Source of the DNA: an uncultured Bacteroidales bacterium
Lineage (GTDB): Bacteria > Bacteroidota > Bacteroidia > Bacteroidales > UBA932
DNA: 64,000 nucleotides
Direction: 5' to 3'
Assembly (NCBI GenBank): GCA_947588835.1
Contig: CANPZS010000006.1
Location: 1-64,000 of the forward strand
Shown here: positions 1-64,000 of the stretch, piece after piece
How the letters are laid out: each line of letters starts with the position of its first letter
How positions within the stretch are numbered: the stretch's first letter is position 1
Translations under genes and position numbers: made by a program
The notes under the pieces: generated by a model
The model's database searches: none
What the model saw: only the letters and a program-made list of their open reading frames with translations
What the model was told of the DNA's origin: nothing

Positions 1-55
1 TTCCGTCCCAAAGCCGGCCCCTTTACGAAGGACCGTCCTCAAGGATTTGCATTTG

Positions 56-143
56 TCCGGAAAGACGGGTGAAGAACGCATGAAGAATGTATGAAAAACG
101 AATGAAGAACGGGTGAAAGACAGGTGAAAGACGGGCGAAAGAG
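56..143. repeat. Degenerate 11-bp tandem direct repeats (7-8 units)
   Basis: Units at 67-77, 78-88, 89-99, 100-110, 111-121, 122-132 and 133-143 follow the pattern nnnTGAARRAY, for example GGGTGAAGAAC and GAATGAAGAAC; the last unit has C in place of T. A weaker eighth unit lies at 56-66. Forward frames through it contain stops, so it is unlikely to be coding. It ends 9 bp before the first possible start of the downstream gene. The 11-bp period matches one helical turn. Function unknown. Confidence 0.8.
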
Positions 144-152
144 GGGGACTTT

Positions 153-1271
153 ATGGAAACAACGATAAAAATGAGTACCTTCGCCACAGTTAAACGAATG
201 ACCATGATTTGTTTCGATTCCGACTACATGGAAGGCGCCCATCCCAGGATTCTTGACCGTCTTGCGGAAAGCAACTTCGAACAGACGACCGGATACGGTA
301 CGGACGCACATACCGAAAATGCAAAACGGCTCATACGCAAGGCCTGCGGATGCCCTGATGCGGAAGTATTCTTCCTCGTAGGAGGCACGCAGACCAACGC
401 CACCGTAATAGACGGACTGCTAAGGCATTGGCAAGGCGTTCTCGCCGCTCCGACTGCGCATATCAACGTACATGAAGCGGGGGCCATAGAAGCCGGCGGG
501 CACAAAGTGATTACTATTGAACCGGATCCGGAGGACTGCTCGAAACTGACCGCAGAAGGGATAGCCGCCACGATAAAGACATTCTCCGACGATCCTACAT
601 GCGAGCACATGGTCGCGCCGGGAATGGTGTATATATCGCACCCGACGGAATACGGGTCGCTGTACACGCTCGGAGAGCTCGAGGCGATAAGCGCCGTCTG
701 CCGCGATGCCGGCATTCCCCTTTTCATGGACGGCGCCAGATTGGGCTATGCCCTGGCCTCCCCAGCCAACGACGCAGGCCTCAAGGACATAGCAAGGCTA
801 TGCGACATATTCTATATAGGAGGCACCAAGGTCGGAGCACTTTTCGGCGAAGCCGTAGTGATGCCGCAGCCAGGATTGATACCGCATTTCACAACGCTGA
901 TAAAACGTCACGGCGGGCTGCTCGCGAAAGGCCGCCTGCTCGGCATACAGTTCGAAGTCCTGTTTTCGGACGACGACGGAAAGCCGCTGTATGTCAGGAC
1001 AGCGGAAAACGCGATAAATACGGCGGCCCGGCTGAAAGAAATATTCCTCGGGCACGGCATAGAACTTTATATGGACTCCCCCACCAACCAGCAATTTTTC
1101 CTTTTGCCGAATGACGTCATAAAAAGACTCATGGAGGCAGGAGTGTCATTCGAGCAATGGGGGCCGCTGCGGGAGAGCGTGTCGCCGGTACGGTTCGTCA
1201 CGAGCTGGGCCACGCCGCCGGAATCGGTGGAGCGGCTGAATGAAATCCTTGACGATGCCGTCAAAATATAA
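153..1271 (+). CDS. ltaE: Low-specificity L-threonine aldolase (PLP-dependent)
   Basis: Predicted cytosolic fold-type I PLP enzyme that cleaves L-threonine or allo-threonine to glycine and acetaldehyde. Visible landmarks: an early SDYMEGAHP block, the HINVHEAG segment with the ring-stacking His (about residue 107), the DGAR motif (about 193-196), and GGTKVG with the Schiff-base Lys (about 226). The start is uncertain. The ATG at 153 follows a G-rich stretch, but family homology begins near residue 18, so ATG 198 or 204 is plausible; a weak -7-like TACCTTCG at 176-183 would favour the later start. The gene is monocistronic, preceded by the 11-bp repeat array, and converges on the truncated ATPase gene with an 8-bp gap. 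Confidence 0.88.
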   Translation: METTIKMSTFATVKRMTMICFDSDYMEGAHPRILDRLAESNFEQTTGYGTDAHTENAKRLIRKACGCPDAEVFFLVGGTQTNATVIDGLLRHWQGVLAAPTAHINVHEAGAIEAGGHKVITIEPDPEDCSKLTAEGIAATIKTFSDDPTCEHMVAPGMVYISHPTEYGSLYTLGELEAISAVCRDAGIPLFMDGARLGYALASPANDAGLKDIARLCDIFYIGGTKVGALFGEAVVMPQPGLIPHFTTLIKRHGGLLAKGRLLGIQFEVLFSDDDGKPLYVRTAENAINTAARLKEIFLGHGIELYMDSPTNQQFFLLPNDVIKRLMEAGVSFEQWGPLRESVSPVRFVTSWATPPESVERLNEILDDAVKI

Positions 1272-1279
1272 CCGGTCTA

Positions 1280-1540
1280 TCAGGAATTGAAAAGGTCATC
1301 CATCGTCACCTCGCTGTGGACGATACTGTGGTGCTTGCCTTCACCAAGGCCGAAAGTTGTGATAAAAGTGTGTACAAGCGGTTTCTTGTTTTTGGTTCTC
1401 GTATCAAAAAGCCACATCCGGTCACGAAGTTTCTTTTCATAGTCTCCTGAAATATTGAATGCCTTTTGTGAGAATTTCATTTCACATAAATGGATCAGCC
1501 GGTCAGCTCTTTCAATTATCATGTCTATCTGTCTTTGCAA
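1280..1540 (-). pseudogene. C-terminal remnant of an AAA-ATPase with PD-(D/E)XK-like domain
   Basis: The 86-aa frame resembles only the C-terminal nuclease-like domain of the long ATP-binding proteins common in Bacteroidota. It keeps the QIDMIIERAD strand, the CEMKFS (E-x-K) motif, the HTFITTFGL block and the terminal VTMDDLF. The P-loop ATPase domain and winged helix that should precede it are absent: the frame meets a stop near 1600. The first codon of the listed frame is TTG; an ATG at 1522 is the first standard start. A consensus -7 box (TATCTTTG, 1538-1545, minus strand) sits at the break point, so a small protein could still be made. The remnant is probably from a deletion or rearrangement. 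Confidence 0.7.
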
Positions 1541-1576
1541 AGATACTCTTTTTTCTTTATGGCAATAAAAATAATG

Positions 1577-1628
1577 CCGAAAAATGACCTGAGAGCTCTT
1601 TTATTAACGCCCACAGGTCACTTTTCGG
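1577..1628. repeat. Long imperfect inverted repeat (hairpin)
   Basis: Arm CCGAAAAATGACCTG (1577-1591) pairs with CAGGTCACTTTTCGG (1614-1628) over 15 positions with one mismatch. The 22-nt loop begins with the 8-bp palindrome AGAGCTCT (1592-1599). It lies upstream of the ATPase remnant in the longest non-coding stretch of the window. It could be a terminator, a mobile-element end or a structured RNA. Confidence 0.65.
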
Positions 1629-1654
1629 ATGTGTTTTCATGAGTTTTATCGCCC

Positions 1655-1688
1655 GGATGACAAACCAGCCTCACTTTGGTTTGCATCC
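1655..1688. repeat. Inverted repeat (hairpin)
   Basis: GGATG-A-CAAACCA (1655-1667) pairs with TGGTTTG-CATCC (1677-1688), leaving one bulged A. It is followed at 1688-1702 by a near-palindrome around TTCGAA. It is one of three consecutive hairpins between the ATPase remnant and tRNA-fMet. No T tract follows on either strand, so it is not an obvious terminator. Confidence 0.55.
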
Positions 1689-1710
1689 TATTCGAATTAG
1701 GACGCATAGC

Positions 1711-1740
1711 AAAAACAGGACAACCGTAAAGGCGTCCTGT
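1711..1740 (-). terminator. Intrinsic terminator of tRNA-fMet
   Basis: On the minus strand the arm ACAGGAC (1740-1734), a 12-nt loop and GTCCTGT (1721-1715) are followed directly by a run of T (1715-1711). It begins 9 nt after the tRNA 3' end, as expected for a monocistronic tRNA gene. Confidence 0.8.
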
Positions 1741-1749
1741 CATGCTTTG

Positions 1750-1822
<73 letters not shown>

Positions 1823-1834
1823 GTATTATCTGTG

Positions 1835-1842
1835 CAAAGATA
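1835..1842 (-). promoter_or_regulatory. -7 box (TATCTTTG) of tRNA-fMet
   Basis: Exact match to the Bacteroidota TAnnTTTG element, 12 bp upstream of the tRNA 5' end. A TTGG at 1861-1864 could serve as the -33 element. Confidence 0.7.
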
Positions 1843-1889
1843 CAAATTGTTTTTTAAAATCCAAGAAACCGACGGCGGCGGACATGAGA

Positions 1890-3290
1890 CTACGACAAAA
1901 AATCTATCATGCCGTCAACGTCGTCATAGTCGAACTGCCTCTGCATACCGTCAGAAAGTCGTTTTACGTTCAGTGTCTTACGTTCGGCCTCGTCGCTGCC
2001 GTTTATCGACAGGAACCTGATGCCGCGTTTCTCCGCATATTCGAACTGTCTGCGCAGTTTTACGGGATCAGGATAAATCTCGCAGGCCACTCCACTGTCC
2101 CTCAGCGCCCTGACAGCCGGAAGGATATATTTCAATTCTTCCTTTCCCATGTTGGCGAAAAGAATGCACGTGGATGAAGCGAGGTCGGACGGGAATTTGC
2201 CGAGGGCCTTGAGCACGTCGTAGATGCGGTCCGCACCGAAAGATATGCCTACGCCCGACGTGTCAGCAAGGCCGAATATGCCGGTAAGGTTGTCATAACG
2301 GCCTCCGCCGCAGATGCTTCCGATAGGATAGTCCAGCGCCTTTACTTCGAATATGGCCCCCGTGTAATAGTCCAGGCCTCTCGCCAATGAAAAATCCGCT
2401 TCGACGCTCTGGCCGATACCGGCGGCGGATATAAGCGCAAAAAGTTCCTCAGTCTCGTCCAGTCCCTTCAGTCCCGTTTCCGAAACCAGGCCCGAAGCCG
2501 AGCCGCCGTTCATTAGTGTGCGCACGGAAGAAATTTTCTCGGAAACGGTCCCGGAAAGTCCGAGCATCGTCTCTATTACGGTGACGGCCTGACCGGAAAT
2601 CCCTTTCGACAGCAATTCTTCCTCCACCTTCTCAATGCCGATCTTTTCGAGCTTGTCTATAGCCACGGTAATGTCGGTCACCATGTCCGGAGCGCCGCAT
2701 ATTTCCGCCAGGCCGGTCAATACCTTGCGGTTGTTTATCCTGACGGCGACACGTATGCCGAGCAGCGTGAACACTCTGTCCACGATCTGCACAAGTTCCA
2801 GCTCGTTAAGCAATGAGTCCGAGCCTATGGCGTCCACGTCGCATTGATAAAATTCCCTGTAGCGGCCTTTCTGAGGACGGTCGGCACGCCACACCGGCTG
2901 TATCTGGAAACGCTTGAAAGGGAAAGTGATTTCATTTCTGTGCATGACCACGTAGCGGGCAAAAGGCACCGTCAGGTCATAGCGCAGGCCCTTTTCGCAC
3001 GCCGCGGACGCAAGCGCCCTGCCGTCCAGTCCGTCCTCCGTCGTATATTTTGCCGGATCCAGCCCGGCGAAGGCGTCCCCCGAATTCAATATCCGGAACA
3101 GGAGCCTGTCGCCTTCGTCTCCGTATTTGCCGAGCAAGGTGGAGAGATTTTCCATCGACGGCGTCTCTATCTGCTGATAGCCGTATGTCCGGAACACCGA
3201 TTTTATAGTATCGAAAATCCAATTCCTTTCAGCCATCTCCGTCCGGCCGAAATCCCGCGTCCCCTTCGGTATTGAAACTGTCTGAGCCAT
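1890..3290 (-). CDS. hisS: Histidyl-tRNA synthetase
   Basis: Class II aminoacyl-tRNA synthetase charging tRNA-His. The N-terminus IPKGTRDF, the motif 2 region RADRPQKGRYREFYQCDVD, the His-specific block LARGLDYYTG and the motif 3 region GGGRYDNL are intact, followed by an anticodon-binding domain with ILFANMG. The open frame extends to an ATG at 3305, but the ATG at 3290 (MAQTVSIPKGTRDF) matches the family N-terminus and is preferred. Transcribed alone, divergently from sppA, from a TATATTTG box at 3334-3341. Confidence 0.96.
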   Translation of the reverse strand: MAQTVSIPKGTRDFGRTEMAERNWIFDTIKSVFRTYGYQQIETPSMENLSTLLGKYGDEGDRLLFRILNSGDAFAGLDPAKYTTEDGLDGRALASAACEKGLRYDLTVPFARYVVMHRNEITFPFKRFQIQPVWRADRPQKGRYREFYQCDVDAIGSDSLLNELELVQIVDRVFTLLGIRVAVRINNRKVLTGLAEICGAPDMVTDITVAIDKLEKIGIEKVEEELLSKGISGQAVTVIETMLGLSGTVSEKISSVRTLMNGGSASGLVSETGLKGLDETEELFALISAAGIGQSVEADFSLARGLDYYTGAIFEVKALDYPIGSICGGGRYDNLTGIFGLADTSGVGISFGADRIYDVLKALGKFPSDLASSTCILFANMGKEELKYILPAVRALRDSGVACEIYPDPVKLRRQFEYAEKRGIRFLSINGSDEAERKTLNVKRLSDGMQRQFDYDDVDGMIDFLS

Positions 3291-3333
3291 TGTACAAAAA
3301 GCCATAATGCCCCGTCAGAGGCCTATACGGGTG

Positions 3334-3341
3334 CAAATATA
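3334..3341 (-). promoter_or_regulatory. -7 box (TATATTTG) of hisS
   Basis: Exact TAnnTTTG on the minus strand, giving a leader of roughly 40 nt to the ATG at 3290. No convincing -33 element at the expected distance. Confidence 0.6.
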
Positions 3342-3362
3342 GACACTTTTGTCAAAAGAACA

Positions 3363-3393
3363 TTGGCGCATTCGAAAGATTGTAATAACTTTG
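3363..3393 (+). promoter_or_regulatory. Promoter of sppA (TTGG / TAACTTTG)
   Basis: TAACTTTG at 3386-3393 with TTGG at 3363-3366, start-to-start spacing 23 bp as in Bacteroidota promoters. It lies inside the longest open frame of sppA and therefore argues for the downstream ATG at 3442. Confidence 0.65.
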
Positions 3394-3441
3394 CAAGGTT
3401 ATGCGCGCCATATAATTCAGAACAACAAATATTTTGATACG

Positions 3442-5217
3442 ATGAAAGATTTTGTAAAAATGACGCTTGCCGTAATATGCGGCTTGTTTATCATGGCGGT
3501 GATAGGATTTTTCCTGTTCTTCGGCATGATCGGAGCGCTTGCGAGCGCCGGCAGCTCGAGCCCGGTGCTTCCGCGCGAAGGCATATTGGACGTCAATCTG
3601 AGCGATTTCACTTTAGGCGAACAATCCATGGAAGGCATGCCTGACATCACTTCCGGCAGTTTCAGCAGCACTCCCGTCATAGGCGTCTATGATGCGGTGC
3701 AGGCCATAAACGCCGCCGCATGGGATCCGTCGGTCAAATTCCTCTACCTGAGGGCGGACAATGTTTCCGGAGGAATTGCTACCCTGCAGGAGCTGCGCGC
3801 AAGCCTCGTCAATTTCCGCAAGAACGGAAAGGCCATCATCGCATATACCGAAAATCCCGGCAACGGCAGCTATTATCTTGCTTCGGCCGCCGACAAGATC
3901 TACATGTCGGCAGAGCACGGCGGCCAGAACATGCTGTTCGGCATTTCGGGCTCGCTTACCTATTTCAAAGATCTGCTCGACAAGCTCGGAATCAACATCC
4001 AGCTCATACGCCACGGCAAATTCAAATCCGCCGGAGAGCCTTACATACGAAGCACGCCGAGCGAGGAAAACATCCGCCAGAACCAGGAGATGATAAACTC
4101 CGTATGGGCCGACTATTCGGGCGCGATGGCCGAATCCCGCGGCATCACGGCCGAGACGCTGAACGGCCTCATCGACGGGCTTGCCCTCAACTCCCCCGAG
4201 GACTTCAAGGACAACGGACTCGTGGACGAACTCTTCACCCATGAAGAACTTGTGCACAAGCTCTGCGATCTGGCGGTGGTAGAAAAGCCTGAGGATCTCA
4301 AATTCATCAAGTTCGGCGACTACGTGACGGTGAAGGCCGCGGCCAAGACGACGAAGGCTGACAGCGAGATCGCCGTTATCTACGCCGACGGCGAAATAAC
4401 CGACGGAAACGGCACCGACGAAGTGGCGGGAGACAGGTTCGTGAATATAATCGACAAGGTGCGCAAGAACGAGAAAGTAAAAGCCGTAGTGCTCAGGGTC
4501 AATTCCCCCGGCGGCAGCGTGGTAGCCTCGTCCAAGATAAAGAGCGCCATCGACCTGCTCAAATCCGAAAAGCCCGTGGTGGCGTCGTTCGGCGATTACG
4601 CCGCTTCCGGCGGATACTGGATCTCCAACGGATGCGACTACATCTACGCCGATCCCGGCACTCTCACCGGCTCCATAGGCGTATTCAGCATCATACCGGA
4701 CCTGAGCAAGACATACAGCAACCTGCTCCGCATCAACATCAGTTCCGTCAACTCCAACAAGCACAGCGACATGCTTTCGCTTACAAGGCCTCTTGACGAT
4801 GACGAAAAGGCTTATATGCAGGCTTCCGTGGAAGACATTTACACGACTTTCGTGAACCTCGTGTCCGAAGGCCGCGACATGAGCCCGGAAAAAGTGGACG
4901 AGATAGCCCAGGGCCGCGTGTGGACCGGCGCCGATGCGTTGAAGATAGGGCTTGTGGACCAGATAGGCACTCTTGAGGCAGCCATAGGCCATGCGGCCGA
5001 CATGGCCGGACTCACCGACGGCTACAAGTTAAGCTCCTATCCTAAGCCGCTCGGCACAATAGAACAGCTGATGGCCATCTTCGGCAGCGGTTCCGACAGC
5101 GAAGACGTCCTTGCGGACACGCCTTTCAGCGCCATGGAATACGTGGTCAAAGACCTTAAAGAGGGCAGGCCTTCAACGATAATGGCCAGAATGCCCTATG
5201 ACATAGCGATAAGGTAA
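3442..5217 (+). CDS. sppA: Signal peptide peptidase SppA (long, two-domain type)
   Basis: Membrane-anchored serine protease of family S49 that degrades residual signal peptides. An N-terminal hydrophobic anchor (MTLAVICGLFIMAVIGFFLFF) precedes two S49 repeats. The general-base Lys is in the first repeat (HGKFKSAGEP) and the nucleophile Ser in the second (YAASGGYW), as in the 67-kDa E. coli type. The ATG at 3442 gives 591 aa; the frame is open back to 3349, but the promoter box at 3386-3393 lies in that extension. It ends exactly next to the stop of convergent tilS. Confidence 0.94.
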   Translation: MKDFVKMTLAVICGLFIMAVIGFFLFFGMIGALASAGSSSPVLPREGILDVNLSDFTLGEQSMEGMPDITSGSFSSTPVIGVYDAVQAINAAAWDPSVKFLYLRADNVSGGIATLQELRASLVNFRKNGKAIIAYTENPGNGSYYLASAADKIYMSAEHGGQNMLFGISGSLTYFKDLLDKLGINIQLIRHGKFKSAGEPYIRSTPSEENIRQNQEMINSVWADYSGAMAESRGITAETLNGLIDGLALNSPEDFKDNGLVDELFTHEELVHKLCDLAVVEKPEDLKFIKFGDYVTVKAAAKTTKADSEIAVIYADGEITDGNGTDEVAGDRFVNIIDKVRKNEKVKAVVLRVNSPGGSVVASSKIKSAIDLLKSEKPVVASFGDYAASGGYWISNGCDYIYADPGTLTGSIGVFSIIPDLSKTYSNLLRINISSVNSNKHSDMLSLTRPLDDDEKAYMQASVEDIYTTFVNLVSEGRDMSPEKVDEIAQGRVWTGADALKIGLVDQIGTLEAAIGHAADMAGLTDGYKLSSYPKPLGTIEQLMAIFGSGSDSEDVLADTPFSAMEYVVKDLKEGRPSTIMARMPYDIAIR

Positions 5218-6594
5218 TCAAACGATACGCACAGTCACGACCCGCCCGGTCGAGGCCGTGACTTTGAGACCGTCGTCTATCCTGCCGAAGCCCGGAACTG
5301 CCGCCACATGGCTTTCCTCCGCCGAAGCGACGAGGACGACGGTTTTCTCTTTGACTGTCACCGGAACTCCGAGGTCAGTGAAGAAATCGCTGAGCTTTTT
5401 CCGTCCCTTCATCCCGAACGGACGGAACCAGTCCCCGGCCTTCCACAGGCGTACGGAGAAAGGGAAAGGCAGGCGTTCTGCATCGAAGGCCACCATGCCC
5501 GGAGGCATCCGCAGGGACATGCCGCCGTCATAAGGAAACGTTTCTACGCAAATGCCGCAGGGACCGGCATCATATATCCCAGCCCCGGCCACTTGCACGG
5601 GGAGCGGAACAGTATCCGCGGACGCATCGCGCGGCACGAACCGGAGCCGCCCGCGCGAAGAGACAAGGACATGGCGGTCCGAAAAGAATTTCCTGCCCGA
5701 GAAAGTCCCATCACATGAGAAAACGAGCCCCGACACATCCCGTATGACCGGGCCGCCGAAGCCGCGCCCGGACATTATTCTGTACAGCAGATATTCCCTG
5801 TGCGGAGCCGCGGCCAGCTTGTCGGCCAATATCTCGTCCCCCTCCGTCACTTTGTCGTTCCATTCGCGGAACCAGTCGTCAGTGACGGCGGCCGCATCCG
5901 CGAAATGCCCCATGTCAGCATTCAGCGTGGACACGAAAGAAGGATTGAGCTCTTTCAGCAAAGGGAAAACTTTGTTGCGTATGACATTCCTGCGGCAGTC
6001 GTTCTTTGCGTTGGTGCTGTCGGTGCGGTACGAAACGGCATTGCGTTCGGCGAAAGCCGTTATCTCATCTCTCTCAAAGCCGAGCATCGGCCTTATCAAT
6101 AAATCATTCTCCCCCGCCCCGGCCACAGGGATGCGCGATATCCGCCGCATGCCCATGATGCCTTTCATGCCCGTGCCCCTCAGCAGATTGAGGAACAGAG
6201 TCTCGGCGTTGTCGTTGGCGTTGTGGGCCACCGCGACGGCCGCATAGCCGTATTCCCTGCACAAAGAGAGGAACCATCCGTAACGTTGTTCCCTTGCGGC
6301 CATCTCCACGCTTACGTCATTCCCTGCGACGTATCCGAGGGTATCGAAATCTTTTTTGTGAAAAACCGCGCCGCAGGCTTCCGACCATTCCCTTACGAGC
6401 CGTTCGTCCCCGTCGCTTTCATCTCCGCGCAGATGGAAATTGCAGTGCGCCACCGCGAAAGGCACCTGTCCACAGCAGCGGAACAGCTCCGCCATGCACA
6501 TGGAGTCCGGTCCCCCGCTGACGGCAAGCAGCACGGGGCCTTCGGGGATTCCGGCGAGAATGTCCCTGATCAGGATATTGAACCGCTCCTGCAT
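5218..6594 (-). CDS. tilS: tRNA(Ile)-lysidine synthase
   Basis: N-type PP-loop ATP pyrophosphatase that converts C34 of the CAT-anticodon tRNA-Ile to lysidine, so that it reads AUA. The PP-loop LAVSGGPDSM is at about residues 23-32, followed by the HCNFHLRG and HNANDNAETL motifs and a C-terminal substrate-binding region containing DWFRPFGMKGRKKLSDFF. Length (458 aa) is normal. It starts 3 bp after the DUF3078 gene and is probably last in the proS-DUF3078-tilS unit. Confidence 0.95.
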   Translation of the reverse strand: MQERFNILIRDILAGIPEGPVLLAVSGGPDSMCMAELFRCCGQVPFAVAHCNFHLRGDESDGDERLVREWSEACGAVFHKKDFDTLGYVAGNDVSVEMAAREQRYGWFLSLCREYGYAAVAVAHNANDNAETLFLNLLRGTGMKGIMGMRRISRIPVAGAGENDLLIRPMLGFERDEITAFAERNAVSYRTDSTNAKNDCRRNVIRNKVFPLLKELNPSFVSTLNADMGHFADAAAVTDDWFREWNDKVTEGDEILADKLAAAPHREYLLYRIMSGRGFGGPVIRDVSGLVFSCDGTFSGRKFFSDRHVLVSSRGRLRFVPRDASADTVPLPVQVAGAGIYDAGPCGICVETFPYDGGMSLRMPPGMVAFDAERLPFPFSVRLWKAGDWFRPFGMKGRKKLSDFFTDLGVPVTVKEKTVVLVASAEESHVAAVPGFGRIDDGLKVTASTGRVVTVRIV

Positions 6595-6597
6595 GCG

Positions 6598-7638
6598 CTA
6601 TTTTGCCGAAGAGAACGAATATGAAAATCCGAATCCGACATATTCCTTGAACTGAAGCCTCCTGCGCAATACGCCGCCTTCGTCGGCTATATGGACTTTG
6701 TCGTCATATATCATGTTGGTAGTCAAGGTGAAAGCTATATATTTGGCGAGCTGCCAAGTGATCATGTTGTCCCAGTTGACGCGCATGTTCTGCGGCTTGT
6801 CGAGATAGTCCGAGAACAGCACCAGCTGCGTGGAATATTTGAAGGTCTCGTTTATGTTGACCTTTATGTCGGCCTTCAGCTGGGCGCCGAGCTCGAAACG
6901 GACGGGACGGTAAAATTCCGGACGGATTTCTTCCGCGGTCTCTCTGTACTCGTCTTTCAGTTCCATGCCGTATGTGCTCCTGAGTCCGGGGATATTCACT
7001 ATCACGAGGCCGCCGGTCAACGGGGCCATGTTCACGGTGAGCCAATTGCCCGGCACCCAGTCCACGCCGAGGCCGAGGTCTATGTAAGCGGGGGCGAAGG
7101 AGCCGGCCTTGAGTTCGCGGCTTTTCTTCCATGCCTCGTGCGGGCTCATGGTCTCAAGCATCTCAGATGAAGGCGTGCCGTATTTGTAATTGTTGGCGAA
7201 CTGCGTCTTCAGGTTGAACGATGCCGTATAATTAAGATTCCTGGCCGCCACGTAGCCGAGCTTGCTTTCAAAATAGAAACGGTCTTTGTTGCCCTGGATG
7301 ATGGGCTTGTCGGCCGAATAAATGAAACCGTAGTCCATCTGCAGCCTGTTCGTCCATGACAGTTTGTCCCTCTTGTAATTGGCGTTGGCGTCCACGTAGG
7401 AAGCCAGCGTGACGGTATTGTAGCCTCCTGCGACCCAGTTGGTCAGCGATGTCTGGCCGAAATCGAGTTTGGCGAGCAGCGACCTGTTCCAATACTGCGG
7501 CTTCGGGGCCGGCGTCCCGGTCTCCTGCGCTTCCATAAGCGTTTTCGCCGCTTCGGCGGCCGCATCGTTTATGTTCTGGGCTCCGGCATGCGCGCAAGCC
7601 ACCGCGAGCATTATCGCAAATGTTATTTTGCCTTTCAT
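6598..7638 (-). CDS. DUF3078 outer-membrane beta-barrel protein
   Basis: A signal peptide (MKGKITFAIMLAVACAHAGA, cut before QNINDA) is followed by alternating amphipathic strands ending in the aromatic FGFSYSF, typical of a beta-barrel inserted in the outer membrane. The opening W-x-N motif with a GQTSLTNWVAGG segment matches the Bacteroidota DUF3078 family. No enzymatic motif; function is unknown. Sandwiched between proS (55 bp upstream) and tilS (3 bp downstream) on the same strand. Confidence 0.82.
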   Translation of the reverse strand: MKGKITFAIMLAVACAHAGAQNINDAAAEAAKTLMEAQETGTPAPKPQYWNRSLLAKLDFGQTSLTNWVAGGYNTVTLASYVDANANYKRDKLSWTNRLQMDYGFIYSADKPIIQGNKDRFYFESKLGYVAARNLNYTASFNLKTQFANNYKYGTPSSEMLETMSPHEAWKKSRELKAGSFAPAYIDLGLGVDWVPGNWLTVNMAPLTGGLVIVNIPGLRSTYGMELKDEYRETAEEIRPEFYRPVRFELGAQLKADIKVNINETFKYSTQLVLFSDYLDKPQNMRVNWDNMITWQLAKYIAFTLTTNMIYDDKVHIADEGGVLRRRLQFKEYVGFGFSYSFSSAK

Positions 7639-7693
7639 AACAAACTGATTTTATGCAATATGTAGATATACGCCGCGGACAGCCGGACCGCCG

Positions 7694-9172
7694 TCAATAG
7701 GAACGGGCGAACAGGACTCTCCTGTGCGAAGGTTTGCCGGTATATATGCATTTGCCTTCTTCCTCGCATACGGCGCTGTCGATAGGGATGCAGCGTATGG
7801 TGGCCTTGGTCTCCTCCTGGATCTTCACTTCCGTCTCAGCCGTGCCGTCCCAATGGGCCTGTATGAAACCGCCTTTTTCGATCAGTTCCTTGAATTCGTC
7901 CCAGGTATCGGCCTTCACTATGTTTTCGTCACGGAATTTGAGAGCCTTGGCATATATGTTCTTCTGGATGTCGTCGAGCATATCCGCCACTCTGCCGGCG
8001 AGCCTTTCCACGGGCACGGACTCTTTTTCGAGGGTGTCGCGGCGGTGTACTTCCGCAGTGCCGTTTTCCAGATCCCTCGGTCCCATGGCGATGCGGACGG
8101 GCACGCCCTTGAGTTCCCATTCGGCGAATTTGAAGCCGGGGCGCAGCGTGTCCCTGTCGTCTATCTCCACTGAATGGCCGGCGTCCTCAAGCGACTTTTT
8201 CAATGCGTGCATTTCCGAGAGCACCGCTCCGTGTTCGTCGTCCGTCTTGTATATGGGCACCATCACCACCTGTATGGGGGCGAGGGCCGGAGGAAGCACC
8301 AGGCCGTTGTCGTCTCCGTGGGCCATGACCAGCGCGCCCATCAGACGCGTGGAGACTCCCCACGAGGAAGCCCATACGTATTGCAGATTGCCTTCCTTGT
8401 CGGCATACTGGACATCGAAAGACTTGGCGAAATTCTGTCCGAGGAAATGGGAGGTGCCGGCCTGCAGCGCCTTTCCATCCTGCATCAGAGCCTCGATGCA
8501 AAGGGTATCCAAAGCCCCGGCGAACCTTTCGTTGGGGCTCTTGTGCCCTACGACCACCGGCATGGACATATATTTGCGGGCGAACTCGGCATAGACCTGC
8601 ACCATGCGCATGGCCTCGTCCTGCGCTTCCTGCGCGGTGGCGTGGGCAGTGTGCCCTTCCTGCCACAGGAATTCGGCGGTGCGCAGAAACAGCCTCGTGC
8701 GCATCTCCCAGCGCATCACGTTGCACCATTGGTTGCAAAGTATGGGCAGGTCCCTCCAGGAGTGTATCCAATTTTTATAGGTACTCCAGATGATCGTTTC
8801 GGAAGTGGGCCTCACTATCAGTTCTTCTTCCAGCCTGGCGGACGGATCGACCACCACTCCGGGCCCATCCGGATCTGACATGAGCCTGTGATGCGTCACC
8901 ACGGCGCATTCCTTGGCGAAGCCCTCCACGTGCTCGGCCTCCCTGCTAAAGAAAGACTTCGGAATCAGAAGCGGGAAATAGGCGTTTTTGACACCCGTCC
9001 GCTTGAACATGCCGTCCAGGATTCCCTGCATCTTCTCCCATATCGCATATCCGTAAGGCTTGATGACCATGCATCCCCTTACGGGAGACTGTTCCGCCAG
9101 ATCGGCTTTCACTACGATATCATTGTACCATTGGGAATAATTTTCAGACCTGCCTGTAATATCTTTTGCCAT
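7694..9172 (-). CDS. proS: Prolyl-tRNA synthetase (archaeal/eukaryal-like type)
   Basis: Class II synthetase charging tRNA-Pro. At 492 aa it lacks the bacterial insertion editing domain and has the extra C-terminal zinc-type extension ending in an aromatic Tyr (VLFARSY) seen in the archaeal/eukaryal-like form. Motif 2 ([16 protein letters not shown]), [23 protein letters not shown] and the motif 3 area with [14 protein letters not shown] are present. A TATCTTTG box at 9278-9285 implies a leader of about 100 nt, rich in A on the sense strand near the start. Confidence 0.96.
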
Positions 9173-9277
9173 TTCTTTGCCTTTCAGTTTTTGTTTTTCG
9201 TTGATTTTTTCTTAATATTGGCCCTGAAGCGATACAAGGTATAATAATTGCAATATGCTTCTATGCGGCTATGAACG

Positions 9278-9285
9278 CAAAGATA
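9278..9285 (-). promoter_or_regulatory. -7 box (TATCTTTG) of proS
   Basis: Exact TAnnTTTG on the minus strand, about 100 bp upstream of proS. The unusually long leader contains a second, weaker box (TACCTTGT) closer to the gene, so the start point is not certain. Confidence 0.5.
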
Positions 9286-9318
9286 CTTGTTTTTTTTAAA
9301 TTATAGGAGATTCGAGAC

Positions 9319-10539
9319 ATGAAAACGAACGTTGCCCTCTATGTGTCGGCATTTCTGGCACTGACGTCGTGCGGCTCCGCGGCACGGTACTCATATTCCG
9401 AACGTTACAATGACGGGATCTACTATAAGCCTGAAACCGATCAGATAATACTTGCCTCCAAGGCTGACGACGAAAAGGTGAACGGTCTCGTGCATGAGAC
9501 CCGCAATTCGGAAATTTTCCTTTCCAAGGGTGTTTCCGACACGCTTTTCATACCCGAGGACAAGTCCGCCACATTCAAATTCGACCGTAAGAATGACATC
9601 ACGACAGTGACCGTATTCAATACGCCGGATTACATATACGACTATTCATGGACGTACAGGCCCTGGTACCGCGATCCGTGGTACTGGAGTTCATGGTATG
9701 GCCCCTGGTACCACGATCCGTGGCATTGGAGCGCATGGCATTATGACCCGTGGTACCGCGATCCATGGTACCATGATCCGTGGTATTGGGGTCCGTCGCA
9801 CTATTACGGCTGGAGCTTAGGCTGGACACTGGGCTGGCATGCATGGTGGAGGCACGATCCGTGGAGATACGATCCATGGCATTATGGTCCGGGCCCTGCG
9901 CACAGGCCGGCTCCGGGCAGGCCCCGCGTCGGAACGGCGGCTCCGGGCAGCCGTCCGACATCATTCGGCAGCGGCCCTGCGAGACATCTGGACAGGAATA
10001 CTTCCCGCACATCGGGGACGCGTCCGTCGCGCACGGTTTCATCTTCCGGTTCAGGACACGTCAGGAGTTCATCCACGACGGGCAACAGGACGGTGTCGGC
10101 CACTCCGGTCAAAAGGACCGCAGGCAGCAGGACGTCCGGCAATACGCCGTCAGGCTCCACGGCACGCGGAACGACTGTACGCGGAACAACGGCGGGCGGG
10201 CACAGGAACGTTTCCGTTTCGGGAACTTCCGGCAATACCGGCAGGCACGTTCAGTCATCCGGCTCGGTGAGCAGGCGTCCGGCGGGAAGCCAGTCGTCCG
10301 GAACCCCGGCACGCAACGTCACAGGCGGAGGAACTTACAGGAGCGGCGCATCTTCGGGCAGCACCGAGACTCAAGAACGTAGCTACAGGAGTTCCAACTC
10401 GGGCTCCACGCGCAGCAGCACAGGCCAGAATTCCTACAGAAGCACGGGCGGAAGCACATCGAGAAGCGCGACGCACAGTTCCGGAGGCTATTCCGGCGGA
10501 GGCAGAAGCGGAGGCGCGTCCCGCAGCGGCAGAAGATAA
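9319..10539 (+). CDS. Lipoprotein with tryptophan-rich DPW repeats and a Ser/Gly/Arg-rich tail
   Basis: A 406-aa protein of unknown function. The N-terminus ends in a lipobox (LTSC, Cys18), so it is probably lipid-anchored; no acidic surface-export signal follows the Cys. Residues 20-105 look like a small ordinary domain. Residues about 108-195 are an aromatic repeat region in which DPW occurs seven times (DPWYW, DPWHW, DPWYR, DPWYH and similar) with many Trp, Tyr and His. From about 200 to the end it is low-complexity Ser/Thr/Gly/Arg, probably disordered and basic. Its DNA shows matching short tandem repeats with GGTACC. The FadL-like gene follows after 24 bp and is probably co-transcribed. 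Confidence 0.85.
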   Translation: MKTNVALYVSAFLALTSCGSAARYSYSERYNDGIYYKPETDQIILASKADDEKVNGLVHETRNSEIFLSKGVSDTLFIPEDKSATFKFDRKNDITTVTVFNTPDYIYDYSWTYRPWYRDPWYWSSWYGPWYHDPWHWSAWHYDPWYRDPWYHDPWYWGPSHYYGWSLGWTLGWHAWWRHDPWRYDPWHYGPGPAHRPAPGRPRVGTAAPGSRPTSFGSGPARHLDRNTSRTSGTRPSRTVSSSGSGHVRSSSTTGNRTVSATPVKRTAGSRTSGNTPSGSTARGTTVRGTTAGGHRNVSVSGTSGNTGRHVQSSGSVSRRPAGSQSSGTPARNVTGGGTYRSGASSGSTETQERSYRSSNSGSTRSSTGQNSYRSTGGSTSRSATHSSGGYSGGGRSGGASRSGRR

Positions 10540-10563
10540 GTCAATCCTTTCAGAACATTCAAG

Positions 10564-12264
10564 ATGAAAAAAACCATACTTGCGGCATTATTCGCGATAG
10601 CCGCAACCGGAGCGGGCGCACAGAACATGTATGACGCGCTGACATTCGGACAGAACAGCTACACGGGCACGGCGAGGTCGCTCGGCATGGGCAACGCCAT
10701 GACTGCCGTAGGCGGCGACATCGGATCCGTCCTGTTCAACCCCGCCGGTTCGGCGGTGGCCGGATACAGCCAGTTCACCATTTCTCCGGGCGTGGTCATA
10801 TCGTCGGCCAACGCCTCGGGAAGCGGCAATTACGGCTTCGGAGACAGGGTAAAGACAACAAATGCAGGCATGACGCTTCCGAACATCGGTTTCATACTGA
10901 AAAGAAACACAGGCAGACGCGACGGCATTCTAAGCTGGTCTTTCGGGTTCGTGGGGAACGCTACCAATTATTACCGCGGTTCATTGAAGGCGAGCGGCAC
11001 CAACGAAGACACTTCATTCGCCGGATACATGGCGTCCGTCGCGGAAGGCCATACGCTCGACGACATATACAAATACACGGACCTGCAGGATCTTGCGGTT
11101 GCGTATGATTCATTCATCATATCCGACTACAACGATCCGTCGCTCGGAAGCGGATTCATAGGCACCACCGAAAAACTCTATGAAAACGGTGAAATCCGGC
11201 TGGCAGGGCCGATCCGGCAGAAATACAGCCGACTGACGACCGGCAACAAGTATGACTGCGTCTTCAATTTCGGCGCGAACCTGCGGAACATCCTTTATAT
11301 GGGCGCCAGCATAGGGATGACCTCGCTGGATTATTCTTCCGGCGAATATATAATGGAGGCGGCCCTTGACAGGGACCGGTTCGACATACCCTTCGACGAC
11401 GGCTCGGTGATGTATTTCAACAATCTTGAATACTACTACGACTATACGGCGTCAGGTTCGGGCGTCTATGCCAAGGTGGGCGCCATATTGACGCCCGGCG
11501 GCGGACTTAGGATAGGGGCCGCATTCGAGACGCCTACGGTCCTTGCGATAACGGAAAGATGGAGCTACGAGGGACGTACCGATTTCTTTGACAAATCCTA
11601 TTATGCTCCCGACGTGAACGATGATTATCCTGACGTCTTCGAGTCTTCCTACAGGCTGCGCACCCCCTATAAGGTGAACGCCGGCGCAGCGTATACGTTC
11701 GGCCATGCCGGCATGCTCAGTTTCGACTACGAGTTCCAGGATTTCGGGAGCATGAAATTCAACGTGCCGTCCGGATACGGAAACGACGACGGGACCTTCT
11801 ATTATGACAATCATGCCCTCGGCCTGTTCGGCGGCGGACAGCATACGTTCAGGGCTGGATGCGAATTCAAGCCTGCGCCGCTGTGGTCCGTAAGGCTCGG
11901 ATACAACTACGTCACTTCTCCTGAATATTGCCTGTACGATGAGGAGGGCGAACTCGATGCGTCCGAATATTACAGGATGGCCGGTCTGGCCGAATCCGGG
12001 GAATTGAGCTACGCCGAATTCGATGCGTGGGAATCTTCCCTGCACGGCAAAAAGAGGATCGGCGAAGGCGCGCATTCATTCTCGCTCGGGCTCGGCTATT
12101 CGAGCGGAAGGTCTTTCTTTGCCGACATGGCATGCAGGATGAGGATGCTTCCGGCAGAATACGTGATGCCTTACGGGGACTACATCCCCGATTTCGGTTC
12201 TCCCGTGATAGAGAATATAGCAAAGACTTTCGAAGTGGTGCTCACCGCAGGATGGAGATTCTGA
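10564..12264 (+). CDS. OmpP1/FadL-like outer-membrane transport protein
   Basis: Signal peptide (MKKTILAALFAIAATGAGA) followed by QNMYDAL and the early segment GTARSLGMGNAMTAVGGD-x-GSVLFNPAG, characteristic of Bacteroidota members of the OmpP1/FadL/TodX barrel family. The protein ends in a strand with a C-terminal aromatic (AGWRF), as required for barrel assembly. It probably transports hydrophobic molecules across the outer membrane; the substrate is unknown. It lies downstream of the DPW lipoprotein in one probable transcription unit and converges on the wbqC-like gene with a 3-bp gap. Confidence 0.82.
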   Translation: MKKTILAALFAIAATGAGAQNMYDALTFGQNSYTGTARSLGMGNAMTAVGGDIGSVLFNPAGSAVAGYSQFTISPGVVISSANASGSGNYGFGDRVKTTNAGMTLPNIGFILKRNTGRRDGILSWSFGFVGNATNYYRGSLKASGTNEDTSFAGYMASVAEGHTLDDIYKYTDLQDLAVAYDSFIISDYNDPSLGSGFIGTTEKLYENGEIRLAGPIRQKYSRLTTGNKYDCVFNFGANLRNILYMGASIGMTSLDYSSGEYIMEAALDRDRFDIPFDDGSVMYFNNLEYYYDYTASGSGVYAKVGAILTPGGGLRIGAAFETPTVLAITERWSYEGRTDFFDKSYYAPDVNDDYPDVFESSYRLRTPYKVNAGAAYTFGHAGMLSFDYEFQDFGSMKFNVPSGYGNDDGTFYYDNHALGLFGGGQHTFRAGCEFKPAPLWSVRLGYNYVTSPEYCLYDEEGELDASEYYRMAGLAESGELSYAEFDAWESSLHGKKRIGEGAHSFSLGLGYSSGRSFFADMACRMRMLPAEYVMPYGDYIPDFGSPVIENIAKTFEVVLTAGWRF

Positions 12265-12267
12265 CGG

Positions 12268-12870
12268 CTAACGCAGATAAAGGATGGAGTCCGGGCCTTC
12301 ATTGAACAAAAGGTCCATGACGGACAGATCGCCGATGAAACCGTATTTCCGGGCGAAGACCTGAAAATACGGTTTTTCTATGCCGAGGTCCCTCAGCACG
12401 GTGTTTTCCCGCTTGGGATGTATCAGTTCGCGATAATCTTCTTCGGCTTCGCGTACATATACGTCGGTGTCGCGGAATACGGCGGAAAGTCCCGTCTTCT
12501 CCGCTATGAAATCCCTGATCCGGGCGTTCAGCGTGAAAAGAAATTCATGACGTCCGTCCAATATCCCGAAAAGTTCGTCGGCATAATGGCTGAAATACGC
12601 AGAGTTCCCGTAAGCGGACGCTATCGCCCGCTTGGTGCGCTGCACCCACGGGCAGGAATAGTCTATGCGGGCTTTGACGACCGGGACCGGACCGCCTTCG
12701 TGCACTATGGGGACGGACAGAGTCTCGACGCCCCCGGCCGAATATATGCGGCACCGGTTGCGGTACGACTGTTTCCTGTAATTTTCGCAGGCTTCCACCT
12801 GCACCGCGGAACGGCTCGCCGCCAGGGCGAACCAGCTGACGGGAGGGAAATATGCCGTACTGAGAAGCAC
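12268..12870 (-). CDS. WbqC-like family protein
   Basis: A 200-aa protein with the family N-terminus STAYFPPVSWF, a central NRCRIYSAGGVETLSVPI block and a C-terminal YFQVFARKYGFIGDLSVMDLLFNEG. The family is found in glycan and O-antigen loci; biochemical activity is not established. The start codon is GTG and overlaps the lpxA stop in a TAGTG arrangement, implying translational coupling. The last gene of the lpx unit here, it may link to lipopolysaccharide or surface glycan synthesis. Confidence 0.85.
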   Translation of the reverse strand: MLLSTAYFPPVSWFALAASRSAVQVEACENYRKQSYRNRCRIYSAGGVETLSVPIVHEGGPVPVVKARIDYSCPWVQRTKRAIASAYGNSAYFSHYADELFGILDGRHEFLFTLNARIRDFIAEKTGLSAVFRDTDVYVREAEEDYRELIHPKRENTVLRDLGIEKPYFQVFARKYGFIGDLSVMDLLFNEGPDSILYLR

Positions 12871-13682
12871 TATTCCTCTATGCTGCTGACCCTTGAAACG
12901 CTTGCACGGATGATGCCCCTCTTGGAACTCCGTATGAAATTCAGTATGACGTCCCTTTCCTCGGATTGCGGGAATCCGCTCTCAACCTTGGCGCATCCGT
13001 CCGAAATGTTGAGTCCCTGAAAATAAATGGTATCGTATATATCCTTGATGTTGCGTATCTGTTCGGAGGAGAAGCCCCTTCTGCGAAGTCCCACGATGTT
13101 GACACCTGCATAGGACAGAGGTTCGCGGCCGCACAGGACGTACGGCGGAACATCCTTGTTGAGCAGGGAGCCGCCGCCGATCATGGCATGGATGCCTACG
13201 CGGGTGAACTGATGGGCCTTGGTGCCGCCGCCGAGTATGGCCCAGTCGTCTATGTCGGTTTCGCCGGCGATGCCGGTATAGCTGACGAGGACGCAGTGCC
13301 TGCCGACGTTGCAGTCATGTGCCACGTGGACGTACGACATTATGAGGGTATTGTCCCCGATGCGCGTGGTTCCCTTGCCGCTTGCCTTGGTGCCCCTGTT
13401 GATGGTGGCGCACTCGCGTATGGTCACGTTGTCGCCTATTTCCACATATGAAATCTCATCGCTGAATTTGAGATCCTGCGGTACGGCGCCGACGACGGCC
13501 CCGGGAAAGACGCTGCAGTTCTTTCCCATCTTGACATACGGAAAGACAACGGCGTGCATAAGTATCTTGCAGCCGTCGCCTATTTCGACGTTTTCGTCCA
13601 CATAGGCGTAAGGGCCTATTTCGATATTGTCGCCAAGCTTTGCATTCGGGCTCACGATGGCGAGGGGATGGATCTTGTTCAT
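12870..13682 (-). CDS. lpxA: UDP-N-acetylglucosamine acyltransferase
   Basis: First enzyme of lipid A synthesis; it transfers a 3-hydroxyacyl chain from ACP to the 3-OH of UDP-GlcNAc. The N-terminal two thirds is a left-handed beta-helix of hexapeptide repeats (for example IEIGPY and VEIGDG), with the catalytic His in YVHVAHDCNVG. The C-terminal part (FSSEQIRNIKDIYDTIYFQG) is the helical domain. Length 270 aa is normal. The gene is 3 bp downstream of lpxC and overlaps the wbqC-like gene by one base. Confidence 0.95.
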   Translation of the reverse strand: MNKIHPLAIVSPNAKLGDNIEIGPYAYVDENVEIGDGCKILMHAVVFPYVKMGKNCSVFPGAVVGAVPQDLKFSDEISYVEIGDNVTIRECATINRGTKASGKGTTRIGDNTLIMSYVHVAHDCNVGRHCVLVSYTGIAGETDIDDWAILGGGTKAHQFTRVGIHAMIGGGSLLNKDVPPYVLCGREPLSYAGVNIVGLRRRGFSSEQIRNIKDIYDTIYFQGLNISDGCAKVESGFPQSEERDVILNFIRSSKRGIIRASVSRVSSIEE

Positions 13683-13685
13683 GTC

Positions 13686-14603
13686 TTAACTCTGTTGGAG
13701 CAGCCGTCTCAAGGCTTTGGCTGCCATTGTATTGATAGTATGTCCAGGCTTGAACGCCGTCACTTTGGCATTGAGGAACCCTCCGGCGAGCCTGAGGTCG
13801 CCGATGAGATCCAGCAGCTTGTGCCTGCCGCATTCATTCGGGAAATGCAGCTTGAGATTGTTCAGATAGCCGTTTTTCTCTATTCTGATACAGTCTTTGC
13901 CGAACAGGTGCGCCAGGCGGTCGAGCTGTTCGTCAGAGACCGGATGTTCCGCTATGACGATGGCGTTGTCCACGTCTCCGCCCTTGATGAGACCGGCGGA
14001 AAAAAGATATTCCAGTTCATGGAAAAACACGAATGTCCTGCATATCCCGATTTCGCGCACATAATCGACCGAGGCGTCCCAGCGCGCCGACTGCACGCCG
14101 AGCACGCGCGAATTGAAATCCACGGTGACATCGTAGCTGAATGCGTCCGCAGGCTCGATCCTGACGTACGAGCCGCTTTTGTCGTCCTTTACTTCCATTG
14201 TCTCGGGAATGTCTATACGATGCCTCGGGACGTTCTGGTCCTCAAGGCCGTCCGCCGATATGGCGTCTATATATGGCCGTGCGCTGCCGTCAAGGATGGG
14301 CACCTCCACGTTGTCGAGCTCTACGACGGCATTGTCCACGCCGAGTCCCGTGAGAGCCGATATGAGATGCTCCACGGTGACGGCCGTGACGCCGCCCGAA
14401 CTTATCGAGGTGCTCCTTTCGGTATTGGAAACATTCTCCGCAAGCGCCATGACGGACGCATCTTCGCCAATGTCCTTGCGGACGAATCTGATGCCGGTAT
14501 TCACCGGAGCCGGCAAAATGGTAACCGTGGCATATTCCCCCGTATGGAGGCCTTTTCCACTGAAAGAATAAGAACCTTTTACCGTTTGCTGGTTATAGTG
14601 CAT
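13686..14603 (-). CDS. lpxC: UDP-3-O-acyl-N-acetylglucosamine deacetylase (stand-alone LpxC)
   Basis: Zinc metalloenzyme catalysing the committed step of lipid A synthesis. The zinc and catalytic residues are visible: Glu-His in TVEHLISAL, HKLLD (His and Asp ligands) and the KPGHTIN histidine. At 305 aa it ends at the LpxC domain. In many Bacteroidales the protein continues into a FabZ dehydratase domain, which is missing here, and no fabZ lies in the window. A TATCTTTG box 28 bp upstream gives it a promoter separate from lpxD. Confidence 0.94.
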   Translation of the reverse strand: MHYNQQTVKGSYSFSGKGLHTGEYATVTILPAPVNTGIRFVRKDIGEDASVMALAENVSNTERSTSISSGGVTAVTVEHLISALTGLGVDNAVVELDNVEVPILDGSARPYIDAISADGLEDQNVPRHRIDIPETMEVKDDKSGSYVRIEPADAFSYDVTVDFNSRVLGVQSARWDASVDYVREIGICRTFVFFHELEYLFSAGLIKGGDVDNAIVIAEHPVSDEQLDRLAHLFGKDCIRIEKNGYLNNLKLHFPNECGRHKLLDLIGDLRLAGGFLNAKVTAFKPGHTINTMAAKALRRLLQQS

Positions 14604-14630
14604 TATATTAAAGTACTATCTATTGGAGTG

Positions 14631-14638
14631 CAAAGATA
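14631..14638 (-). promoter_or_regulatory. -7 box (TATCTTTG) of lpxC-lpxA-wbqC
   Basis: Exact TAnnTTTG on the minus strand between lpxD and lpxC, 28 bp before the lpxC start. It lets the lpxC unit be expressed independently of lpxD. Confidence 0.65.
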
Positions 14639-14690
14639 GCACTTTTATTTTATAAAAGGCTTTTTTATTCCTTGCGGATAATTATTTGTT

Positions 14691-15689
14691 CTATTTGGCG
14701 TTTTCCTCGCCGGCGCGCCTGAATATCGCGTAGCTGCGCATATATTGCCTGCTGGGGATGGCGGGCGAGCCGAGCAATACCTTTCCGGACTCCCGGACGC
14801 TGCTTATGATTCCGGCCTGGGCGCCGATGGTGGTATTGTCCGCTATGTCTATGTGTCCGACGATGCCCACCTGTCCGGCTATTATGCAGTTCCTGCCGAT
14901 GCGGGCGGAGCCGGCTATGCCCACCTGCGCGGCCATGACGGTGTTGTCCCCTATCCGTACGTTGTGCGCTATCTGGCACAGATTGTCTATCTTGACGCCG
15001 TTCCCTATCACCGTCGACTCCATCTCTGAGCGGTCTATCGTAGTGTTGGCGCCTATCTCGACGTCATTGCCTATGATCACGTTGCCGAGATGCTCTATCT
15101 TTTCCCATGTGCCGTCCGGACGCGGGGCGTTGCCGAATCCGTCCGAGCCTATGACGGCGTTGGCATGTATTATCACGTTGTCGCCTATGACCATGCCGGG
15201 ATATATCCGCACTCCTGGATAAAAGATGCAGTTGGAGCCTATGCGGCAGTCGTCGCCTATATATACGTGCTCATATATTACGGTGCCATCGCCCACGGTC
15301 GTATGATGCCCCACAAACGCATATGCACCTACATAGACGCCTTTGCCGAATTTGGTGGTGAAGAAGTAGCGCGCCTTGCAGCTGCGGTGCCGGCGGAATT
15401 TCCGCTTCTGGGCGGCCGCATATTTCAGCAGGCTCGCGAGGGCCGAGTACGCGTCCGCCACGCGAACCATGGTGCATGATACAGCCTCCTTCGGACTGAA
15501 ATCATTGTTCACCAACAGCACCGAAGCCTTGCATGAATATACGTATCGTTCATATTTCGGGTTGGCGTAAAAGCAAAGGTCGCCCGGACGCCCGTTTTCT
15601 ATTTTGGCGAATCTGACTGCCTTGGCAGCCTCGTCGCCCTCGACCGTCCCGTGAAGCAGCTGCGCCAACTGTCTTGCGGTAAATTCCAT
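14691..15689 (-). CDS. lpxD: UDP-3-O-(3-hydroxyacyl)glucosamine N-acyltransferase
   Basis: Third enzyme of lipid A synthesis. The N-terminal uridine-binding domain ([21 protein letters not shown]) precedes a long hexapeptide beta-helix with the catalytic His in [12 protein letters not shown]. The stretch [14 protein letters not shown], which contacts substrate, is intact. Length 332 aa is normal. It is upstream of lpxC on the same strand; a near-consensus box (TTACTTTG, 15716-15723) precedes it. Confidence 0.95.
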
Positions 15690-15715
15690 AATCGATCAGT
15701 TTCTGAATGACGCTG

Positions 15716-15723
15716 CAAAGTAA
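15716..15723 (-). promoter_or_regulatory. Near-consensus -7 box (TTACTTTG) of lpxD
   Basis: One mismatch to TAnnTTTG on the minus strand, 27 bp upstream of the lpxD ATG, divergent from the rimP promoter. Confidence 0.45.
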
Positions 15724-15782
15724 ATACATTTCGGCTTATTTATGAAATGTTGCCCTTATTTTTATTATTGGAAAATATTTGC

Positions 15783-15790
15783 TATCTTTG
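15783..15790 (+). promoter_or_regulatory. -7 box (TATCTTTG) of rimP-nusA-infB
   Basis: Exact TAnnTTTG, so transcription should begin near 15795. The box is embedded in an inverted repeat: CTATC-T-TTGCATC (15782-15794) pairs with GATGCAAGATAG (15798-15809), one T bulged, with a CGT loop. The right arm is shared with the terminator that follows. Confidence 0.7.
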
Positions 15791-15802
15791 CATCCGTGAT
15801 GC

Positions 15803-15837
15803 AAGATAGAGGACGGAGATGTCCCCTATCTTTTTTT
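15803..15837 (+). terminator. Intrinsic terminator in the leader of rimP-nusA-infB (candidate attenuator)
   Basis: AAGATAG-A-GGAC (15803-15814), loop GGAGAT, then GTCC-C-CTATCTT (15821-15832) form an 11-bp stem with one A/C mismatch, running straight into seven T (15831-15837). It lies between the -7 box and the rimP ATG at 15849. The upstream gene lpxD points away, so no other transcript on this strand needs a terminator here. Confidence 0.75.
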
Positions 15838-15848
15838 AAAATTACGCA

Positions 15849-16316
15849 ATGGACATCAACGATCTGCGCGGGACGGTGGAGCAATGGGGCGAAGCGAGGG
15901 GCATTTTCATAGTCGACATCGCGGTAAGCCGTGACGACGACGTCACCGTCACGATAGAAAAAAACGTCGGCTCGGTGGAGTTGGACGACTGCGCCGCCCT
16001 CAGCGATTTCATCACCGGGCGCTTTTCGCGCGATGAGGAAGATTATTCCCTCACCGTGACTTCAGCCGGACTCGACCGGCCTTTCAAGGTGCAGGGGCAA
16101 TATCTCAAGGCTGTCGGCAGCAAGGTGGACATCAGGCTGAAAGGCGGCAGGAGGTTCGTGGCCGAGCTCGCCGGCGCCGATGAAGACGGAATACAGGTGC
16201 GCTACACCGCGCTCGAGGCCGTGGAGGGGAAAAAGAAGAAAATGCCCGTATCGCACGACGAAAGGATAGAGATGGCGCAGATAAATTCCGTTGCGCCCTG
16301 GATTGAATTTGAATAA
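15849..16316 (+). CDS. rimP: Ribosome maturation factor RimP
   Basis: Small-subunit assembly factor of the RimP/YlxS family. The 155-aa protein has the N-terminal alpha/beta domain with the family stretch DCAALSDFITG, followed by YSLTVTSAGLDRPFK and an SH3-like C-terminal domain (GRRFVAELAGADEDGI). It is the first gene of the conserved rimP-nusA-infB operon; nusA begins 15 bp downstream. The start is ATG after an A/T-rich, SD-less leader that carries an intrinsic terminator. Confidence 0.93.
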   Translation: MDINDLRGTVEQWGEARGIFIVDIAVSRDDDVTVTIEKNVGSVELDDCAALSDFITGRFSRDEEDYSLTVTSAGLDRPFKVQGQYLKAVGSKVDIRLKGGRRFVAELAGADEDGIQVRYTALEAVEGKKKKMPVSHDERIEMAQINSVAPWIEFE

Positions 16317-16331
16317 TTGATTATAAAAACG

Positions 16332-17594
16332 ATGGAAAAATCAAACATTATCACTCTCATCGACGCTTTCAAGGATTTCAAGGAAGAAAAGAACATTGAC
16401 AGGCCCGTGATGATGGGCGTTCTCAAGGACGTGTTCCTGACCCAGATCGCCAAGACTTACGGCACTTCCGACAATTTCGACGTCATCATCAACGTCGACA
16501 AGGGAAACTGCGAAATCTACCAGAATTTCGATATCGTCGAGGAGGTAACGAATCCCGTGGCCGAAATGACGCTCGAACAGGTCAAGGCCGAGACCGGGGA
16601 CGACGACTACGAGATAGGCGACACCTACACGAAGAAGCTGAGCCTCGAATCCTTCGGACGCAGGGGGATACTCAACATAAGGCAGAACCTGCAGGGCCGT
16701 ATAATGGACATAGAAAAGGCCAACGTATTCAAGAATTACTCCGAGAGGGTGGGAGAACTGTTCACCGGCGAGATCTACCAGACATGGAAGAACGAAGTCC
16801 TCGTGCTGGACGAAGACAGCAACGAGCTGCGCATGCCGCGTTCCGAGCAGATTCCGGGAGAGCATTTCAAGAAGAACGACACCATCCGCGCCATCATCAA
16901 GAGCGTCGAAATGAAGAACAACACCACTCCCTACATAGTTCTTTCGAGGACGACGGACACTTTCCTCGAGAAACTGTTCGAACAGGAGGTGCCGGAGATT
17001 TTCGACGGGCTCATAACCATCAAGAAAGTGGTCCGCATCCCGGGCGAAAGGGCCAAGGTGGCGGTCGAATCATACGATGAGCGCATAGATCCCATCGGCG
17101 CATGCATAGGCGTGAAAGGCTCCCGCATCATGGGCATTGTGCGCGAGCTGCGCAACGAAAACATCGACGTACTCCAATGGACCAACAACACCCAGCTGCT
17201 TATCCAAAGGGCGCTCAGTCCCGCCAAGATTTCTTCCATCGACCTCGGCGAAGGCCCCGATGACAAGATCAAGGTATACATGCTCTCGGAAGAAGTGAAG
17301 AAAGGCATAGGCAAGGGCGGATGCAACATCAAGCTCGCCGGCATGCTCGTAGGACGCGAGATAGAGGTGTGGAGGGAGCTTCCCAAGACGGAGACCGACG
17401 AAGAGGACGTACTGCTCAGCGAATTTTCCAACGAGATAGACCAATGGATCATAGACAAGCTCGAATCCATCGGCTGCGACACCGCCAAGAGCGTGCTCGC
17501 CCTGGCTCCGGCCGACATAGCCAAGAGGGCCGATCTCGAGGACGAGACCGTGGAAGACGTGCTGAGGATATTGAGATCCGAATTCGAAGAATAA
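16332..17594 (+). CDS. nusA: Transcription termination/antitermination factor NusA
   Basis: RNA polymerase-binding elongation factor that modulates pausing, intrinsic termination and antitermination. The N-terminal RNAP-binding domain (residues about 1-125), S1 domain (about 130-200, containing GEIYQTWKNEVLVLDED) and two KH domains (GACIGVKGSRI and GKGGCNIKLAG) are present, with a short C-terminal helical tail and no duplicated acidic repeats. ATG 16332 (MEKSNIITLIDAF) is chosen over an in-frame TTG at 16317 next to the rimP stop. The leader terminator of this operon is a natural target for NusA itself. Confidence 0.95.
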   Translation: MEKSNIITLIDAFKDFKEEKNIDRPVMMGVLKDVFLTQIAKTYGTSDNFDVIINVDKGNCEIYQNFDIVEEVTNPVAEMTLEQVKAETGDDDYEIGDTYTKKLSLESFGRRGILNIRQNLQGRIMDIEKANVFKNYSERVGELFTGEIYQTWKNEVLVLDEDSNELRMPRSEQIPGEHFKKNDTIRAIIKSVEMKNNTTPYIVLSRTTDTFLEKLFEQEVPEIFDGLITIKKVVRIPGERAKVAVESYDERIDPIGACIGVKGSRIMGIVRELRNENIDVLQWTNNTQLLIQRALSPAKISSIDLGEGPDDKIKVYMLSEEVKKGIGKGGCNIKLAGMLVGREIEVWRELPKTETDEEDVLLSEFSNEIDQWIIDKLESIGCDTAKSVLALAPADIAKRADLEDETVEDVLRILRSEFEE

Positions 17595-17619
17595 TTTCAG
17601 ATAACATAAAGGGGTTGAT

Positions 17620-20421
17620 ATGGCAGAAATCAGATTAAACAAACTTATCAAGCAATACAACATAGGCCTCGGGAATTTGGTTGAATTCCTGCGCAAGCAG
17701 GGCGCCGAAGTGGAGGAAAATCCCAACGCCAAGATCTCGGACGAATTTCTTCCGGCCATCCAGAAGCAGTTCGGCAAGGATCTCGAGCTCAAGGTGCAGT
17801 CCGAGAAAGTCGACATCAAACTGACGGAGATATTGGGAAAGACCAACAAAAAACTCCAGGAGCAGGAAGAAGAAGACGAGGACGAAGAGCCGGTAAAGGA
17901 GACCATCATAAAGAACAACAATTTCACCCCGGCGCCGAAACCCGAACCGGAGCCCAGGCCTGAACCTGAGCCCGAACCGGAACCGGAACCCGAACCTGCG
18001 GAAGAACCGGAACCGGCCGTCGCCGAGGCGCAGCGTCCGGAGAAGACTCCCCTTCCCGCAGAGAAAAAGGACGCCGCTCCGGAGCATGTTCAGGAGCATA
18101 AGCCCGTAGCCGCGCCGGCACAGCCTGCGGCGGCGGAACCGGAACCGAAGCCCGAAGAAAAACCTGAAGTGAAGCCTGCAGAAGGACCTGAAAAGCCTGC
18201 CGCCGCATCCGTCGCAACCCCTGCGGATACGACGCAGCGTGAAAAGGCCCCCGGCCTGACCATAGTCGGCAAGATTGACGTAAGCAAATTCGAGCCCAAG
18301 AAAGGCAAGAAGCGCGAACGCATCCAGAAAGGCTCCCAGAAAGTGGACGTCAACAAGATAAAGGCAGAAGACGGACGCAACCGTTCCGGAGAAAAGAAGA
18401 ATTCGGGCGGAGGACAACAGAAACACAACCAGCCTCAGGGCAGCGGCAAAGGCAGAAACCGTGGAAACAACCGTTTCAAGCCGGCCCTTACCGAAGAGGA
18501 AGAGGAGGCGATGCGTAAAGAAATCCAGAAGCAGGTCAAGGAGACCTACGCAAGGATGAACGAGAGCAAAAACAACTTCGGCGCAAAATACCGCAAGGAG
18601 AAAAGGGAGCAGGCGGCCCTGAAGACGCAGGAAGAGATGCAGCTCGCCGCGGCCGAGAACAAAGTCCTGAAAGTGACGGAATTCGTCACCGTGAACGACC
18701 TCGCTACACTGATGAACAACACTCCGGTGAACAAAGTGATCGGAGCCTGCATGAGCCTGGGCCTGATGGTGTCGATCAACCAGCGCCTCGACGCCGAAAC
18801 GCTTGTCCTCGTGGCCGAGGAATTCGGCTACAAGGTAGAATTCGTCACGGCTGAACTCACCGAAGAGGTGACGATGGACACGGAAACGGTCGACAAAGAA
18901 GAGGATCTCGTCGAAAGGCCGCCCATCATCACCGTCATGGGCCACGTCGATCACGGAAAGACCTCGCTGCTGGACCATATACGCAGCACCAACGTCATAG
19001 CCGGCGAAGCGGGAGGCATCACCCAGCACATAGGCGCATACAACGTGGTGCTTCCGAGCGGACGGAGGATAACCTTCCTCGACACCCCCGGACACGAAGC
19101 CTTCACGGCCATGCGCGCCCGCGGAGCCCAGCTCACCGACCTCGCCATCATAATAGTCGCGGCCGACGACGCAGTCATGCCGCAGACCGTCGAGGCCATC
19201 AACCACGCACAGGCTGCCAACGTCCCCATGGTGTTTGCGATCAACAAGATCGACAAGCCGGGCGCGCAGCCCGAAAAGATACGCCAGCAGCTCTCGCAGA
19301 TGAACATACTTGTAGAGGACTGGGGCGGCAAATACCAGTGCCAGGAAATCTCCGCCAAGAAGGGCCTGAACGTGGACAAGCTGCTCGAGAAGGTCTTGCT
19401 GGAGACCGACCTTCTGGAGCTCAGGGCCAACCCCAAGAAGCCGGGCGTAGGCGCCGTGATAGAGTCGTCCCTCGACAAAGGCCGCGGATACCTTGCCACG
19501 GTGCTTGTACAGGACGGTACCCTGCATGTGGGCGACGTCGTACTGAGCGGCTGTTTCTACGGCAGGGTCAAGGCCATGTACAATGAACGCGGACAAAAGG
19601 TGGACGAAGCCGGCCCTTCCACTCCCGTGTCGATGCTCGGTCTGAACGGAGCGCCGAGCGCCGGAGAGAAATTCAACGTGATGTCGGACGAAAAGGAGGC
19701 CAAATCCATCGCCAACAGGCGTGAACAGCTCATACGCATCCAGGGCATAAAGACGCAGAAGCATCTGACCCTCGAAGAGATCGGGCGCAGGATCGCCATC
19801 GGCAACTTCAAGGAGCTTAACATTATAGTGAAAGGCGACGTAGACGGTTCCGTCGAGGCGCTGTCCGATTCGCTCATCAAGCTGTCCACCGAACAGGTGC
19901 GCGTGAACGTCATGCACAAGGCCGTAGGCGCCATATCCGAATCCGACGTGCTGCTTGCCGAGGCTTCGGATGCGGTCATAGTGGGATTCCAGGTGCGTCC
20001 GTCGGTCGAAGCGCGCAGGACGGCCGAGAAAGAGGGCATTGAAATCCGTCTCTATTCGGTCATCTACGATGCCATAAACGATGTCAAGGAAGGTATCGAA
20101 GGCATGCTCGAGCCGGAGAAGAAGGAGGAAATCACGGCCACGGCGGAAGTCAAGCAGACCTTCAGGATATCCAAGGTGGGCACCATCGCCGGCTGTCTGG
20201 TACGCGAAGGCAAACTGGTCAACAAAGTTTCCGTGCGACTCATCCGCGACGGCATCGTGGTTTACACCGGAGCCCTCAATTCATTGCAGAGAGGAAAGGA
20301 CGACGCCAAGGAAGTCATCGCCGGCATGGAATGCGGGGCGGGCCTTGAAAACTTCAACGACATAAAGGCGGGAGACGTCATTGAAGCCTTCCGCATCGTT
20401 GAGATAAAACGTTCGCTCTAG
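17620..20421 (+). CDS. infB: Translation initiation factor IF-2
   Basis: GTPase that places initiator tRNA on the ribosome. The protein is 933 aa. It has an N-terminal IF2N-like segment, then a long low-complexity arm rich in Pro-Glu repeats (about 105-205) and Lys/Gly/Asn (about 230-290), and a second IF2N domain. The G domain follows, with [11 protein letters not shown] (about 440), DTPGHEAF and NKID, then domains II-IV ([11 protein letters not shown] near the end). The N-terminal arm is typical of Bacteroidota IF-2. It closes the rimP-nusA-infB operon, 25 bp after nusA, and ends 3 bp from a convergent gene. Confidence 0.97.
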
Positions 20422-20424
20422 AAA

Positions 20425-21612
20425 CTATAGAAACAGCATCACTGCAAACACATACAGGAGAAATGCCTGAAAGCGGATCCTGCCCTTCGTAGCCGTGCTT
20501 ACGGCAAGATCGGCGGGATTCGTTTTTGCTATAGAGGCAAGGCCGTCTTCGTCCGGAATGAAATTGCGGGCCCATTTGCGGACGACGGTGCCGTCGGATA
20601 TCAGGGTGGCGCCTCCGTTGGAGCGGTTCAGCGTCACGAGCGTCTTGTAATCGGAAAAATACGGTTCGATTCCTTCCGGAACCTCCAATGAAGTATCGGC
20701 GGCGAAAATGAAGACCGGCCTGAAGCCCGCCGCGGCGAGCCTGCGCTTCAGGTCCGGCATCTCCTTCCATGCATGTCCGGACAGTCCGTCGGGATCATAG
20801 ACCGACACCGCCATCACATTTCCCTCAGTGGCCAGACGGTCGCAATATTCCCCTTCGGCGTCCATGAACGTCAGTACCGCCAGCTCCTTTTCTTTGAAAG
20901 GCAAATCGCGGCGCAGCGTGTCCATGCCGACGAAAGTCCAAGTCGAGTCCGGCAGGCGGTCCAATGTGAATGTCCCGCGCCTTCCGTCCTTTTCATATAT
21001 AAACGCTTCCCTCTCCCCGAACGCGGGCCTGTCCGAAGGGCCGTCCTCGACATACAGCTCGGCTCCGGGAGCGAATGCGGTATAATCCACCGGAGGCAGC
21101 GTCACTGCACAATATATGGTTCCGCCGGCCACGCCTGCGGCCACAAGTGCAAACGCAACATATTTCACCTTCGCCGGACTGCCGAAATCGCGGAAAGGGA
21201 TGAAAGCCGCCGCGCAGAGGACGCACAGGACCAGATCTTTGATGAAACTCTGCATATGGCTGAGTTCGAGCGCCTTCCCGAAGCATCCACAGCTCATGTC
21301 AGGATTGAATATGAGCAGAATGGCGGTAAGTATTGTGAAAAAGGCCGTCATTATCGACACCGTCAGCGCTGCGGTACGGCGGAATACGTTTATTATCAAT
21401 GCCGCGCCGGTAAGCGTTTCAAGCAGGGAGAGCACAAGCCCGACGGCGCCTGACGCGAAACCGAGGAATCCCGCATGGAAAAACTTGAAATACTCTGCGA
21501 CTATCAGCCGCGTACCCGTCGGATCCGCCAGTTTGAATATGCCGGACATGAAAAACGTCACGCCGGCCAGAAAGGCGCAGAACCGCCTGAGCCTGCATAC
21601 AGATTTATTCAT
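20425..21612 (-). CDS. MauE/DoxX-like membrane protein with C-terminal periplasmic domain
   Basis: Four N-terminal membrane segments (residues about 10-160) carry the SCGCFG motif of MauE/DoxX-type quinone- or thiol-redox membrane proteins. A periplasmic region of about 200 aa follows and a last hydrophobic helix (AFLLYVFAVMLFL) ends the protein. The second half resembles a thioredoxin-like fold (AVLTFMDAEGEYCDRL, DLKRRLAAAGFRPVFIFAAD, TLISDGTVVRKWAR) but lacks a CxxC redox centre. Role unproven, perhaps envelope redox or electron transfer. The gene starts 3 bp after tmk. Confidence 0.65.
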   Translation of the reverse strand: MNKSVCRLRRFCAFLAGVTFFMSGIFKLADPTGTRLIVAEYFKFFHAGFLGFASGAVGLVLSLLETLTGAALIINVFRRTAALTVSIMTAFFTILTAILLIFNPDMSCGCFGKALELSHMQSFIKDLVLCVLCAAAFIPFRDFGSPAKVKYVAFALVAAGVAGGTIYCAVTLPPVDYTAFAPGAELYVEDGPSDRPAFGEREAFIYEKDGRRGTFTLDRLPDSTWTFVGMDTLRRDLPFKEKELAVLTFMDAEGEYCDRLATEGNVMAVSVYDPDGLSGHAWKEMPDLKRRLAAAGFRPVFIFAADTSLEVPEGIEPYFSDYKTLVTLNRSNGGATLISDGTVVRKWARNFIPDEDGLASIAKTNPADLAVSTATKGRIRFQAFLLYVFAVMLFL

Positions 21613-21615
21613 TGT

Positions 21616-22302
21616 CTATTTCGCTTTCAAATATTTGTCCACGGCGGCCTTTACCTTTTCGAATATGCCGTCGGGAGGAAGCATCAAGCCGTGTCCGTCG
21701 GAACAGTCTATTCTGATGAAAGAGGGGTCCGATTCCGCAAGGCGTCCGTATATGCCGCATACTGTCCTCTGGAAGTCCATGTCCGCCTCATGTATGTCGC
21801 CGCCGCCCGCCAGATAGCCCCTGTCGGCACCGTTGCGGTGTCCGGACAGGCTTTTTTCCACGAATCCCAAAGGGACGTCAAGGAAAATGTTCAGGTCAGG
21901 CACCGGAATGCCGAATACGCCGTACTCAGTGTCGATTATCCATTTGCGCAGACGCTCCCGTTCCGCTTCCGAGGACAGTTTCGCACATTGGTAGGCTATG
22001 TTGGAATATACGTAGCGGTCGAGCAGCACAGTCCCTCCGCGCGCAAGCGTGGCGGCCATGTCCCCGGCGGCCCCGTGACGGTCTTCCGCAAACAGCAGGG
22101 CCACCAGCTGAGGATGCACCTCCCCGATGGCGCCGAACTCTCCCCTGAGAAACATGGATATGAGCTCGCCGTACACGGGCGCATCATAGCGCGGGAAATG
22201 GATGTATTCCACTTCTCCGCACACGCTTTCAAGATATTTCTTCAGTCTGGCCACCTGTGTAGATTTTCCGGCGCCGTCCAGACCCTCGAGCACCGTCAGC
22301 AT
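21616..22302 (-). CDS. tmk: Thymidylate kinase
   Basis: Phosphorylates dTMP to dTDP. The P-loop GLDGAGKST (residues 7-15), the substrate region FPRYDAPVYG, the LLFAEDR and LLDRYVYSNIAYQ blocks and the sugar-binding area are recognisable. At 228 aa it is slightly longer than the usual 200-215. A TACTTTTG box lies 26 bp upstream on the minus strand; the gene probably forms a bicistron with the MauE-like gene. Confidence 0.93.
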   Translation of the reverse strand: MLTVLEGLDGAGKSTQVARLKKYLESVCGEVEYIHFPRYDAPVYGELISMFLRGEFGAIGEVHPQLVALLFAEDRHGAAGDMAATLARGGTVLLDRYVYSNIAYQCAKLSSEAERERLRKWIIDTEYGVFGIPVPDLNIFLDVPLGFVEKSLSGHRNGADRGYLAGGGDIHEADMDFQRTVCGIYGRLAESDPSFIRIDCSDGHGLMLPPDGIFEKVKAAVDKYLKAK

Positions 22303-22328
22303 TTCGGACAGTTTCAGTTGTTAAAATG

Positions 22329-22336
22329 CAAAAGTA
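22329..22336 (-). promoter_or_regulatory. -7 box (TACTTTTG) of tmk
   Basis: Exact TAnnTTTG on the minus strand, 26 bp from the tmk ATG, back to back with the box of the divergent nucleotidyltransferase gene. Confidence 0.6.
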
Positions 22337-22360
22337 ATAAATTTGAGCGGAATAATTAGG

Positions 22361-22368
22361 TATCTTTG
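22361..22368 (+). promoter_or_regulatory. -7 box (TATCTTTG) of the MurU-like gene
   Basis: Exact TAnnTTTG, 28 bp before the ATG at 22397. A TTTG at 22342-22345 is closer than the usual -33 spacing. Confidence 0.65.
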
Positions 22369-22396
22369 CAAAACTTGATAAAGTCTACAGGACCGT

Positions 22397-23152
22397 ATGA
22401 AAGCAATGATTTTCGCCGCAGGAATGGGTACGAGGCTGAAGCCCCTCACGGACGCCGTTCCCAAGGCCTTAGTCCCCGTATGCGGAGAGCCGCTTGTCAG
22501 CCACGTGATAAAACGGCTCCGCAGGGCCGGCATCGATGAAATAGTGGTGAACGTACATCATTTCGCCGATCAGATAGAAAGATACCTCGGAACCCATGAT
22601 TTCGGCGTAAAGATAAGCATATCGGACGAAAGGGACATGCTTCGCGATACCGGAGGCGGAATCCGCCACGCAGGGCCGCTGCTGCGGTCTGCGTCGGGAC
22701 ACGGGCGATTCCTCGTCCACAACGTAGACATAATTTCGGACATGGATCTGGAGTCGCTGCTGTCCTCCCCCGACAGGGATGCGCTTGCCGTGCTTCCGGT
22801 CAGCGAAAGGGAGACCAGGCGGTACCTGCTGTTCGACGAAGACATGCGCCTTGCCGGATGGACCGACACGGGTACCGGAGAAGTGAGATCCCCCTATCCC
22901 GGTCTCGACGTGAACGCCTGCCGCAAATACGCTTTCACCGGCATTCATCTGATATCGGAGGATATCTTCGGGGCGTTCGGCAGATACGGCTTCGGTGAGC
23001 GCTTCCCTATAATGGATTTTTATCTGCGCGCCTGCGCCGACTATCCCGTCTACGGCTGCGTGCAGAAAAATCTGGCCATTGCGGACGTAGGCAAAAAAGA
23101 GACCCTTCCGGAAGCGGAAAGGGTCTGCAGTGAAATTCTTCATCGGGGATGA
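22397..23152 (+). CDS. Nucleotidyltransferase, MurNAc-1-phosphate uridylyltransferase-like
   Basis: 251-aa Rossmann-like nucleotidyltransferase. The N-terminal signature FAAGMGTRLKPLTD, then PKALVPV, binds the nucleotide; RDTGGGIRHA and VHNVDIISDMD provide substrate and metal sites. The closest known relatives are MurU-type enzymes that make UDP-MurNAc from MurNAc-1-P in cell-wall sugar recycling, which fits the kinase-RapZ fusion encoded at 28736-30163. Specificity for other hexose-1-phosphates cannot be excluded. The last codons contain an inverted repeat that works as a terminator for the opposite strand. Confidence 0.75.
   Translation: MKAMIFAAGMGTRLKPLTDAVPKALVPVCGEPLVSHVIKRLRRAGIDEIVVNVHHFADQIERYLGTHDFGVKISISDERDMLRDTGGGIRHAGPLLRSASGHGRFLVHNVDIISDMDLESLLSSPDRDALAVLPVSERETRRYLLFDEDMRLAGWTDTGTGEVRSPYPGLDVNACRKYAFTGIHLISEDIFGAFGRYGFGERFPIMDFYLRACADYPVYGCVQKNLAIADVGKKETLPEAERVCSEILHRG
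23091..23126 (-). terminator. Intrinsic terminator for the CPBP-protease transcript, inside the convergent coding region
   Basis: Read on the minus strand, AGACCCTT (23126-23119), an 11-nt loop, then AAGGGTCT (23107-23100), one C and a run of six T (23098-23093). It begins about 30 bp after the stop of the CPBP gene (23158) and lies wholly within the 3' end of the MurU-like gene. Confidence 0.75.
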
Positions 23153-23157
23153 GGCCG

Positions 23158-24081
23158 TCAAAGTCCGTTTTCGACCGGATCGCAGTTGCCTGCGCTGTGT
23201 TCGAGCGGGATGCGTCCCAACATGCGTATGAACAGGACTATCGCGGCCGCGCCGACAATCAGGAGGATGGCATAGGCTGCGGGGCTCATCACTTCCGAGA
23301 GCGAATCCGCGTCCCTGAGGCTTTCCGGCCTTGACATGATGACCGCAAAGGTGTTGTTGACGCAATGCATGATCATCGTGATCTTCAATGAACCAGTCCT
23401 GTAGTAGGCATACCCGAAAAGGCAGCCGAGCAGAAACGCGGGAATCGCCTGCCATATGTTAAGGTGCAGCAGCGCGAAGAAGGCGGCGGAAATGACAATC
23501 GCCCACACGGGCCTGACGTTCCGGAGCAATCCGCGCAGCACCATGCCACGGCAAAGCCATTCCTCGAATATCGGCGCAAGCACCGACACGGAGAAAAGGG
23601 AAAGCAGCAGAGGTCCCTGCGTCATCATCTTCATGGCGTCGGAAAGGCCGTCCGGCATTTCCGGCAGGAGGAGCGTCAGCGGATCGGTCACCACGGACGC
23701 CGCCAAAGTGGCCACGGACGCCACCAGAGCCACGGCCCACAGTCCGTAGCTTCCGAAATGATTGCTGTCGAGAGCATATCCGGTCCCGAAGGCCGCATTG
23801 CTCCGGCTCTTGTAGCCGGCATACATCATAGGCGGCACGAACATTATCACATAGGCAGTCATCGACACTACAAGCATATTGTCCGCATCGATCGCCGCGT
23901 CTCCGAGACATGCCGCGAAAACCGTGGTCAGCAAGAAAGCCACGACCATGGCCAGGAGATAACCGGCAATGAAGAGAGCCAGCAGGGTGAAAGTCCCGCT
24001 TATCCCGGGCACGTAAAAGGCATGTCCGCGATAAATGTTGAAATCCCTTACGCCTCTGGCGTTTCGTTTGAAGAACGGCAT
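23158..24081 (-). CDS. CPBP-family intramembrane metalloprotease
   Basis: Polytopic membrane protein of the CPBP (Abi/CAAX-type) family. The hallmark glutamates and arginine are in EEWLCRGMVLRG, the next metal/catalytic residues in FALLHLNIWQ, and the third motif includes HCVNNTFAV. There are about seven or eight membrane segments. Members cleave prenylated or other membrane substrates or act in signalling; the substrate here is unknown. It follows the sugar nucleotidyltransferase gene by 9 bp and ends before a terminator embedded in the convergent gene. Confidence 0.85.
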   Translation of the reverse strand: MPFFKRNARGVRDFNIYRGHAFYVPGISGTFTLLALFIAGYLLAMVVAFLLTTVFAACLGDAAIDADNMLVVSMTAYVIMFVPPMMYAGYKSRSNAAFGTGYALDSNHFGSYGLWAVALVASVATLAASVVTDPLTLLLPEMPDGLSDAMKMMTQGPLLLSLFSVSVLAPIFEEWLCRGMVLRGLLRNVRPVWAIVISAAFFALLHLNIWQAIPAFLLGCLFGYAYYRTGSLKITMIMHCVNNTFAVIMSRPESLRDADSLSEVMSPAAYAILLIVGAAAIVLFIRMLGRIPLEHSAGNCDPVENGL

Positions 24082-24090
24082 GGCGTCCCG

Positions 24091-25020
24091 TCAATACAAA
24101 GGAGACGGATAGACGCCGGTGTCGGCGAGCTCCTTGAACTTGGCAACCACGGCGGGACGGTCTTCCTTGTAGGTGACGCCGAACCAGCGCGAAGGCGTCG
24201 AAAGCACCTCGCATTCGGCTTCTCCGGCCTTAATCATGCAGTCCACCGCATAAGGTATGTAATATTCCTTTTTCAATTCGCCGGAATTCTCCCTGAGGAA
24301 TTTCTTGAATATTTCGTAGCTCTTGGCGAAATAATCGGGAGTGAAGCCCCACATGTTCATGGAGCACAGGGCCTTGGCGTCAAGGACTACATGCTCTCCG
24401 GTAACGGAATGGTCTCCACGCACCGTTCCATCGGCGTCAAGGGCGATGTTGAGATGTTCGGCGATGTCCACGAGACGCATGTTCCCGTCGTAGGAGCAGA
24501 TGCCGCGGGATACTCCGCCGGACTCGGAAAGGGTGTTGCCGAGCTCGAAGCCGATTATGCCGTAGCTGCCTTCAGTTTCGGCGTGGGCACGGCACCATTC
24601 CGCAGCGATGCGGAAAGAATCCCTGCCGTAGAAGTCGTCTCCGTTGATGACCACGAAAGGCTCATGGATGACGTCTCTCGCCATGAGGACGGCATGGGCG
24701 GTTCCCCAGGGCTTCTGCCTTTCGGGATTGAGGACGAAGCCTTCGGGAATCCTGTCCAGTTCCTGGGTGACGAAAACGAATTCGAGCGGTCTGCCGTCGG
24801 GCAGCTTCACATCTGCGTATTTGGTCCTGACGGCGGCTTCCATCTGTTCGCGGAAGTATTCCCTCACTATATAGACGACCTTACCGAATCCGGCCCTGAC
24901 CGCATCGTAAATAGAGTAGTCGATGATTGTCTCCCCGCCGGGGCCGAGACCGTCCATCTGTTTCAATCCGCCGTAACGGCTGCCCATTCCGGCTGCAAGC
25001 ACGAGTAAAGTAGGTGTCAT
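24091..25020 (-). CDS. Sugar-phosphate nucleotidyltransferase family protein
   Basis: N-terminal nucleotide-binding signature LVLAAGMGSRYGGLKQ, then GPGGETIIDYSIYDA and VFVTQ; a second block PWGTAHAVLMARDV and INGDDFYG carries the metal-binding Asp. The 309-aa architecture with a C-terminal WFGVTYKEDRP block is common in Bacteroidota and related to hexose-1-phosphate nucleotidyltransferases; the exact sugar is not known. A near-consensus box TAAATTTA (25058-25065), itself a palindrome, precedes it. Likely operon with the CPBP protease. Confidence 0.8.
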   Translation of the reverse strand: MTPTLLVLAAGMGSRYGGLKQMDGLGPGGETIIDYSIYDAVRAGFGKVVYIVREYFREQMEAAVRTKYADVKLPDGRPLEFVFVTQELDRIPEGFVLNPERQKPWGTAHAVLMARDVIHEPFVVINGDDFYGRDSFRIAAEWCRAHAETEGSYGIIGFELGNTLSESGGVSRGICSYDGNMRLVDIAEHLNIALDADGTVRGDHSVTGEHVVLDAKALCSMNMWGFTPDYFAKSYEIFKKFLRENSGELKKEYYIPYAVDCMIKAGEAECEVLSTPSRWFGVTYKEDRPAVVAKFKELADTGVYPSPLY

Positions 25021-25103
25021 AATCGAAAGTTTTACGAATTATTTCATATTTATGCCGTAAATTTAGTAATTTCGCGACACATAACGACATAATTTTCGTA
25101 AAA

Positions 25104-25424
25104 TTGAAAAAAGGCGGGAGCAAAAAAAGAAAAAACCTTTTGTGGAACAGTGATTACAACGGTTTCATAAAATATGCCGTGGTGATCACTGCGGTGTTCG
25201 TCGTATACCAATGTTTCCTCGCGAGGGACAATGTCGTGCGGTGGATACGTTCCGAATTCGAAATACGGCGTCAGGAACGGCAGATGGAAGTGTACCGCAG
25301 CGGGATAGCTGAGATGGACAGGCAGATAAACCAGCTCACCAACGACCGCGACTCATTGGAGAAATTCGCCCGCGAGCAATTCCATTTCGCGGAGCCCGGC
25401 GATGACGTCTATATAGACGAGTGA
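25104..25424 (+). CDS. FtsB/DivIC-like septum formation initiator
   Basis: 106-aa bitopic membrane protein. A basic N-terminus (KKGGSKKRK) is followed by one membrane helix (KYAVVITAVFVVYQCFL) and a periplasmic coiled coil (RQERQMEVYRSGIAEMDRQI), ending in the family-typical LEKFAREQFHFAEPGDDVYI. Expected to work with FtsL and FtsQ in the division complex. The apparent start is TTG at 25104, with no ATG upstream in frame; a weak TAATTTCG box sits at 25067-25074. The last 16 bp overlap the 3' end of convergent folP. Confidence 0.82.
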   Translation: MKKGGSKKRKNLLWNSDYNGFIKYAVVITAVFVVYQCFLARDNVVRWIRSEFEIRRQERQMEVYRSGIAEMDRQINQLTNDRDSLEKFAREQFHFAEPGDDVYIDE

Positions 25425-26230
25425 GCGAGGCGCCTGTAGAGGGCCACCGTCCTCGCGGCCTCGGCCACGTCATGCACTCGCAATATGTCAGCGCCGTTTT
25501 CAAGGGCCTTGAAATGGACCACCTGCGTGGCCGGCAGCGCCTCCTCGGGAGTTATGCCGAGCAATCTGTAAATCATGCTTTTCCTCGAAACCCCTACGAG
25601 CACCGGCCGTCCGAAGCCGCGGAAAACTTCCAGGTTCGACAAAAGTTCGTAATTCTGATCAACCGTCTTGGCGAAGCCGAAGCCCGGATCGAGTATCCAG
25701 TCCGCTATGCCGTTGTCTTCGGCGCGGAGCGCAAATGAACGGAAGCAGGAAGCCACTTCAGCCGTCACATCGTCATAGCAGGCCAGATTCTGCATGGTTT
25801 CCGGAGTGCCCCTCATGTGCATGGCCACATAGCGCAGGCCGAGCCTCCCCACGAGCGGGAGCATGTCCTTGTCGGCTTCCCCGGCCGAGATGTCGTTCAC
25901 CATGAAGTCCCCTATGAGATCATATGCACGTCCGGCCACCGACGCACGGAAGGTGTCCACGGATATCGCGGTCCCCGGAAACGCCCCGGAAACGGCTTTC
26001 AGCGCAGGAGCGAGCCTTCTCCATTCTTCGGCGGCATCCACCGGCACGGATCCGGGCCTTGTGGAACATGCCCCCATGTCGATGATGTCCGCACCTTCCT
26101 CCTTCATGGCCGCCACGCGGCGGACGAGCCCGGCGCAGCCGTCGGAAATGTCCACGCGGCTCGGGGCGAAATATGAGTCGTCCGTCAGATTGACGATGCC
26201 CATCAACGTTATTTTTCTGCTTGCGTCCAC
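25409..26230 (-). CDS. folP: Dihydropteroate synthase
   Basis: Condenses p-aminobenzoate with dihydropterin pyrophosphate in folate synthesis (TIM barrel). Motifs in order: MGIVNLTDDSYF, ADIIDMGACSTRPGS, ISVDTF, VNDISAG, AMHMRG, LDPGFGFAKT, LVGVSRKS and a final LRVHDV. The variant NLTDDS and DMGA replace the more usual NVTPDS and DIGG. The frame is open to an ATG at 26332, but a TACCTTTG box at 26237-26244 lies within that extension; GTG 26230 or ATG 26203 is more likely, and GTG is given here. It overlaps the convergent FtsB-like gene by 16 bp. Confidence 0.93.
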   Translation of the reverse strand: MDASRKITLMGIVNLTDDSYFAPSRVDISDGCAGLVRRVAAMKEEGADIIDMGACSTRPGSVPVDAAEEWRRLAPALKAVSGAFPGTAISVDTFRASVAGRAYDLIGDFMVNDISAGEADKDMLPLVGRLGLRYVAMHMRGTPETMQNLACYDDVTAEVASCFRSFALRAEDNGIADWILDPGFGFAKTVDQNYELLSNLEVFRGFGRPVLVGVSRKSMIYRLLGITPEEALPATQVVHFKALENGADILRVHDVAEAARTVALYRRLAHSSI

Positions 26231-26236
26231 AGGAGG

Positions 26237-26244
26237 CAAAGGTA
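26237..26244 (-). promoter_or_regulatory. -7 box (TACCTTTG) of folP
   Basis: Exact TAnnTTTG on the minus strand; TTTC lies 21 bp upstream (start to start). It argues that folP translation begins at or after 26230. Confidence 0.55.
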
Positions 26245-26286
26245 ACCATTTTAAGGCTGCCGAAACCACTTTTATGCAAAAAAGCG

Positions 26287-26294
26287 TATATTTG
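26287..26294 (+). promoter_or_regulatory. -7 box (TATATTTG) of the TonB receptor-HMA unit
   Basis: Exact TAnnTTTG, about 44 bp upstream of the ATG at 26338 and divergent from the folP box. Confidence 0.65.
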
Positions 26295-26337
26295 TATCCC
26301 GTTCCGGACAAAAACCGGGACATCGGTGCCAAAGATT

Positions 26338-28395
26338 ATGAAAAACATTATCGTCGCAGTTCTCTTCTTCATCGCCGCAGTCTGCGCATCGGCCCAGACC
26401 GACAGCCTGTCGGCCATAGTGGTCACAGGTTCACAGGAAGGCAATTACCTGTCAAAGGGCAAAGACGTCAGGGTGGAAGTCATATCCGCCTCCGGACTTC
26501 AGAAGATGGCCTGCTGCAACCTGGCGGAAAGTTTCGAAAATTCGGCGAGCGTCACAGTGGGATATTCCGACGCGGTCACCGGAGCGCGGCAGATCCGCCT
26601 GCTCGGGCTCAGCGGTATATATACGCAGATGCTTGATGAAAACCGTCCTGTCATGCGCGGACTCTCCGCGCCTTTCGGACTGTCCTATGTGCCCGGACAA
26701 TGGCTTGAAAGCATCCAGATAGCCAAGGGTGCCACGTCGGTCATAAACGGCACCGAATCCATGACCGGACAGATCAACATCGAGCACCGCAAGCCAACGG
26801 ACGAGAAGCCCCTTTTCCTCAGCCTTTCGTGCATGAACGACACAAAGGTAAATTTCGACGCGGCCTCGTCGCTCCAGTTCGGAGAAAAATGGTCTACCGT
26901 ATTCCTCGGACATGCGGACGGCAATTTCAAGACGTCCGACATGAACCACGACGGTTTCATGGACGAGCCGAAGGCGCTGCAGTTCAGCGTCGCCAACAGA
27001 TGGCTCTACTATGACCCCAAGATCCAGATACGTTTCGGAGCAAAGGCCATGCAGGACCGCCGCACGGGAGGGCAGGAAGGGTACGACAAAGGCTCCTATA
27101 CGCTCGCAGCCCCCGCGCCGTGGGGCACCGACATCACCAGCCGCTCCCTCGGAGGCTATCTCAAGGCCGGCGTCCCGCTCAGGGAAGACCAGTCGGCGAG
27201 CGTGGCGCTCGTGGCCGACTGGACATATCAGGACATGGATTCGTGGTTCGGGGCCACTACATACTCCGGCAGGCAGCATTCGGGCTTTCTGAACCTGCTC
27301 TACCGCAACCGCATAAACGACTCCCACGACATAACGGTCGGAGCCGGCGGCATCATCGACCTGTATGACGAGGATATGGACAGGAAGACCATGGCCAGGG
27401 AGCAGATCCTGCACATGAAAACCCGTCTCGGCAACGCAGGCGTATTCGGAGAATACACTTTCCACATGGAAGAAAAGCTGTCCGTCATAGCCGGACTCCG
27501 CGGCGAATGGTTCAGCAACGAAGGATTCCGCGTCTCGCCCCGGCTCACTGTAAAATATCAGCCCGTAGACGAGATGGTTGCACGATTCAACATAGGACGC
27601 GGCCTCCGTCATTCCACCCCGCTTACGGACAACATCGGGGTATTCTCCACGGGGAAATATTTCCTCGGCGATTATGACAGCCACATTCTCGAGGACGCAT
27701 GGACGATGGGCGGAAACATGACCTTCTACTTCCCGGCCGGGGGAGACGAATCAAATTCGTACATAAGCCTCGACTGGTTCAGGACCGCGTTTAGTGAGCA
27801 GATGGTGGTGGATTACGAACACATAGCCAACGCCATAGAGTTCTACAGTCTCGGCGGCAGGCGCTCCTACTCCAACAGCTTCCAGCTCGATTTCGCCGCA
27901 GAACCGGCGGAAAGGCTGACCGTGAACGTGACGGCGCGCTACACGGACGCGCGGATCGAACTCGAGGGCCGCGGACTGGCGGAACGGCCCATGACAAGCC
28001 GTTTCAAAGAGGTGCTGAACCTCCAGTACAAGACGAATCTGAACAGATGGATTTTCGATTTCACCGCTTCTCTCAACGGGTCGTCGAGAGTCTATGACTT
28101 CATGCGCACCCTGACCGACGAAGACGGGGAACTTCTTTACCCGAAAGGTCGCACGCCCGTGTATCCTATGCTGTATGCGCAGATAACCAAGCGCTTCCGC
28201 GGATTCGACATATACGTCGGAGCCGAAAACATCACCGGCTACAGGCAGAAGCACGTGATAATAGGGACAACCGGAAAAGACGGCCATGTGGACGCAAGAG
28301 TCCCGTCCTTCGACGCCAGCGCTGTCTGGGGGCCGCTCATGGGCCTTAAAGCGGACATAGGCATCCGCATCACACTTTGGAAAATGGGAAGATAA
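26338..28395 (+). CDS. TonB-dependent outer-membrane receptor, probably for a metal
   Basis: The signal peptide MKNIIVAVLFFIAAVCASA is followed by a TonB-box-like SLSAIVVTG, a plug domain (about 25-150: LAESFENSASVTVGYSDA, RQIRLLGLSG, QIAKGATSVINGTESMTGQI) and a 22-strand-type barrel. It lacks the N-terminal CarboxypepD_reg domain of SusC-like proteins. At 685 aa it fits metal or siderophore receptors. The gene 14 bp downstream encodes a periplasmic HMA protein, suggesting copper or another soft metal as cargo (inference). Start ATG 26338 gives the signal peptide. Confidence 0.85.
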   Translation: MKNIIVAVLFFIAAVCASAQTDSLSAIVVTGSQEGNYLSKGKDVRVEVISASGLQKMACCNLAESFENSASVTVGYSDAVTGARQIRLLGLSGIYTQMLDENRPVMRGLSAPFGLSYVPGQWLESIQIAKGATSVINGTESMTGQINIEHRKPTDEKPLFLSLSCMNDTKVNFDAASSLQFGEKWSTVFLGHADGNFKTSDMNHDGFMDEPKALQFSVANRWLYYDPKIQIRFGAKAMQDRRTGGQEGYDKGSYTLAAPAPWGTDITSRSLGGYLKAGVPLREDQSASVALVADWTYQDMDSWFGATTYSGRQHSGFLNLLYRNRINDSHDITVGAGGIIDLYDEDMDRKTMAREQILHMKTRLGNAGVFGEYTFHMEEKLSVIAGLRGEWFSNEGFRVSPRLTVKYQPVDEMVARFNIGRGLRHSTPLTDNIGVFSTGKYFLGDYDSHILEDAWTMGGNMTFYFPAGGDESNSYISLDWFRTAFSEQMVVDYEHIANAIEFYSLGGRRSYSNSFQLDFAAEPAERLTVNVTARYTDARIELEGRGLAERPMTSRFKEVLNLQYKTNLNRWIFDFTASLNGSSRVYDFMRTLTDEDGELLYPKGRTPVYPMLYAQITKRFRGFDIYVGAENITGYRQKHVIIGTTGKDGHVDARVPSFDASAVWGPLMGLKADIGIRITLWKMGR

Positions 28396-28409
28396 AAACC
28401 TACAGGAAT

Positions 28410-28775
28410 ATGACTTTGAAATTCAAGACATTCGCACTCGGCGCCGCCATCGCGCTCGCATCGGCGGCAGCGGCCCAGGCCGCGGAACTTTCATCCTCCG
28501 TCGTCCCGGATGACGGCAAAAAGGAAGAAACCCGGAAAAAAGCCGATCTGAAGACCGTGGTGTTCGCCACGGACATGACATGCCACAATTGCGTCAAAAA
28601 GATGAATGAAAACCTTCAGTTCCTCCGTGGAGTAAAGGATCTGGAGGTGTCATTGGAAAAGGAGCTCGTAACCATAAAATACGATCCGTCAAAGACTGAC
28701 GAGACCAAGCTCGCCGAAGCCATCAGGAAGCTCGGCTACAAGGCGGAGAAAGTCGAGACGTCGAGCTCCCTGTGA
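28410..28775 (+). CDS. Exported heavy-metal-associated (HMA) domain protein
   Basis: 122 aa from ATG 28410. The signal peptide (MTLKFKTFALGAAIALASAA) is followed by a charged linker and one HMA ferredoxin-like domain with the metal-binding MTCHNCVKK (CxxC) and the family pattern GVKDLEVSLEKELVTIKYDP. Likely a periplasmic metal chaperone for Cu(I) or a similar ion, acting downstream of the adjacent TonB receptor. Its last 40 bp overlap, antiparallel, the 3' end of the kinase-RapZ gene. Confidence 0.85.
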   Translation: MTLKFKTFALGAAIALASAAAAQAAELSSSVVPDDGKKEETRKKADLKTVVFATDMTCHNCVKKMNENLQFLRGVKDLEVSLEKELVTIKYDPSKTDETKLAEAIRKLGYKAEKVETSSSL

Positions 28776-30163
28776 GTCAGCCTTATCTTCACGTTGAACC
28801 GGCCCGCGAGGTGTTCGGCGAGATGTTCTGCGCAATAGACCGAGCGGTGCTGCCCGCCGGTGCATCCGAAACATATCTGCAGATGTGAGAACTTCCTCTC
28901 TATGTAACGCTTTACATGCCTGTCCACAAGGGCATACACGTTTTCGAGGAAAGGCATCACCTCCCCGTCGTCCTCAAGGAATTTTATGACTTCGGGATCT
29001 TTGCCGGTAAATTGCCTGTAATGCTCGTATTTGCCGGGATTGTTGATTGAACGGCAGTCGAACACGTAGCCTCCGCCGTTTCCGGTGGGATCGGCGGGGA
29101 TGCCTTTTTTATATGCAAAACTGCATATGCGCACTTCAAGGCGCCTGTCCTCCGCCACTTCATAGAACTGCGGCATGGAAGCCAGCCGCAGGAGCAGGTC
29201 GCTGAGATAAGGGTATTCCTTGAACGGTGTCTTGAGCAGGCTGCGCAGATTGTCGAGGGCGTACGGGACGCTCGCCAGAAAATGCGGCTTCTTCTCGAAA
29301 TACCCGCGGAAACCGTATGCCCCGAGCACCTGGAGAGTGCGGAACAGCACGAAAAGACGCAGCTTTTCAGTGAAGACGCCCTCATCCACAGGCATGTAGT
29401 TCTTCAGCGCACGAAGGTATGAACGGACCAGTTCGCGTTTCAGCCCCTCCGGATAACGGGAGCGGGCCTGCCATATGAAAGAGGCCACGTCATAATAGAT
29501 CGGGCCCCTGCGCCCTCCCTGATAGTCTATGAAATACGGTTCGCCGTCGCGGAACATGACGTTGCGCGCCTGAAAATCCCTGTACATGAAGGTATTTCCC
29601 ATGTCTCCGAGCAGATCGGCCTTGAAGTTCTCGAAATCATCCTGCAGCAGGACTTCATTGAAATCTATGCCGGTGGCCTTGAGAAAACAATATTTGAAAT
29701 AGTTCAGGTCGAAATCCACCATCCTCGCATCGAATTCCGGCTGGGGATAGCACACAGAATAGTCGAGCCCCTCGGCGCCTTTGAACTGCAGCTCCGGCAG
29801 CATCTCTATCGTCCTGCACAGCAAATTGCTTTCATATGAACTGTACTCCCCGTTTTCGCGGCCATGGGACACCATGTTGTACAGGATGTTGTCGCCAAGA
29901 TCTTCCTGGATATAGCACATGCCGTCTTCGCTGACGGACAGGACGACCGGCACATTCAGCCCCTTTTCCTTGAAATGCCTGCTGAGCGAAACGAAGGCCC
30001 TGTTCTCCTCGAAGCTCGTTCCGATCACGCCTATTACCGATTTTCCGCCTCCGCCGAGACGGAAATATCTGCGGTTGCTTCCGGAAGAGTTGATCTCGGT
30101 CCGTTCGGCAAGTTTCTGTCCGGTATACTGTTCGAACAATATCTGAAGTCTGTCTTCTGCCAT
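28736..30163 (-). CDS. Fusion of aminoglycoside-phosphotransferase-like sugar kinase with RapZ C-terminal domain
   Basis: The N-terminal 330 residues are an APH/choline-kinase-like domain: the catalytic loop YRDFQARNVMF (Asp, Asn) and metal Asp in FIDYQGGRRG. This resembles AmgK, the anomeric MurNAc/GlcNAc kinase. The last 140 residues match the RapZ C-terminal domain (VFDCRSINNPGKYEHYRQFTG, then CFGCTGGQHRSV), which in enterobacteria senses glucosamine-6-P and binds sRNA; the RapZ P-loop domain is absent. With the MurU-like enzyme at 22397 it suggests cell-wall sugar recycling. ATG 30163 is preferred because a TATATTTG box lies at 30204-30211, inside the longer frame that starts at 30247. 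Confidence 0.85.
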   Translation of the reverse strand: MAEDRLQILFEQYTGQKLAERTEINSSGSNRRYFRLGGGGKSVIGVIGTSFEENRAFVSLSRHFKEKGLNVPVVLSVSEDGMCYIQEDLGDNILYNMVSHGRENGEYSSYESNLLCRTIEMLPELQFKGAEGLDYSVCYPQPEFDARMVDFDLNYFKYCFLKATGIDFNEVLLQDDFENFKADLLGDMGNTFMYRDFQARNVMFRDGEPYFIDYQGGRRGPIYYDVASFIWQARSRYPEGLKRELVRSYLRALKNYMPVDEGVFTEKLRLFVLFRTLQVLGAYGFRGYFEKKPHFLASVPYALDNLRSLLKTPFKEYPYLSDLLLRLASMPQFYEVAEDRRLEVRICSFAYKKGIPADPTGNGGGYVFDCRSINNPGKYEHYRQFTGKDPEVIKFLEDDGEVMPFLENVYALVDRHVKRYIERKFSHLQICFGCTGGQHRSVYCAEHLAEHLAGRFNVKIRLTHRELDVSTFSAL

Positions 30164-30203
30164 AATGATGTATTTATGTCCGCACGCCGCGGACGCCATA
30201 CTG

Positions 30204-30211
30204 CAAATATA
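30204..30211 (-). promoter_or_regulatory. -7 box (TATATTTG) of the kinase-RapZ gene
   Basis: Exact TAnnTTTG on the minus strand, leader about 35 nt to the ATG at 30163. It excludes the upstream in-frame ATG at 30247 as the usual start. Confidence 0.65.
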
Positions 30212-30285
30212 GTCAAAAGATCGGCAATACCGCGGAAGTTCCGACAAGGCCGGCGGAGGTCCGGAAGCATATCCGCCTTTTTTAT

Positions 30286-30293
30286 TATCTTTG
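30286..30293 (+). promoter_or_regulatory. -7 box (TATCTTTG) of the porin gene
   Basis: Exact TAnnTTTG ending only 7 bp before the porin ATG, so the transcript would have almost no leader. Confidence 0.6.
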
Positions 30294-30300
30294 TAGCCTG

Positions 30301-32895
30301 ATGAAAAGCTTTTTGTCGAAGATACTGCTTCCGGCGGCCATTTCCGGACTTGCGGTCATGCAGCTTGCGATGCGCCCTGCATCCCTGAGGGAGGCTCCGC
30401 GCCACAGGCTCTGCATTCCGCAGGTACAGGTGGACACGACGGTCGTCCTGCCGGGGGAGGAACCGGCCGTCGAAGAAAACTATGACGACTCCCTGTACCT
30501 TTTCGGTTTTTCCGATGAAGGCGAAAAGCCCGCCGTACAGGCGAAGGACACCATAAAGGCGCCCGATTCGCTGCTCGTCACCGATCCTTTCCTGTATGAA
30601 TGGTACGTGGCCGTCAAAGATTCCCTCACCCACAGGATGACGGTGGACTCGCTACGCGCGTCCGGAGACAGCCTCATCTGGCCGAGAATAGATTCGCTGT
30701 ACGCGACGGACTCCACCGAAAGGGTGAAGAAAGCATTCGAAGAATGGTACGCCGCTCTCGACAAAATGGAGCGCAAGAGATACGATGCGGAACAGAAAGC
30801 GGCAAAAAAAGTGCGTGCCGCCGACAGCATTTCCCGCATAAAAGACAGCATCAGGCAACACCGGGACAGCATAAGGGATTCCAAGCTGAGAATTCTCGAG
30901 ACATTCGCCATCCCGGATTCGATGCATCTGAAGCGCCTGATCTCATGGCGGCACGACAGGTATTTCAACAAAGTCATCCTTCAGGAGACGGACACGGCCT
31001 TCAATTACCATTTCAACGATCTGCCGTTTCTGCGCAACGACGTAGGCGCCACTTTCCTCGGCGTCGCCGGCTCGGCCGTGCAGACTTACGATTTCTTCAA
31101 GCGTACGGAAGAAGACGGGGCATCCTTCTACACCCCTTACGAAGCATACAGCTACACCGCGCACACGCTTCCGCTTTACAACACCAAAACGCCGTACACC
31201 GAACTTGAATATTACGGCACTTTGTTCGCCCCGCAGAACAAACAGTCCAACAACCTCCGCATATTCACGACGCAGAACCTGACCCCGGAATTCAATTTCG
31301 CCCTTGAATACAGGCGGTTCGGCGGCGAAGGAATCCTGCAGAACGAAAGAACGGCCAACAAGACTTTCGTCGCCTCGGCCAACAGGCTCGGAAAGAAGCA
31401 TCTGCTTCATGCGGGATACATATACAACAAGGTAATACAGAACGAAAACGGCGGCCTTCAGGATCCTTTCTGGATACGGGACACCACGGTGGACGCAAGG
31501 GAGATATCCGTCTTCCTCACCGATGCCAAGAACACATACAAAAAGAACACCCTGTTTCTTGACCAGACATACCGGATTCCGCTGAATTTCATAAAGAAAG
31601 CCGTCAAGGAGGACGAAGCGGACAGCACCGGGACCGACGTCACCACCATATTTATAGGCCATGCTTCGGAATATTCCGTCTACACAAAACATTATACCGA
31701 CGGAGTGAGGGCCGGCGACGGGGCCGGAAGCGAATTCTACAACGGGAATTTCTTCATAAGTCCGGACGGCAGCAACGATTCGCTCAGAATGACGAGACTG
31801 GAAAACAGAGTGTTCGCAAGGCTCCAGCCATGGTCGGACGAGGCTGTCATTTCAAAACTTGACGTAGGCATAGGCAACCGCATACGCAGGTTCTACGACT
31901 TCAGTCCCGACACCTATCTGCACGGGACAAGCCACAGGACATGGATTTCCAATTACATTTACGCCGGCACCGAGGGCCGGATAAAGAAATACGTCAACTG
32001 GGATGCGGTCGGCAGCTACACGTTCACCGGACATGAGGCCAACGACATGATGCTGAAGGCACATGCGGGGCTGGACGTCTACCCGTTCAGGCGCGACCGC
32101 AACAGTCCGGCGTCGCTGAACGTGTATTTCGAGACCTCCCTCAAGGAACCGGATTTCTACCAGCAGCGCCTATATTCCAATCATTACAGATGGAACAACG
32201 ATTTCGGAAAGATCTCGCTGTCCAAACTGCAGGCTTCGCTCGACATACCCCGCTGGAAACTGCATGCCGACGTAGGATATTCGCTTTCAGCCAATGCAAT
32301 ATGGTACGATACGCTGGGCGTCGTCAGGCAGAATGCCGGCACCGTCAGCATACTTAAGCTTGGACTGGAAAAGAATTTCACCATAGGGAACATTCTGCAT
32401 CTGGACAACAGGGCCCTGATCCAGTTCTCGTCCGACGAAAACGTAGTGCCGCTGCCTAAAGCGGCGTTCAATCTGAGATATTATCTGCAGTTCAACATCG
32501 TAAGCGAGGACATAATGAAGATGCAGATTGGTGTCAACGCCCTGTACAACACCAAATGGTATGCCCCCGCCTACAATCCTGTGGCCGGCAGCTTCATGGC
32601 ACAGAACAAGATGCAGTACGGAGCCTGTCCCTACTTCGACGTGTTCGCCAACATCCAGTGGAAGCGGGCGTGCATTTTCGTCAAATTGGAAAATGCGGGA
32701 CAGGGATGGCCGAACGCAGGAAAAGACTATTTCAGCGCCCACAATTATATACACACCCAAAGGGCGGTGAAAATAGGCATATACTGGCCGTTCTACACTC
32801 AGTCCCGGGTGAACGCCACCCTCAGCGGAATGGCTTCCGGCGGCCGGAGCGGCGGAGGCGGAGGAAGTTCAAGGGCAATGAACTCCACGCCATGA
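30301..32895 (+). CDS. Putative porin (Porin_10 family) with long N-terminal extension
   Basis: 864 aa. An N-terminal hydrophobic signal (LSKILLPAAISGLAVMQLA) is followed by an acidic region and a highly charged, probably helical stretch (about 125-200: KAFEEWYAALDKMERKRYD, SISRIKDSIRQHRDSIRD). From about 215 onward is the barrel characteristic of Bacteroidota putative porins (FNKVILQETDTAFNYHFND, FLGVAGSAVQTYDFF, then many aromatic strands and GIYWPFY near the end). A short Gly/Ser tail follows the barrel. Pore specificity is unknown. Its TGA overlaps the ATG of the next gene. Confidence 0.85.
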   Translation: MKSFLSKILLPAAISGLAVMQLAMRPASLREAPRHRLCIPQVQVDTTVVLPGEEPAVEENYDDSLYLFGFSDEGEKPAVQAKDTIKAPDSLLVTDPFLYEWYVAVKDSLTHRMTVDSLRASGDSLIWPRIDSLYATDSTERVKKAFEEWYAALDKMERKRYDAEQKAAKKVRAADSISRIKDSIRQHRDSIRDSKLRILETFAIPDSMHLKRLISWRHDRYFNKVILQETDTAFNYHFNDLPFLRNDVGATFLGVAGSAVQTYDFFKRTEEDGASFYTPYEAYSYTAHTLPLYNTKTPYTELEYYGTLFAPQNKQSNNLRIFTTQNLTPEFNFALEYRRFGGEGILQNERTANKTFVASANRLGKKHLLHAGYIYNKVIQNENGGLQDPFWIRDTTVDAREISVFLTDAKNTYKKNTLFLDQTYRIPLNFIKKAVKEDEADSTGTDVTTIFIGHASEYSVYTKHYTDGVRAGDGAGSEFYNGNFFISPDGSNDSLRMTRLENRVFARLQPWSDEAVISKLDVGIGNRIRRFYDFSPDTYLHGTSHRTWISNYIYAGTEGRIKKYVNWDAVGSYTFTGHEANDMMLKAHAGLDVYPFRRDRNSPASLNVYFETSLKEPDFYQQRLYSNHYRWNNDFGKISLSKLQASLDIPRWKLHADVGYSLSANAIWYDTLGVVRQNAGTVSILKLGLEKNFTIGNILHLDNRALIQFSSDENVVPLPKAAFNLRYYLQFNIVSEDIMKMQIGVNALYNTKWYAPAYNPVAGSFMAQNKMQYGACPYFDVFANIQWKRACIFVKLENAGQGWPNAGKDYFSAHNYIHTQRAVKIGIYWPFYTQSRVNATLSGMASGGRSGGGGGSSRAMNSTP

Positions 32896-33851
32896 GACGC
32901 GCTGACGGCACCCGGCGCAGGATAGCCCGTGCGGCCTTCGCCGTCGCGGCCGCCATGATGGTGACGGCCCCTTCGGACATGAAGAAGGACATGCCCGGTC
33001 GGATACGCGCCGCCGCGCCGCTGCGCTTGATATCCACGCTGCCGGACGGCGCCGAAAAAGAATTCCATTATTATCTTGCCTCCAGATTCGCCGACGACAT
33101 GGGATTTGACGAGATGCAGCCGGCATGGACGGACGATGAAGGCGCCGCATTGGACTTGCTGCGCGGCGGCGCGGCCGACATCGTGATATGTCCCGATACC
33201 GTCGCCGCACCGGGTTTTCTCCGTTCCCGCAGCCTGAAAAACGTCGTCTGGATGCTCCGGGAAAATGATGCAGAACTGCTCGCCGTCCTCAACGGATGGC
33301 TTTCCGACATAATGAAAGCCTACGACAGAACATACGGCACCGCGGCCGTCTCGGACGTAAAAAAAGGAATCATAAGCCCCTATGACACATTCGTAAGGCG
33401 GGCGGCGGACAAATACGGCCTCGACTGGAGACTGCTGTCATCGGTCATCTACCACGAATCCCGTTTCGAGAACAAGGCCGTCTCCGGAAAAGGAGCCGTA
33501 GGACTGATGCAGATCGTGACTTCAGTACATGACAAGGACAACCTGCACGATCCCGGGACCAACATCGACTTCGGAGCGGGGCTCATGGGCAGGCTTATAA
33601 AATCTTTTGAAAACTACGGGGCCGACAGTACCGAAGCCTTGAAATTCGCCTTGGCCGCATATAACATAGGCTCGGCAAGAATGCTGAGATACATCTCCTA
33701 TGCGGCGGAAAACAACGCCGACTGCACCCGGCTCGACGGTGTCATGGACGCCGTCACGGACATGGAGGGATTCAGCGGAAGCCGCGTCGGCGGATACGTC
33801 GATTCCGTCCTCAACACATATTACGACTATACCCGCCTGTACGGGAAATGA
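32892..33851 (+). CDS. Lytic transglycosylase, MltF-like (SLT domain)
   Basis: 319 aa from an ATG that overlaps the porin stop (ATGA), so translation is probably coupled. A short basic N-terminus and hydrophobic stretch form a signal peptide. Residues about 45-140 look like a reduced solute-binding-type domain (AALDLLRGGAADIVICPDT). The SLT lysozyme-like domain follows, with the catalytic Glu in YHESRFENKAVSGKGAVGLM and the conserved LAAYNIGSARM. Predicted to cleave peptidoglycan to 1,6-anhydro-MurNAc products, the substrate of the recycling pathway inferred elsewhere in the window. Stop abuts the convergent permease gene. Confidence 0.87.
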   Translation: MRRADGTRRRIARAAFAVAAAMMVTAPSDMKKDMPGRIRAAAPLRLISTLPDGAEKEFHYYLASRFADDMGFDEMQPAWTDDEGAALDLLRGGAADIVICPDTVAAPGFLRSRSLKNVVWMLRENDAELLAVLNGWLSDIMKAYDRTYGTAAVSDVKKGIISPYDTFVRRAADKYGLDWRLLSSVIYHESRFENKAVSGKGAVGLMQIVTSVHDKDNLHDPGTNIDFGAGLMGRLIKSFENYGADSTEALKFALAAYNIGSARMLRYISYAAENNADCTRLDGVMDAVTDMEGFSGSRVGGYVDSVLNTYYDYTRLYGK

Positions 33852-35012
33852 TCACTTTACACGTACTGTCTCGGCTGGATCCACCTTGGATATGAACAGC
33901 GTCGGCAGAAGCACGGACAGCATTATCACCGCATAGGCGGCAGCATTGGCCGCAGCCACGGCCGGCAGGTCCAGATGCACCGGCACGAAAGAAACGAAAT
34001 AATTTTCAGGGTTCAGCCTTATGAAATGAGTCAGGCCCTGAAACAGGCAGAACAGCAAGGCGAGCCCGTCCCCTATCGCCATCCCCTTAAGAGCCAGCAC
34101 GGAAGCCATCCTCACGAAGACGGCCGATATGGAGCGGTCGGTCATGCCGAGCGTCTTAAGCGTGCCGATGACAGAAATGTTGCGGAACAACAATATCAAA
34201 AGGCCCGAAATCATGTTGAACCCTGCCACCGCCGTCATGAGAATCATTATGAAAAGCACGTTGAAATCAAGCAGATCCAGCCAGTCGAAAAGTCCGGCAT
34301 ACAGCCTTCTGGCGCTCGTGGCTATAAGGGACTGTTCGGCTTCATCGCCGCTCGTCAGAAGCCTCGCCCCAGCGTCTTCCGCGACGGCGTCCATCGTCTT
34401 TCTGTCGTGCCGGCCGCTCTCAAGCATTATTTCAAGCGCGGAAACACGAGTCGAATCCCAGCCGTTCAGCCTCCGCAGGTCGGACAGGTTGGCGCGCACA
34501 ATCATATTGTCCCCTATGTCGAGCATGCTTTCGTATACGCCGCCGACGCGGAAATTCCGCGCCCTGACGTTTTCTCCAACGAAATAAGCCGTCATGCGGT
34601 CTCCGGGGCCGAGCCCCGTCTTTTCCGCAAGCGAATGCGGAACCGATACGACAAGAGAGCTGTCGGCGTCTTCCGTGCCCTTGAACATGACCCCGTAAAT
34701 GGCGTCGCCGCACTTGACTATGCCGGCCCTGTAGACGGCAGGGACAATCTCCGCCACTCCGTCCATGGACAATATCTCATCGGAGAAAGACAATACGGAC
34801 GGCACCGCGGCCGACCCTCCGGTGTAATTGAGCGTATAAGGGGTAATCCGTACGTCGCCGGAGACAGAAGAAAGGCCATCCCCCACGGCTCTTCTGAAGC
34901 CGGAAGAGATGGCCGTCGCAATCGTCATGACGAAGAAACTGACGGCGATGGATATCACCGCCACGTTTCCCCGGAAGCGCAGCCTGCCGGCTATGAAACC
35001 GGAAGGCGTCAT
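33852..35012 (-). CDS. ABC transporter permease, LolC/LolE type (FtsX-like)
   Basis: 386 aa with the type VII topology. One N-terminal membrane helix (ISIAVSFFVMTIATAISSGF) is followed by a large periplasmic domain and three C-terminal helices, with the cytosolic coupling segment GTLKTLGMTDRSI before them and SKVDPAETVRVK at the end. Likely part of a lipoprotein-releasing complex; no ATPase gene is adjacent. It begins 1 bp after pepO and is probably co-transcribed with it. Confidence 0.85.
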   Translation of the reverse strand: MTPSGFIAGRLRFRGNVAVISIAVSFFVMTIATAISSGFRRAVGDGLSSVSGDVRITPYTLNYTGGSAAVPSVLSFSDEILSMDGVAEIVPAVYRAGIVKCGDAIYGVMFKGTEDADSSLVVSVPHSLAEKTGLGPGDRMTAYFVGENVRARNFRVGGVYESMLDIGDNMIVRANLSDLRRLNGWDSTRVSALEIMLESGRHDRKTMDAVAEDAGARLLTSGDEAEQSLIATSARRLYAGLFDWLDLLDFNVLFIMILMTAVAGFNMISGLLILLFRNISVIGTLKTLGMTDRSISAVFVRMASVLALKGMAIGDGLALLFCLFQGLTHFIRLNPENYFVSFVPVHLDLPAVAAANAAAYAVIMLSVLLPTLFISKVDPAETVRVK

Positions 35013-35013
35013 G

Positions 35014-37029
35014 CTACCATATATGGACGCGTTCGTTCTCCGGACGGAACATCTTGTCCCCCTCCTTTATGCCGAAGGCATCGAAGAAAGTCCCGAAGTT
35101 CTTTACGGAAACGTTTACGCGGTTCTCGGCGAGCGAGTGCGGATCGATCTTGGTGAGGCGCTCCTTTTCCTGATCCGTAATGTTCTGCGCCCATATTATG
35201 CCGTAGGACAGATAGAAGCGCTGTTCGGCGGTAAAGCCGTCGATCGGCTCGGGATGTTTGCCTTTCCATGAATTTTCCATGGCGCTGTATGCGATGCTCA
35301 GGCCGCCGTGGTCGCCTATGTTCTCCCCGAGGGTAAGGCTGCCGTTGGCCTTGACGCCGGGAACGACCTCTATTTCATCGAACTGTGAAACGAGCACGGC
35401 CGATTTCTCTTTGAATTTCGCCTCGTCGGCGGGAGTCCACCAGTCGCTCATGTTGCCGAATGCGTCGAACAGCCTGCCCTGGTCATCGAAGCCGTGGGAC
35501 ATCTCATGCCCTATCACCACGCCTATGCCGCCGTAGTTCACCGCATCGTCCGCATCGGGATTGAAGAACGGAGGCTGCAGAATAGCCGCCGGGAAGCATA
35601 TCTCGTTGGTGGTAGGATTGTAATAGGCATTGACGGTCTGGGGAGTCATGCCCCACTCGGTCCTGTCGGTAGGCTTTCCGAGCTTGGAAAGATTGTCGGA
35701 AACATACCATGTCGAAGCATTGAGCATATTCTCATAATATGATTTCGAAGGATCGATGTCAAGCGTGGAATAATCTTTCCATTTGTCGGGATAGCCTATC
35801 TTGACGGTGAAATGTTCGAGCTTTTCGTGCGCCTTCGCCTTGGTGGTGTCCCCCATCCAGTCCAGCGCGTCTATATGCTGTCCGAGGGCGACGCGGAGAT
35901 TCTCGACAAGTTCGATCATCTTTTCCTTTGAGGACTCGGGGAAATATTTGTCCACGTACATTTTGCCCACGGCCTCGCCGAGAAGCGAATTGGGAACCCT
36001 CATGGCCCTCTTCCAACGCGGCTGCTGCTCCTGCGCGCCGGAAAGCCGATGGCTGAAGAACTCCCATGAAGCGTTGTAATAATCATCGCTCAGAGCGCCG
36101 CACGCCCCGCTGATGAATCCGGCGAGAAGATAATCCTTGAGTTCTTCAAGGCCTGTGGTTTCAATCACCTCGCACAGCCCGTCGAAATACGAAGGCTCGC
36201 CGAGTATAAGCTTCTCCTGCGGAGGAATGCCGCGCGCCGCGAAATAATCATCGAACCTGACGGCGGGATACCTGCCGGCGAGTTCGGCGGAGGACATGGG
36301 ATTGTATCCTGCCTTAACGTCGCGCTGCTGAACTCTTGACCATGACACTTTGGCGAGCCTGTCTTCGACGGCAAGCGCATTGGCGGCCTTTGTCTCGGGC
36401 TCCTCTATGCCGGAAAGGCTGAATATCTTGGTAAGGAATTCAAGATAAGCCTGCTTGAGCTCCGCGTTCGCAGGATCGATATAGTAGTCGCGATCCCCCA
36501 TTCCGAGGCCGCCCTGTCCTATATAAAGGACCTGCGAATCGCTGTCGGCAAGGTCGGCTTCGACATAAACGCCGAAAAATCCGCCCTCTCCGTGTGCATG
36601 CAGTTCCGCCACTTTCTTTATAAGAGCCTCCTTGCCGTCGATGGCACGGATCTCCGCAATATACGGCAGAATCGGAGCGCAGCCGTCGGCATTGCGTTTC
36701 ACGGAGTCGAGAGCCATCTTATAAAGATCCGAAATCTTTTGTTCGACCGTACCGGCCTTGGCGGTCATTCCGGCCATGTTTTCGAAGAGGCTGTTGATCC
36801 TCTCCTCATTGTTCTCGTTGAGTACGTCGAACGAGCCGAAACGGGCATATTCGGGCCTGAGCGGATTCTTTTCCCTCCAGCCTCCGGTCGCATACTGATA
36901 AAAATCTTCTGCCGGGGAGACGGACGTGTCAAGATATGACAGATCGAGTGCAGGCGCTCCGGACTTTCCGCCCGTAGCGCATCCGGCGACAGCCATAGCG
37001 GATACCATAAGCATTAATACTTTTTTCAT
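35014..37029 (-). CDS. pepO: M13-family zinc metallopeptidase (PepO/neprilysin-like lipoprotein)
   Basis: 671 aa from ATG 37029; the frame is open further upstream to 37086, but MKKVLMLMVSAMAVAGC is a clear lipoprotein signal (lipobox VAGC). The M13 N-terminal helical domain (FYQYATGGWREKNPL) precedes the catalytic motifs NAYYNPTTNEICFPAAIL, VIGHEMSHGFDDQGR (HExxH) and LGENIGDHGGL (third zinc ligand Glu). The C-terminus RVHIW replaces the usual CxVW. Predicted to degrade peptides in the envelope. A TAAATTTG box (37084-37091) gives a leader near 50 nt. Followed by the LolC-like gene after 1 bp. Confidence 0.93.
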   Translation of the reverse strand: MKKVLMLMVSAMAVAGCATGGKSGAPALDLSYLDTSVSPAEDFYQYATGGWREKNPLRPEYARFGSFDVLNENNEERINSLFENMAGMTAKAGTVEQKISDLYKMALDSVKRNADGCAPILPYIAEIRAIDGKEALIKKVAELHAHGEGGFFGVYVEADLADSDSQVLYIGQGGLGMGDRDYYIDPANAELKQAYLEFLTKIFSLSGIEEPETKAANALAVEDRLAKVSWSRVQQRDVKAGYNPMSSAELAGRYPAVRFDDYFAARGIPPQEKLILGEPSYFDGLCEVIETTGLEELKDYLLAGFISGACGALSDDYYNASWEFFSHRLSGAQEQQPRWKRAMRVPNSLLGEAVGKMYVDKYFPESSKEKMIELVENLRVALGQHIDALDWMGDTTKAKAHEKLEHFTVKIGYPDKWKDYSTLDIDPSKSYYENMLNASTWYVSDNLSKLGKPTDRTEWGMTPQTVNAYYNPTTNEICFPAAILQPPFFNPDADDAVNYGGIGVVIGHEMSHGFDDQGRLFDAFGNMSDWWTPADEAKFKEKSAVLVSQFDEIEVVPGVKANGSLTLGENIGDHGGLSIAYSAMENSWKGKHPEPIDGFTAEQRFYLSYGIIWAQNITDQEKERLTKIDPHSLAENRVNVSVKNFGTFFDAFGIKEGDKMFRPENERVHIW

Positions 37030-37083
37030 AATCAAACAATTTATGAATGTCCATGCAATTTTTGCCAAAATGAATTTAGCTTG

Positions 37084-37091
37084 CAAATTTA
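37084..37091 (-). promoter_or_regulatory. -7 box (TAAATTTG) of pepO
   Basis: Exact TAnnTTTG on the minus strand, about 55 bp upstream of the lipoprotein-signal ATG at 37029. Confidence 0.6.
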
Positions 37092-37130
37092 CTCATTTTT
37101 ACACATCTTTATGCCTGAAATACACGTAAA

Positions 37131-37811
37131 ATGATGAAAAACAATATAAGAAACGTCCTTATGCGCTATCTGGCCGCCACCGCAGGCCTTTTTCTCGTGG
37201 CGGTAGGAGTGGCGCTGTCGATAGAATCGGATCTCGGCACGGCTCCCGTGTCTTGTCCCCCGTACGTGGCGCACCTCTGCGGCGGCGCGCTGACGGTAGG
37301 CGAATATACAGGCCTCATGCACCTCTTGTTCATAGTGTTCCAGATGGTGCTGCTCGGCCGCAGGTTCAAGGCCGCGTACCTGATGCAGGTTCCGGCCGCC
37401 GTCGTTTTCGGAGCCCTTACCGACATCGCGATAGGCGCCTTTTCATGGCTCGACATTTCTTCTTATGCCGGCAGGCTTGCCCTTACAATTGCGGCCGTGG
37501 CCGTCACCGCCTTGGGCGTCAGCATGGAAGTGCTCCCGCAGGCGTGGATGCTCGCAGGCGAACAGACCGTATGGGCCCTGTCGGAAAAGACAGGAGTCCG
37601 CTACGACAAGATGAAGGTATGCTTCGACGTGTTCCTCGTCGTCGCATCGGCCGCATTCTCATTCATCTTTTTCCGCAGTCCGTTCGGGAACGGGCATGAA
37701 TTCGTGATACGTGAAGGCACGATAATATTCGCGATATGCACAGGACTGTGCATGAGGCTGACGGACCCGCTGGTGAAGAAGATGTTCGGGAAAATCATTT
37801 CAGGGAGTTGA
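37131..37811 (+). CDS. YczE/YitT-like integral membrane protein
   Basis: 226 aa with five or six hydrophobic segments and the family-like stretches VGVALSIESDLGTAPVSCPP and ALGVSMEVLPQAWMLAGEQ. Related proteins (YczE, YyaS and YitT-type) are of unknown or poorly defined function. ATG 37131 or 37134 can start translation (tandem ATGATG). No strong promoter box seen in the 100 bp upstream. Its 3' end overlaps the convergent TPR-like gene by 17 bp. Confidence 0.75.
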   Translation: MMKNNIRNVLMRYLAATAGLFLVAVGVALSIESDLGTAPVSCPPYVAHLCGGALTVGEYTGLMHLLFIVFQMVLLGRRFKAAYLMQVPAAVVFGALTDIAIGAFSWLDISSYAGRLALTIAAVAVTALGVSMEVLPQAWMLAGEQTVWALSEKTGVRYDKMKVCFDVFLVVASAAFSFIFFRSPFGNGHEFVIREGTIIFAICTGLCMRLTDPLVKKMFGKIISGS

Positions 37812-38718
37812 GCCGAGCCTCGGCCTGCTTCTGTTCCGTCTCGGAGCCATAGCGCATGAGCATCGGAAGATATTTCTTCTCCAGCTTGACATTCTTGTCC
37901 CTGCGTGCCAGCAATATGCAGTTGGTGATGGCAGTAATGTCGTCAGGATGGTTCTTGAGCACCTTGTTGTACCATTTGAGTGCGGTCTTGCCGTCCTTTT
38001 TGCCCACAAAATAGTAAGAACCTATATTGTCGAGAAACAAAGGATTGTCCGGATTGTAGGCGAGCATCGTTTCGGACAGAGCCCGGAAAGCCTCGTATGC
38101 GTTCGGCGTGGCCAATTTGAACATGCCGTAGCAATATTCCTGCATGAGGGCGCAGAAAGTTTCATTGTCCACGGGGCCGCCGTTGAACGTCCATGACGGA
38201 TGTGCCGTGTAATTGTATTCCACAAGGCTCTGAAGATAGGAAAGAGTCATGTCGGGACTGCCTTTCTCATAGTCGAGAAGGGAGGCTGATTTGTTGAATC
38301 GAAGGTCGAGACGGTCAGGATACAGCTTGGCGGCCCGCTCTATGGCCTGCTGCCCCGCCGAAAACAGTTCATCGTCGAATACCGGCTCCTCGAAATAATT
38401 CACGTCCCTTCCGAGAGAATCCTTCAGGGCCAGCACGGGTTCCTTGCCGAGATAGCGGGAGCCTTCACGGACGACTATTTCCGTGCTCCTGGACTTGCTG
38501 TAATAATACATGAATTTCGCGGACAGCATGTCCAGATCGTCCGGATAGGCTTCTTCCCATTTGCGCACCAAGGTCTCGATGCCAACTCCGCCCGGGCCGA
38601 GACGGGACGCGAGAAGTGAATAACGCTCCGCGAACTGCTCTTTGGTTTCCTGGGCGTTCACGGCGACTGCGGCCGACACGGTCATCAGGGCCGCAAGGAT
38701 ATGTCTTTTTATTGTCAT
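37795..38718 (-). CDS. Secreted TPR-like protein
   Basis: 307 aa from ATG 38718: MTIKRHILAALMTVSAAVAVNAQ is a signal peptide. The remainder is helical with tetratricopeptide-like repeats, clearest near the end (NPLFLDNIGSYYFVGKKDGK and TALKWYNKVLKNHPDDITAI). This resembles Bacteroidota proteins annotated only as TPR-containing. Probably a periplasmic scaffold; partner unknown. It has its own TATATTTG box at 38749-38756, although the methyltransferase gene upstream ends only 42 bp away. Confidence 0.7.
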   Translation of the reverse strand: MTIKRHILAALMTVSAAVAVNAQETKEQFAERYSLLASRLGPGGVGIETLVRKWEEAYPDDLDMLSAKFMYYYSKSRSTEIVVREGSRYLGKEPVLALKDSLGRDVNYFEEPVFDDELFSAGQQAIERAAKLYPDRLDLRFNKSASLLDYEKGSPDMTLSYLQSLVEYNYTAHPSWTFNGGPVDNETFCALMQEYCYGMFKLATPNAYEAFRALSETMLAYNPDNPLFLDNIGSYYFVGKKDGKTALKWYNKVLKNHPDDITAITNCILLARRDKNVKLEKKYLPMLMRYGSETEQKQAEARLNSLK

Positions 38719-38748
38719 GACTTTTCCGGTTTGCATTATGTCGGGACA

Positions 38749-38756
38749 AATATAAT
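38749..38756 (-). promoter_or_regulatory. -7 box (TATATTTG) of the TPR-like gene
   Basis: Exact TAnnTTTG on the minus strand, placed in the 42-bp gap after the methyltransferase gene. Confidence 0.6.
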
Positions 38757-38760
38757 AAAT

Positions 38761-40107
38761 TCATCGGCGGATGCGGATCCTCCGGGCGGCAGGATGGAGG
38801 TTGTTGCAGCGGGTGCCGAGGTTTTTTACGAAACCCAGCGGCAGGCCTCCGAAGGTGACGGCGACATAGCCTTTCGGGGCATCCGGAAGGACGATTGAGT
38901 CGCGGGACAGGAAATCCAGCGCCGTCTTCCTGTCGAGCTCGGCCGAGGGGAAAGCGTCTCCGGCAAAGGCCAATGACAGGGCAAGGTCCGCCGACGGCAC
39001 CGTAACGCTTCCCTTTACGGTCCCGGCCCGGACTCCGGCCGAAAGCGGACGCAGGAAATCAAGTGCGGCAATTTCCATGCCTATGCGCTCCGGAACTGCC
39101 CAGAGAGCATCCCCGCGCATACTGAACGACATCTTCGGAGAAAACCATTCCGCATGGCCGCCATGCCGGGATTCATTTCCGCCGCGGACGGGACGGAGAC
39201 GGAACGGGCCGGAAGATGCCGTCTTGCGCAGGACGGCGGCGTACTGCCCTTCCCCGGGCACACGGCCGGGCAGCAGGGCGTATCCGCATTCCGTTTCCAA
39301 TATTCCGGAAAAAGGCATTTCAGGCTTCACGACCTCGGCTCCGAGATGTCCGGCGATCCATTGCACGTTGTCATCGTTCTCCATGCGGTTGAACGTGCAT
39401 GTAGAATAAATGAGCGTCCCTCCCTCTGCAAGGGCGGGAAAGGCGTCCGCAATAATCCTCCTTTGCCTGGCCGCGCACAGCTCCACGGCCTGAAGCGACC
39501 AGTCCGCCACAGCGCCGGCGTCTTTTCTGAACATGCCTTCGCCAGAGCACGGCACGTCGGCCACCACGACATCGAAGAAACCTCCGAGAGAGGCGAACGC
39601 GGAGGGATCAGCGGAGGTGACCGCCACGTTGGGATCCCCCCAGAGGGCGACATTGTCCCTCAGAACCCCGGCCCTCTGCCCGTTCACCTCGTTGGCCACA
39701 AGAATGAAGGAATCACCGCACGCTTCCCGCAGAGACGCCGCCAGATCGGTGGTCTTCCCTCCGGGAGCCGCGCACAGGTCAAGAACCCTCAAGGGCCTTT
39801 CCTTCCTGCCTGCGCATTGTCTGAAAAGGCGGCCGGGGAACATGGCCGAAGAATCCTGCACATAATAGGCCCCGGCATGGAAGAACGGATCATCCGTAAA
39901 GCATGGCCTCTCCGCGAGCAGAAAGCCGTGGGGGCTCCATGGTACGGGACCGGCTACCGGGAAAGGAGGCTCCGGCAGCTTGAAAGGATTGGTGCGCAAA
40001 GATGCCGACGGCACCCCGGACAGGGCCTCCGCCAGCTTCGACGCTTCCACGGCGCCCAAAGATTCTTCAAGAAGGCGCCGGAAATCCTTGTCCGAAAGAT
40101 CAAGCAT
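38761..40107 (-). CDS. RsmF/NOL1/Nop2/Sun-family RNA m5C methyltransferase
   Basis: SAM-dependent cytosine-C5 RNA methyltransferase. After an N-terminal RNA-binding part (ASLRTNPFKLP) comes the SAM motif DLCAAPGGKTTDLAA, the first catalytic Cys in DVPCSGEGMFRKD and the second in YSTCTFNRMENDD. A C-terminal domain (about 300-448) ending in a basic RRIRIRR follows, as in E. coli RsmF/YebU. ATG 40107 (MLDLSDKDFRRLL) overlaps the preceding gene by 8 bp and is preferred to an in-frame start at 40161. rRNA versus tRNA target is not decidable from sequence. Confidence 0.88.
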   Translation of the reverse strand: MLDLSDKDFRRLLEESLGAVEASKLAEALSGVPSASLRTNPFKLPEPPFPVAGPVPWSPHGFLLAERPCFTDDPFFHAGAYYVQDSSAMFPGRLFRQCAGRKERPLRVLDLCAAPGGKTTDLAASLREACGDSFILVANEVNGQRAGVLRDNVALWGDPNVAVTSADPSAFASLGGFFDVVVADVPCSGEGMFRKDAGAVADWSLQAVELCAARQRRIIADAFPALAEGGTLIYSTCTFNRMENDDNVQWIAGHLGAEVVKPEMPFSGILETECGYALLPGRVPGEGQYAAVLRKTASSGPFRLRPVRGGNESRHGGHAEWFSPKMSFSMRGDALWAVPERIGMEIAALDFLRPLSAGVRAGTVKGSVTVPSADLALSLAFAGDAFPSAELDRKTALDFLSRDSIVLPDAPKGYVAVTFGGLPLGFVKNLGTRCNNLHPAARRIRIRR

Positions 40108-40552
40108 TTCCTTTGAACATGGACGGGTCGAATCCCTCGGGCATCCTGCCTTCGGATGCATCCACCAGGCCGTCCACTATTTTGTTCAGTGCATCCTTCA
40201 GCTTGGAGCCGAGCATCATCTGCATCATGAAATTGAGTTCGGCCGACACCTCTATATGAAAATCGGTCTTTCCGGGATCCCCGGCGTCGTCGAAGAACAT
40301 TGTCGCGCCGAAGCGGAACGGGGAAGCGCCGTCATCGCTGAAGGCGATCCTCGAATACGGGGTGCGCCCGGTGACGGTCACGCCTATGTCGAAACCCTGA
40401 ACCGAAGCCTTTATGCTGTCATAGTCCGCCGTGATCCCCTGCTTCTTGTCCTCGGGAAGATAATTGAGGAAATTGCGCATGTCGGTGAAAGACATGTACA
40501 TCTCGGCTTGGGAACGGGACACTATACCGTGTTTGCTTTTGAATTCTGCCAT
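40100..40552 (-). CDS. SRPBCC-like small protein
   Basis: 150-aa soluble protein without signal or membrane segment. The pattern of strands and the C-terminal amphipathic helix (ELNFMMQMMLGSKLKDALNK) is reminiscent of START/SRPBCC hydrophobic-ligand-binding folds seen in similar Bacteroidota proteins; no catalytic motif is visible. Ligand unknown. Co-transcribed with the overlapping RNA methyltransferase gene. A TATATTTG box lies 50 bp upstream. Confidence 0.6.
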   Translation of the reverse strand: MAEFKSKHGIVSRSQAEMYMSFTDMRNFLNYLPEDKKQGITADYDSIKASVQGFDIGVTVTGRTPYSRIAFSDDGASPFRFGATMFFDDAGDPGKTDFHIEVSAELNFMMQMMLGSKLKDALNKIVDGLVDASEGRMPEGFDPSMFKGNA

Positions 40553-40583
40553 AATATGATTTGAATAATCGGAATTATCATGA

Positions 40584-41240
<657 letters not shown>

Positions 41241-41314
41241 GCGAAATCGTGTGAATTTTTTGAAACTTATTCCGGACAAAGTCCGTATTATATAATTGAA
41301 ACAATTGAAAATTC

Positions 41315-42364
41315 ATGAAACTGTCGCAATTCCAATTCAGTCTGCCCAAAGACCGCATAGCATCCGAACCGACGAGATGGCGCGATGAATGCCGCCTGAT
41401 GGTCCTGCACAAGGACACGGGAGAGATCGAACACAAGATATTCAAGGAAATCATAGACTATTTCGGGAAGGGCGACACCTTCGTGCTCAACGACACGAAA
41501 GTATTTCCTGCCAGGCTTTTCGGCAAGAAAGAGAAGACGGGGGCCGACATAATGGTTTTCCTCCTGAGGGAGCTCAACCGCGAACAGCGCCTGTGGGACG
41601 TAATCGTGGATCCGGCGCGCAAGATAAGGATAGGCAACAAGCTGTATTTCGGCGATGACCAAAGTCTCGTGGCCGAAGTCGTGGACAACACCACTTCAAG
41701 GGGCCGCACGCTGCGGTTTCTCTACGACGGGAGCTACGAAGAATTCAAGGACACTCTCTTTTCCCTCGGAGAGACCCCCATACTTCCCATTTTCAAAGAA
41801 AAGGTGACCGAGGAGGACAAAGAGAATTTCCAGACCATCTTCGCCGACAAAGAAGGGGCCGTGTCCGCTCCGGCCGCAGGGCTGCATTTCAGCCGCGAGC
41901 TGTTCAACAGAATGATTCTAAAGGACATCAACAAAACGTTCATCACCGTCCACATGGGGATAGGACATTTCCGCAAAGTGGACGTAGAGGATCTTTCCAA
42001 GCACCGCATGGATTCGGAGAGGCTCATAATCAGCCAGGAAGCCGCCGATGCCATCAACTTCACCAAACGCAGCGGGCATAAGGTGCTTGCCGTGGGCGCC
42101 ACGGTGATGAGGGGCCTTGAGACATATGTCACCACCAACCACGAAGTGAATGCATACGACGGATGGACCAACAAATTCATATTCCCGCCGTATCAGTTCG
42201 CCGTTCCGGATGCTATAGTGTCCAATTTCCATCTGCCGGAATCCACCATGCTCATGTCGGTGGCCGCATTCGGAGGGTTCGACAAGGTGATGAACGCCTA
42301 CAAAGTAGCGCTCGATGAAAAATACCGCTTCGGGCCCTATGGCGACGCAATGCTCATAGTCTGA
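41315..42364 (+). CDS. queA: S-adenosylmethionine:tRNA ribosyltransferase-isomerase
   Basis: Penultimate step of queuosine synthesis: transfers and isomerises the ribosyl group of SAM onto preQ1 in tRNA anticodons. Family motifs are clear: [13 protein letters not shown] near residue 55, PAAGLHFS in the middle and the C-terminal block [17 protein letters not shown]. 349 aa is the usual length. Start ATG follows an A-rich leader. Other queuosine genes are not in the window. Confidence 0.96.
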
Positions 42365-42558
42365 GTCCGCTATGTCCGCCGGCTGACAGGACAATGCGCC
42401 TGACATTGTCTGCCTTGTCCGGCCGAAAATCGGGCCGCGACGGAAAGAAGCCCGGGCGCGGCGGACGGAACACATTAAAAAAGACATAAAATCCTAAAAA
42501 AACAGAAAAAGTAAGGGGCTTCCAAGCCGCGGCCGCAAGTTTTTTCGGCGCGAGGGCA
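42365..42558. other. Intergenic region queA-dprA
   Basis: 194 bp without a gene. It contains a 7-bp inverted repeat, GACAATG (42390-42396) with CATTGTC (42404-42410), not followed by T, and an A-rich tract (42475-42511) that could act as an UP-like element for dprA. No RNA gene recognised. Confidence 0.5.
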
Positions 42559-42566
42559 TATATTTG
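42559..42566 (+). promoter_or_regulatory. -7 box (TATATTTG) of dprA
   Basis: Exact TAnnTTTG 24 bp before the dprA ATG at 42591. It overlaps an alternative TTG start at 42564, which is therefore unlikely. Confidence 0.65.
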
Positions 42567-42590
42567 CGCAGACCTCATGAACTCCAGGAC

Positions 42591-43760
42591 ATGGATGCCT
42601 CATCTTACGAACGAATCTGTCTCTGCGCCCTGAACACGATATTCGGCTATAATCCGATGGCAGGCCTCGCCCTCATCGAAGGCCTCGGCTCGGGAGCGGC
42701 GGCGTTCGCGCTGGAGCCTGCCGAGCTGCGCGGGCTCCTGCGCGGATACCCCGTCCATGCGTCGCGCATGGACGGGCGGGCCCTCGAAGCTGCGGCGTCG
42801 CAGCTCGAGGACATGGCCGCTCGCGGCGCCGCTTTCGTCTCCGTAGCCGACGACTGCTATCCGGAACTCCTGAGGGAATGCCCGGACCGTCCCATAGGCC
42901 TGTATGTGTGCGGAGCGTCCCCTCCGGAGATACTTTTCTCAAAGAAGCCCGTCATCGCCATAGTGGGCACACGCGACATCTCCCCTTACGGCAGAAAATG
43001 GTGCAGGCGTATAGTGGAGGCCCTTTCATGCACCGAAGAAAAGCCTCTCATAACAAGCGGACTGGCATACGGCACCGACATCGCCGCCCACATGCACGCC
43101 CTCGATCTCGGACTTCCCACGATAGCCGTAATGGCTACCGGCATCGATTCGGTCTATCCGGCTTCGCACCGCGGAGCCGCGCGGCGCATAGTCCGCGGCG
43201 AAGGGTGCGCGGTCATAACCGACTATCCGCCCGGTACGGAGCCGATACCGATAAACTTTATACGGAGGAACCGCATAATAGCCGGCATGTCCTCCGCAGT
43301 CATACTCATCGAATCGCGCATCAAGGGAGGAGGCATGACGACCGCCCGACTGGCGGACGGATATTCCCGCCCCGTCTATGCCCTCCCGGGCAGGACGGAT
43401 GACGAAAGGTCGCAGGGCTGCAACCGTCTCATCGGCGAGAAGACGGCCGAAATATTCACGGACGCGGACGACCTCGTCCTGCGGCTCGGTCTGCACGCTT
43501 CGGCCCGGGCGCCGGAGCGTTCCGCCGCGGAGCGGCTCCGCGTCCGCTATCACCGTACCCTTTCCGAACCCAAAATCGAAGCCGTGTCAAAGGTCTACGC
43601 CGCCATAGAGGCATCCGCAGGCATAAGTCCGGACAGCATCTGCAGGCAGACCGGACTTGCATGGCCGGAAGTGGCCGAATGCAGTTCGATTCTCGAAAAC
43701 GACGGCCTCATATCGGTGGACCTCCTGCAGCGATGCTCAACGACCGGAAAGCCTTTCTGA
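42591..43760 (+). CDS. dprA: DNA processing protein DprA/Smf
   Basis: Loads RecA on incoming single-stranded DNA during natural transformation; also widespread in non-competent bacteria. An N-terminal helix-hairpin/SAM-like part (PMAGLALIEGLGSGAAAF) is followed by the Rossmann fold: IVGTRDISPYGRKW, SGLAYGTDIAAHMHAL, NRIIAGMSSAVILIE, GGGMTTARLA and LPGRTDDERSQGCNRLI. A C-terminal winged helix (about 330-385) ends the protein. ATG 42591 (MDASSYERI) is chosen because the promoter box lies at 42559-42566. tatD follows after 82 bp with its own box. Confidence 0.93.
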   Translation: MDASSYERICLCALNTIFGYNPMAGLALIEGLGSGAAAFALEPAELRGLLRGYPVHASRMDGRALEAAASQLEDMAARGAAFVSVADDCYPELLRECPDRPIGLYVCGASPPEILFSKKPVIAIVGTRDISPYGRKWCRRIVEALSCTEEKPLITSGLAYGTDIAAHMHALDLGLPTIAVMATGIDSVYPASHRGAARRIVRGEGCAVITDYPPGTEPIPINFIRRNRIIAGMSSAVILIESRIKGGGMTTARLADGYSRPVYALPGRTDDERSQGCNRLIGEKTAEIFTDADDLVLRLGLHASARAPERSAAERLRVRYHRTLSEPKIEAVSKVYAAIEASAGISPDSICRQTGLAWPEVAECSSILENDGLISVDLLQRCSTTGKPF

Positions 43761-43812
43761 CCCGCTCCGGCGGCGGAGCGCGGCCGATGCGTCCGTTATC
43801 GCGAAAAGTTTT

Positions 43813-43820
43813 TAACTTTG
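43813..43820 (+). promoter_or_regulatory. -7 box (TAACTTTG) of tatD-ansA
   Basis: Exact TAnnTTTG, 22 bp before the tatD ATG. Confidence 0.65.
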
Positions 43821-43842
43821 CCGGCGGGAAACGCCGCAGGAA

Positions 43843-44607
43843 ATGTTCATAGACACTCACACGCATTACAACGATCCCCGCTACGCCGAAGATCTCGACG
43901 CCGTCATCTCACGGGCGGCTGCCGCCGGAGTGGGCAAGATGATACAGGCCGACATAGATGGCTCGGAACGGGAAAGCATGTTCGCGGTCACCAAACGGTA
44001 TCCGGGCATGCTGTACAACATGCTCGGCCTATACCCGGGCTCGGTGGACGCCGGCTGGCGCGATGAGATGGACGCCATGACGGCATGCAAGGACCGGGGA
44101 GCCGTCGCCATAGGAGAAATAGGGCTGGACTACCACGAGGGCGGCCGCTTCCGCGAGGAGCAGAAGGAGGCTTTCCGAGTGCAACTCGAACTCGCCTCGC
44201 AATGGGACCTCCCGGTGAACATCCACCTCAGGGACGCCCTCGAAGATTTCCTGAAAATAATAAAGGACAGCGCCCGTCTCCATCTCCGCGGCAACCTGCA
44301 TTGCTACGGGGGCAGCTACGAGACTTTCCGCGAAGTGCGGAAATACGGCGACTGGTACGTCGGCATCGGCGGAGTGGTGACTTTCAAAAACGCGTCCGTC
44401 GCCGAAGCCGTGAAGAAGATCCCGCTCGACAGGATACTGCTCGAGACCGACTGCCCGTACCTGGCGCCCGTCCCCTATCGCGGGCAGCGCAACGAAAGTT
44501 CGTACATCCCGATCATAGCCGCCAAAATAGCGGAGCTGAAAGGGACGGACATAGCGGAAATTGAAGCGACCACCACATCCAACGCACTGAAACTGTTCGG
44601 AATATGA
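43843..44607 (+). CDS. tatD: TatD-family metal-dependent deoxyribonuclease
   Basis: TIM-barrel hydrolase. Metal ligands: FIDTHTHYND at the N-terminus, EIGLDYHEG in the middle and LLETDCPYLAPVPYRGQRNE near the end; HCYGGSYETF supplies another His. 254 aa is standard. Members act as 3'-5' exonucleases in DNA repair or as D-aminoacyl hydrolases. Its stop overlaps the ansA start (ATGA). Confidence 0.93.
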   Translation: MFIDTHTHYNDPRYAEDLDAVISRAAAAGVGKMIQADIDGSERESMFAVTKRYPGMLYNMLGLYPGSVDAGWRDEMDAMTACKDRGAVAIGEIGLDYHEGGRFREEQKEAFRVQLELASQWDLPVNIHLRDALEDFLKIIKDSARLHLRGNLHCYGGSYETFREVRKYGDWYVGIGGVVTFKNASVAEAVKKIPLDRILLETDCPYLAPVPYRGQRNESSYIPIIAAKIAELKGTDIAEIEATTTSNALKLFGI

Positions 44608-45653
44608 CCAGAGCCAAAAAAGCCGCGATATTGCTCATCTACACCGGCGGCACCATCGGCATGAAACATGATTTCGGAGCCAGGGCATTGAAGCCCTTCG
44701 ACTTCGGACAGATACTCGACGAAGTGCCCGAGCTGGGCAAGTTCGCCTTCAAGATAGACTCGCTGTCCTTCGATCCGCTCATCGATTCTTCCGACGTGGA
44801 TCCGTCAGTATGGGTGAAGATAGCGGGCACCATAAAGGAAAGGTACGACGGCTACGACGGATTCGTCATCCTGCACGGCACCGACACGATGGCCTACTCG
44901 GCCTCCGCCCTGAGCTTCATGCTCGACGGGCTCACGAAGCCGGTGGTATTCACCGGGAGCCAGCTTCCCATAGGCGTTCCGCGCACCGACGGCAAGGAAA
45001 ACCTGATTTCGTCCGTAGAGATAGCCTCGGCGAAAGACGAATCGGGGCACGCCCTCGTCCCGGAAGTGTCCATCTATTTCGGTTCGCTGCTCCTGCGCGG
45101 CAACAGGGCGACCAAAATCGACTCCGAGAATTTCAGCGCATTCTGCTCCCCCAACTTTCCAGCGCTCGCCGAAGCCGGCATTAACATAAAGTACAACCGG
45201 GAATACATACGGCGTCCGCTCGACTGGTACCAGAGCCTTTCCGTACATGCCAGACTCGACACGAGGGTGTCCATCCTCAAGATCCACCCGGGCATAACTC
45301 CCCAGATAGTGCGGGGCATATTGTGCAGCCCCGACACCCGCTCCGTCATCATGGAGACCTACGGCTCCGGCAACGCCCCGTCGGCGGACTGGTTCGTCGG
45401 CGCGGTCAGGGAGGCGGTGGAGGCCGGGAAAATAATCGTGAACGTATCCCAGTGTACGGCCGGAGCGGTGGACATGGAACTGTACGCCACCGGCAGGTCC
45501 CTGCTTGAAGCCGGAGCGGTGTCGGGGCACGACTGCACCACCGAGAGCGCGCTGGCGAAACTGTTTTTCCTGCAGGGCGAAAGCGGCGACAACGAGTGGG
45601 TAAAGGCCATGATGGATGAAAATCTGAAAGGGGAAATAAAAATAAAATATTGA
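44604..45653 (+). CDS. ansA: Type I (cytoplasmic) L-asparaginase
   Basis: Hydrolyses asparagine to aspartate and ammonia. Both catalytic motifs are intact: YTGGTIGM (first Thr) and ILHGTDTMAYSASALSFML (Thr-Asp). Lys in RTDGKENLISS completes the relay. No signal peptide, 349 aa, as for the cytoplasmic type. Translation is probably coupled to tatD by the 4-bp ATGA overlap. Confidence 0.94.
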   Translation: MTRAKKAAILLIYTGGTIGMKHDFGARALKPFDFGQILDEVPELGKFAFKIDSLSFDPLIDSSDVDPSVWVKIAGTIKERYDGYDGFVILHGTDTMAYSASALSFMLDGLTKPVVFTGSQLPIGVPRTDGKENLISSVEIASAKDESGHALVPEVSIYFGSLLLRGNRATKIDSENFSAFCSPNFPALAEAGINIKYNREYIRRPLDWYQSLSVHARLDTRVSILKIHPGITPQIVRGILCSPDTRSVIMETYGSGNAPSADWFVGAVREAVEAGKIIVNVSQCTAGAVDMELYATGRSLLEAGAVSGHDCTTESALAKLFFLQGESGDNEWVKAMMDENLKGEIKIKY

Positions 45654-45678
45654 CAATTGAAAATTATTTGCTAACTTG
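45650..45678 (+). promoter_or_regulatory. Probable promoter of the exbB cluster
   Basis: TTGACA (45650-45655) and TAACTT (45672-45677) are 16 bp apart; the latter also resembles TAnnTTTG (TAACTTGC). The TTGACA overlaps the ansA stop. A 64-nt A/T-rich leader follows. Confidence 0.45.
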
Positions 45679-45742
45679 CACAGGCTTTAGGATATCTAAC
45701 TGTTAAATAAAATATTGTTCATTTAAACACACAAAAACGAGT

Positions 45743-46537
45743 ATGAAAAAGTTTTTCATGTTTTTGGCAGTAGCAGGCATCATGACCTTCTCTGCAACAA
45801 TCGCTTCAGCTCAGGATGCCGAAGATCCGGTCGCTGAGGACGTTGTAACCGCCCCGGCAAACGATCTTGCGGCTCTTACGGCAGCAGCTCCCGAAGTGCC
45901 TCTGCATCAGGCGCTCAAGACCAAGTTCATCGAAGGCGGCGCAGGCTTCATGTCCCTGATCATCATCTGCCTCATCCTCGGTCTTGCACTTGCAATCGAG
46001 AGAATTCTTTATCTCTCGTTCTCAAAGACCAACACCGCCACCCTGCTCGAGAATGTCGAGAAGGCTCTTGAAGAAGGCGGCGTAGAGAAAGCCAAGGAAG
46101 TATGCCGCAACACCCGCGGTCCGGTGGCCAGCATTTTCTATCAGGGACTCCTCCGTCAGGAGCAAGGCCTTGACGTCGTAGAAAAGACCATCGTTTCCTA
46201 TGGCGGCGTACAGATGAGCCTCATGGAGAACGGCCTTTCATGGATCTCGCTCTTCATCGGCATCGCGCCGTCCCTCGGATTCCTCGGTACCGTTATCGGT
46301 ATGATTCAGGCCTTCGACGCCATCCAGGCTGCCGGCGACATCTCCCCTAACGTTGTTGCGGGCGGTATGAAGGTCGCCCTCATCACCACCGTAGGCGGTC
46401 TCATCGTAGCCATGATTCTTCAGGTATTCTACAACTATATCCTTGCCAAGATAGACGGCCTTTCCATTGACATGGAGGACGCTTCCATCCGTCTGGTGGA
46501 CATCCTTACCAAGCATGAGGAAAAGAAGAACAAATAA
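45743..46537 (+). CDS. exbB: MotA/TolQ/ExbB-family proton channel protein
   Basis: Inner-membrane channel subunit that powers TonB. 264 aa: a signal-like first hydrophobic segment (MKKFFMFLAVAGIMTFSATI), an Ala-rich linker, a helix at about 75-95 and the two long channel helices (WISLFIGIAPSLGFLGTVIGM and VALITTVGGLIVAMILQVFYNY) with the proton-path Thr/Gly residues. This N-terminal extra segment is usual in Bacteroidota ExbB. First of a four-gene cluster with gaps of 15, 3 and 15 bp. Confidence 0.92.
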   Translation: MKKFFMFLAVAGIMTFSATIASAQDAEDPVAEDVVTAPANDLAALTAAAPEVPLHQALKTKFIEGGAGFMSLIIICLILGLALAIERILYLSFSKTNTATLLENVEKALEEGGVEKAKEVCRNTRGPVASIFYQGLLRQEQGLDVVEKTIVSYGGVQMSLMENGLSWISLFIGIAPSLGFLGTVIGMIQAFDAIQAAGDISPNVVAGGMKVALITTVGGLIVAMILQVFYNYILAKIDGLSIDMEDASIRLVDILTKHEEKKNK

Positions 46538-46552
46538 TAGAGTTTATCTACA

Positions 46553-47005
46553 ATGGAGAAACAATCTTACGCAAAAATATTCAAATGGGTAGCGTGGGCG
46601 CTGGGTCTCATAAGCATCGTCATCCTCGTCTGGGGCTTTATCAAGGGCTTCGAGACCAATGACGGCGCTGCGGTGGACATTCTCCTTCGCTGGGCGTATG
46701 TCATGATTGGCATCGCTTTAGTGGCGGTAATTGTCATAGGCCTGTACATCTCCGTGACTACCAACCCGAAGAGTCTCCTGAGACTGGGGATCTATCTGGT
46801 GGGTGCCGCGGCGTTGTGCCTCGTCGCATACCTGTTGGCTCCGGGATCGCCCGCAGTCGGCTTTACCGGAAGCGTACTGCCTTCTGAAACGGAACTTAAA
46901 ATGACCGACACGGTCCTCAACCTTACTTATATCTTCGGAGGCGCCGCCATCGTGGCCATCGTCTTCGCTGAAATATTGGGCGGAATCCGTGGTAAAAAAG
47001 CATAA
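46553..47005 (+). CDS. Small membrane protein of the ExbBD cluster (unknown)
   Basis: 150 aa with four hydrophobic helices (WVAWALGLISIVILVWGFI, WAYVMIGIALVAVIVIGLYI, LGIYLVGAAALCLVAYLL and IFGGAAIVAIVFAEILGG). No domain recognised. Its position between exbB and the first exbD is conserved in Bacteroidales, so it probably is an accessory subunit of the energising complex (inference). Confidence 0.75.
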   Translation: MEKQSYAKIFKWVAWALGLISIVILVWGFIKGFETNDGAAVDILLRWAYVMIGIALVAVIVIGLYISVTTNPKSLLRLGIYLVGAAALCLVAYLLAPGSPAVGFTGSVLPSETELKMTDTVLNLTYIFGGAAIVAIVFAEILGGIRGKKA

Positions 47006-47008
47006 GCC

Positions 47009-47587
47009 ATGGGCAAGAAAAAAACACCTGCAATCAATTCGAGTTCAACGGCCGACATTGCGTTCCTCCTGTTGTGCTACTTCCTCATGACCACGACCAT
47101 GGGCGAGCATCAGGGTCTGCAGCGTCGTCTGCCTCCTATACCTGACAAAGATCAGAACGTACAGGACCAGAAAGTTAACCGTCGTAATATAATCATCGTC
47201 AGGATTAACGCAGCCGATAAACTGTTTGCCGGTAATGAAGCCCTGGATGTAACGTTTCTCAAAGACAGAATCAAGGAATTCCTGACGAATCCCGCCAACG
47301 ATCCCAACCTTCCCGAAAAGGAAATGAAAGAGATCGAAGGCTTCGGCCAGTACCCGGTATCGAAAGGCGTCATCTCCCTGCAGAATGACCGCGGCACAAG
47401 TTACCATGCCTACATCGCCGTTCAGAACGAACTCGTGAAGGCTGTCAACGAACTCCGCGACGATTTCGCAAGGCAGAACTTCGGCAAGAAGTTCGCCGCG
47501 CTTACCGAGGAACAGCAGGAAATCACCAAGAAGGCCATACCTCAGAACATATCCGAGGCAGAGCCTAAAGATGTCACCAAGAAATAA
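47009..47587 (+). CDS. exbD: ExbD/TolR-family biopolymer transport protein (first copy)
   Basis: 192 aa. The single N-terminal helix TADIAFLLLCYFLMTTTM carries the essential Asp of ExbD. The periplasmic domain is longer than usual, with a segment NDPNLPEKEMKEIEGFGQYP and a charged C-terminal tail (about 150-192) rich in Lys/Glu. Begins 3 bp after the small membrane protein. Confidence 0.88.
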   Translation: MGKKKTPAINSSSTADIAFLLLCYFLMTTTMGEHQGLQRRLPPIPDKDQNVQDQKVNRRNIIIVRINAADKLFAGNEALDVTFLKDRIKEFLTNPANDPNLPEKEMKEIEGFGQYPVSKGVISLQNDRGTSYHAYIAVQNELVKAVNELRDDFARQNFGKKFAALTEEQQEITKKAIPQNISEAEPKDVTKK

Positions 47588-47602
47588 ACAGGAGGATAGA
47601 AT

Positions 47603-48073
47603 ATGTCTAAATTCGGTGGATCAAACAACAAGAAAGAAGTCCCTGCGGTGACTTCAAGCTCATTGTCCGATATAGTGTTCATGCTCCTTTTCTTCTTCAT
47701 GGTGACAACTCAGCTCCGTGAAACGGAAAACAAGGTGATCGTCAAGCTTCCTGAAGCATCTGAAGTTGCAAAGCTCGAGAGAAAGGACCTCGCTTCATAC
47801 ATCAACATCGGCACGCCTACAAAGACCTATCAGGCCACTTACGGCACCGATGCGCGTATCCAGCTCAACGATTCTTTCAAGACCACCGCTGACATCCGCG
47901 ACTTTATCGCGGCGGAACGCGACGCCATGAGCGAAGCCGACCGGTCATTCATGACAGTGGATATCCGTGCCGACGAAGACGTCAGGATGGGTATCGTCAG
48001 CGATGTAAAGCAAGAGCTTAGACGTTGCTCCGCGCTGAAAATAATGTATTCGGCAAGAAAACCTGGAAAGTGA
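47603..48073 (+). CDS. exbD: ExbD/TolR-family biopolymer transport protein (second copy)
   Basis: 156 aa. The N-terminal helix SLSDIVFMLLFFFMVTTQL carries the essential Asp, followed by the periplasmic dimerisation domain with IRADEDVRMGIVSDVKQELR. Shorter and more canonical than the first ExbD; together they probably form a heterodimeric stalk. The last gene of the cluster, followed by a strong terminator. Confidence 0.9.
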   Translation: MSKFGGSNNKKEVPAVTSSSLSDIVFMLLFFFMVTTQLRETENKVIVKLPEASEVAKLERKDLASYINIGTPTKTYQATYGTDARIQLNDSFKTTADIRDFIAAERDAMSEADRSFMTVDIRADEDVRMGIVSDVKQELRRCSALKIMYSARKPGK

Positions 48074-48084
48074 TATTCCGGACA

Positions 48085-48121
48085 ACTGAAAAAAAGCAGC
48101 CTTTCGGGGTTGCTTTTTTTT
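48085..48121 (+). terminator. Intrinsic terminator after the ExbBD cluster
   Basis: GCAGCC (48096-48101), loop TTTCGG, GGTTGC (48108-48113) with one G-U pair, flanked by an upstream A run and eight T downstream; A:U pairs can extend the stem. Lies 11-48 bp after the second exbD stop. Confidence 0.88.
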
Positions 48122-48142
48122 GTATGCAAGAGCTTAAAAAGC

Positions 48143-48150
48143 TATTTTTG
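48143..48150 (+). promoter_or_regulatory. -7 box (TATTTTTG) of the alkaline phosphatase gene
   Basis: Exact TAnnTTTG 33 bp before the ATG at 48184, just after the cluster terminator. Confidence 0.6.
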
Positions 48151-48183
48151 CATAACAAATCAGATAAATAAAATATTTGCGAT

Positions 48184-49407
48184 ATGAAAAAATTTGTCAA
48201 CGCAGCAATACGGCCGACGGCGGCATTGCTCATGGCGGCATGCATGTCCGCGGTACTTGCAGGATGCTCGGGAAAAGAGGATCCTCGTCCCAAATACATC
48301 TTCTACTTCCTCGGCGACGGGATGGGCAACTCACAGATTGCGGCCGCCGAATCCTATCTGTCCTATAAACAAGGCAAGTTCGGCGGAGAGCAGCTTTTCT
48401 TTACCACACTCCCCTGCACGGGCTTCGTAAGCACCTATTCCGCCGACCATCAGGTGACATGCTCGTCCGCGGCTGCCACGGCCTTTTCCAGCGGCGTGAA
48501 AACAAACAACGGATACATAGGCGTAGACCCCGACGGCCGGCCTGTAAGGACTGTCTCCATGGATCTCCATGACGAAGGGTACAAGATCGGCATCATGAGT
48601 TCCGTGGCCGTCAACCACGCCACGCCGGGAGCATACTACGGTCACAACCTGTCCCGGAGAAACTATTACGAAATAAGCATGGACCTGCCGGCTTCAGGAT
48701 ACGAATTCTTCGGAGGCCTGGGCTTCCTGGAATTCTACGGAAAGGCCGGAGACAAGGAAAGCACTTCCGCGGTATTGGAACGGGCGGGATACAAAGTATG
48801 CTACGGTGAGAAAGAATTCCGCGACAATATGGACGACTGTGGACACATCATCCTGTGCCAGGACAGATACCGCGACAAGAGCACCGGAGACATTCCCCTA
48901 ACGGACAGTACCTATGTGACGCTGGCCGAGATGCTGAAGTTGAATCTGGAATATTTCGGCGACGACAAGCCTTTCTTCATCATGTGCGAAGGCGGGGAAA
49001 TCGACAGCTACGCCCATGCCAACGAGGTCATGCCTATGGTGCAGGCGATATTGCGGTTTGATGACGCGGTCAAGGTGGCATACGACTTTTACCTGAAACA
49101 TCCCGACGAGACATTGATAGTGGTCACGGCCGACCATGAGACCGGCGGCATCACCATAGGCGCAGGCTTCGACCAAAGCTACGCCCCGCAAAAATGGGAC
49201 GTGCTCGAATCACGGCGGACGGACGGCATGACGGCCGAAGAGAAACGCGGATTCGAATGGGAAAACGGCATCGGCTGGACCACGGGAGGACATACCGGAG
49301 CCCCGGTACCCGTATTCGCGACCGGAAAAGGTGCCGAAAGATTCATAGGACGCATCGACAATACCGACATTCCGTCCAAATTGGTAGGGAAAACGTCGGG
49401 AAAATAG
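48184..49407 (+). CDS. Alkaline phosphatase lipoprotein
   Basis: PhoA-superfamily phosphomonoesterase. The signal ends in a lipobox (LAGC), and the following SGKED contains a Lys-acidic pair resembling the Bacteroidota surface-export signal, though shifted. Catalytic features: metal site GDGMGNSQ, nucleophile block [27 protein letters not shown] and the C-terminal GGHTG histidine. The residue before the nucleophile Ser is Cys rather than Asp, a variant frequent in this phylum. 407 aa. Probably liberates phosphate outside the cytoplasm. Confidence 0.9.
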
Positions 49408-49415
49408 TATATTTG
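49408..49415 (+). promoter_or_regulatory. -7 box (TATATTTG) of asnS-udk-tonB-like
   Basis: Exact TAnnTTTG directly after the phosphatase stop codon, 47 bp before the asnS ATG. Confidence 0.6.
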
Positions 49416-49462
49416 CCAAGTTTGGCCTGACGGCGGAGCCGCCGGGCGCATTTTGCACAATC

Positions 49463-50854
49463 ATGGATAAACTGACAAGGACAAAAGTCAAGGAACTGCT
49501 CAGAACCGAGCCCGGCGTCACCGTACTTGCAAAAGGATGGGTCCGGAGCAAACGGGGAAACAAGCAGGTGAAATTCATATCCCTTAACGACGGATCCACC
49601 GTCAACAGCATACAGGTGGTGGCGGACACTTCCCTTTTCGACGAGGAACTGATAAAGAAAATTTCCACGGGAGCGAGCATCGGAGTGACCGGAGAGCTTG
49701 TTCCGTCGATAGGAAGCGGCCAGGCCGTGGAGATACAGGCCAAGGAAATAGTCCTTTACGGCGAATGCGACCCGGTGAGATATCCGCTCCAGAAGAAAGA
49801 CACATCGCTGGAGTATCTGCGTACGGTGGCGCATATGCGTCCGAGGACAAACACTTTCGGCGCGGTGCTCCGGATACGTCACGCCATGGCATTCGCCATA
49901 CATAAGTTTTTCAACGACAAAGGTTTCGTATACCTCAATACGCCCATCATCACCGAATCCGACGCCGAAGGAGCCGGAGACATGTTTCAGGTGACCACGA
50001 TGAATCTCGCCTCGGTGCCCGTGCACGACGGAAAGGTGGACTACGGCAAAGACTTTTTCGGGAAAAAGACGAGCCTCACCGTAAGCGGGCAGCTTGAAGG
50101 GGAGCTCGGAGCCACCGCGGTAGGGGAAATCTATACTTTCGGCCCGACTTTCCGTGCCGAAAACTCCAATACGCCGAGGCACCTTGCCGAATTCTGGATG
50201 ATAGAGCCGGAAATGGCGTTCTACGACATAGAGGACGACATGGTCCTCGCGGAGGAGTTCGTCAAATATCTCGTGCAGTATGCCCTCGACAATTGCATGG
50301 ACGACCTGAAGTTCCTCAACGACAAATACGACGATGGCCTGATTGAAAGGCTGCGGAGCGTGCTCGGCACGGAGTTCAGGAGAGTCACATACACCGAGGG
50401 AATAGACATACTCGAGAAGTCCGGGGAACATTTCGAATTTCCGGTGCATTGGGGCAGCGACCTCCAGAGCGAACATGAAAGATATCTTGTGGAGAAATAT
50501 TTCCGGAAGCCTGTCATATTGACGGACTTTCCGAAGGACATAAAGGCCTTTTACATGAAGCAGAACGACGACGGGAAGACCGTCAGGGGCATGGACGTCC
50601 TGTTTCCCAAGATAGGAGAGATCATAGGAGGCTCCGAAAGGGAGGCGTCCCTTGAAAAACTCGAGGCGAGAATAGCCGAACTCGGCATGTCAAGGAAAAA
50701 TCTCGAATGGTACATAGACACGCGCCGGTTCGGGACGGTTCCCCACAGCGGATTCGGGCTCGGTTTTGAAAGGCTTCTGCTGTTCGTGACGGGAATGAGC
50801 AACATACGCGACGTGATTCCGTTCCCGAGAACTCCAAAAAACGCTGAATTCTAA
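49463..50854 (+). CDS. asnS: Asparaginyl-tRNA synthetase
   Basis: Class IIb synthetase charging tRNA-Asn. An N-terminal OB-fold ([21 protein letters not shown]) is followed by the catalytic core with motif 1 around FLNTPI-like sequence ([20 protein letters not shown]), motif 2 [20 protein letters not shown] and motif 3 [16 protein letters not shown]. 463 aa is normal. First gene of a likely asnS-udk-tonB-like operon (gaps 13 and 15 bp). Confidence 0.95.
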
Positions 50855-50867
50855 TACCAAACACATC

Positions 50868-51482
50868 ATGCTGATAATAGGGATAGCGGGCGGATCCGGA
50901 TCGGGGAAGACCACGGTAGTAAAAGAAATCACAAGGCGGCTCAGCGGCAAAGTAGTCGTAATTCCACAGGATTCTTATTACAAGGATTCAAGCCACCTGC
51001 CTCCGGAAGAGCGGCAAAAAATCAACTTCGACCATCCGGACGCCATAGATTTCAAGCTCCTATGCCGACAGATCAACGAATTGCGCCAGGGAAAGACCAT
51101 CGAGCAGCCCGTCTACTCATATATCACATGCTCCCGTTCCAAGACGGAGACGGTGACGGTCGAACCGGCGGAAGTGATAATAGTGGAAGGAATCCTCGTT
51201 TTCACCTGCAAGGAACTCCGCGACCAGATGAACATCAAACTGTTCGTGGACGCTGACGACGACGACAGGCTCATGCGCATAATAATAAGGGACATCGAAG
51301 AAAGGGGGCGGACCATCGCCACCGCCATGGAGCATTATACCGAGACCGTCAAGCCCATGCACCTGCAGTTCATCGAGCCGTCAAAGCGCTATGCAGACAT
51401 AGTGATTCCGCAGGGCGGACACAACAAAGTGGCCATAGACGTGATATCCGCCACCATCGAGCGGGCGTTGCACAACCAATAA
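50868..51482 (+). CDS. udk: Uridine kinase
   Basis: Phosphorylates uridine and cytidine in pyrimidine salvage. The P-loop is IAGGSGSGKTTV (residues 5-16); downstream come FDHPDAIDFKLL, the KTIEQPVYSYITCSR substrate region and RLMRIIIRDIEERGR. 204 aa is standard. Lies between asnS and a TonB-like gene. Confidence 0.94.
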   Translation: MLIIGIAGGSGSGKTTVVKEITRRLSGKVVVIPQDSYYKDSSHLPPEERQKINFDHPDAIDFKLLCRQINELRQGKTIEQPVYSYITCSRSKTETVTVEPAEVIIVEGILVFTCKELRDQMNIKLFVDADDDDRLMRIIIRDIEERGRTIATAMEHYTETVKPMHLQFIEPSKRYADIVIPQGGHNKVAIDVISATIERALHNQ

Positions 51483-51497
51483 TCCGCAGTCTCAGCC

Positions 51498-52211
51498 GTG
51501 AAAAAGTTATCCAATGACGACAAGGCCGGAATATATGTCACTGCGATTTTCCATCTCACGGTGATAATAATATTGCTGGCCTGCTCGCTCGGATATACCA
51601 TAGGCAAAGAAAATTCTTTCGTGCTCGACTTCACGAAACAGGAAGCCCTGGAACAAATCGAGCAGCTGGAGCGGATGCGCCAGGACGTATCGGACCGTCT
51701 CGAAGGGCTTATTTCCGCATCTTCCGGCGCTGAGATACGCAATGTGGCCGTAGATGCCGGCAGCACCCTGAAGGACGACCGCAACACGGATGCGGAGAAG
51801 TTGTACGAAGACGCTGAAAAACTGGCCGAACAGCTGCGGGCAGGATTCGAACCCGAGGAAAGCCCCGAAGACTATGCGGAAATTTCCCGGCCGGAACAGG
51901 ACAGGAAGGAAGAGAGGAAAGAAAGTTATACCGGCCCGTCCGTCCTGTCATGGTCTTTGGACGGAAGAAAGGCGAGCCGGCTCCCGATACCTGCCTACAG
52001 ATGCATGGGAGCGGGGACCATCACCGTCATAATCACCGTAAACAACAAGGGGGAAGTCATCGGCGCCAAAATAAAAGATGACGTGTCCTCAGACGACAAA
52101 TGCCTCAGGGACTTCGCCATAAGGGCGGCGAGGATGTCCCGTTTTTCGGCTTCGGCCACGGCGCCGGCACGGCAGCTCGGCGACATAGTCTACAGTTTCA
52201 TCGCACAGTAG
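51498..52211 (+). CDS. TonB-like energy transducer
   Basis: 237 aa with a GTG start. A single N-terminal membrane helix (YVTAIFHLTVIIILLACSLGY) is followed by a charged, partly coiled-coil spacer rich in Glu rather than the usual Pro-rich rod. The C-terminal domain matches TonB proteins (GTITVIITVNNKGEVIGAKI, then CLRDFAIRAARMSRF and a final IVYSFIAQ). It could be a partner for the ExbB-ExbD cluster 3.4 kb upstream. The 3' end overlaps the convergent S41 protease gene by 14 bp. Confidence 0.72.
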   Translation: MKKLSNDDKAGIYVTAIFHLTVIIILLACSLGYTIGKENSFVLDFTKQEALEQIEQLERMRQDVSDRLEGLISASSGAEIRNVAVDAGSTLKDDRNTDAEKLYEDAEKLAEQLRAGFEPEESPEDYAEISRPEQDRKEERKESYTGPSVLSWSLDGRKASRLPIPAYRCMGAGTITVIITVNNKGEVIGAKIKDDVSSDDKCLRDFAIRAARMSRFSASATAPARQLGDIVYSFIAQ

Positions 52212-53820
52212 GAGCCAAGTCGGAATCCGTTCTTACGACGGAAGAATTTTCAAGGGCCGTCTTCACCACATCATCCACGGGCAGATAATATCTGTAATAG
52301 GCATTCTCTCCGAGTTTAGTATACCTCGATACGAGCGCCTTGAGCTGCGGTATAAGATACGGCTCGGTCTTTTTCCATTCGGCGTCTCCTGTCACTATGC
52401 CGTCCTTACTGGCGGCGAACCTGCGGAACGCGGCGCCCGGATCGAACGAATCGAAAAAGCCGTCCATTTCCCCGAAATCCTCTATGGCAAGGAGCCTGTT
52501 CCTGTATCTGTCGAACACCGCGGAAGCGAAACGCATCTGAGTGGCCTTGCGGTTGCAGTTCAAGAAGAAATCAGTCACCCTGGAAGTGTCCACGGGCACG
52601 AAAATGTCCGGAACGATGCCTCCGCCTCCGTAGACCGGCCTGCCTCCGACGGTCATGTGAAGATCTTCAGTGTTCACCTTGATGCTGTCCTCGACGAACA
52701 CTTCCCCGTCGGCGTATCTCTTGATGATGTCATACTCATAGTCGTCGGAATATGGTTTCTGTATGCATCTTCCGGACGGAGTATAGAAACGGGCCACAGT
52801 CAGGCGGATTCCCGAGCCGTCGGTAAAATAGACCGGCTCCTGCACAAGCCCTTTGCCGAAGGAACGGCGGCCTACGATGACGCCGCGGTCATTGTCCTGG
52901 ACGGCGCCGGCGAAAATCTCGCTCGAAGAAGCGGAATTTTCATTTATAAGCACCGTAAGCCCTATGTCCTGCAACTTTCCGCGGCCATCGGCATAACTGC
53001 TCTCCCGCTTGCGGTGCAGACCTTCCATATATACGATGCCGGCCCTTCTCGGCAGGAATTCATTGCTCATTTTCAAGGCCTGGTCGAGATATCCGCCGAC
53101 ATTGTCCCTTATGTCCAGAATCATCCTTTTCATGCCCTGCCGGAGCAATTCCTCGGCCGCCGATGAAAATTCATCGTACGTGGTACGGGAGAATTTGGAA
53201 AGCCTTACATAGGCCGTGGTATCCCCAACCATGAAATAGGCGTCCACGCTGTGAAGCGGAATCTTGCCGCGGGTTATCTCGAACGGGACGGTCACGTCGC
53301 CACGCTGCACGGTAACGATCACCTTGGTGCCCGCCGGCCCCTGGATGCGGCTTACCATGCTGTCCTGTGGGAAACCCACTCCGGCTATCACCGTACTGTC
53401 CACTTTCACAAGCCTGTCCCCGGGCTGCAGGCCGGCCTTTTCCGACGGGCCTCCCGGTATGACCTCCAGCACTATGGCTGTGTCATTGGGCACATTGAAC
53501 TGTATGCCTATGCCGTCGAAATTGCCCGACAGTTCCCTTTCCGACGCCTTCAGCTGTACTGGAGGCATATATATGGAATGAGGATCCAGCTTGGCGAGGG
53601 CGGCGGACACGGCCGCGTCGGTAAGGGCGCCGACGTCCACGGTGTCTACATAATTCTTTTCAACCTCGTCCAATATGAGATTCAGCTTGCGCCAGTCCTG
53701 ATACCTTACCCTGCGCAGATTGCGCGTCTCAAGAGACCTTACGGACACAAGGGTGAGAAGGACTCCGACGACTATGCCAAGCAGCACCTGAATAAGCTGC
53801 AGATTGATCTTCGACTTCAT
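52198..53820 (-). CDS. S41-family C-terminal processing protease with PDZ domain
   Basis: 540 aa. An N-terminal membrane anchor (LIQVLLGIVVGVLLTLVSV) precedes a helical domain and a PDZ domain (about 90-190, with GIQFNVPNDTAIVLEVIPGG and AGLQPGDRLVKVDS). The S41 core has the nucleophile Ser in INENSASSSEIFAGA and the general-base Lys in RRSFGKGLVQ. A C-terminal helical region follows. Predicted periplasmic processing or quality-control protease. It is the last of a four-gene operon; its ATG directly follows the dCMP deaminase stop. Confidence 0.92.
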   Translation of the reverse strand: MKSKINLQLIQVLLGIVVGVLLTLVSVRSLETRNLRRVRYQDWRKLNLILDEVEKNYVDTVDVGALTDAAVSAALAKLDPHSIYMPPVQLKASERELSGNFDGIGIQFNVPNDTAIVLEVIPGGPSEKAGLQPGDRLVKVDSTVIAGVGFPQDSMVSRIQGPAGTKVIVTVQRGDVTVPFEITRGKIPLHSVDAYFMVGDTTAYVRLSKFSRTTYDEFSSAAEELLRQGMKRMILDIRDNVGGYLDQALKMSNEFLPRRAGIVYMEGLHRKRESSYADGRGKLQDIGLTVLINENSASSSEIFAGAVQDNDRGVIVGRRSFGKGLVQEPVYFTDGSGIRLTVARFYTPSGRCIQKPYSDDYEYDIIKRYADGEVFVEDSIKVNTEDLHMTVGGRPVYGGGGIVPDIFVPVDTSRVTDFFLNCNRKATQMRFASAVFDRYRNRLLAIEDFGEMDGFFDSFDPGAAFRRFAASKDGIVTGDAEWKKTEPYLIPQLKALVSRYTKLGENAYYRYYLPVDDVVKTALENSSVVRTDSDLAPTVR

Positions 53821-54225
53821 CTAATCCACTTTTTCCACTTCCACGCCGGCGCGGCGAAGCAGGTCCACGCCGTCCTCGAGACGGTATTCATCACGGTAAA
53901 CCACCCTTCTTATGCCGGCCTGTATAATCAGCTTTGCGCATTCCATGCAAGGAGAGGCCGTCACATACAAAGTCGCACCCGTGCTGTCGTTGCCGGACTT
54001 GGCCACTTTGGTGATGGCGTTGGCCTCGGCATGAAGCACATAGGGCTTGGTGACGCCGTTCTCGTCCTCGCATACATTCTCAAACCCCGACGGAGTGCCG
54101 TTATATCCGTCGGAGATTATCATCTTGTTCTTGACTATCAGGGCTCCCACCTGGCGCCGTTTGCAATACGAATTCTTCGCCCATACGGCCGCCATGTCGA
54201 GATAGCTGTTATCGAATTTCTCCAT
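53821..54225 (-). CDS. dCMP deaminase (ComEB-like)
   Basis: 134-aa zinc-dependent cytidine/deoxycytidylate deaminase. Zinc-binding and catalytic motifs: LHAEANAI (His-Ala-Glu) and ASPCMECAK (PCxxC). The conserved GALIVKNKMIISDGYNGTPSG and N-terminal WAKNSYCKRRQVG fit dCMP deaminases that supply dUMP for thymidylate synthesis. Located 2 bp after the acyl-CoA synthetase gene and directly before the S41 gene. Confidence 0.92.
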   Translation of the reverse strand: MEKFDNSYLDMAAVWAKNSYCKRRQVGALIVKNKMIISDGYNGTPSGFENVCEDENGVTKPYVLHAEANAITKVAKSGNDSTGATLYVTASPCMECAKLIIQAGIRRVVYRDEYRLEDGVDLLRRAGVEVEKVD

Positions 54226-54227
54226 TA

Positions 54228-55889
54228 TTATTTCCTCTGATAGAGATAGCGCTTGATGCTCCGCTTGGGAGTCCTCTCGAAGTCTTCGGCCATGAACTCG
54301 AGCTTCCTTATCTGGGCATATTTCGGCAGCTGCTGGTTGATTTCCGGCAACGCGGAGGTGATGCGCCTGTCCAGGCCGTCCTTTGAAAGCCCGTCAAGCT
54401 CGGCCTGATGGTAATCCGGATATATCAGGGCGGTAAGTCCTCCGGCGTCCTCTATCACAAGGGAGTCGATTACATAATTGAAATTATTTATGACGGCTTC
54501 GAGCTCCTCGGGATATATGTTCTGCCCTGAAGGTCCGAGAATCATGCACTTGGAACGGCCGCGTATATACAGATATCCGTCGGCGTCCATCACTCCGAGG
54601 TCTCCGGTCTTGAACCATCCGTCATCGGTGAACGCGGCACGGGTGACCTCCTCGTTTTCATAATATCCGAGGCAGACGTTGGGACCCTTCACCAATATCT
54701 CGCCGGGAATGTTCTGCGGATCCGAAGAATCTATCTTCACCTGCATGTTAAGGGCGGCGCGGCCGCACGAGCCCGGCTTTACCTTGTCCCAATGGGCGTA
54801 GGTGATGATGGGGGCGCATTCCGTCATGCCGTATCCCACGGTGTAGCGGAAGCCTATCTTGTTGAAGAATTTTTCCACTTCGGGGTTGAATGCGGCCCCG
54901 CCTATGATGATCTCCTCGAAGCGGCCGCCGAATGTGGCGGTCAGCTCTGAGCAGAATTTCTTCTGGATTATCTGATCCACAACCGGAATCTTCATTATCA
55001 GCTTGTTGCGGTCTATGATAGGTTTCAGCTTGGATTTGTATATCTTCTCTATGATCATCGGCACGGCAATGATTATGTCGGGCTTGATGTCGGCGAAAGC
55101 CTGCATTATGATCTTAGGGCTCGGCACGCGCGACAGGAAATGCACGTGGGCCCCGACGACCATCTCGAATATGAACTCGAACATCATTCCGTACATGTGG
55201 GCCATCGGGAGCATCGACACCACATTCATGCCGGCCTTGAACTGAGGCTCGGCATCCATGGTGGCGAACTGTATGTTGGACAGCAGGGCGCGGTATGGAA
55301 TCATGACTCCTTTGGAGAAGCCCGACGAACCGGAAGTATAATTGATCATGGCAAGTTCTTCCGGGCTGTCCTCGTAATAATCGAGATCCTCCGGCCCGAA
55401 ACGGCTGGGGTATTTCTTTCCGAAAGACTCGTTCAGATGCCCGCGAACCTCGGCGAACTTGTCGTCGGCGATATGCAGGAACTTGAAATTGTTTATCTGC
55501 ACCACCACATACAGGCCCGGCATCTCCTCTGCGGACAGCTCATCCCAGATAACGTCATCCACGAACAGCACCTTGGAACCGGAATGGTTGATCAGATACT
55601 GCACGTTGCCGGGCTTGAACTCGTGCAATATGGGCACAATCACGGCTCCGTATGTAAGCGTGGCAAGGAAGCTGACCGCCCAGTTGGCCTGGTTGCGGGC
55701 ACAGATGGCCACCTTGTCGCCTTTCTCAAGGCCGCACTGTTCAAACGCGATGTGCAGTTTGGCTATCCTGCGGGCCACATCCTTGTAAGAAAGCGTAAGT
55801 CCCTGATAGTTGGAAAGCGCAGGAGCCTCCCAATGTTCGCGGAAACTTTTTTCTATTAATTTATTGACTGACTTCAATGATATTTCCAT
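54228..55889 (-). CDS. AMP-forming long-chain acyl-CoA synthetase
   Basis: 553 aa of the ANL superfamily. The phosphate-binding loop is YTSGSSGFSKGVM (about residues 195-207), then VGYGMTECAP (A5), GWFKTGDLGVMDADGYLYIRGR (A7-A8) and the catalytic Lys in RTPKRSIKRYL (A10). Activates fatty acids to acyl-AMP and acyl-CoA; chain preference unknown. The second gene of the operon starting at 58008, 19 bp after the unknown 699-aa protein. Confidence 0.92.
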   Translation of the reverse strand: MEISLKSVNKLIEKSFREHWEAPALSNYQGLTLSYKDVARRIAKLHIAFEQCGLEKGDKVAICARNQANWAVSFLATLTYGAVIVPILHEFKPGNVQYLINHSGSKVLFVDDVIWDELSAEEMPGLYVVVQINNFKFLHIADDKFAEVRGHLNESFGKKYPSRFGPEDLDYYEDSPEELAMINYTSGSSGFSKGVMIPYRALLSNIQFATMDAEPQFKAGMNVVSMLPMAHMYGMMFEFIFEMVVGAHVHFLSRVPSPKIIMQAFADIKPDIIIAVPMIIEKIYKSKLKPIIDRNKLIMKIPVVDQIIQKKFCSELTATFGGRFEEIIIGGAAFNPEVEKFFNKIGFRYTVGYGMTECAPIITYAHWDKVKPGSCGRAALNMQVKIDSSDPQNIPGEILVKGPNVCLGYYENEEVTRAAFTDDGWFKTGDLGVMDADGYLYIRGRSKCMILGPSGQNIYPEELEAVINNFNYVIDSLVIEDAGGLTALIYPDYHQAELDGLSKDGLDRRITSALPEINQQLPKYAQIRKLEFMAEDFERTPKRSIKRYLYQRK

Positions 55890-55908
55890 TTTTATAGGTT
55901 TTTGGGTT

Positions 55909-58008
55909 TCAGTTCGACTTTATGTCTCTTTTCTTTCCGTCATAGCAGAGTCCGGATATCACGCCTTTGTCGCTTACCTCAAACTTCGCATCAGGACGGA
56001 ACATCCTGTCATCATCGTATTCTTCCCCCGCGATGGCCTTCCCGCCGTTGAAATCATATACGAGAGCGCGCAGATAAGTGCGCACCACCCATACTCTGCG
56101 GCCCTTGGCCTCCAACAGTTCGGGCAGCCCCATTATGCCTTCGGGAGCCTTTATGGTACGCCACGAAGCGGGCTTGCGCCCGTGCAGGTCGTACATTTCT
56201 ATGGTATTGTCCTTATGGAGCACGACGGCGCTGTAGCCATGGGTGCCGGTAAAATCGTACGCATCCGGCCCGAGAAGCACTTCCTTGCCAAGCTCCACGG
56301 GGAATCCGCCCACAAAGCGGCCGAGCCTGTCGAGAAGATAAAGTTTCGATCCGGAAGCGAAAAGGAACTGCAGCTTGCCGTTGGCGTAATAGTCCACCGT
56401 ACATACGCGTCCGCACAACGCCGTTTTGAAAGGAATCCCCCAGAGGCCTTTGCCGTTTTCATCGTTCAGACACAGATACATGGATGAATTCTGATAAAAA
56501 GTATTCATCTTGCCCGTGCCGCTGTTCATGACCTTGAAGGGCCCCTCCGGCACGGTGACCACGGTATCCCGAGCTATCGCCGGGACCTTGGTCTTCTGCC
56601 TGGAATCTTTCAGGGCGGCGGTGCGGAAATCAAGATCCCTCCCCTCTCCATGCACGGTGAACGTGACGGGTGTCTGAGGGAAAGTCCTCAGTACGCCGAG
56701 CACCGGTTCCTTTATCACCCCCGCTATGCCTTCCGGAGATTCCATAGGGGCATACCACATGGCGAACGACACATCCTTCACCGCGGCGAAAGAAGTGACG
56801 CCCAGCCGGCTCTTGAGCGTATTTTCAGGCAGCGCCCCGGAAGCGTAGGCCTCCGTCGCGGGACGGCTTCCCACCACCATCCATTCGCCGACGCCCGTGA
56901 AGCAGCTCTCGTCGTCCGGACTGAAGAGCCGGCCGAACAATGTCCCTGTCAGCCCCTTGTACGGATAGTCGGACACCTCTTTCTGGGAATCCGCCTTGGA
57001 ACCGCACCTGATGAGGACGACACGGACTACACTGTCCTGCAGGCGAAAGGACGCCGCGGCCACTTCCTTGATATCCAAAGCCCTGGCCTTTTGCTCCAAC
57101 GATCTGGAATAACCGTCGAGCCCTCCGTTGGCATCTTTGTAGTCACGGTGCGCCGCCATATAGGACGATATGTCGCCCACGGGCATGGATACGGCGGAAT
57201 AAGTATAATACGGTATCATCTCCGCCATTCTCAGCTCCCCTCCGGGACTCCGGCGCAGCATGCGGAGACCGTAGGAAGGATCATCGCGGGAATACGACGA
57301 ACCCGACAGGGAGAACCCGTCGCCCGCGTCCAGACGGAATCCCGTCCAGTCCGCGAAACGCTTCACGCCGTCGGAATATTTCCTGTAGGGTACGGTAAAA
57401 TAATTTTGTATAAGCTTCTGAATATAATTGTGCGACAAAAGCACGACATTGTTGCCGGAGACTGACGACACCGTTTCCGCCAGACCGTCCGACACCACTA
57501 TCGAAAGTCCTTCGGCGATATGCCTTTCGGACGAAGAGAGCAGCGTCTCGGAGGCTGAAGCCAGCAGAACGTTCAGATCCTCTACATAACGGCATTCAAG
57601 CCCTGCGGCTCCGGCCTTTTCAAGCAACGAGTCTTCCGGTCCGTGCTTGCCGGTCCCTATTATGAAAAGAGGCACCAGAGCGCCGCTGTTGTGCAGCGAC
57701 ACCGCCATCGGATACACTGAGGCCGAAGACAGAAACGCACGGAATTCCGGCCGAGGCGCCGAAGAAGAAATTATCGCGGCGAAAAGCCCGGTGCTGTCGG
57801 ACGCTATTTTCCTTGCAGACCTGGATCCGTCGAGACAAAAGACCGCCGCGGCGTCCGAAGGCACGGCCGTAAGCAGCGGAAGCCTCTCCCCGGCCGGGAC
57901 GGGAGTACCGTCATCGTGTCCCGAGTAAAGATACGAGACGCCGAAAGCTATGCCTCCCAGCATCAGCACGAGGGCCACAAGCGATATTATAATGCCTTTT
58001 TTACTCAT
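55909..58008 (-). CDS. Unknown membrane-anchored 699-aa protein
   Basis: Single N-terminal membrane helix (IIISLVALVLMLGGIAFGVSYL), then a large extracytoplasmic region. Residues 45-460 show alternating short strands and helices with no catalytic motif, similar in style to DUF3352-type proteins. The last 200 residues have repeats suggestive of a beta-propeller blade pattern (FLFASGSKLYLLDRLGRFVG, YSAVVLHKDNTIEMYDLHG, RVWVVRTYLRALVYDFNGG). No family assigned with confidence. First gene of an operon with acyl-CoA synthetase, dCMP deaminase and S41 protease; promoter box TATATTTG at 58052-58059. Confidence 0.7.
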   Translation of the reverse strand: MSKKGIIISLVALVLMLGGIAFGVSYLYSGHDDGTPVPAGERLPLLTAVPSDAAAVFCLDGSRSARKIASDSTGLFAAIISSSAPRPEFRAFLSSASVYPMAVSLHNSGALVPLFIIGTGKHGPEDSLLEKAGAAGLECRYVEDLNVLLASASETLLSSSERHIAEGLSIVVSDGLAETVSSVSGNNVVLLSHNYIQKLIQNYFTVPYRKYSDGVKRFADWTGFRLDAGDGFSLSGSSYSRDDPSYGLRMLRRSPGGELRMAEMIPYYTYSAVSMPVGDISSYMAAHRDYKDANGGLDGYSRSLEQKARALDIKEVAAASFRLQDSVVRVVLIRCGSKADSQKEVSDYPYKGLTGTLFGRLFSPDDESCFTGVGEWMVVGSRPATEAYASGALPENTLKSRLGVTSFAAVKDVSFAMWYAPMESPEGIAGVIKEPVLGVLRTFPQTPVTFTVHGEGRDLDFRTAALKDSRQKTKVPAIARDTVVTVPEGPFKVMNSGTGKMNTFYQNSSMYLCLNDENGKGLWGIPFKTALCGRVCTVDYYANGKLQFLFASGSKLYLLDRLGRFVGGFPVELGKEVLLGPDAYDFTGTHGYSAVVLHKDNTIEMYDLHGRKPASWRTIKAPEGIMGLPELLEAKGRRVWVVRTYLRALVYDFNGGKAIAGEEYDDDRMFRPDAKFEVSDKGVISGLCYDGKKRDIKSN

Positions 58009-58051
58009 CTTCCTGAGAAGGGCCGGAAAACTGGAAAGATCCGTCCGATTG

Positions 58052-58059
58052 CAAATATA
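58052..58059 (-). promoter_or_regulatory. -7 box (TATATTTG) of the four-gene operon
   Basis: Exact TAnnTTTG on the minus strand, 43 bp upstream of the ATG at 58008, immediately downstream of the tRNA-Arg terminator. Confidence 0.65.
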
Positions 58060-58100
58060 AATAAATAAACGGACTTTCCCTCATTTAAGAAAAGTCCGTT
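58060..58100 (-). terminator. Terminator of the yceD-rpmF-tRNA-Arg transcript
   Basis: A perfect 10-bp inverted repeat: AACGGACTTT (58100-58091 on the minus strand) and AAAGTCCGTT (58077-58068), loop 13 nt, followed by TTATTTAT on the minus strand. Only 5 nt after the tRNA 3' end. Confidence 0.75.
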
Positions 58101-58105
58101 TTTTG

Positions 58106-58177
58106 TAGCCCCGACAGGAATCGAACCTGTATTTAAGGTTTAGGAAACCTCCGTTCTATCCGTTGAACTACGGGGCC
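58106..58177 (-). tRNA. tRNA-Arg (CCT)
   Basis: Cloverleaf on the minus strand: acceptor GGCCCCG with CGGGGCT, anticodon loop TTCCTAA (anticodon CCT, reads AGG), T loop TTCGATT. The 3' CCA is not encoded in full. It starts 16 bp after rpmF with no promoter between, so it is probably cut out of the L32 transcript. Confidence 0.93.
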
Positions 58178-58193
58178 ACTGTTTCATAACAGA

Positions 58194-58376
58194 TTACTCT
58201 GCTTTCTTCACTATGATCTGACGGCCTCTGTAATAACCGCACTCAGGGCAGACCCTGTGATACATTACCGTAGCGCCGCAGTTGGGGCAGACGCTCAGAG
58301 TGGGGACAGGAGCGAAATCATGAGTTCTCCTTTTGTCTCTCCTCTGCTTTGAAATCTTATGTTTCGGATGTGCCAT
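58194..58376 (-). CDS. rpmF: 50S ribosomal protein L32
   Basis: 60 aa: MAHPKHKISKQRRDKRRTH is the typical basic start, followed by a zinc ribbon (CPNCGA and CPECGYY) and a basic tail. Located 33 bp after the DUF177 gene, the classic yceD-rpmF pair, and before tRNA-Arg. Confidence 0.97.
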   Translation of the reverse strand: MAHPKHKISKQRRDKRRTHDFAPVPTLSVCPNCGATVMYHRVCPECGYYRGRQIIVKKAE

Positions 58377-58409
58377 CGCTATTGTTATTTTTATAAATTA
58401 TTTACTTTG

Positions 58410-58928
58410 TCAATTCTTCAGCAAGGATCTGAGACCGGCGAAAGGATTTTCGGACGGGCCGGCGGAAGAATCTTCTTCTCCGCACAGGTATCGTACCGTA
58501 TCCGGATTGCATTCTCCTTCCGCATGGACGCGCCGGACGGGAAGCGACAGGCAGACATAGTCGTATACTGCCTGACTCATGTCAAGATCGGAGCTGTTTT
58601 CCGGAATCATAATCGTTTCCCTCCCCTCATCGGAGGACACGGATTCCGGCATTTCTGATCCGAACCTGACGCTGAAAACTGCGGACGCATGTACGGGAAG
58701 CACGAGAGATTCAAGGCATCTGTCGCACGCCACCGTCACAGTCCCGTCCATCAGACAATCGACATCGATAAGGTTTCCCGACTTTTCCACGGAGATTTCC
58801 GCATCGACGCCGGCTTCCATAATTTCCCGGTTCTCAAATTCTTCAAAGAACTCCTTGTCCGCACGGGCATGAAAAACCGTCCTGCCCTGCGCCAATCCAT
58901 TCAAAGGGATTACAAAATCCTGTTTCAT
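58410..58928 (-). CDS. DUF177/YceD-family protein
   Basis: 172 aa. The family core is a Cys pair region (VACDRCLESLVLPV) and the C-terminal CLSLPVRRVHAEGECNPDT. Homologues are co-transcribed with rpmF, are linked to 23S rRNA accumulation in plants and bacteria, and are of incompletely known function. Promoter box TACCTTTG at 58954-58961. Confidence 0.87.
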   Translation of the reverse strand: MKQDFVIPLNGLAQGRTVFHARADKEFFEEFENREIMEAGVDAEISVEKSGNLIDVDCLMDGTVTVACDRCLESLVLPVHASAVFSVRFGSEMPESVSSDEGRETIMIPENSSDLDMSQAVYDYVCLSLPVRRVHAEGECNPDTVRYLCGEEDSSAGPSENPFAGLRSLLKN

Positions 58929-58953
58929 ATTCCTTAAAACAGATTAAGGGATG

Positions 58954-58961
58954 CAAAGGTA
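58954..58961 (-). promoter_or_regulatory. -7 box (TACCTTTG) of yceD-rpmF-tRNA-Arg
   Basis: Exact TAnnTTTG on the minus strand, 25 bp before the ATG at 58928, just downstream of the typA stop. Confidence 0.65.
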
Positions 58962-58980
58962 AGAAAAAAAATCCTACGAT

Positions 58981-60786
58981 TCAACTTTCATTGTCCGATT
59001 TTCGTTTCCTGTCAAGCGGATCAAGCAATATTTTCCTCATTCTCATGCTCTGCGGCGTCACCTCCACGAGCTCGTCCTCCTGTATGTATTCGAGGGCTTC
59101 CTCAAGCGAAAACTTGACGGCGGGCGGCAGTATGGCCTTTTCGTCGCTTCCGGCAGCACGCACGTTGGTGAGTTTCTTTGTCTTGCAGATGTTGATGTTC
59201 AAATCCCTCTCGCGCGTATGCTCCCCCACTACCTGGCCGCCGTAGATCTGTTCTCCGGGCTCCACGAAGAAACGGCCGCGGTCCAGCAGTTTGTTCATGG
59301 AATAGGCCACCGACTCGCCCGTCTCAAGGGAAACGAGGGAACCGTTGGTGCGCATCTCTATGTCCCCCTTGAAAGGCTGGTACTCCTTGAACCTGTGCGA
59401 CACCACGGCTTCGCCCTGCGTGGCGGTAAGCAGATTGCTCCTCAAGCCCATGAGCCCGCGGGTCGGAATCTCGAACTCCAGCAGGGTGCGGTCTCCGCGG
59501 GTCTCCATATGGATGAGAGCGCCCTTGCGCCTCGTGGACAGCTCTATGGCGGCTCCCACGAATTGCTCCGGCACCTCTATGGAAAGTTCCTCGATCGGCT
59601 CGCACCGCCGGCCGTCGATAGTCTTGTCGAGCACCTTGGGCTGCCCCACCTGCAGTTCGAACCCTTCGCGGCGCATGGTCTCTATGAGCACGGACAGATG
59701 CAGCACTCCGCGGCCGTACACCACGAAAGAATCGGCGTTCGGTCCCGGTTTCACCCTCAGGGCGAGATTCTTTTCGAGCTCTTTCTCCAGACGCTCCTTC
59801 AAATGCCTTGAAGTGACGTATTTCCCTTCTTTGCCGAAAAACGGGGAATTGTTTATCATGAACAGCATGCTCATGGTAGGCTCGTCCACGGCTATGGGCG
59901 GCAGCGGCTCCGGATTTTCGAAGTCCGCTATGGTGTCGCCTATCTCAAAGCCGTCCACGCCCGTCACGGCGCAGATGTCTCCGCATTCCACCTCGTCCAC
60001 ATTGGACTTGCCGAGACCGTCGAACACCATAAGCTGCTTGATTTTGGATTTTTCCACTATGTCATAGCGCTTGCACAGGCTAACGTTCATGCCTGTCTTC
60101 AGGCATCCCCTGGTGACGCGGCCGACGGCGATGCGGCCGACGTAAGGCGAATATTCGAGCGACGAGATGAGCATCTGGGGAGTGCCTTCCCGCCGGTCCG
60201 GAGCCGGAATCTCGGAAAGTATGGCGTCCAGAAGCGCCGTTATGTCTCCTGTGGGCTTTTTCCAGTCCCCGGACATCCACCCCTGTTTGGCGCTGCCGTA
60301 AATAGTCTTGAAATCAAGCTGTTCCTCGCTGGCGTCGAGCGAAAACATGAGGTCGAACACTTCCTCCTGCACCTCGTCGGGACGGCAGTTCTGCTTGTCC
60401 ACCTTATTGATCACCACTATGGGTTTCTTGCCCATCTCTATGGCCTTTTTAAGCACGAAGCGCGTCTGTGGCATGCAGCCTTCGAAAGCGTCCACAAGCA
60501 GAAGGACGCCGTCGGCCATGTTCAGCACGCGTTCGACTTCGCCGCCGAAATCGCTGTGGCCGGGAGTGTCGATGATGTTTATCTTGACACCCTTATAATT
60601 TACGGAAACGTTCTTGGCCAATATGGTTATGCCCCTTTCCCTTTCAAGTTCGTTATTGTCGAGTATCAGATTGCCGAGGTCCTCCGGCCTGCGCACGAGG
60701 TTCGCCTGATAAATCATCCTGTCAACGAGCGTCGTCTTGCCGTGATCCACATGCGCGATGATCGCGATGTTCCTTATTTCCCGCAT
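58981..60786 (-). CDS. typA: GTP-binding protein TypA/BipA
   Basis: Ribosome-associated translational GTPase needed for stress and low-temperature 50S assembly. G1 [12 protein letters not shown] (residues 11-22), G2 within [15 protein letters not shown]3 DTPGHSDF, G4 NKVDK. Domains II, III and V and the BipA-specific C-terminal domain ([36 protein letters not shown]) complete 601 aa. Transcribed from a promoter that interleaves with that of guaA. Confidence 0.97.
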
Positions 60787-60796
60787 AGCTTCATTG

Positions 60797-60827
60797 TTTG
60801 AGCCTGCAAAATTATTTTATATTTTTG
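60797..60827 (+). promoter_or_regulatory. Consensus promoter of guaA (TTTG-N19-TATTTTTG)
   Basis: TTTG at 60797-60800 and TATTTTTG at 60820-60827, start-to-start 23 bp. Expected start near 60832, 15 bp before the guaA ATG. Confidence 0.75.
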
Positions 60828-60838
60828 CATTTTCCAAA
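60807..60838 (-). promoter_or_regulatory. Consensus promoter of typA (TTTG-N20-TAATTTTG)
   Basis: On the minus strand TTTG at 60838-60835 and TAATTTTG at 60814-60807, start-to-start 24 bp. It overlaps the guaA promoter by 21 bp. Confidence 0.75.
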
Positions 60839-60846
60839 CAGGCGGA

Positions 60847-62424
60847 ATGAAAGAGAAAATCATCATCCTCGATTCCGGTTCGCAAGTGACCCGGCTCATC
60901 GGAAGGAGACTGCGGGAACTCAACGTATATTGTGAAATAATGCCTCCGCACAGGATGCAGAAGCCCGACCCTTCGGTCAAAGGGGTCATCCTGGCAGGCA
61001 GCCCGTGCTCGGTGTACGATCCACAGGCTCCGCAGATCGATTTTTCGTTGTTCAAAGGGATTGTGCCTGTGCTCGGCATATGCTACGGAGCGCAGATGCT
61101 CGCATACCGCTTCGGCGGCAGGGTGGAGCCGTCCCCCACGCGGGAATACGGGAGGGCCCTTCTGTCGGCATCGGGCAGCAGCCCGCTTTTCGACGGCATA
61201 GCCTTTCCCACGCAGGTGTGGATGTCCCACGGCGATACCATAACGCAGCTGCCAGAGGGAGCCGAAGCCATAGCTTCCACCGAAAGCGTGAAGAACGCGG
61301 CGTTCCGCATAAAAGGGGAAGACACCTACGCCGTGCAGTTCCATCCGGAAGTGTTCCACACCACGGAAGGCACCGCCATGCTGAAGAATTTCGCATACGG
61401 GATATGTGGCTGCAGCGGGGACTGGACTCCGGATTCGTTCATTGAATCGTCCGTATCCTCGCTCCGCCGGCAGATAGGAAACGACAAAGTGATTCTCGGC
61501 CTGAGCGGAGGCGTGGACTCCACCGTCGCCGCCGTGCTGCTCGACAAGGCCGTCGGCCACAACCTGACGTGCATTTTCGTAAACAACGGGCTGCTGCGCA
61601 AAAACGAGTTCTCCGACGTTCTGGCTTCATACAGGGACATGGGCCTCAACGTGATCGGCGCAGACGCGTCGGCCGCATTCCTGCAGGCCCTCGCCGGGGT
61701 GTCCGATCCGGAAGCCAAAAGAAAAATAATAGGCGGACTGTTCGTGGAGACGTTCGAGAAATATGCTTCGCAGATTGACGGAGCCAGATATCTCGCGCAG
61801 GGCACCATATATCCGGACGTAATAGAGTCCGCGGGGGTGCCGGGAGCCTCCAAAATAAAGTCTCACCACAATGTGGGAGGCCTGCCGGAGAGAATGAACC
61901 TGAAAGTAACGGAGCCGCTCAGGATGCTTTTCAAGGATGAAGTAAGAAGGATAGGACGACTTCTCGGGATACGCAGCGAACTGATAGACAGGCATCCTTT
62001 CCCAGGGCCTTCGCTTGCCGTAAGGATATTGGGCGAAGTGACGGAAGAAAAGCTCGCCGTCCTGCGCGAAGCGGACGACATCTTCATCCGCTCGCTCCGC
62101 GGCTTCGACTGCCGCGACATGGATCTGGCGTCGGCCTCGGACCCGTGTAAAAAAGCGGAGACTCTGTACGACGCCGTATGGCAGGCCGGAGTCATATTGC
62201 TGTCCGTAAGGAGCGTGGGGGTGATGGGCGACGGACGTTCCTACGAAAACGCCGCGGCCCTGAGAGCCGTAGTGTCGGCCGACGCCATGACGGCGGACTG
62301 GGCCCGCCTGCCTTATGAATTCCTCGCAAAAGTATCCAACGAAATCATCAACAACGTGCGCGGCATAAACCGCGTAGTATATGACATCAGTTCCAAGCCG
62401 CCGGCGACGATAGAATGGGAATAG
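60847..62424 (+). CDS. guaA: GMP synthase (glutamine-hydrolysing)
   Basis: Converts XMP to GMP. The N-terminal class I amidotransferase domain has the nucleophile Cys in [10 protein letters not shown] and the His-Glu pair in QFHPEVFHT. The ATP pyrophosphatase domain starts with the PP-loop [12 protein letters not shown], and the dimerisation domain ends in [14 protein letters not shown]. 525 aa, both domains complete. Promoter shared in space with typA; converges on the dehydrogenase gene with a 3-bp gap. Confidence 0.97.
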
Positions 62425-62427
62425 CCT

Positions 62428-63354
62428 CTACCAGCCTTTGGCGATGTTCCGGGCAATCCCTGCCACGAGTCTTTCTCTCGCCTCGACGCTGGCCCATGCC
62501 GTGTGAGGGGTAAAACGCAATTTCTCAGGGTACGACGTATGCAGCAGAGGACTGTCCTCGGGCACGGGCTCGGTCTCGAACACATCGAGCGCCGCCCCGC
62601 CTATGCTCCCGCGGTCTATGGCTTCGGCCAAGGCCTTTTCATCGATTATGCCGCCCCGCCCCATGTTGACGATGACCGCCGAAGGCTTCATCATAGCCAA
62701 TTCCGCCGGGCCGACAAGCCCCGCAGTACGCTGATTGTAAGGGGCATGTATTGAGATGACGTCGGATTCGGACATAAGCGTTCCGAGCGGCACGCTCGGA
62801 TATTCCTTGCAGTGTCCTGTCCCTGAGGTGGAAAAATATATTACGCGCATGCCGAAGGCTTCCGCCACATGCGCCACGCGGCTGCCGATGGTTCCCATGC
62901 CCACGACGCCCATGGTCTTGCCGTCAATCTCGATGGACGGGCGGGACACGTCCGTAAAAAGTCCGCCGCGCGAATATGCTCCGGACTTGACCGCGCCGTC
63001 GAAATAAGGCGCATTGCCGAGAAGGGAAAGTATATGCATGAAAGTCGCCTGCACCACGGATTCGGTGGAATAGCCCTCCACGTTCCGTACCGGAATCCCC
63101 CTTGCGGCCGCGGCATCGAGATCGATGTTGTTCACGCCGGTGGCCGCCTCGCAGATCAGATTCAGCGAAGGAGCCGATGCAAGCAGTTCCTCAGTGACCT
63201 TCACTTTATTGACAATAAGCACTTCACAGTCCCGCACGCGGTCCAGGGCCTCGCCGGGAGCGGAATTCTCATAAACGGTCAATTCGCCGAGAGCCTCTAT
63301 GGGAGCCAGCGACGTATCCCCCATCGTGGCGCCGTCAAGATAAACGATTTTCAT
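62428..63354 (-). CDS. D-isomer-specific 2-hydroxyacid dehydrogenase
   Basis: 308 aa. A catalytic domain flanks the NAD-binding Rossmann domain, with GVVGMGTIGSRVA as the dinucleotide motif. Catalytic residues: Arg in VNMGRGGIID, Glu in DVFETEP and His in FTPHTAW. Closest in style to glycerate/hydroxypyruvate reductase-like enzymes; substrate not assignable. A near-consensus box TAAATTCG (63378-63385, minus strand) precedes it. Confidence 0.9.
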   Translation of the reverse strand: MKIVYLDGATMGDTSLAPIEALGELTVYENSAPGEALDRVRDCEVLIVNKVKVTEELLASAPSLNLICEAATGVNNIDLDAAAARGIPVRNVEGYSTESVVQATFMHILSLLGNAPYFDGAVKSGAYSRGGLFTDVSRPSIEIDGKTMGVVGMGTIGSRVAHVAEAFGMRVIYFSTSGTGHCKEYPSVPLGTLMSESDVISIHAPYNQRTAGLVGPAELAMMKPSAVIVNMGRGGIIDEKALAEAIDRGSIGGAALDVFETEPVPEDSPLLHTSYPEKLRFTPHTAWASVEARERLVAGIARNIAKGW

Positions 63355-63392
63355 CCTCTCGATTTTTAAGGTTCATGCGAATTTAAGAAAAG

Positions 63393-63424
63393 TTTGCAAA
63401 TCGCAAGAGTTTTTTTTACATTTG
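63393..63424 (+). promoter_or_regulatory. Consensus promoter of tRNA-Leu (TTTG-N20-TACATTTG)
   Basis: TTTG at 63393-63396 and TACATTTG at 63417-63424, start-to-start 24 bp, 10 bp before the tRNA. Confidence 0.75.
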
Positions 63425-63434
63425 CAATCCCGAT

Positions 63435-63518
63435 GCGCGAGTGGCGGAATTGGTAGACGCGCTACTCTCAGGAGGTAGTGTCCGCAAGGACGTGTCAGTT
63501 CGACTCTGATCCCGCGCA
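63435..63518 (+). tRNA. tRNA-Leu (CAG)
   Basis: Class II tRNA with a long variable arm (GTCC-GCAA-GGAC). Anticodon loop CTCAGGA gives CAG, which reads CTG. Acceptor GCGCGAG with CCCGCGC contains one A6/C67 mismatch. CC follows the discriminator but the third base is G, so CCA is not fully encoded. Confidence 0.93.
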
Positions 63519-63526
63519 CCGAAAAG

Positions 63527-63561
63527 AAAAGAGGCTTGCAGAAGGCCTCTTTTCGATTTTT
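63527..63561 (+). terminator. Intrinsic terminator of tRNA-Leu
   Basis: AAAAGAGGC (63527-63535), loop of 9 nt, GCCTCTTTT (63545-63553), then CGA and five T. Nine bp after the tRNA. Confidence 0.82.
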
Positions 63562-63604
63562 CTCCATTTTGGATTGAAAAGAATCAACATAACCTTTTTG
63601 CATC

Positions 63605-63814
63605 ATGAGCAACATAGGCACGATTTCGCTCGGTATCAAGGGCAGGATAAGGAGCAAGTCTCCCGACCTGGCCGGCACCATGAGCACGCAGGGAACCACC
63701 CCGAGAAGATACGTCAATCTGCTCGGATCGCTGATGGATCTTGCCTCCGGAAGCGGAGACAAGGGCACTCCGGTGATAGTGGTAAGAAACTATTTCAAGA
63801 ATTATTCCGACTGA
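63605..63814 (+). CDS. Unknown small basic protein (69 aa)
   Basis: Short soluble protein with no signal, membrane helix or known motif: SNIGTISLGIKGRIRSKSP, then a Thr/Gly stretch and VIVVRNYFKNYSD. It stands alone between the tRNA-Leu terminator and a secreted-protein gene, with a T-rich upstream region but no exact promoter box. The open frame uses ordinary codons for this genome, so it is plausibly real, but expression is unproven. Confidence 0.5.
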   Translation: MSNIGTISLGIKGRIRSKSPDLAGTMSTQGTTPRRYVNLLGSLMDLASGSGDKGTPVIVVRNYFKNYSD

Positions 63815-63860
63815 CGGCCGGAACTCCGGACCTGTCCGTTATATTGAAAAAAAGATTGTC

Positions 63861-64000
63861 ATGAAAAGATTTTTCCGCTTCGCCGCCATCGTGCCGGCAC
63901 TTTCCATCATCTGCGTCCAGCTTCATGCGCAAAGCGCCGCCGACCTCATCAGAGAGAATCCGGACCGCGCCGCGGGCGTTTACCATTCATTCGAGTTCCA
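63861..64000 (+). CDS. Secreted protein, N-terminal part (possibly histidine-type acid phosphatase)
   Basis: The frame runs off the window after 46 codons. MKRFFRFAAIVPALSIICVQ is a signal peptide cut near HAQ. The following SAADLIRENPDRAAGVYHSF resembles the start of Bacteroidota MINPP/histidine-type phosphatases, where a similar GG(V/I)Y segment precedes the RHG motif; the catalytic RHG itself would lie beyond the window, so the function is tentative. ATG after an A-rich leader. Confidence 0.5.
   Translation, partial: MKRFFRFAAIVPALSIICVQLHAQSAADLIRENPDRAAGVYHSFEF

Follow-up and report, generated by a model that had tools for sequence, protein, structure and literature searches.

What is an intrinsic terminator doing at the head of an operon that makes a termination factor? 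The question arises in the window (the whole stretch of 64,000 nucleotides analysed here, from an uncultured Bacteroidales bacterium), where lpxD lies on the minus strand and is followed, after an intergenic region, by rimP (15849..16316), nusA (16332..17594) and infB, the gene of IF2 (17620..20421). All three are on the plus strand and are identified by their domains (RimP_N and DUF150_C over cut-off; NusA_N and KH_5; and IF-2, GTP_EFTU and IF2_N, respectively). An original prediction held that the leader of this operon is a candidate NusA-responsive attenuator in which a terminator could compete with a second, upstream hairpin. Here, we propose that the leader, as a minimal attenuator, probably (at roughly 70%) lets NusA regulate its own operon, (rimP-)nusA-infB, a reading that draws on analogy with better known nusA leaders. 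The terminator attenuator is supported, a response to NusA is plausible given the conservation, the covariation, the association with nusA and the precedents in Bacillus subtilis and Escherichia coli, and the competing hairpin has to be given up.

A promoter box and a terminator in the leader

The promoter is represented by a -7 box, TATCTTTG (15783..15790, plus strand), which follows the Bacteroidota consensus TAnnTTTG. In Bacteroides thetaiotaomicron this motif is centred at -7 (PMC7366714), which would place the transcription start in the window near 15793-15797 on the plus strand; the main text of that transcript map makes no mention of rimP or infB. A sigma-70 promoter scan gave no site at the leader, as expected for Bacteroidota.

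Between the box and the rimP start codon lies a terminator stem-loop (15803..15832, plus strand; arms 15803-15814 and 15821-15832, 92% complementary according to the repeat finder), which passes into a T-run (15831..15837) that would form the U-tract and ends 11 nt before the ATG. As had been claimed, the element at 15803-15837 combines a stem of 11 Watson-Crick pairs and one mismatch (A15810 opposite C15825) with seven T, and it is recovered both by the repeat finder and by folding; a G-U pair is possible beside the loop. The layout is also as described, with the hairpin between the box and rimP and the neighbouring gene diverging. Since lpxD runs in the opposite direction, no other gene's transcript could be ended by the terminator.

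Might such a hairpin be there by chance? The stem-loop folds at about -13.9 kcal/mol (z -3.96), and 0 of 200 shuffles were equally stable. A simple terminator scan over 10 kb lists the hairpin but shows no excess (12 found vs 11.5 expected from shuffles), and chance was therefore judged by folding, gene-start controls and conservation. The gene-start control considered starts with an upstream gap and hairpins within 45 nt of a -7 box; in a 464-kb sample of the genome, 3 of 177 such starts, the leader included, combine the box with a closely placed terminator-like hairpin.

Terminator-like hairpins also stand in the leaders of other gene starts of the same genome (L179:3257, L168:10677 and position 30301 of the window), which are candidate attenuators in their own right. 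At convergent gene ends, a strong intrinsic terminator lies within 100 nt in only 12 of 120 cases (464-kb sample of G000, crude gene calls), so genes of the window's genome may seldom end by intrinsic termination.

Conservation across Bacteroidota

We collected rimP loci from the same genus, order and phylum and applied one fixed rule for a hairpin with a T-rich tail, which 1-6% of dinucleotide shuffles pass. The stem, whose retention in close relatives was essential to the original prediction, is kept with its T-run in 34 of 34 genus leaders (33 by score, and L065 with the hairpin just outside the scanned stretch; shuffles 6/170). All 21 leaders from the rest of the order carry hairpin and T-run (shuffles 1/105), as do, by score for the hairpin, 98 of 104 from the rest of the phylum (shuffles 29/520), where several of the failing leaders have a hairpin farther upstream. 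On this comparative evidence we hold with high confidence that the leader terminator is conserved.

Searches with covariance models point the same way. Model R1 matches the window at 15790-15842, and a model of the genus leaders has the rimP/nusA leader as its top match in nearly all genus genomes. In 79 of 79 further nusA loci (named records) the model matches once each, always in the rimP/nusA leader, a test that is partly independent in that 7 of the 79 loci lie on contigs equal in length to contigs used for the model. The idea of a regulon sharing this element was rejected, the model giving no second strong match in the window's genome (next best E 0.06). Among the library models of Rfam, searched at the gathering cut-off and at E up to 10, there was no leader family of the rimP-nusA-infB operon.

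The sequence of the stem differs by lineage: GGGGAC/GTCCCC in Bacteroidales, GGGC/GCCC in family f56, AAGTGGG/CCCACTT and GTGAGCG/..CTCAC in other Bacteroidota, and, in one group (e.g. L057, L095), CGCCC/GGGCG, where the two arms have changed places. The stem of the window is GGAC/GTCCCC, its 5' arm reading GAGGAC. Most relatives have a TA..TTTG box in the corresponding position, and where TAnnTTTG was found near the stem the gap has a median of 13 nt; with the box so shortly before the stem, there is little room for a sensor domain.

Could the hairpin instead work at the mRNA level, through 5' stability or translation control, with the T-run incidental? It sits at the 5' end of the mRNA and, in the window, near the start codon (the 11 nt from T-run to ATG), as such a role would suggest. 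However, a T-rich tract directly follows the stem in nearly all leaders (the scan rule itself asked for T), the distance from hairpin to start codon differs widely among them, and in f56 the stems shrink to as little as 4-6 bp with long T-runs, which is terminator-like. We regard a post-transcriptional role as quite improbable and continue to read the hairpin as a terminator.

The check proposed with the original prediction, an alignment of the leader across relatives in search of covarying stem pairs, had a positive outcome: the terminator stem covaries. A sequence-only alignment of 33 genus leaders has changes on both sides in 7 of 12 stem pairs, and the percentage paired, the double-change cells and the covariation score are higher than in any of the 500 shuffles or at any shifted register; an alignment fitted to a covariance model gives the same outcome. 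Alignment A5 is larger and less divergent; there, only 2 pairs have changes on both sides, no more than in shuffles, although the covariation score is still above all of them, such that the support for covariation comes mainly from alignments A1/A3.

The upstream inverted repeat

The terminator had been predicted to compete with a mutually exclusive upstream hairpin, or else to lie beside an operator repeat over the -7 box. The repeat itself is real (15782..15809, plus strand): a repeat finder returns inverted repeats at 15782-15788/15803-15809 and 15788-15794/15798-15804, the positions foreseen. Folded alone it reaches -12.9 kcal/mol (z -5.5), and a weaker form is present in 9 of 34 genus leaders. 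Its 5' arm, however, is part of the promoter box (15783-15790), and because of this the two hairpins are not alternatives in one RNA; with a start near 15793-15797 the arm would lie outside the transcript. The original caveat, that a start near 15795 leaves the terminator alone in the RNA, was therefore right, and the position of the B. thetaiotaomicron motif agrees with it.

Put through the same covariation test, the alternative helix gave nothing above shuffles, which equalled it for cells paired in 433 of 500 cases. The -7 box is unable to pair fully with the arm in 14 of the 24 genus leaders that have an intact GATAG arm. Among relatives about ten variants of the box occur beside a constant GATAG arm, so the pairing in the window would result from two elements each conserved for its own reasons. 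The inner palindrome, TGCATC/GATGCA, occurs in 0 of 76 relatives and is the only exact copy in the genome, where one-mismatch copies number 3 vs 6 for a reversed control pattern. We judge the repeat incidental and reject both the competing hairpin and the operator palindrome as highly improbable. No antiterminator is visible either, the alternative helix being without covariation and little leader lying 5' of the stem.

Which gene does the leader serve?

The gene nusA adjoins rimP in 59 of 60 loci, the remaining one being cut by a contig end, and with adjacency nearly universal, gene order alone is silent on the gene served. In family f56 (loci L181, L182, L184 and L191-L217), RimP is absent in 39 of 40 genomes, and the lone match may be a contaminant. 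Here nusA comes first, and all 29 of its leaders that extend far enough upstream keep the box and a terminator-like hairpin with a T-run (shuffles 6/116). Nearly all of these hairpins come directly after the -7 box and have a GGGC...GCCC core; in L216 and L217 a different hairpin, farther upstream, scores best, with the GGGC hairpin still visible. Closer to the window's genus, in L293, L304, L305 and L313, the box-hairpin unit separates the rimP stop codon from the start of nusA, no terminator precedes rimP, and rimP either takes second place in a different operon or carries a box of its own. The unit sequences of these loci are near-identical and their arrangement is probably one event. Rearrangement and gene loss are together good evidence that the leader unit serves nusA-infB, not rimP.

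This also bears on whether RimP or IF2, not NusA, regulates via the hairpin. Both are products of the operon and both bind RNA or the ribosome, but the hairpin persists without RimP and stays with nusA when rimP is outside. For IF2 gene order is uninformative, nusA and infB staying together, and IF2 has no known role in termination. Regulation by either protein seems to us very unlikely.

The rimP gene shows peculiarities of its own. In L293, L304 and L305 it looks as though another operon had captured it, for it overlaps the end of a gene whose product has a 2-oxoacid dehydrogenase acyltransferase domain. The RimP match is confined to the N-terminal part in roughly half of the genus (L061-L075, L283:1208-1486); the 92-aa protein of L283 has RimP_N and no C-terminal SH3 domain.

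Proposed mechanism

In light of its tie to nusA, how might the leader work? The unit would comprise a promoter, about ten leader nucleotides and an intrinsic terminator that ends about 40 nt past the start. RNA polymerase would either stop at the U-run and release an RNA of roughly 40 nt, or read through into the operon. NusA, itself a product of that operon, stimulates hairpin formation and termination; when abundant, it would stop a larger share of transcription and so limit its own synthesis. With no antiterminator involved, read-through would be set by the level of the termination factor itself. Both termination in vivo in Bacteroidota and the part of NusA as effector are what we infer here, and a feedback role for NusA is most likely, judging from the homology of the arrangement.

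NusA-dependent terminators have a suboptimal hairpin or U-tract. The stem mismatch is kept in 31 of 72 distinct relatives, but the window hairpin is itself not especially weak (about -13.8 kcal/mol, seven T), so a dependence on factors is not readable from the window sequence. The same signature would be expected from fluctuating IF2, from another Nus factor or from fixed, unregulated attenuation. The last of these is a constitutive attenuator that cuts operon output by a fixed fraction and responds neither to NusA nor to any signal. All sequence evidence for the terminator fits it equally, and no sensor element is visible; a weaker promoter would achieve the same output, however, and both the retention of the unit with nusA through loss and displacement of rimP and the autoregulation of NusA in B. 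subtilis favour feedback. We thus consider constitutive attenuation unlikely. Returning to feedback by NusA, the promoter-joined terminator, which would be a feedback loop of the smallest possible size, has been kept on nusA across Bacteroidota through rewriting of its stem, even inversion between orders, and through loss or relocation of rimP. On balance, we lean towards a NusA homeostat of nusA-infB, not of rimP, that would be read by structure and be independent of sequence.

Comparison with known nusA leaders

In B. subtilis, NusA is autoregulated via NusA-stimulated termination in its own 5' leader, and the effect of NusA is greatest where hairpins are weak and U-tracts interrupted (PMC12288461, a 2025 review, citing Mondal et al. 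2016 for the autoregulation). The window leader resembles this one in having an intrinsic terminator before the nusA operon, with feedback by NusA-stimulated termination proposed. Autoregulation in B. subtilis was shown experimentally, whereas ours is deduced; the B. subtilis leader is given as about 180 nt (PMC2965389), whereas the window unit would extend to only about 40 nt past the start. In E. coli, rimP is preceded by terminators t1 and t2, and reduced termination by NusA goes with more operon transcript (PMC6511841). The metY-rimP-nusA-infB operon thus shares with the window its terminators 5' of rimP, but its leader has several promoters, a tRNA gene and RNase III sites, in contrast to the single near box of the window.

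The window leader also resembles the rimP-leader, described as the most widespread predicted attenuator, with a GGGc...gCCC terminator, no antiterminator and NusA proposed as regulator (Naville and Gautheret 2010, PMC2965389); Bacteroidetes are not mentioned in the main text of that paper. Shared with it are the terminator before rimP-nusA-infB, the GGG/CCC core and T-run, and the lack of a visible antiterminator, with the window arm GAGGAC a partial match to GGG. Unlike the rimP-leader, Bacteroidota stems vary, with the arms swapped in one group, and the unit may precede nusA without rimP. Attenuators of the two-hairpin terminator/antiterminator type need a transcribed, conserved competing hairpin, which the window leader does not have. 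The leader has every feature of the rimP-leader class that sequence can test and would work as these known leaders do, with its NusA dependence predicted by analogy.

Leader attenuators of nusA operons are already known; what we add is a probable Bacteroidota example and the positional tie of the unit to nusA. A third deep lineage, one with another type of promoter, would thereby join B. subtilis, where feedback attenuation by NusA has been shown, and E. coli, where it is indicated; in Bacteroidota, factor-dependent termination is little studied. Gene loss and rearrangement point to a control unit that serves nusA-infB, not rimP. With the whole circuit in about 60 bp, the leader would be an easy test bed for the self-regulation of a termination factor without an antiterminator.

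In some relatives, a tRNA-Gln(TTG) gene lies before nusA or rimP (L183:1321-1392, L029:1318-1390 and the sequences of L218-L236), reminiscent of metY before rimP in E. coli. Its own terminator comes next, and several of these relatives have a second G-rich hairpin before nusA.
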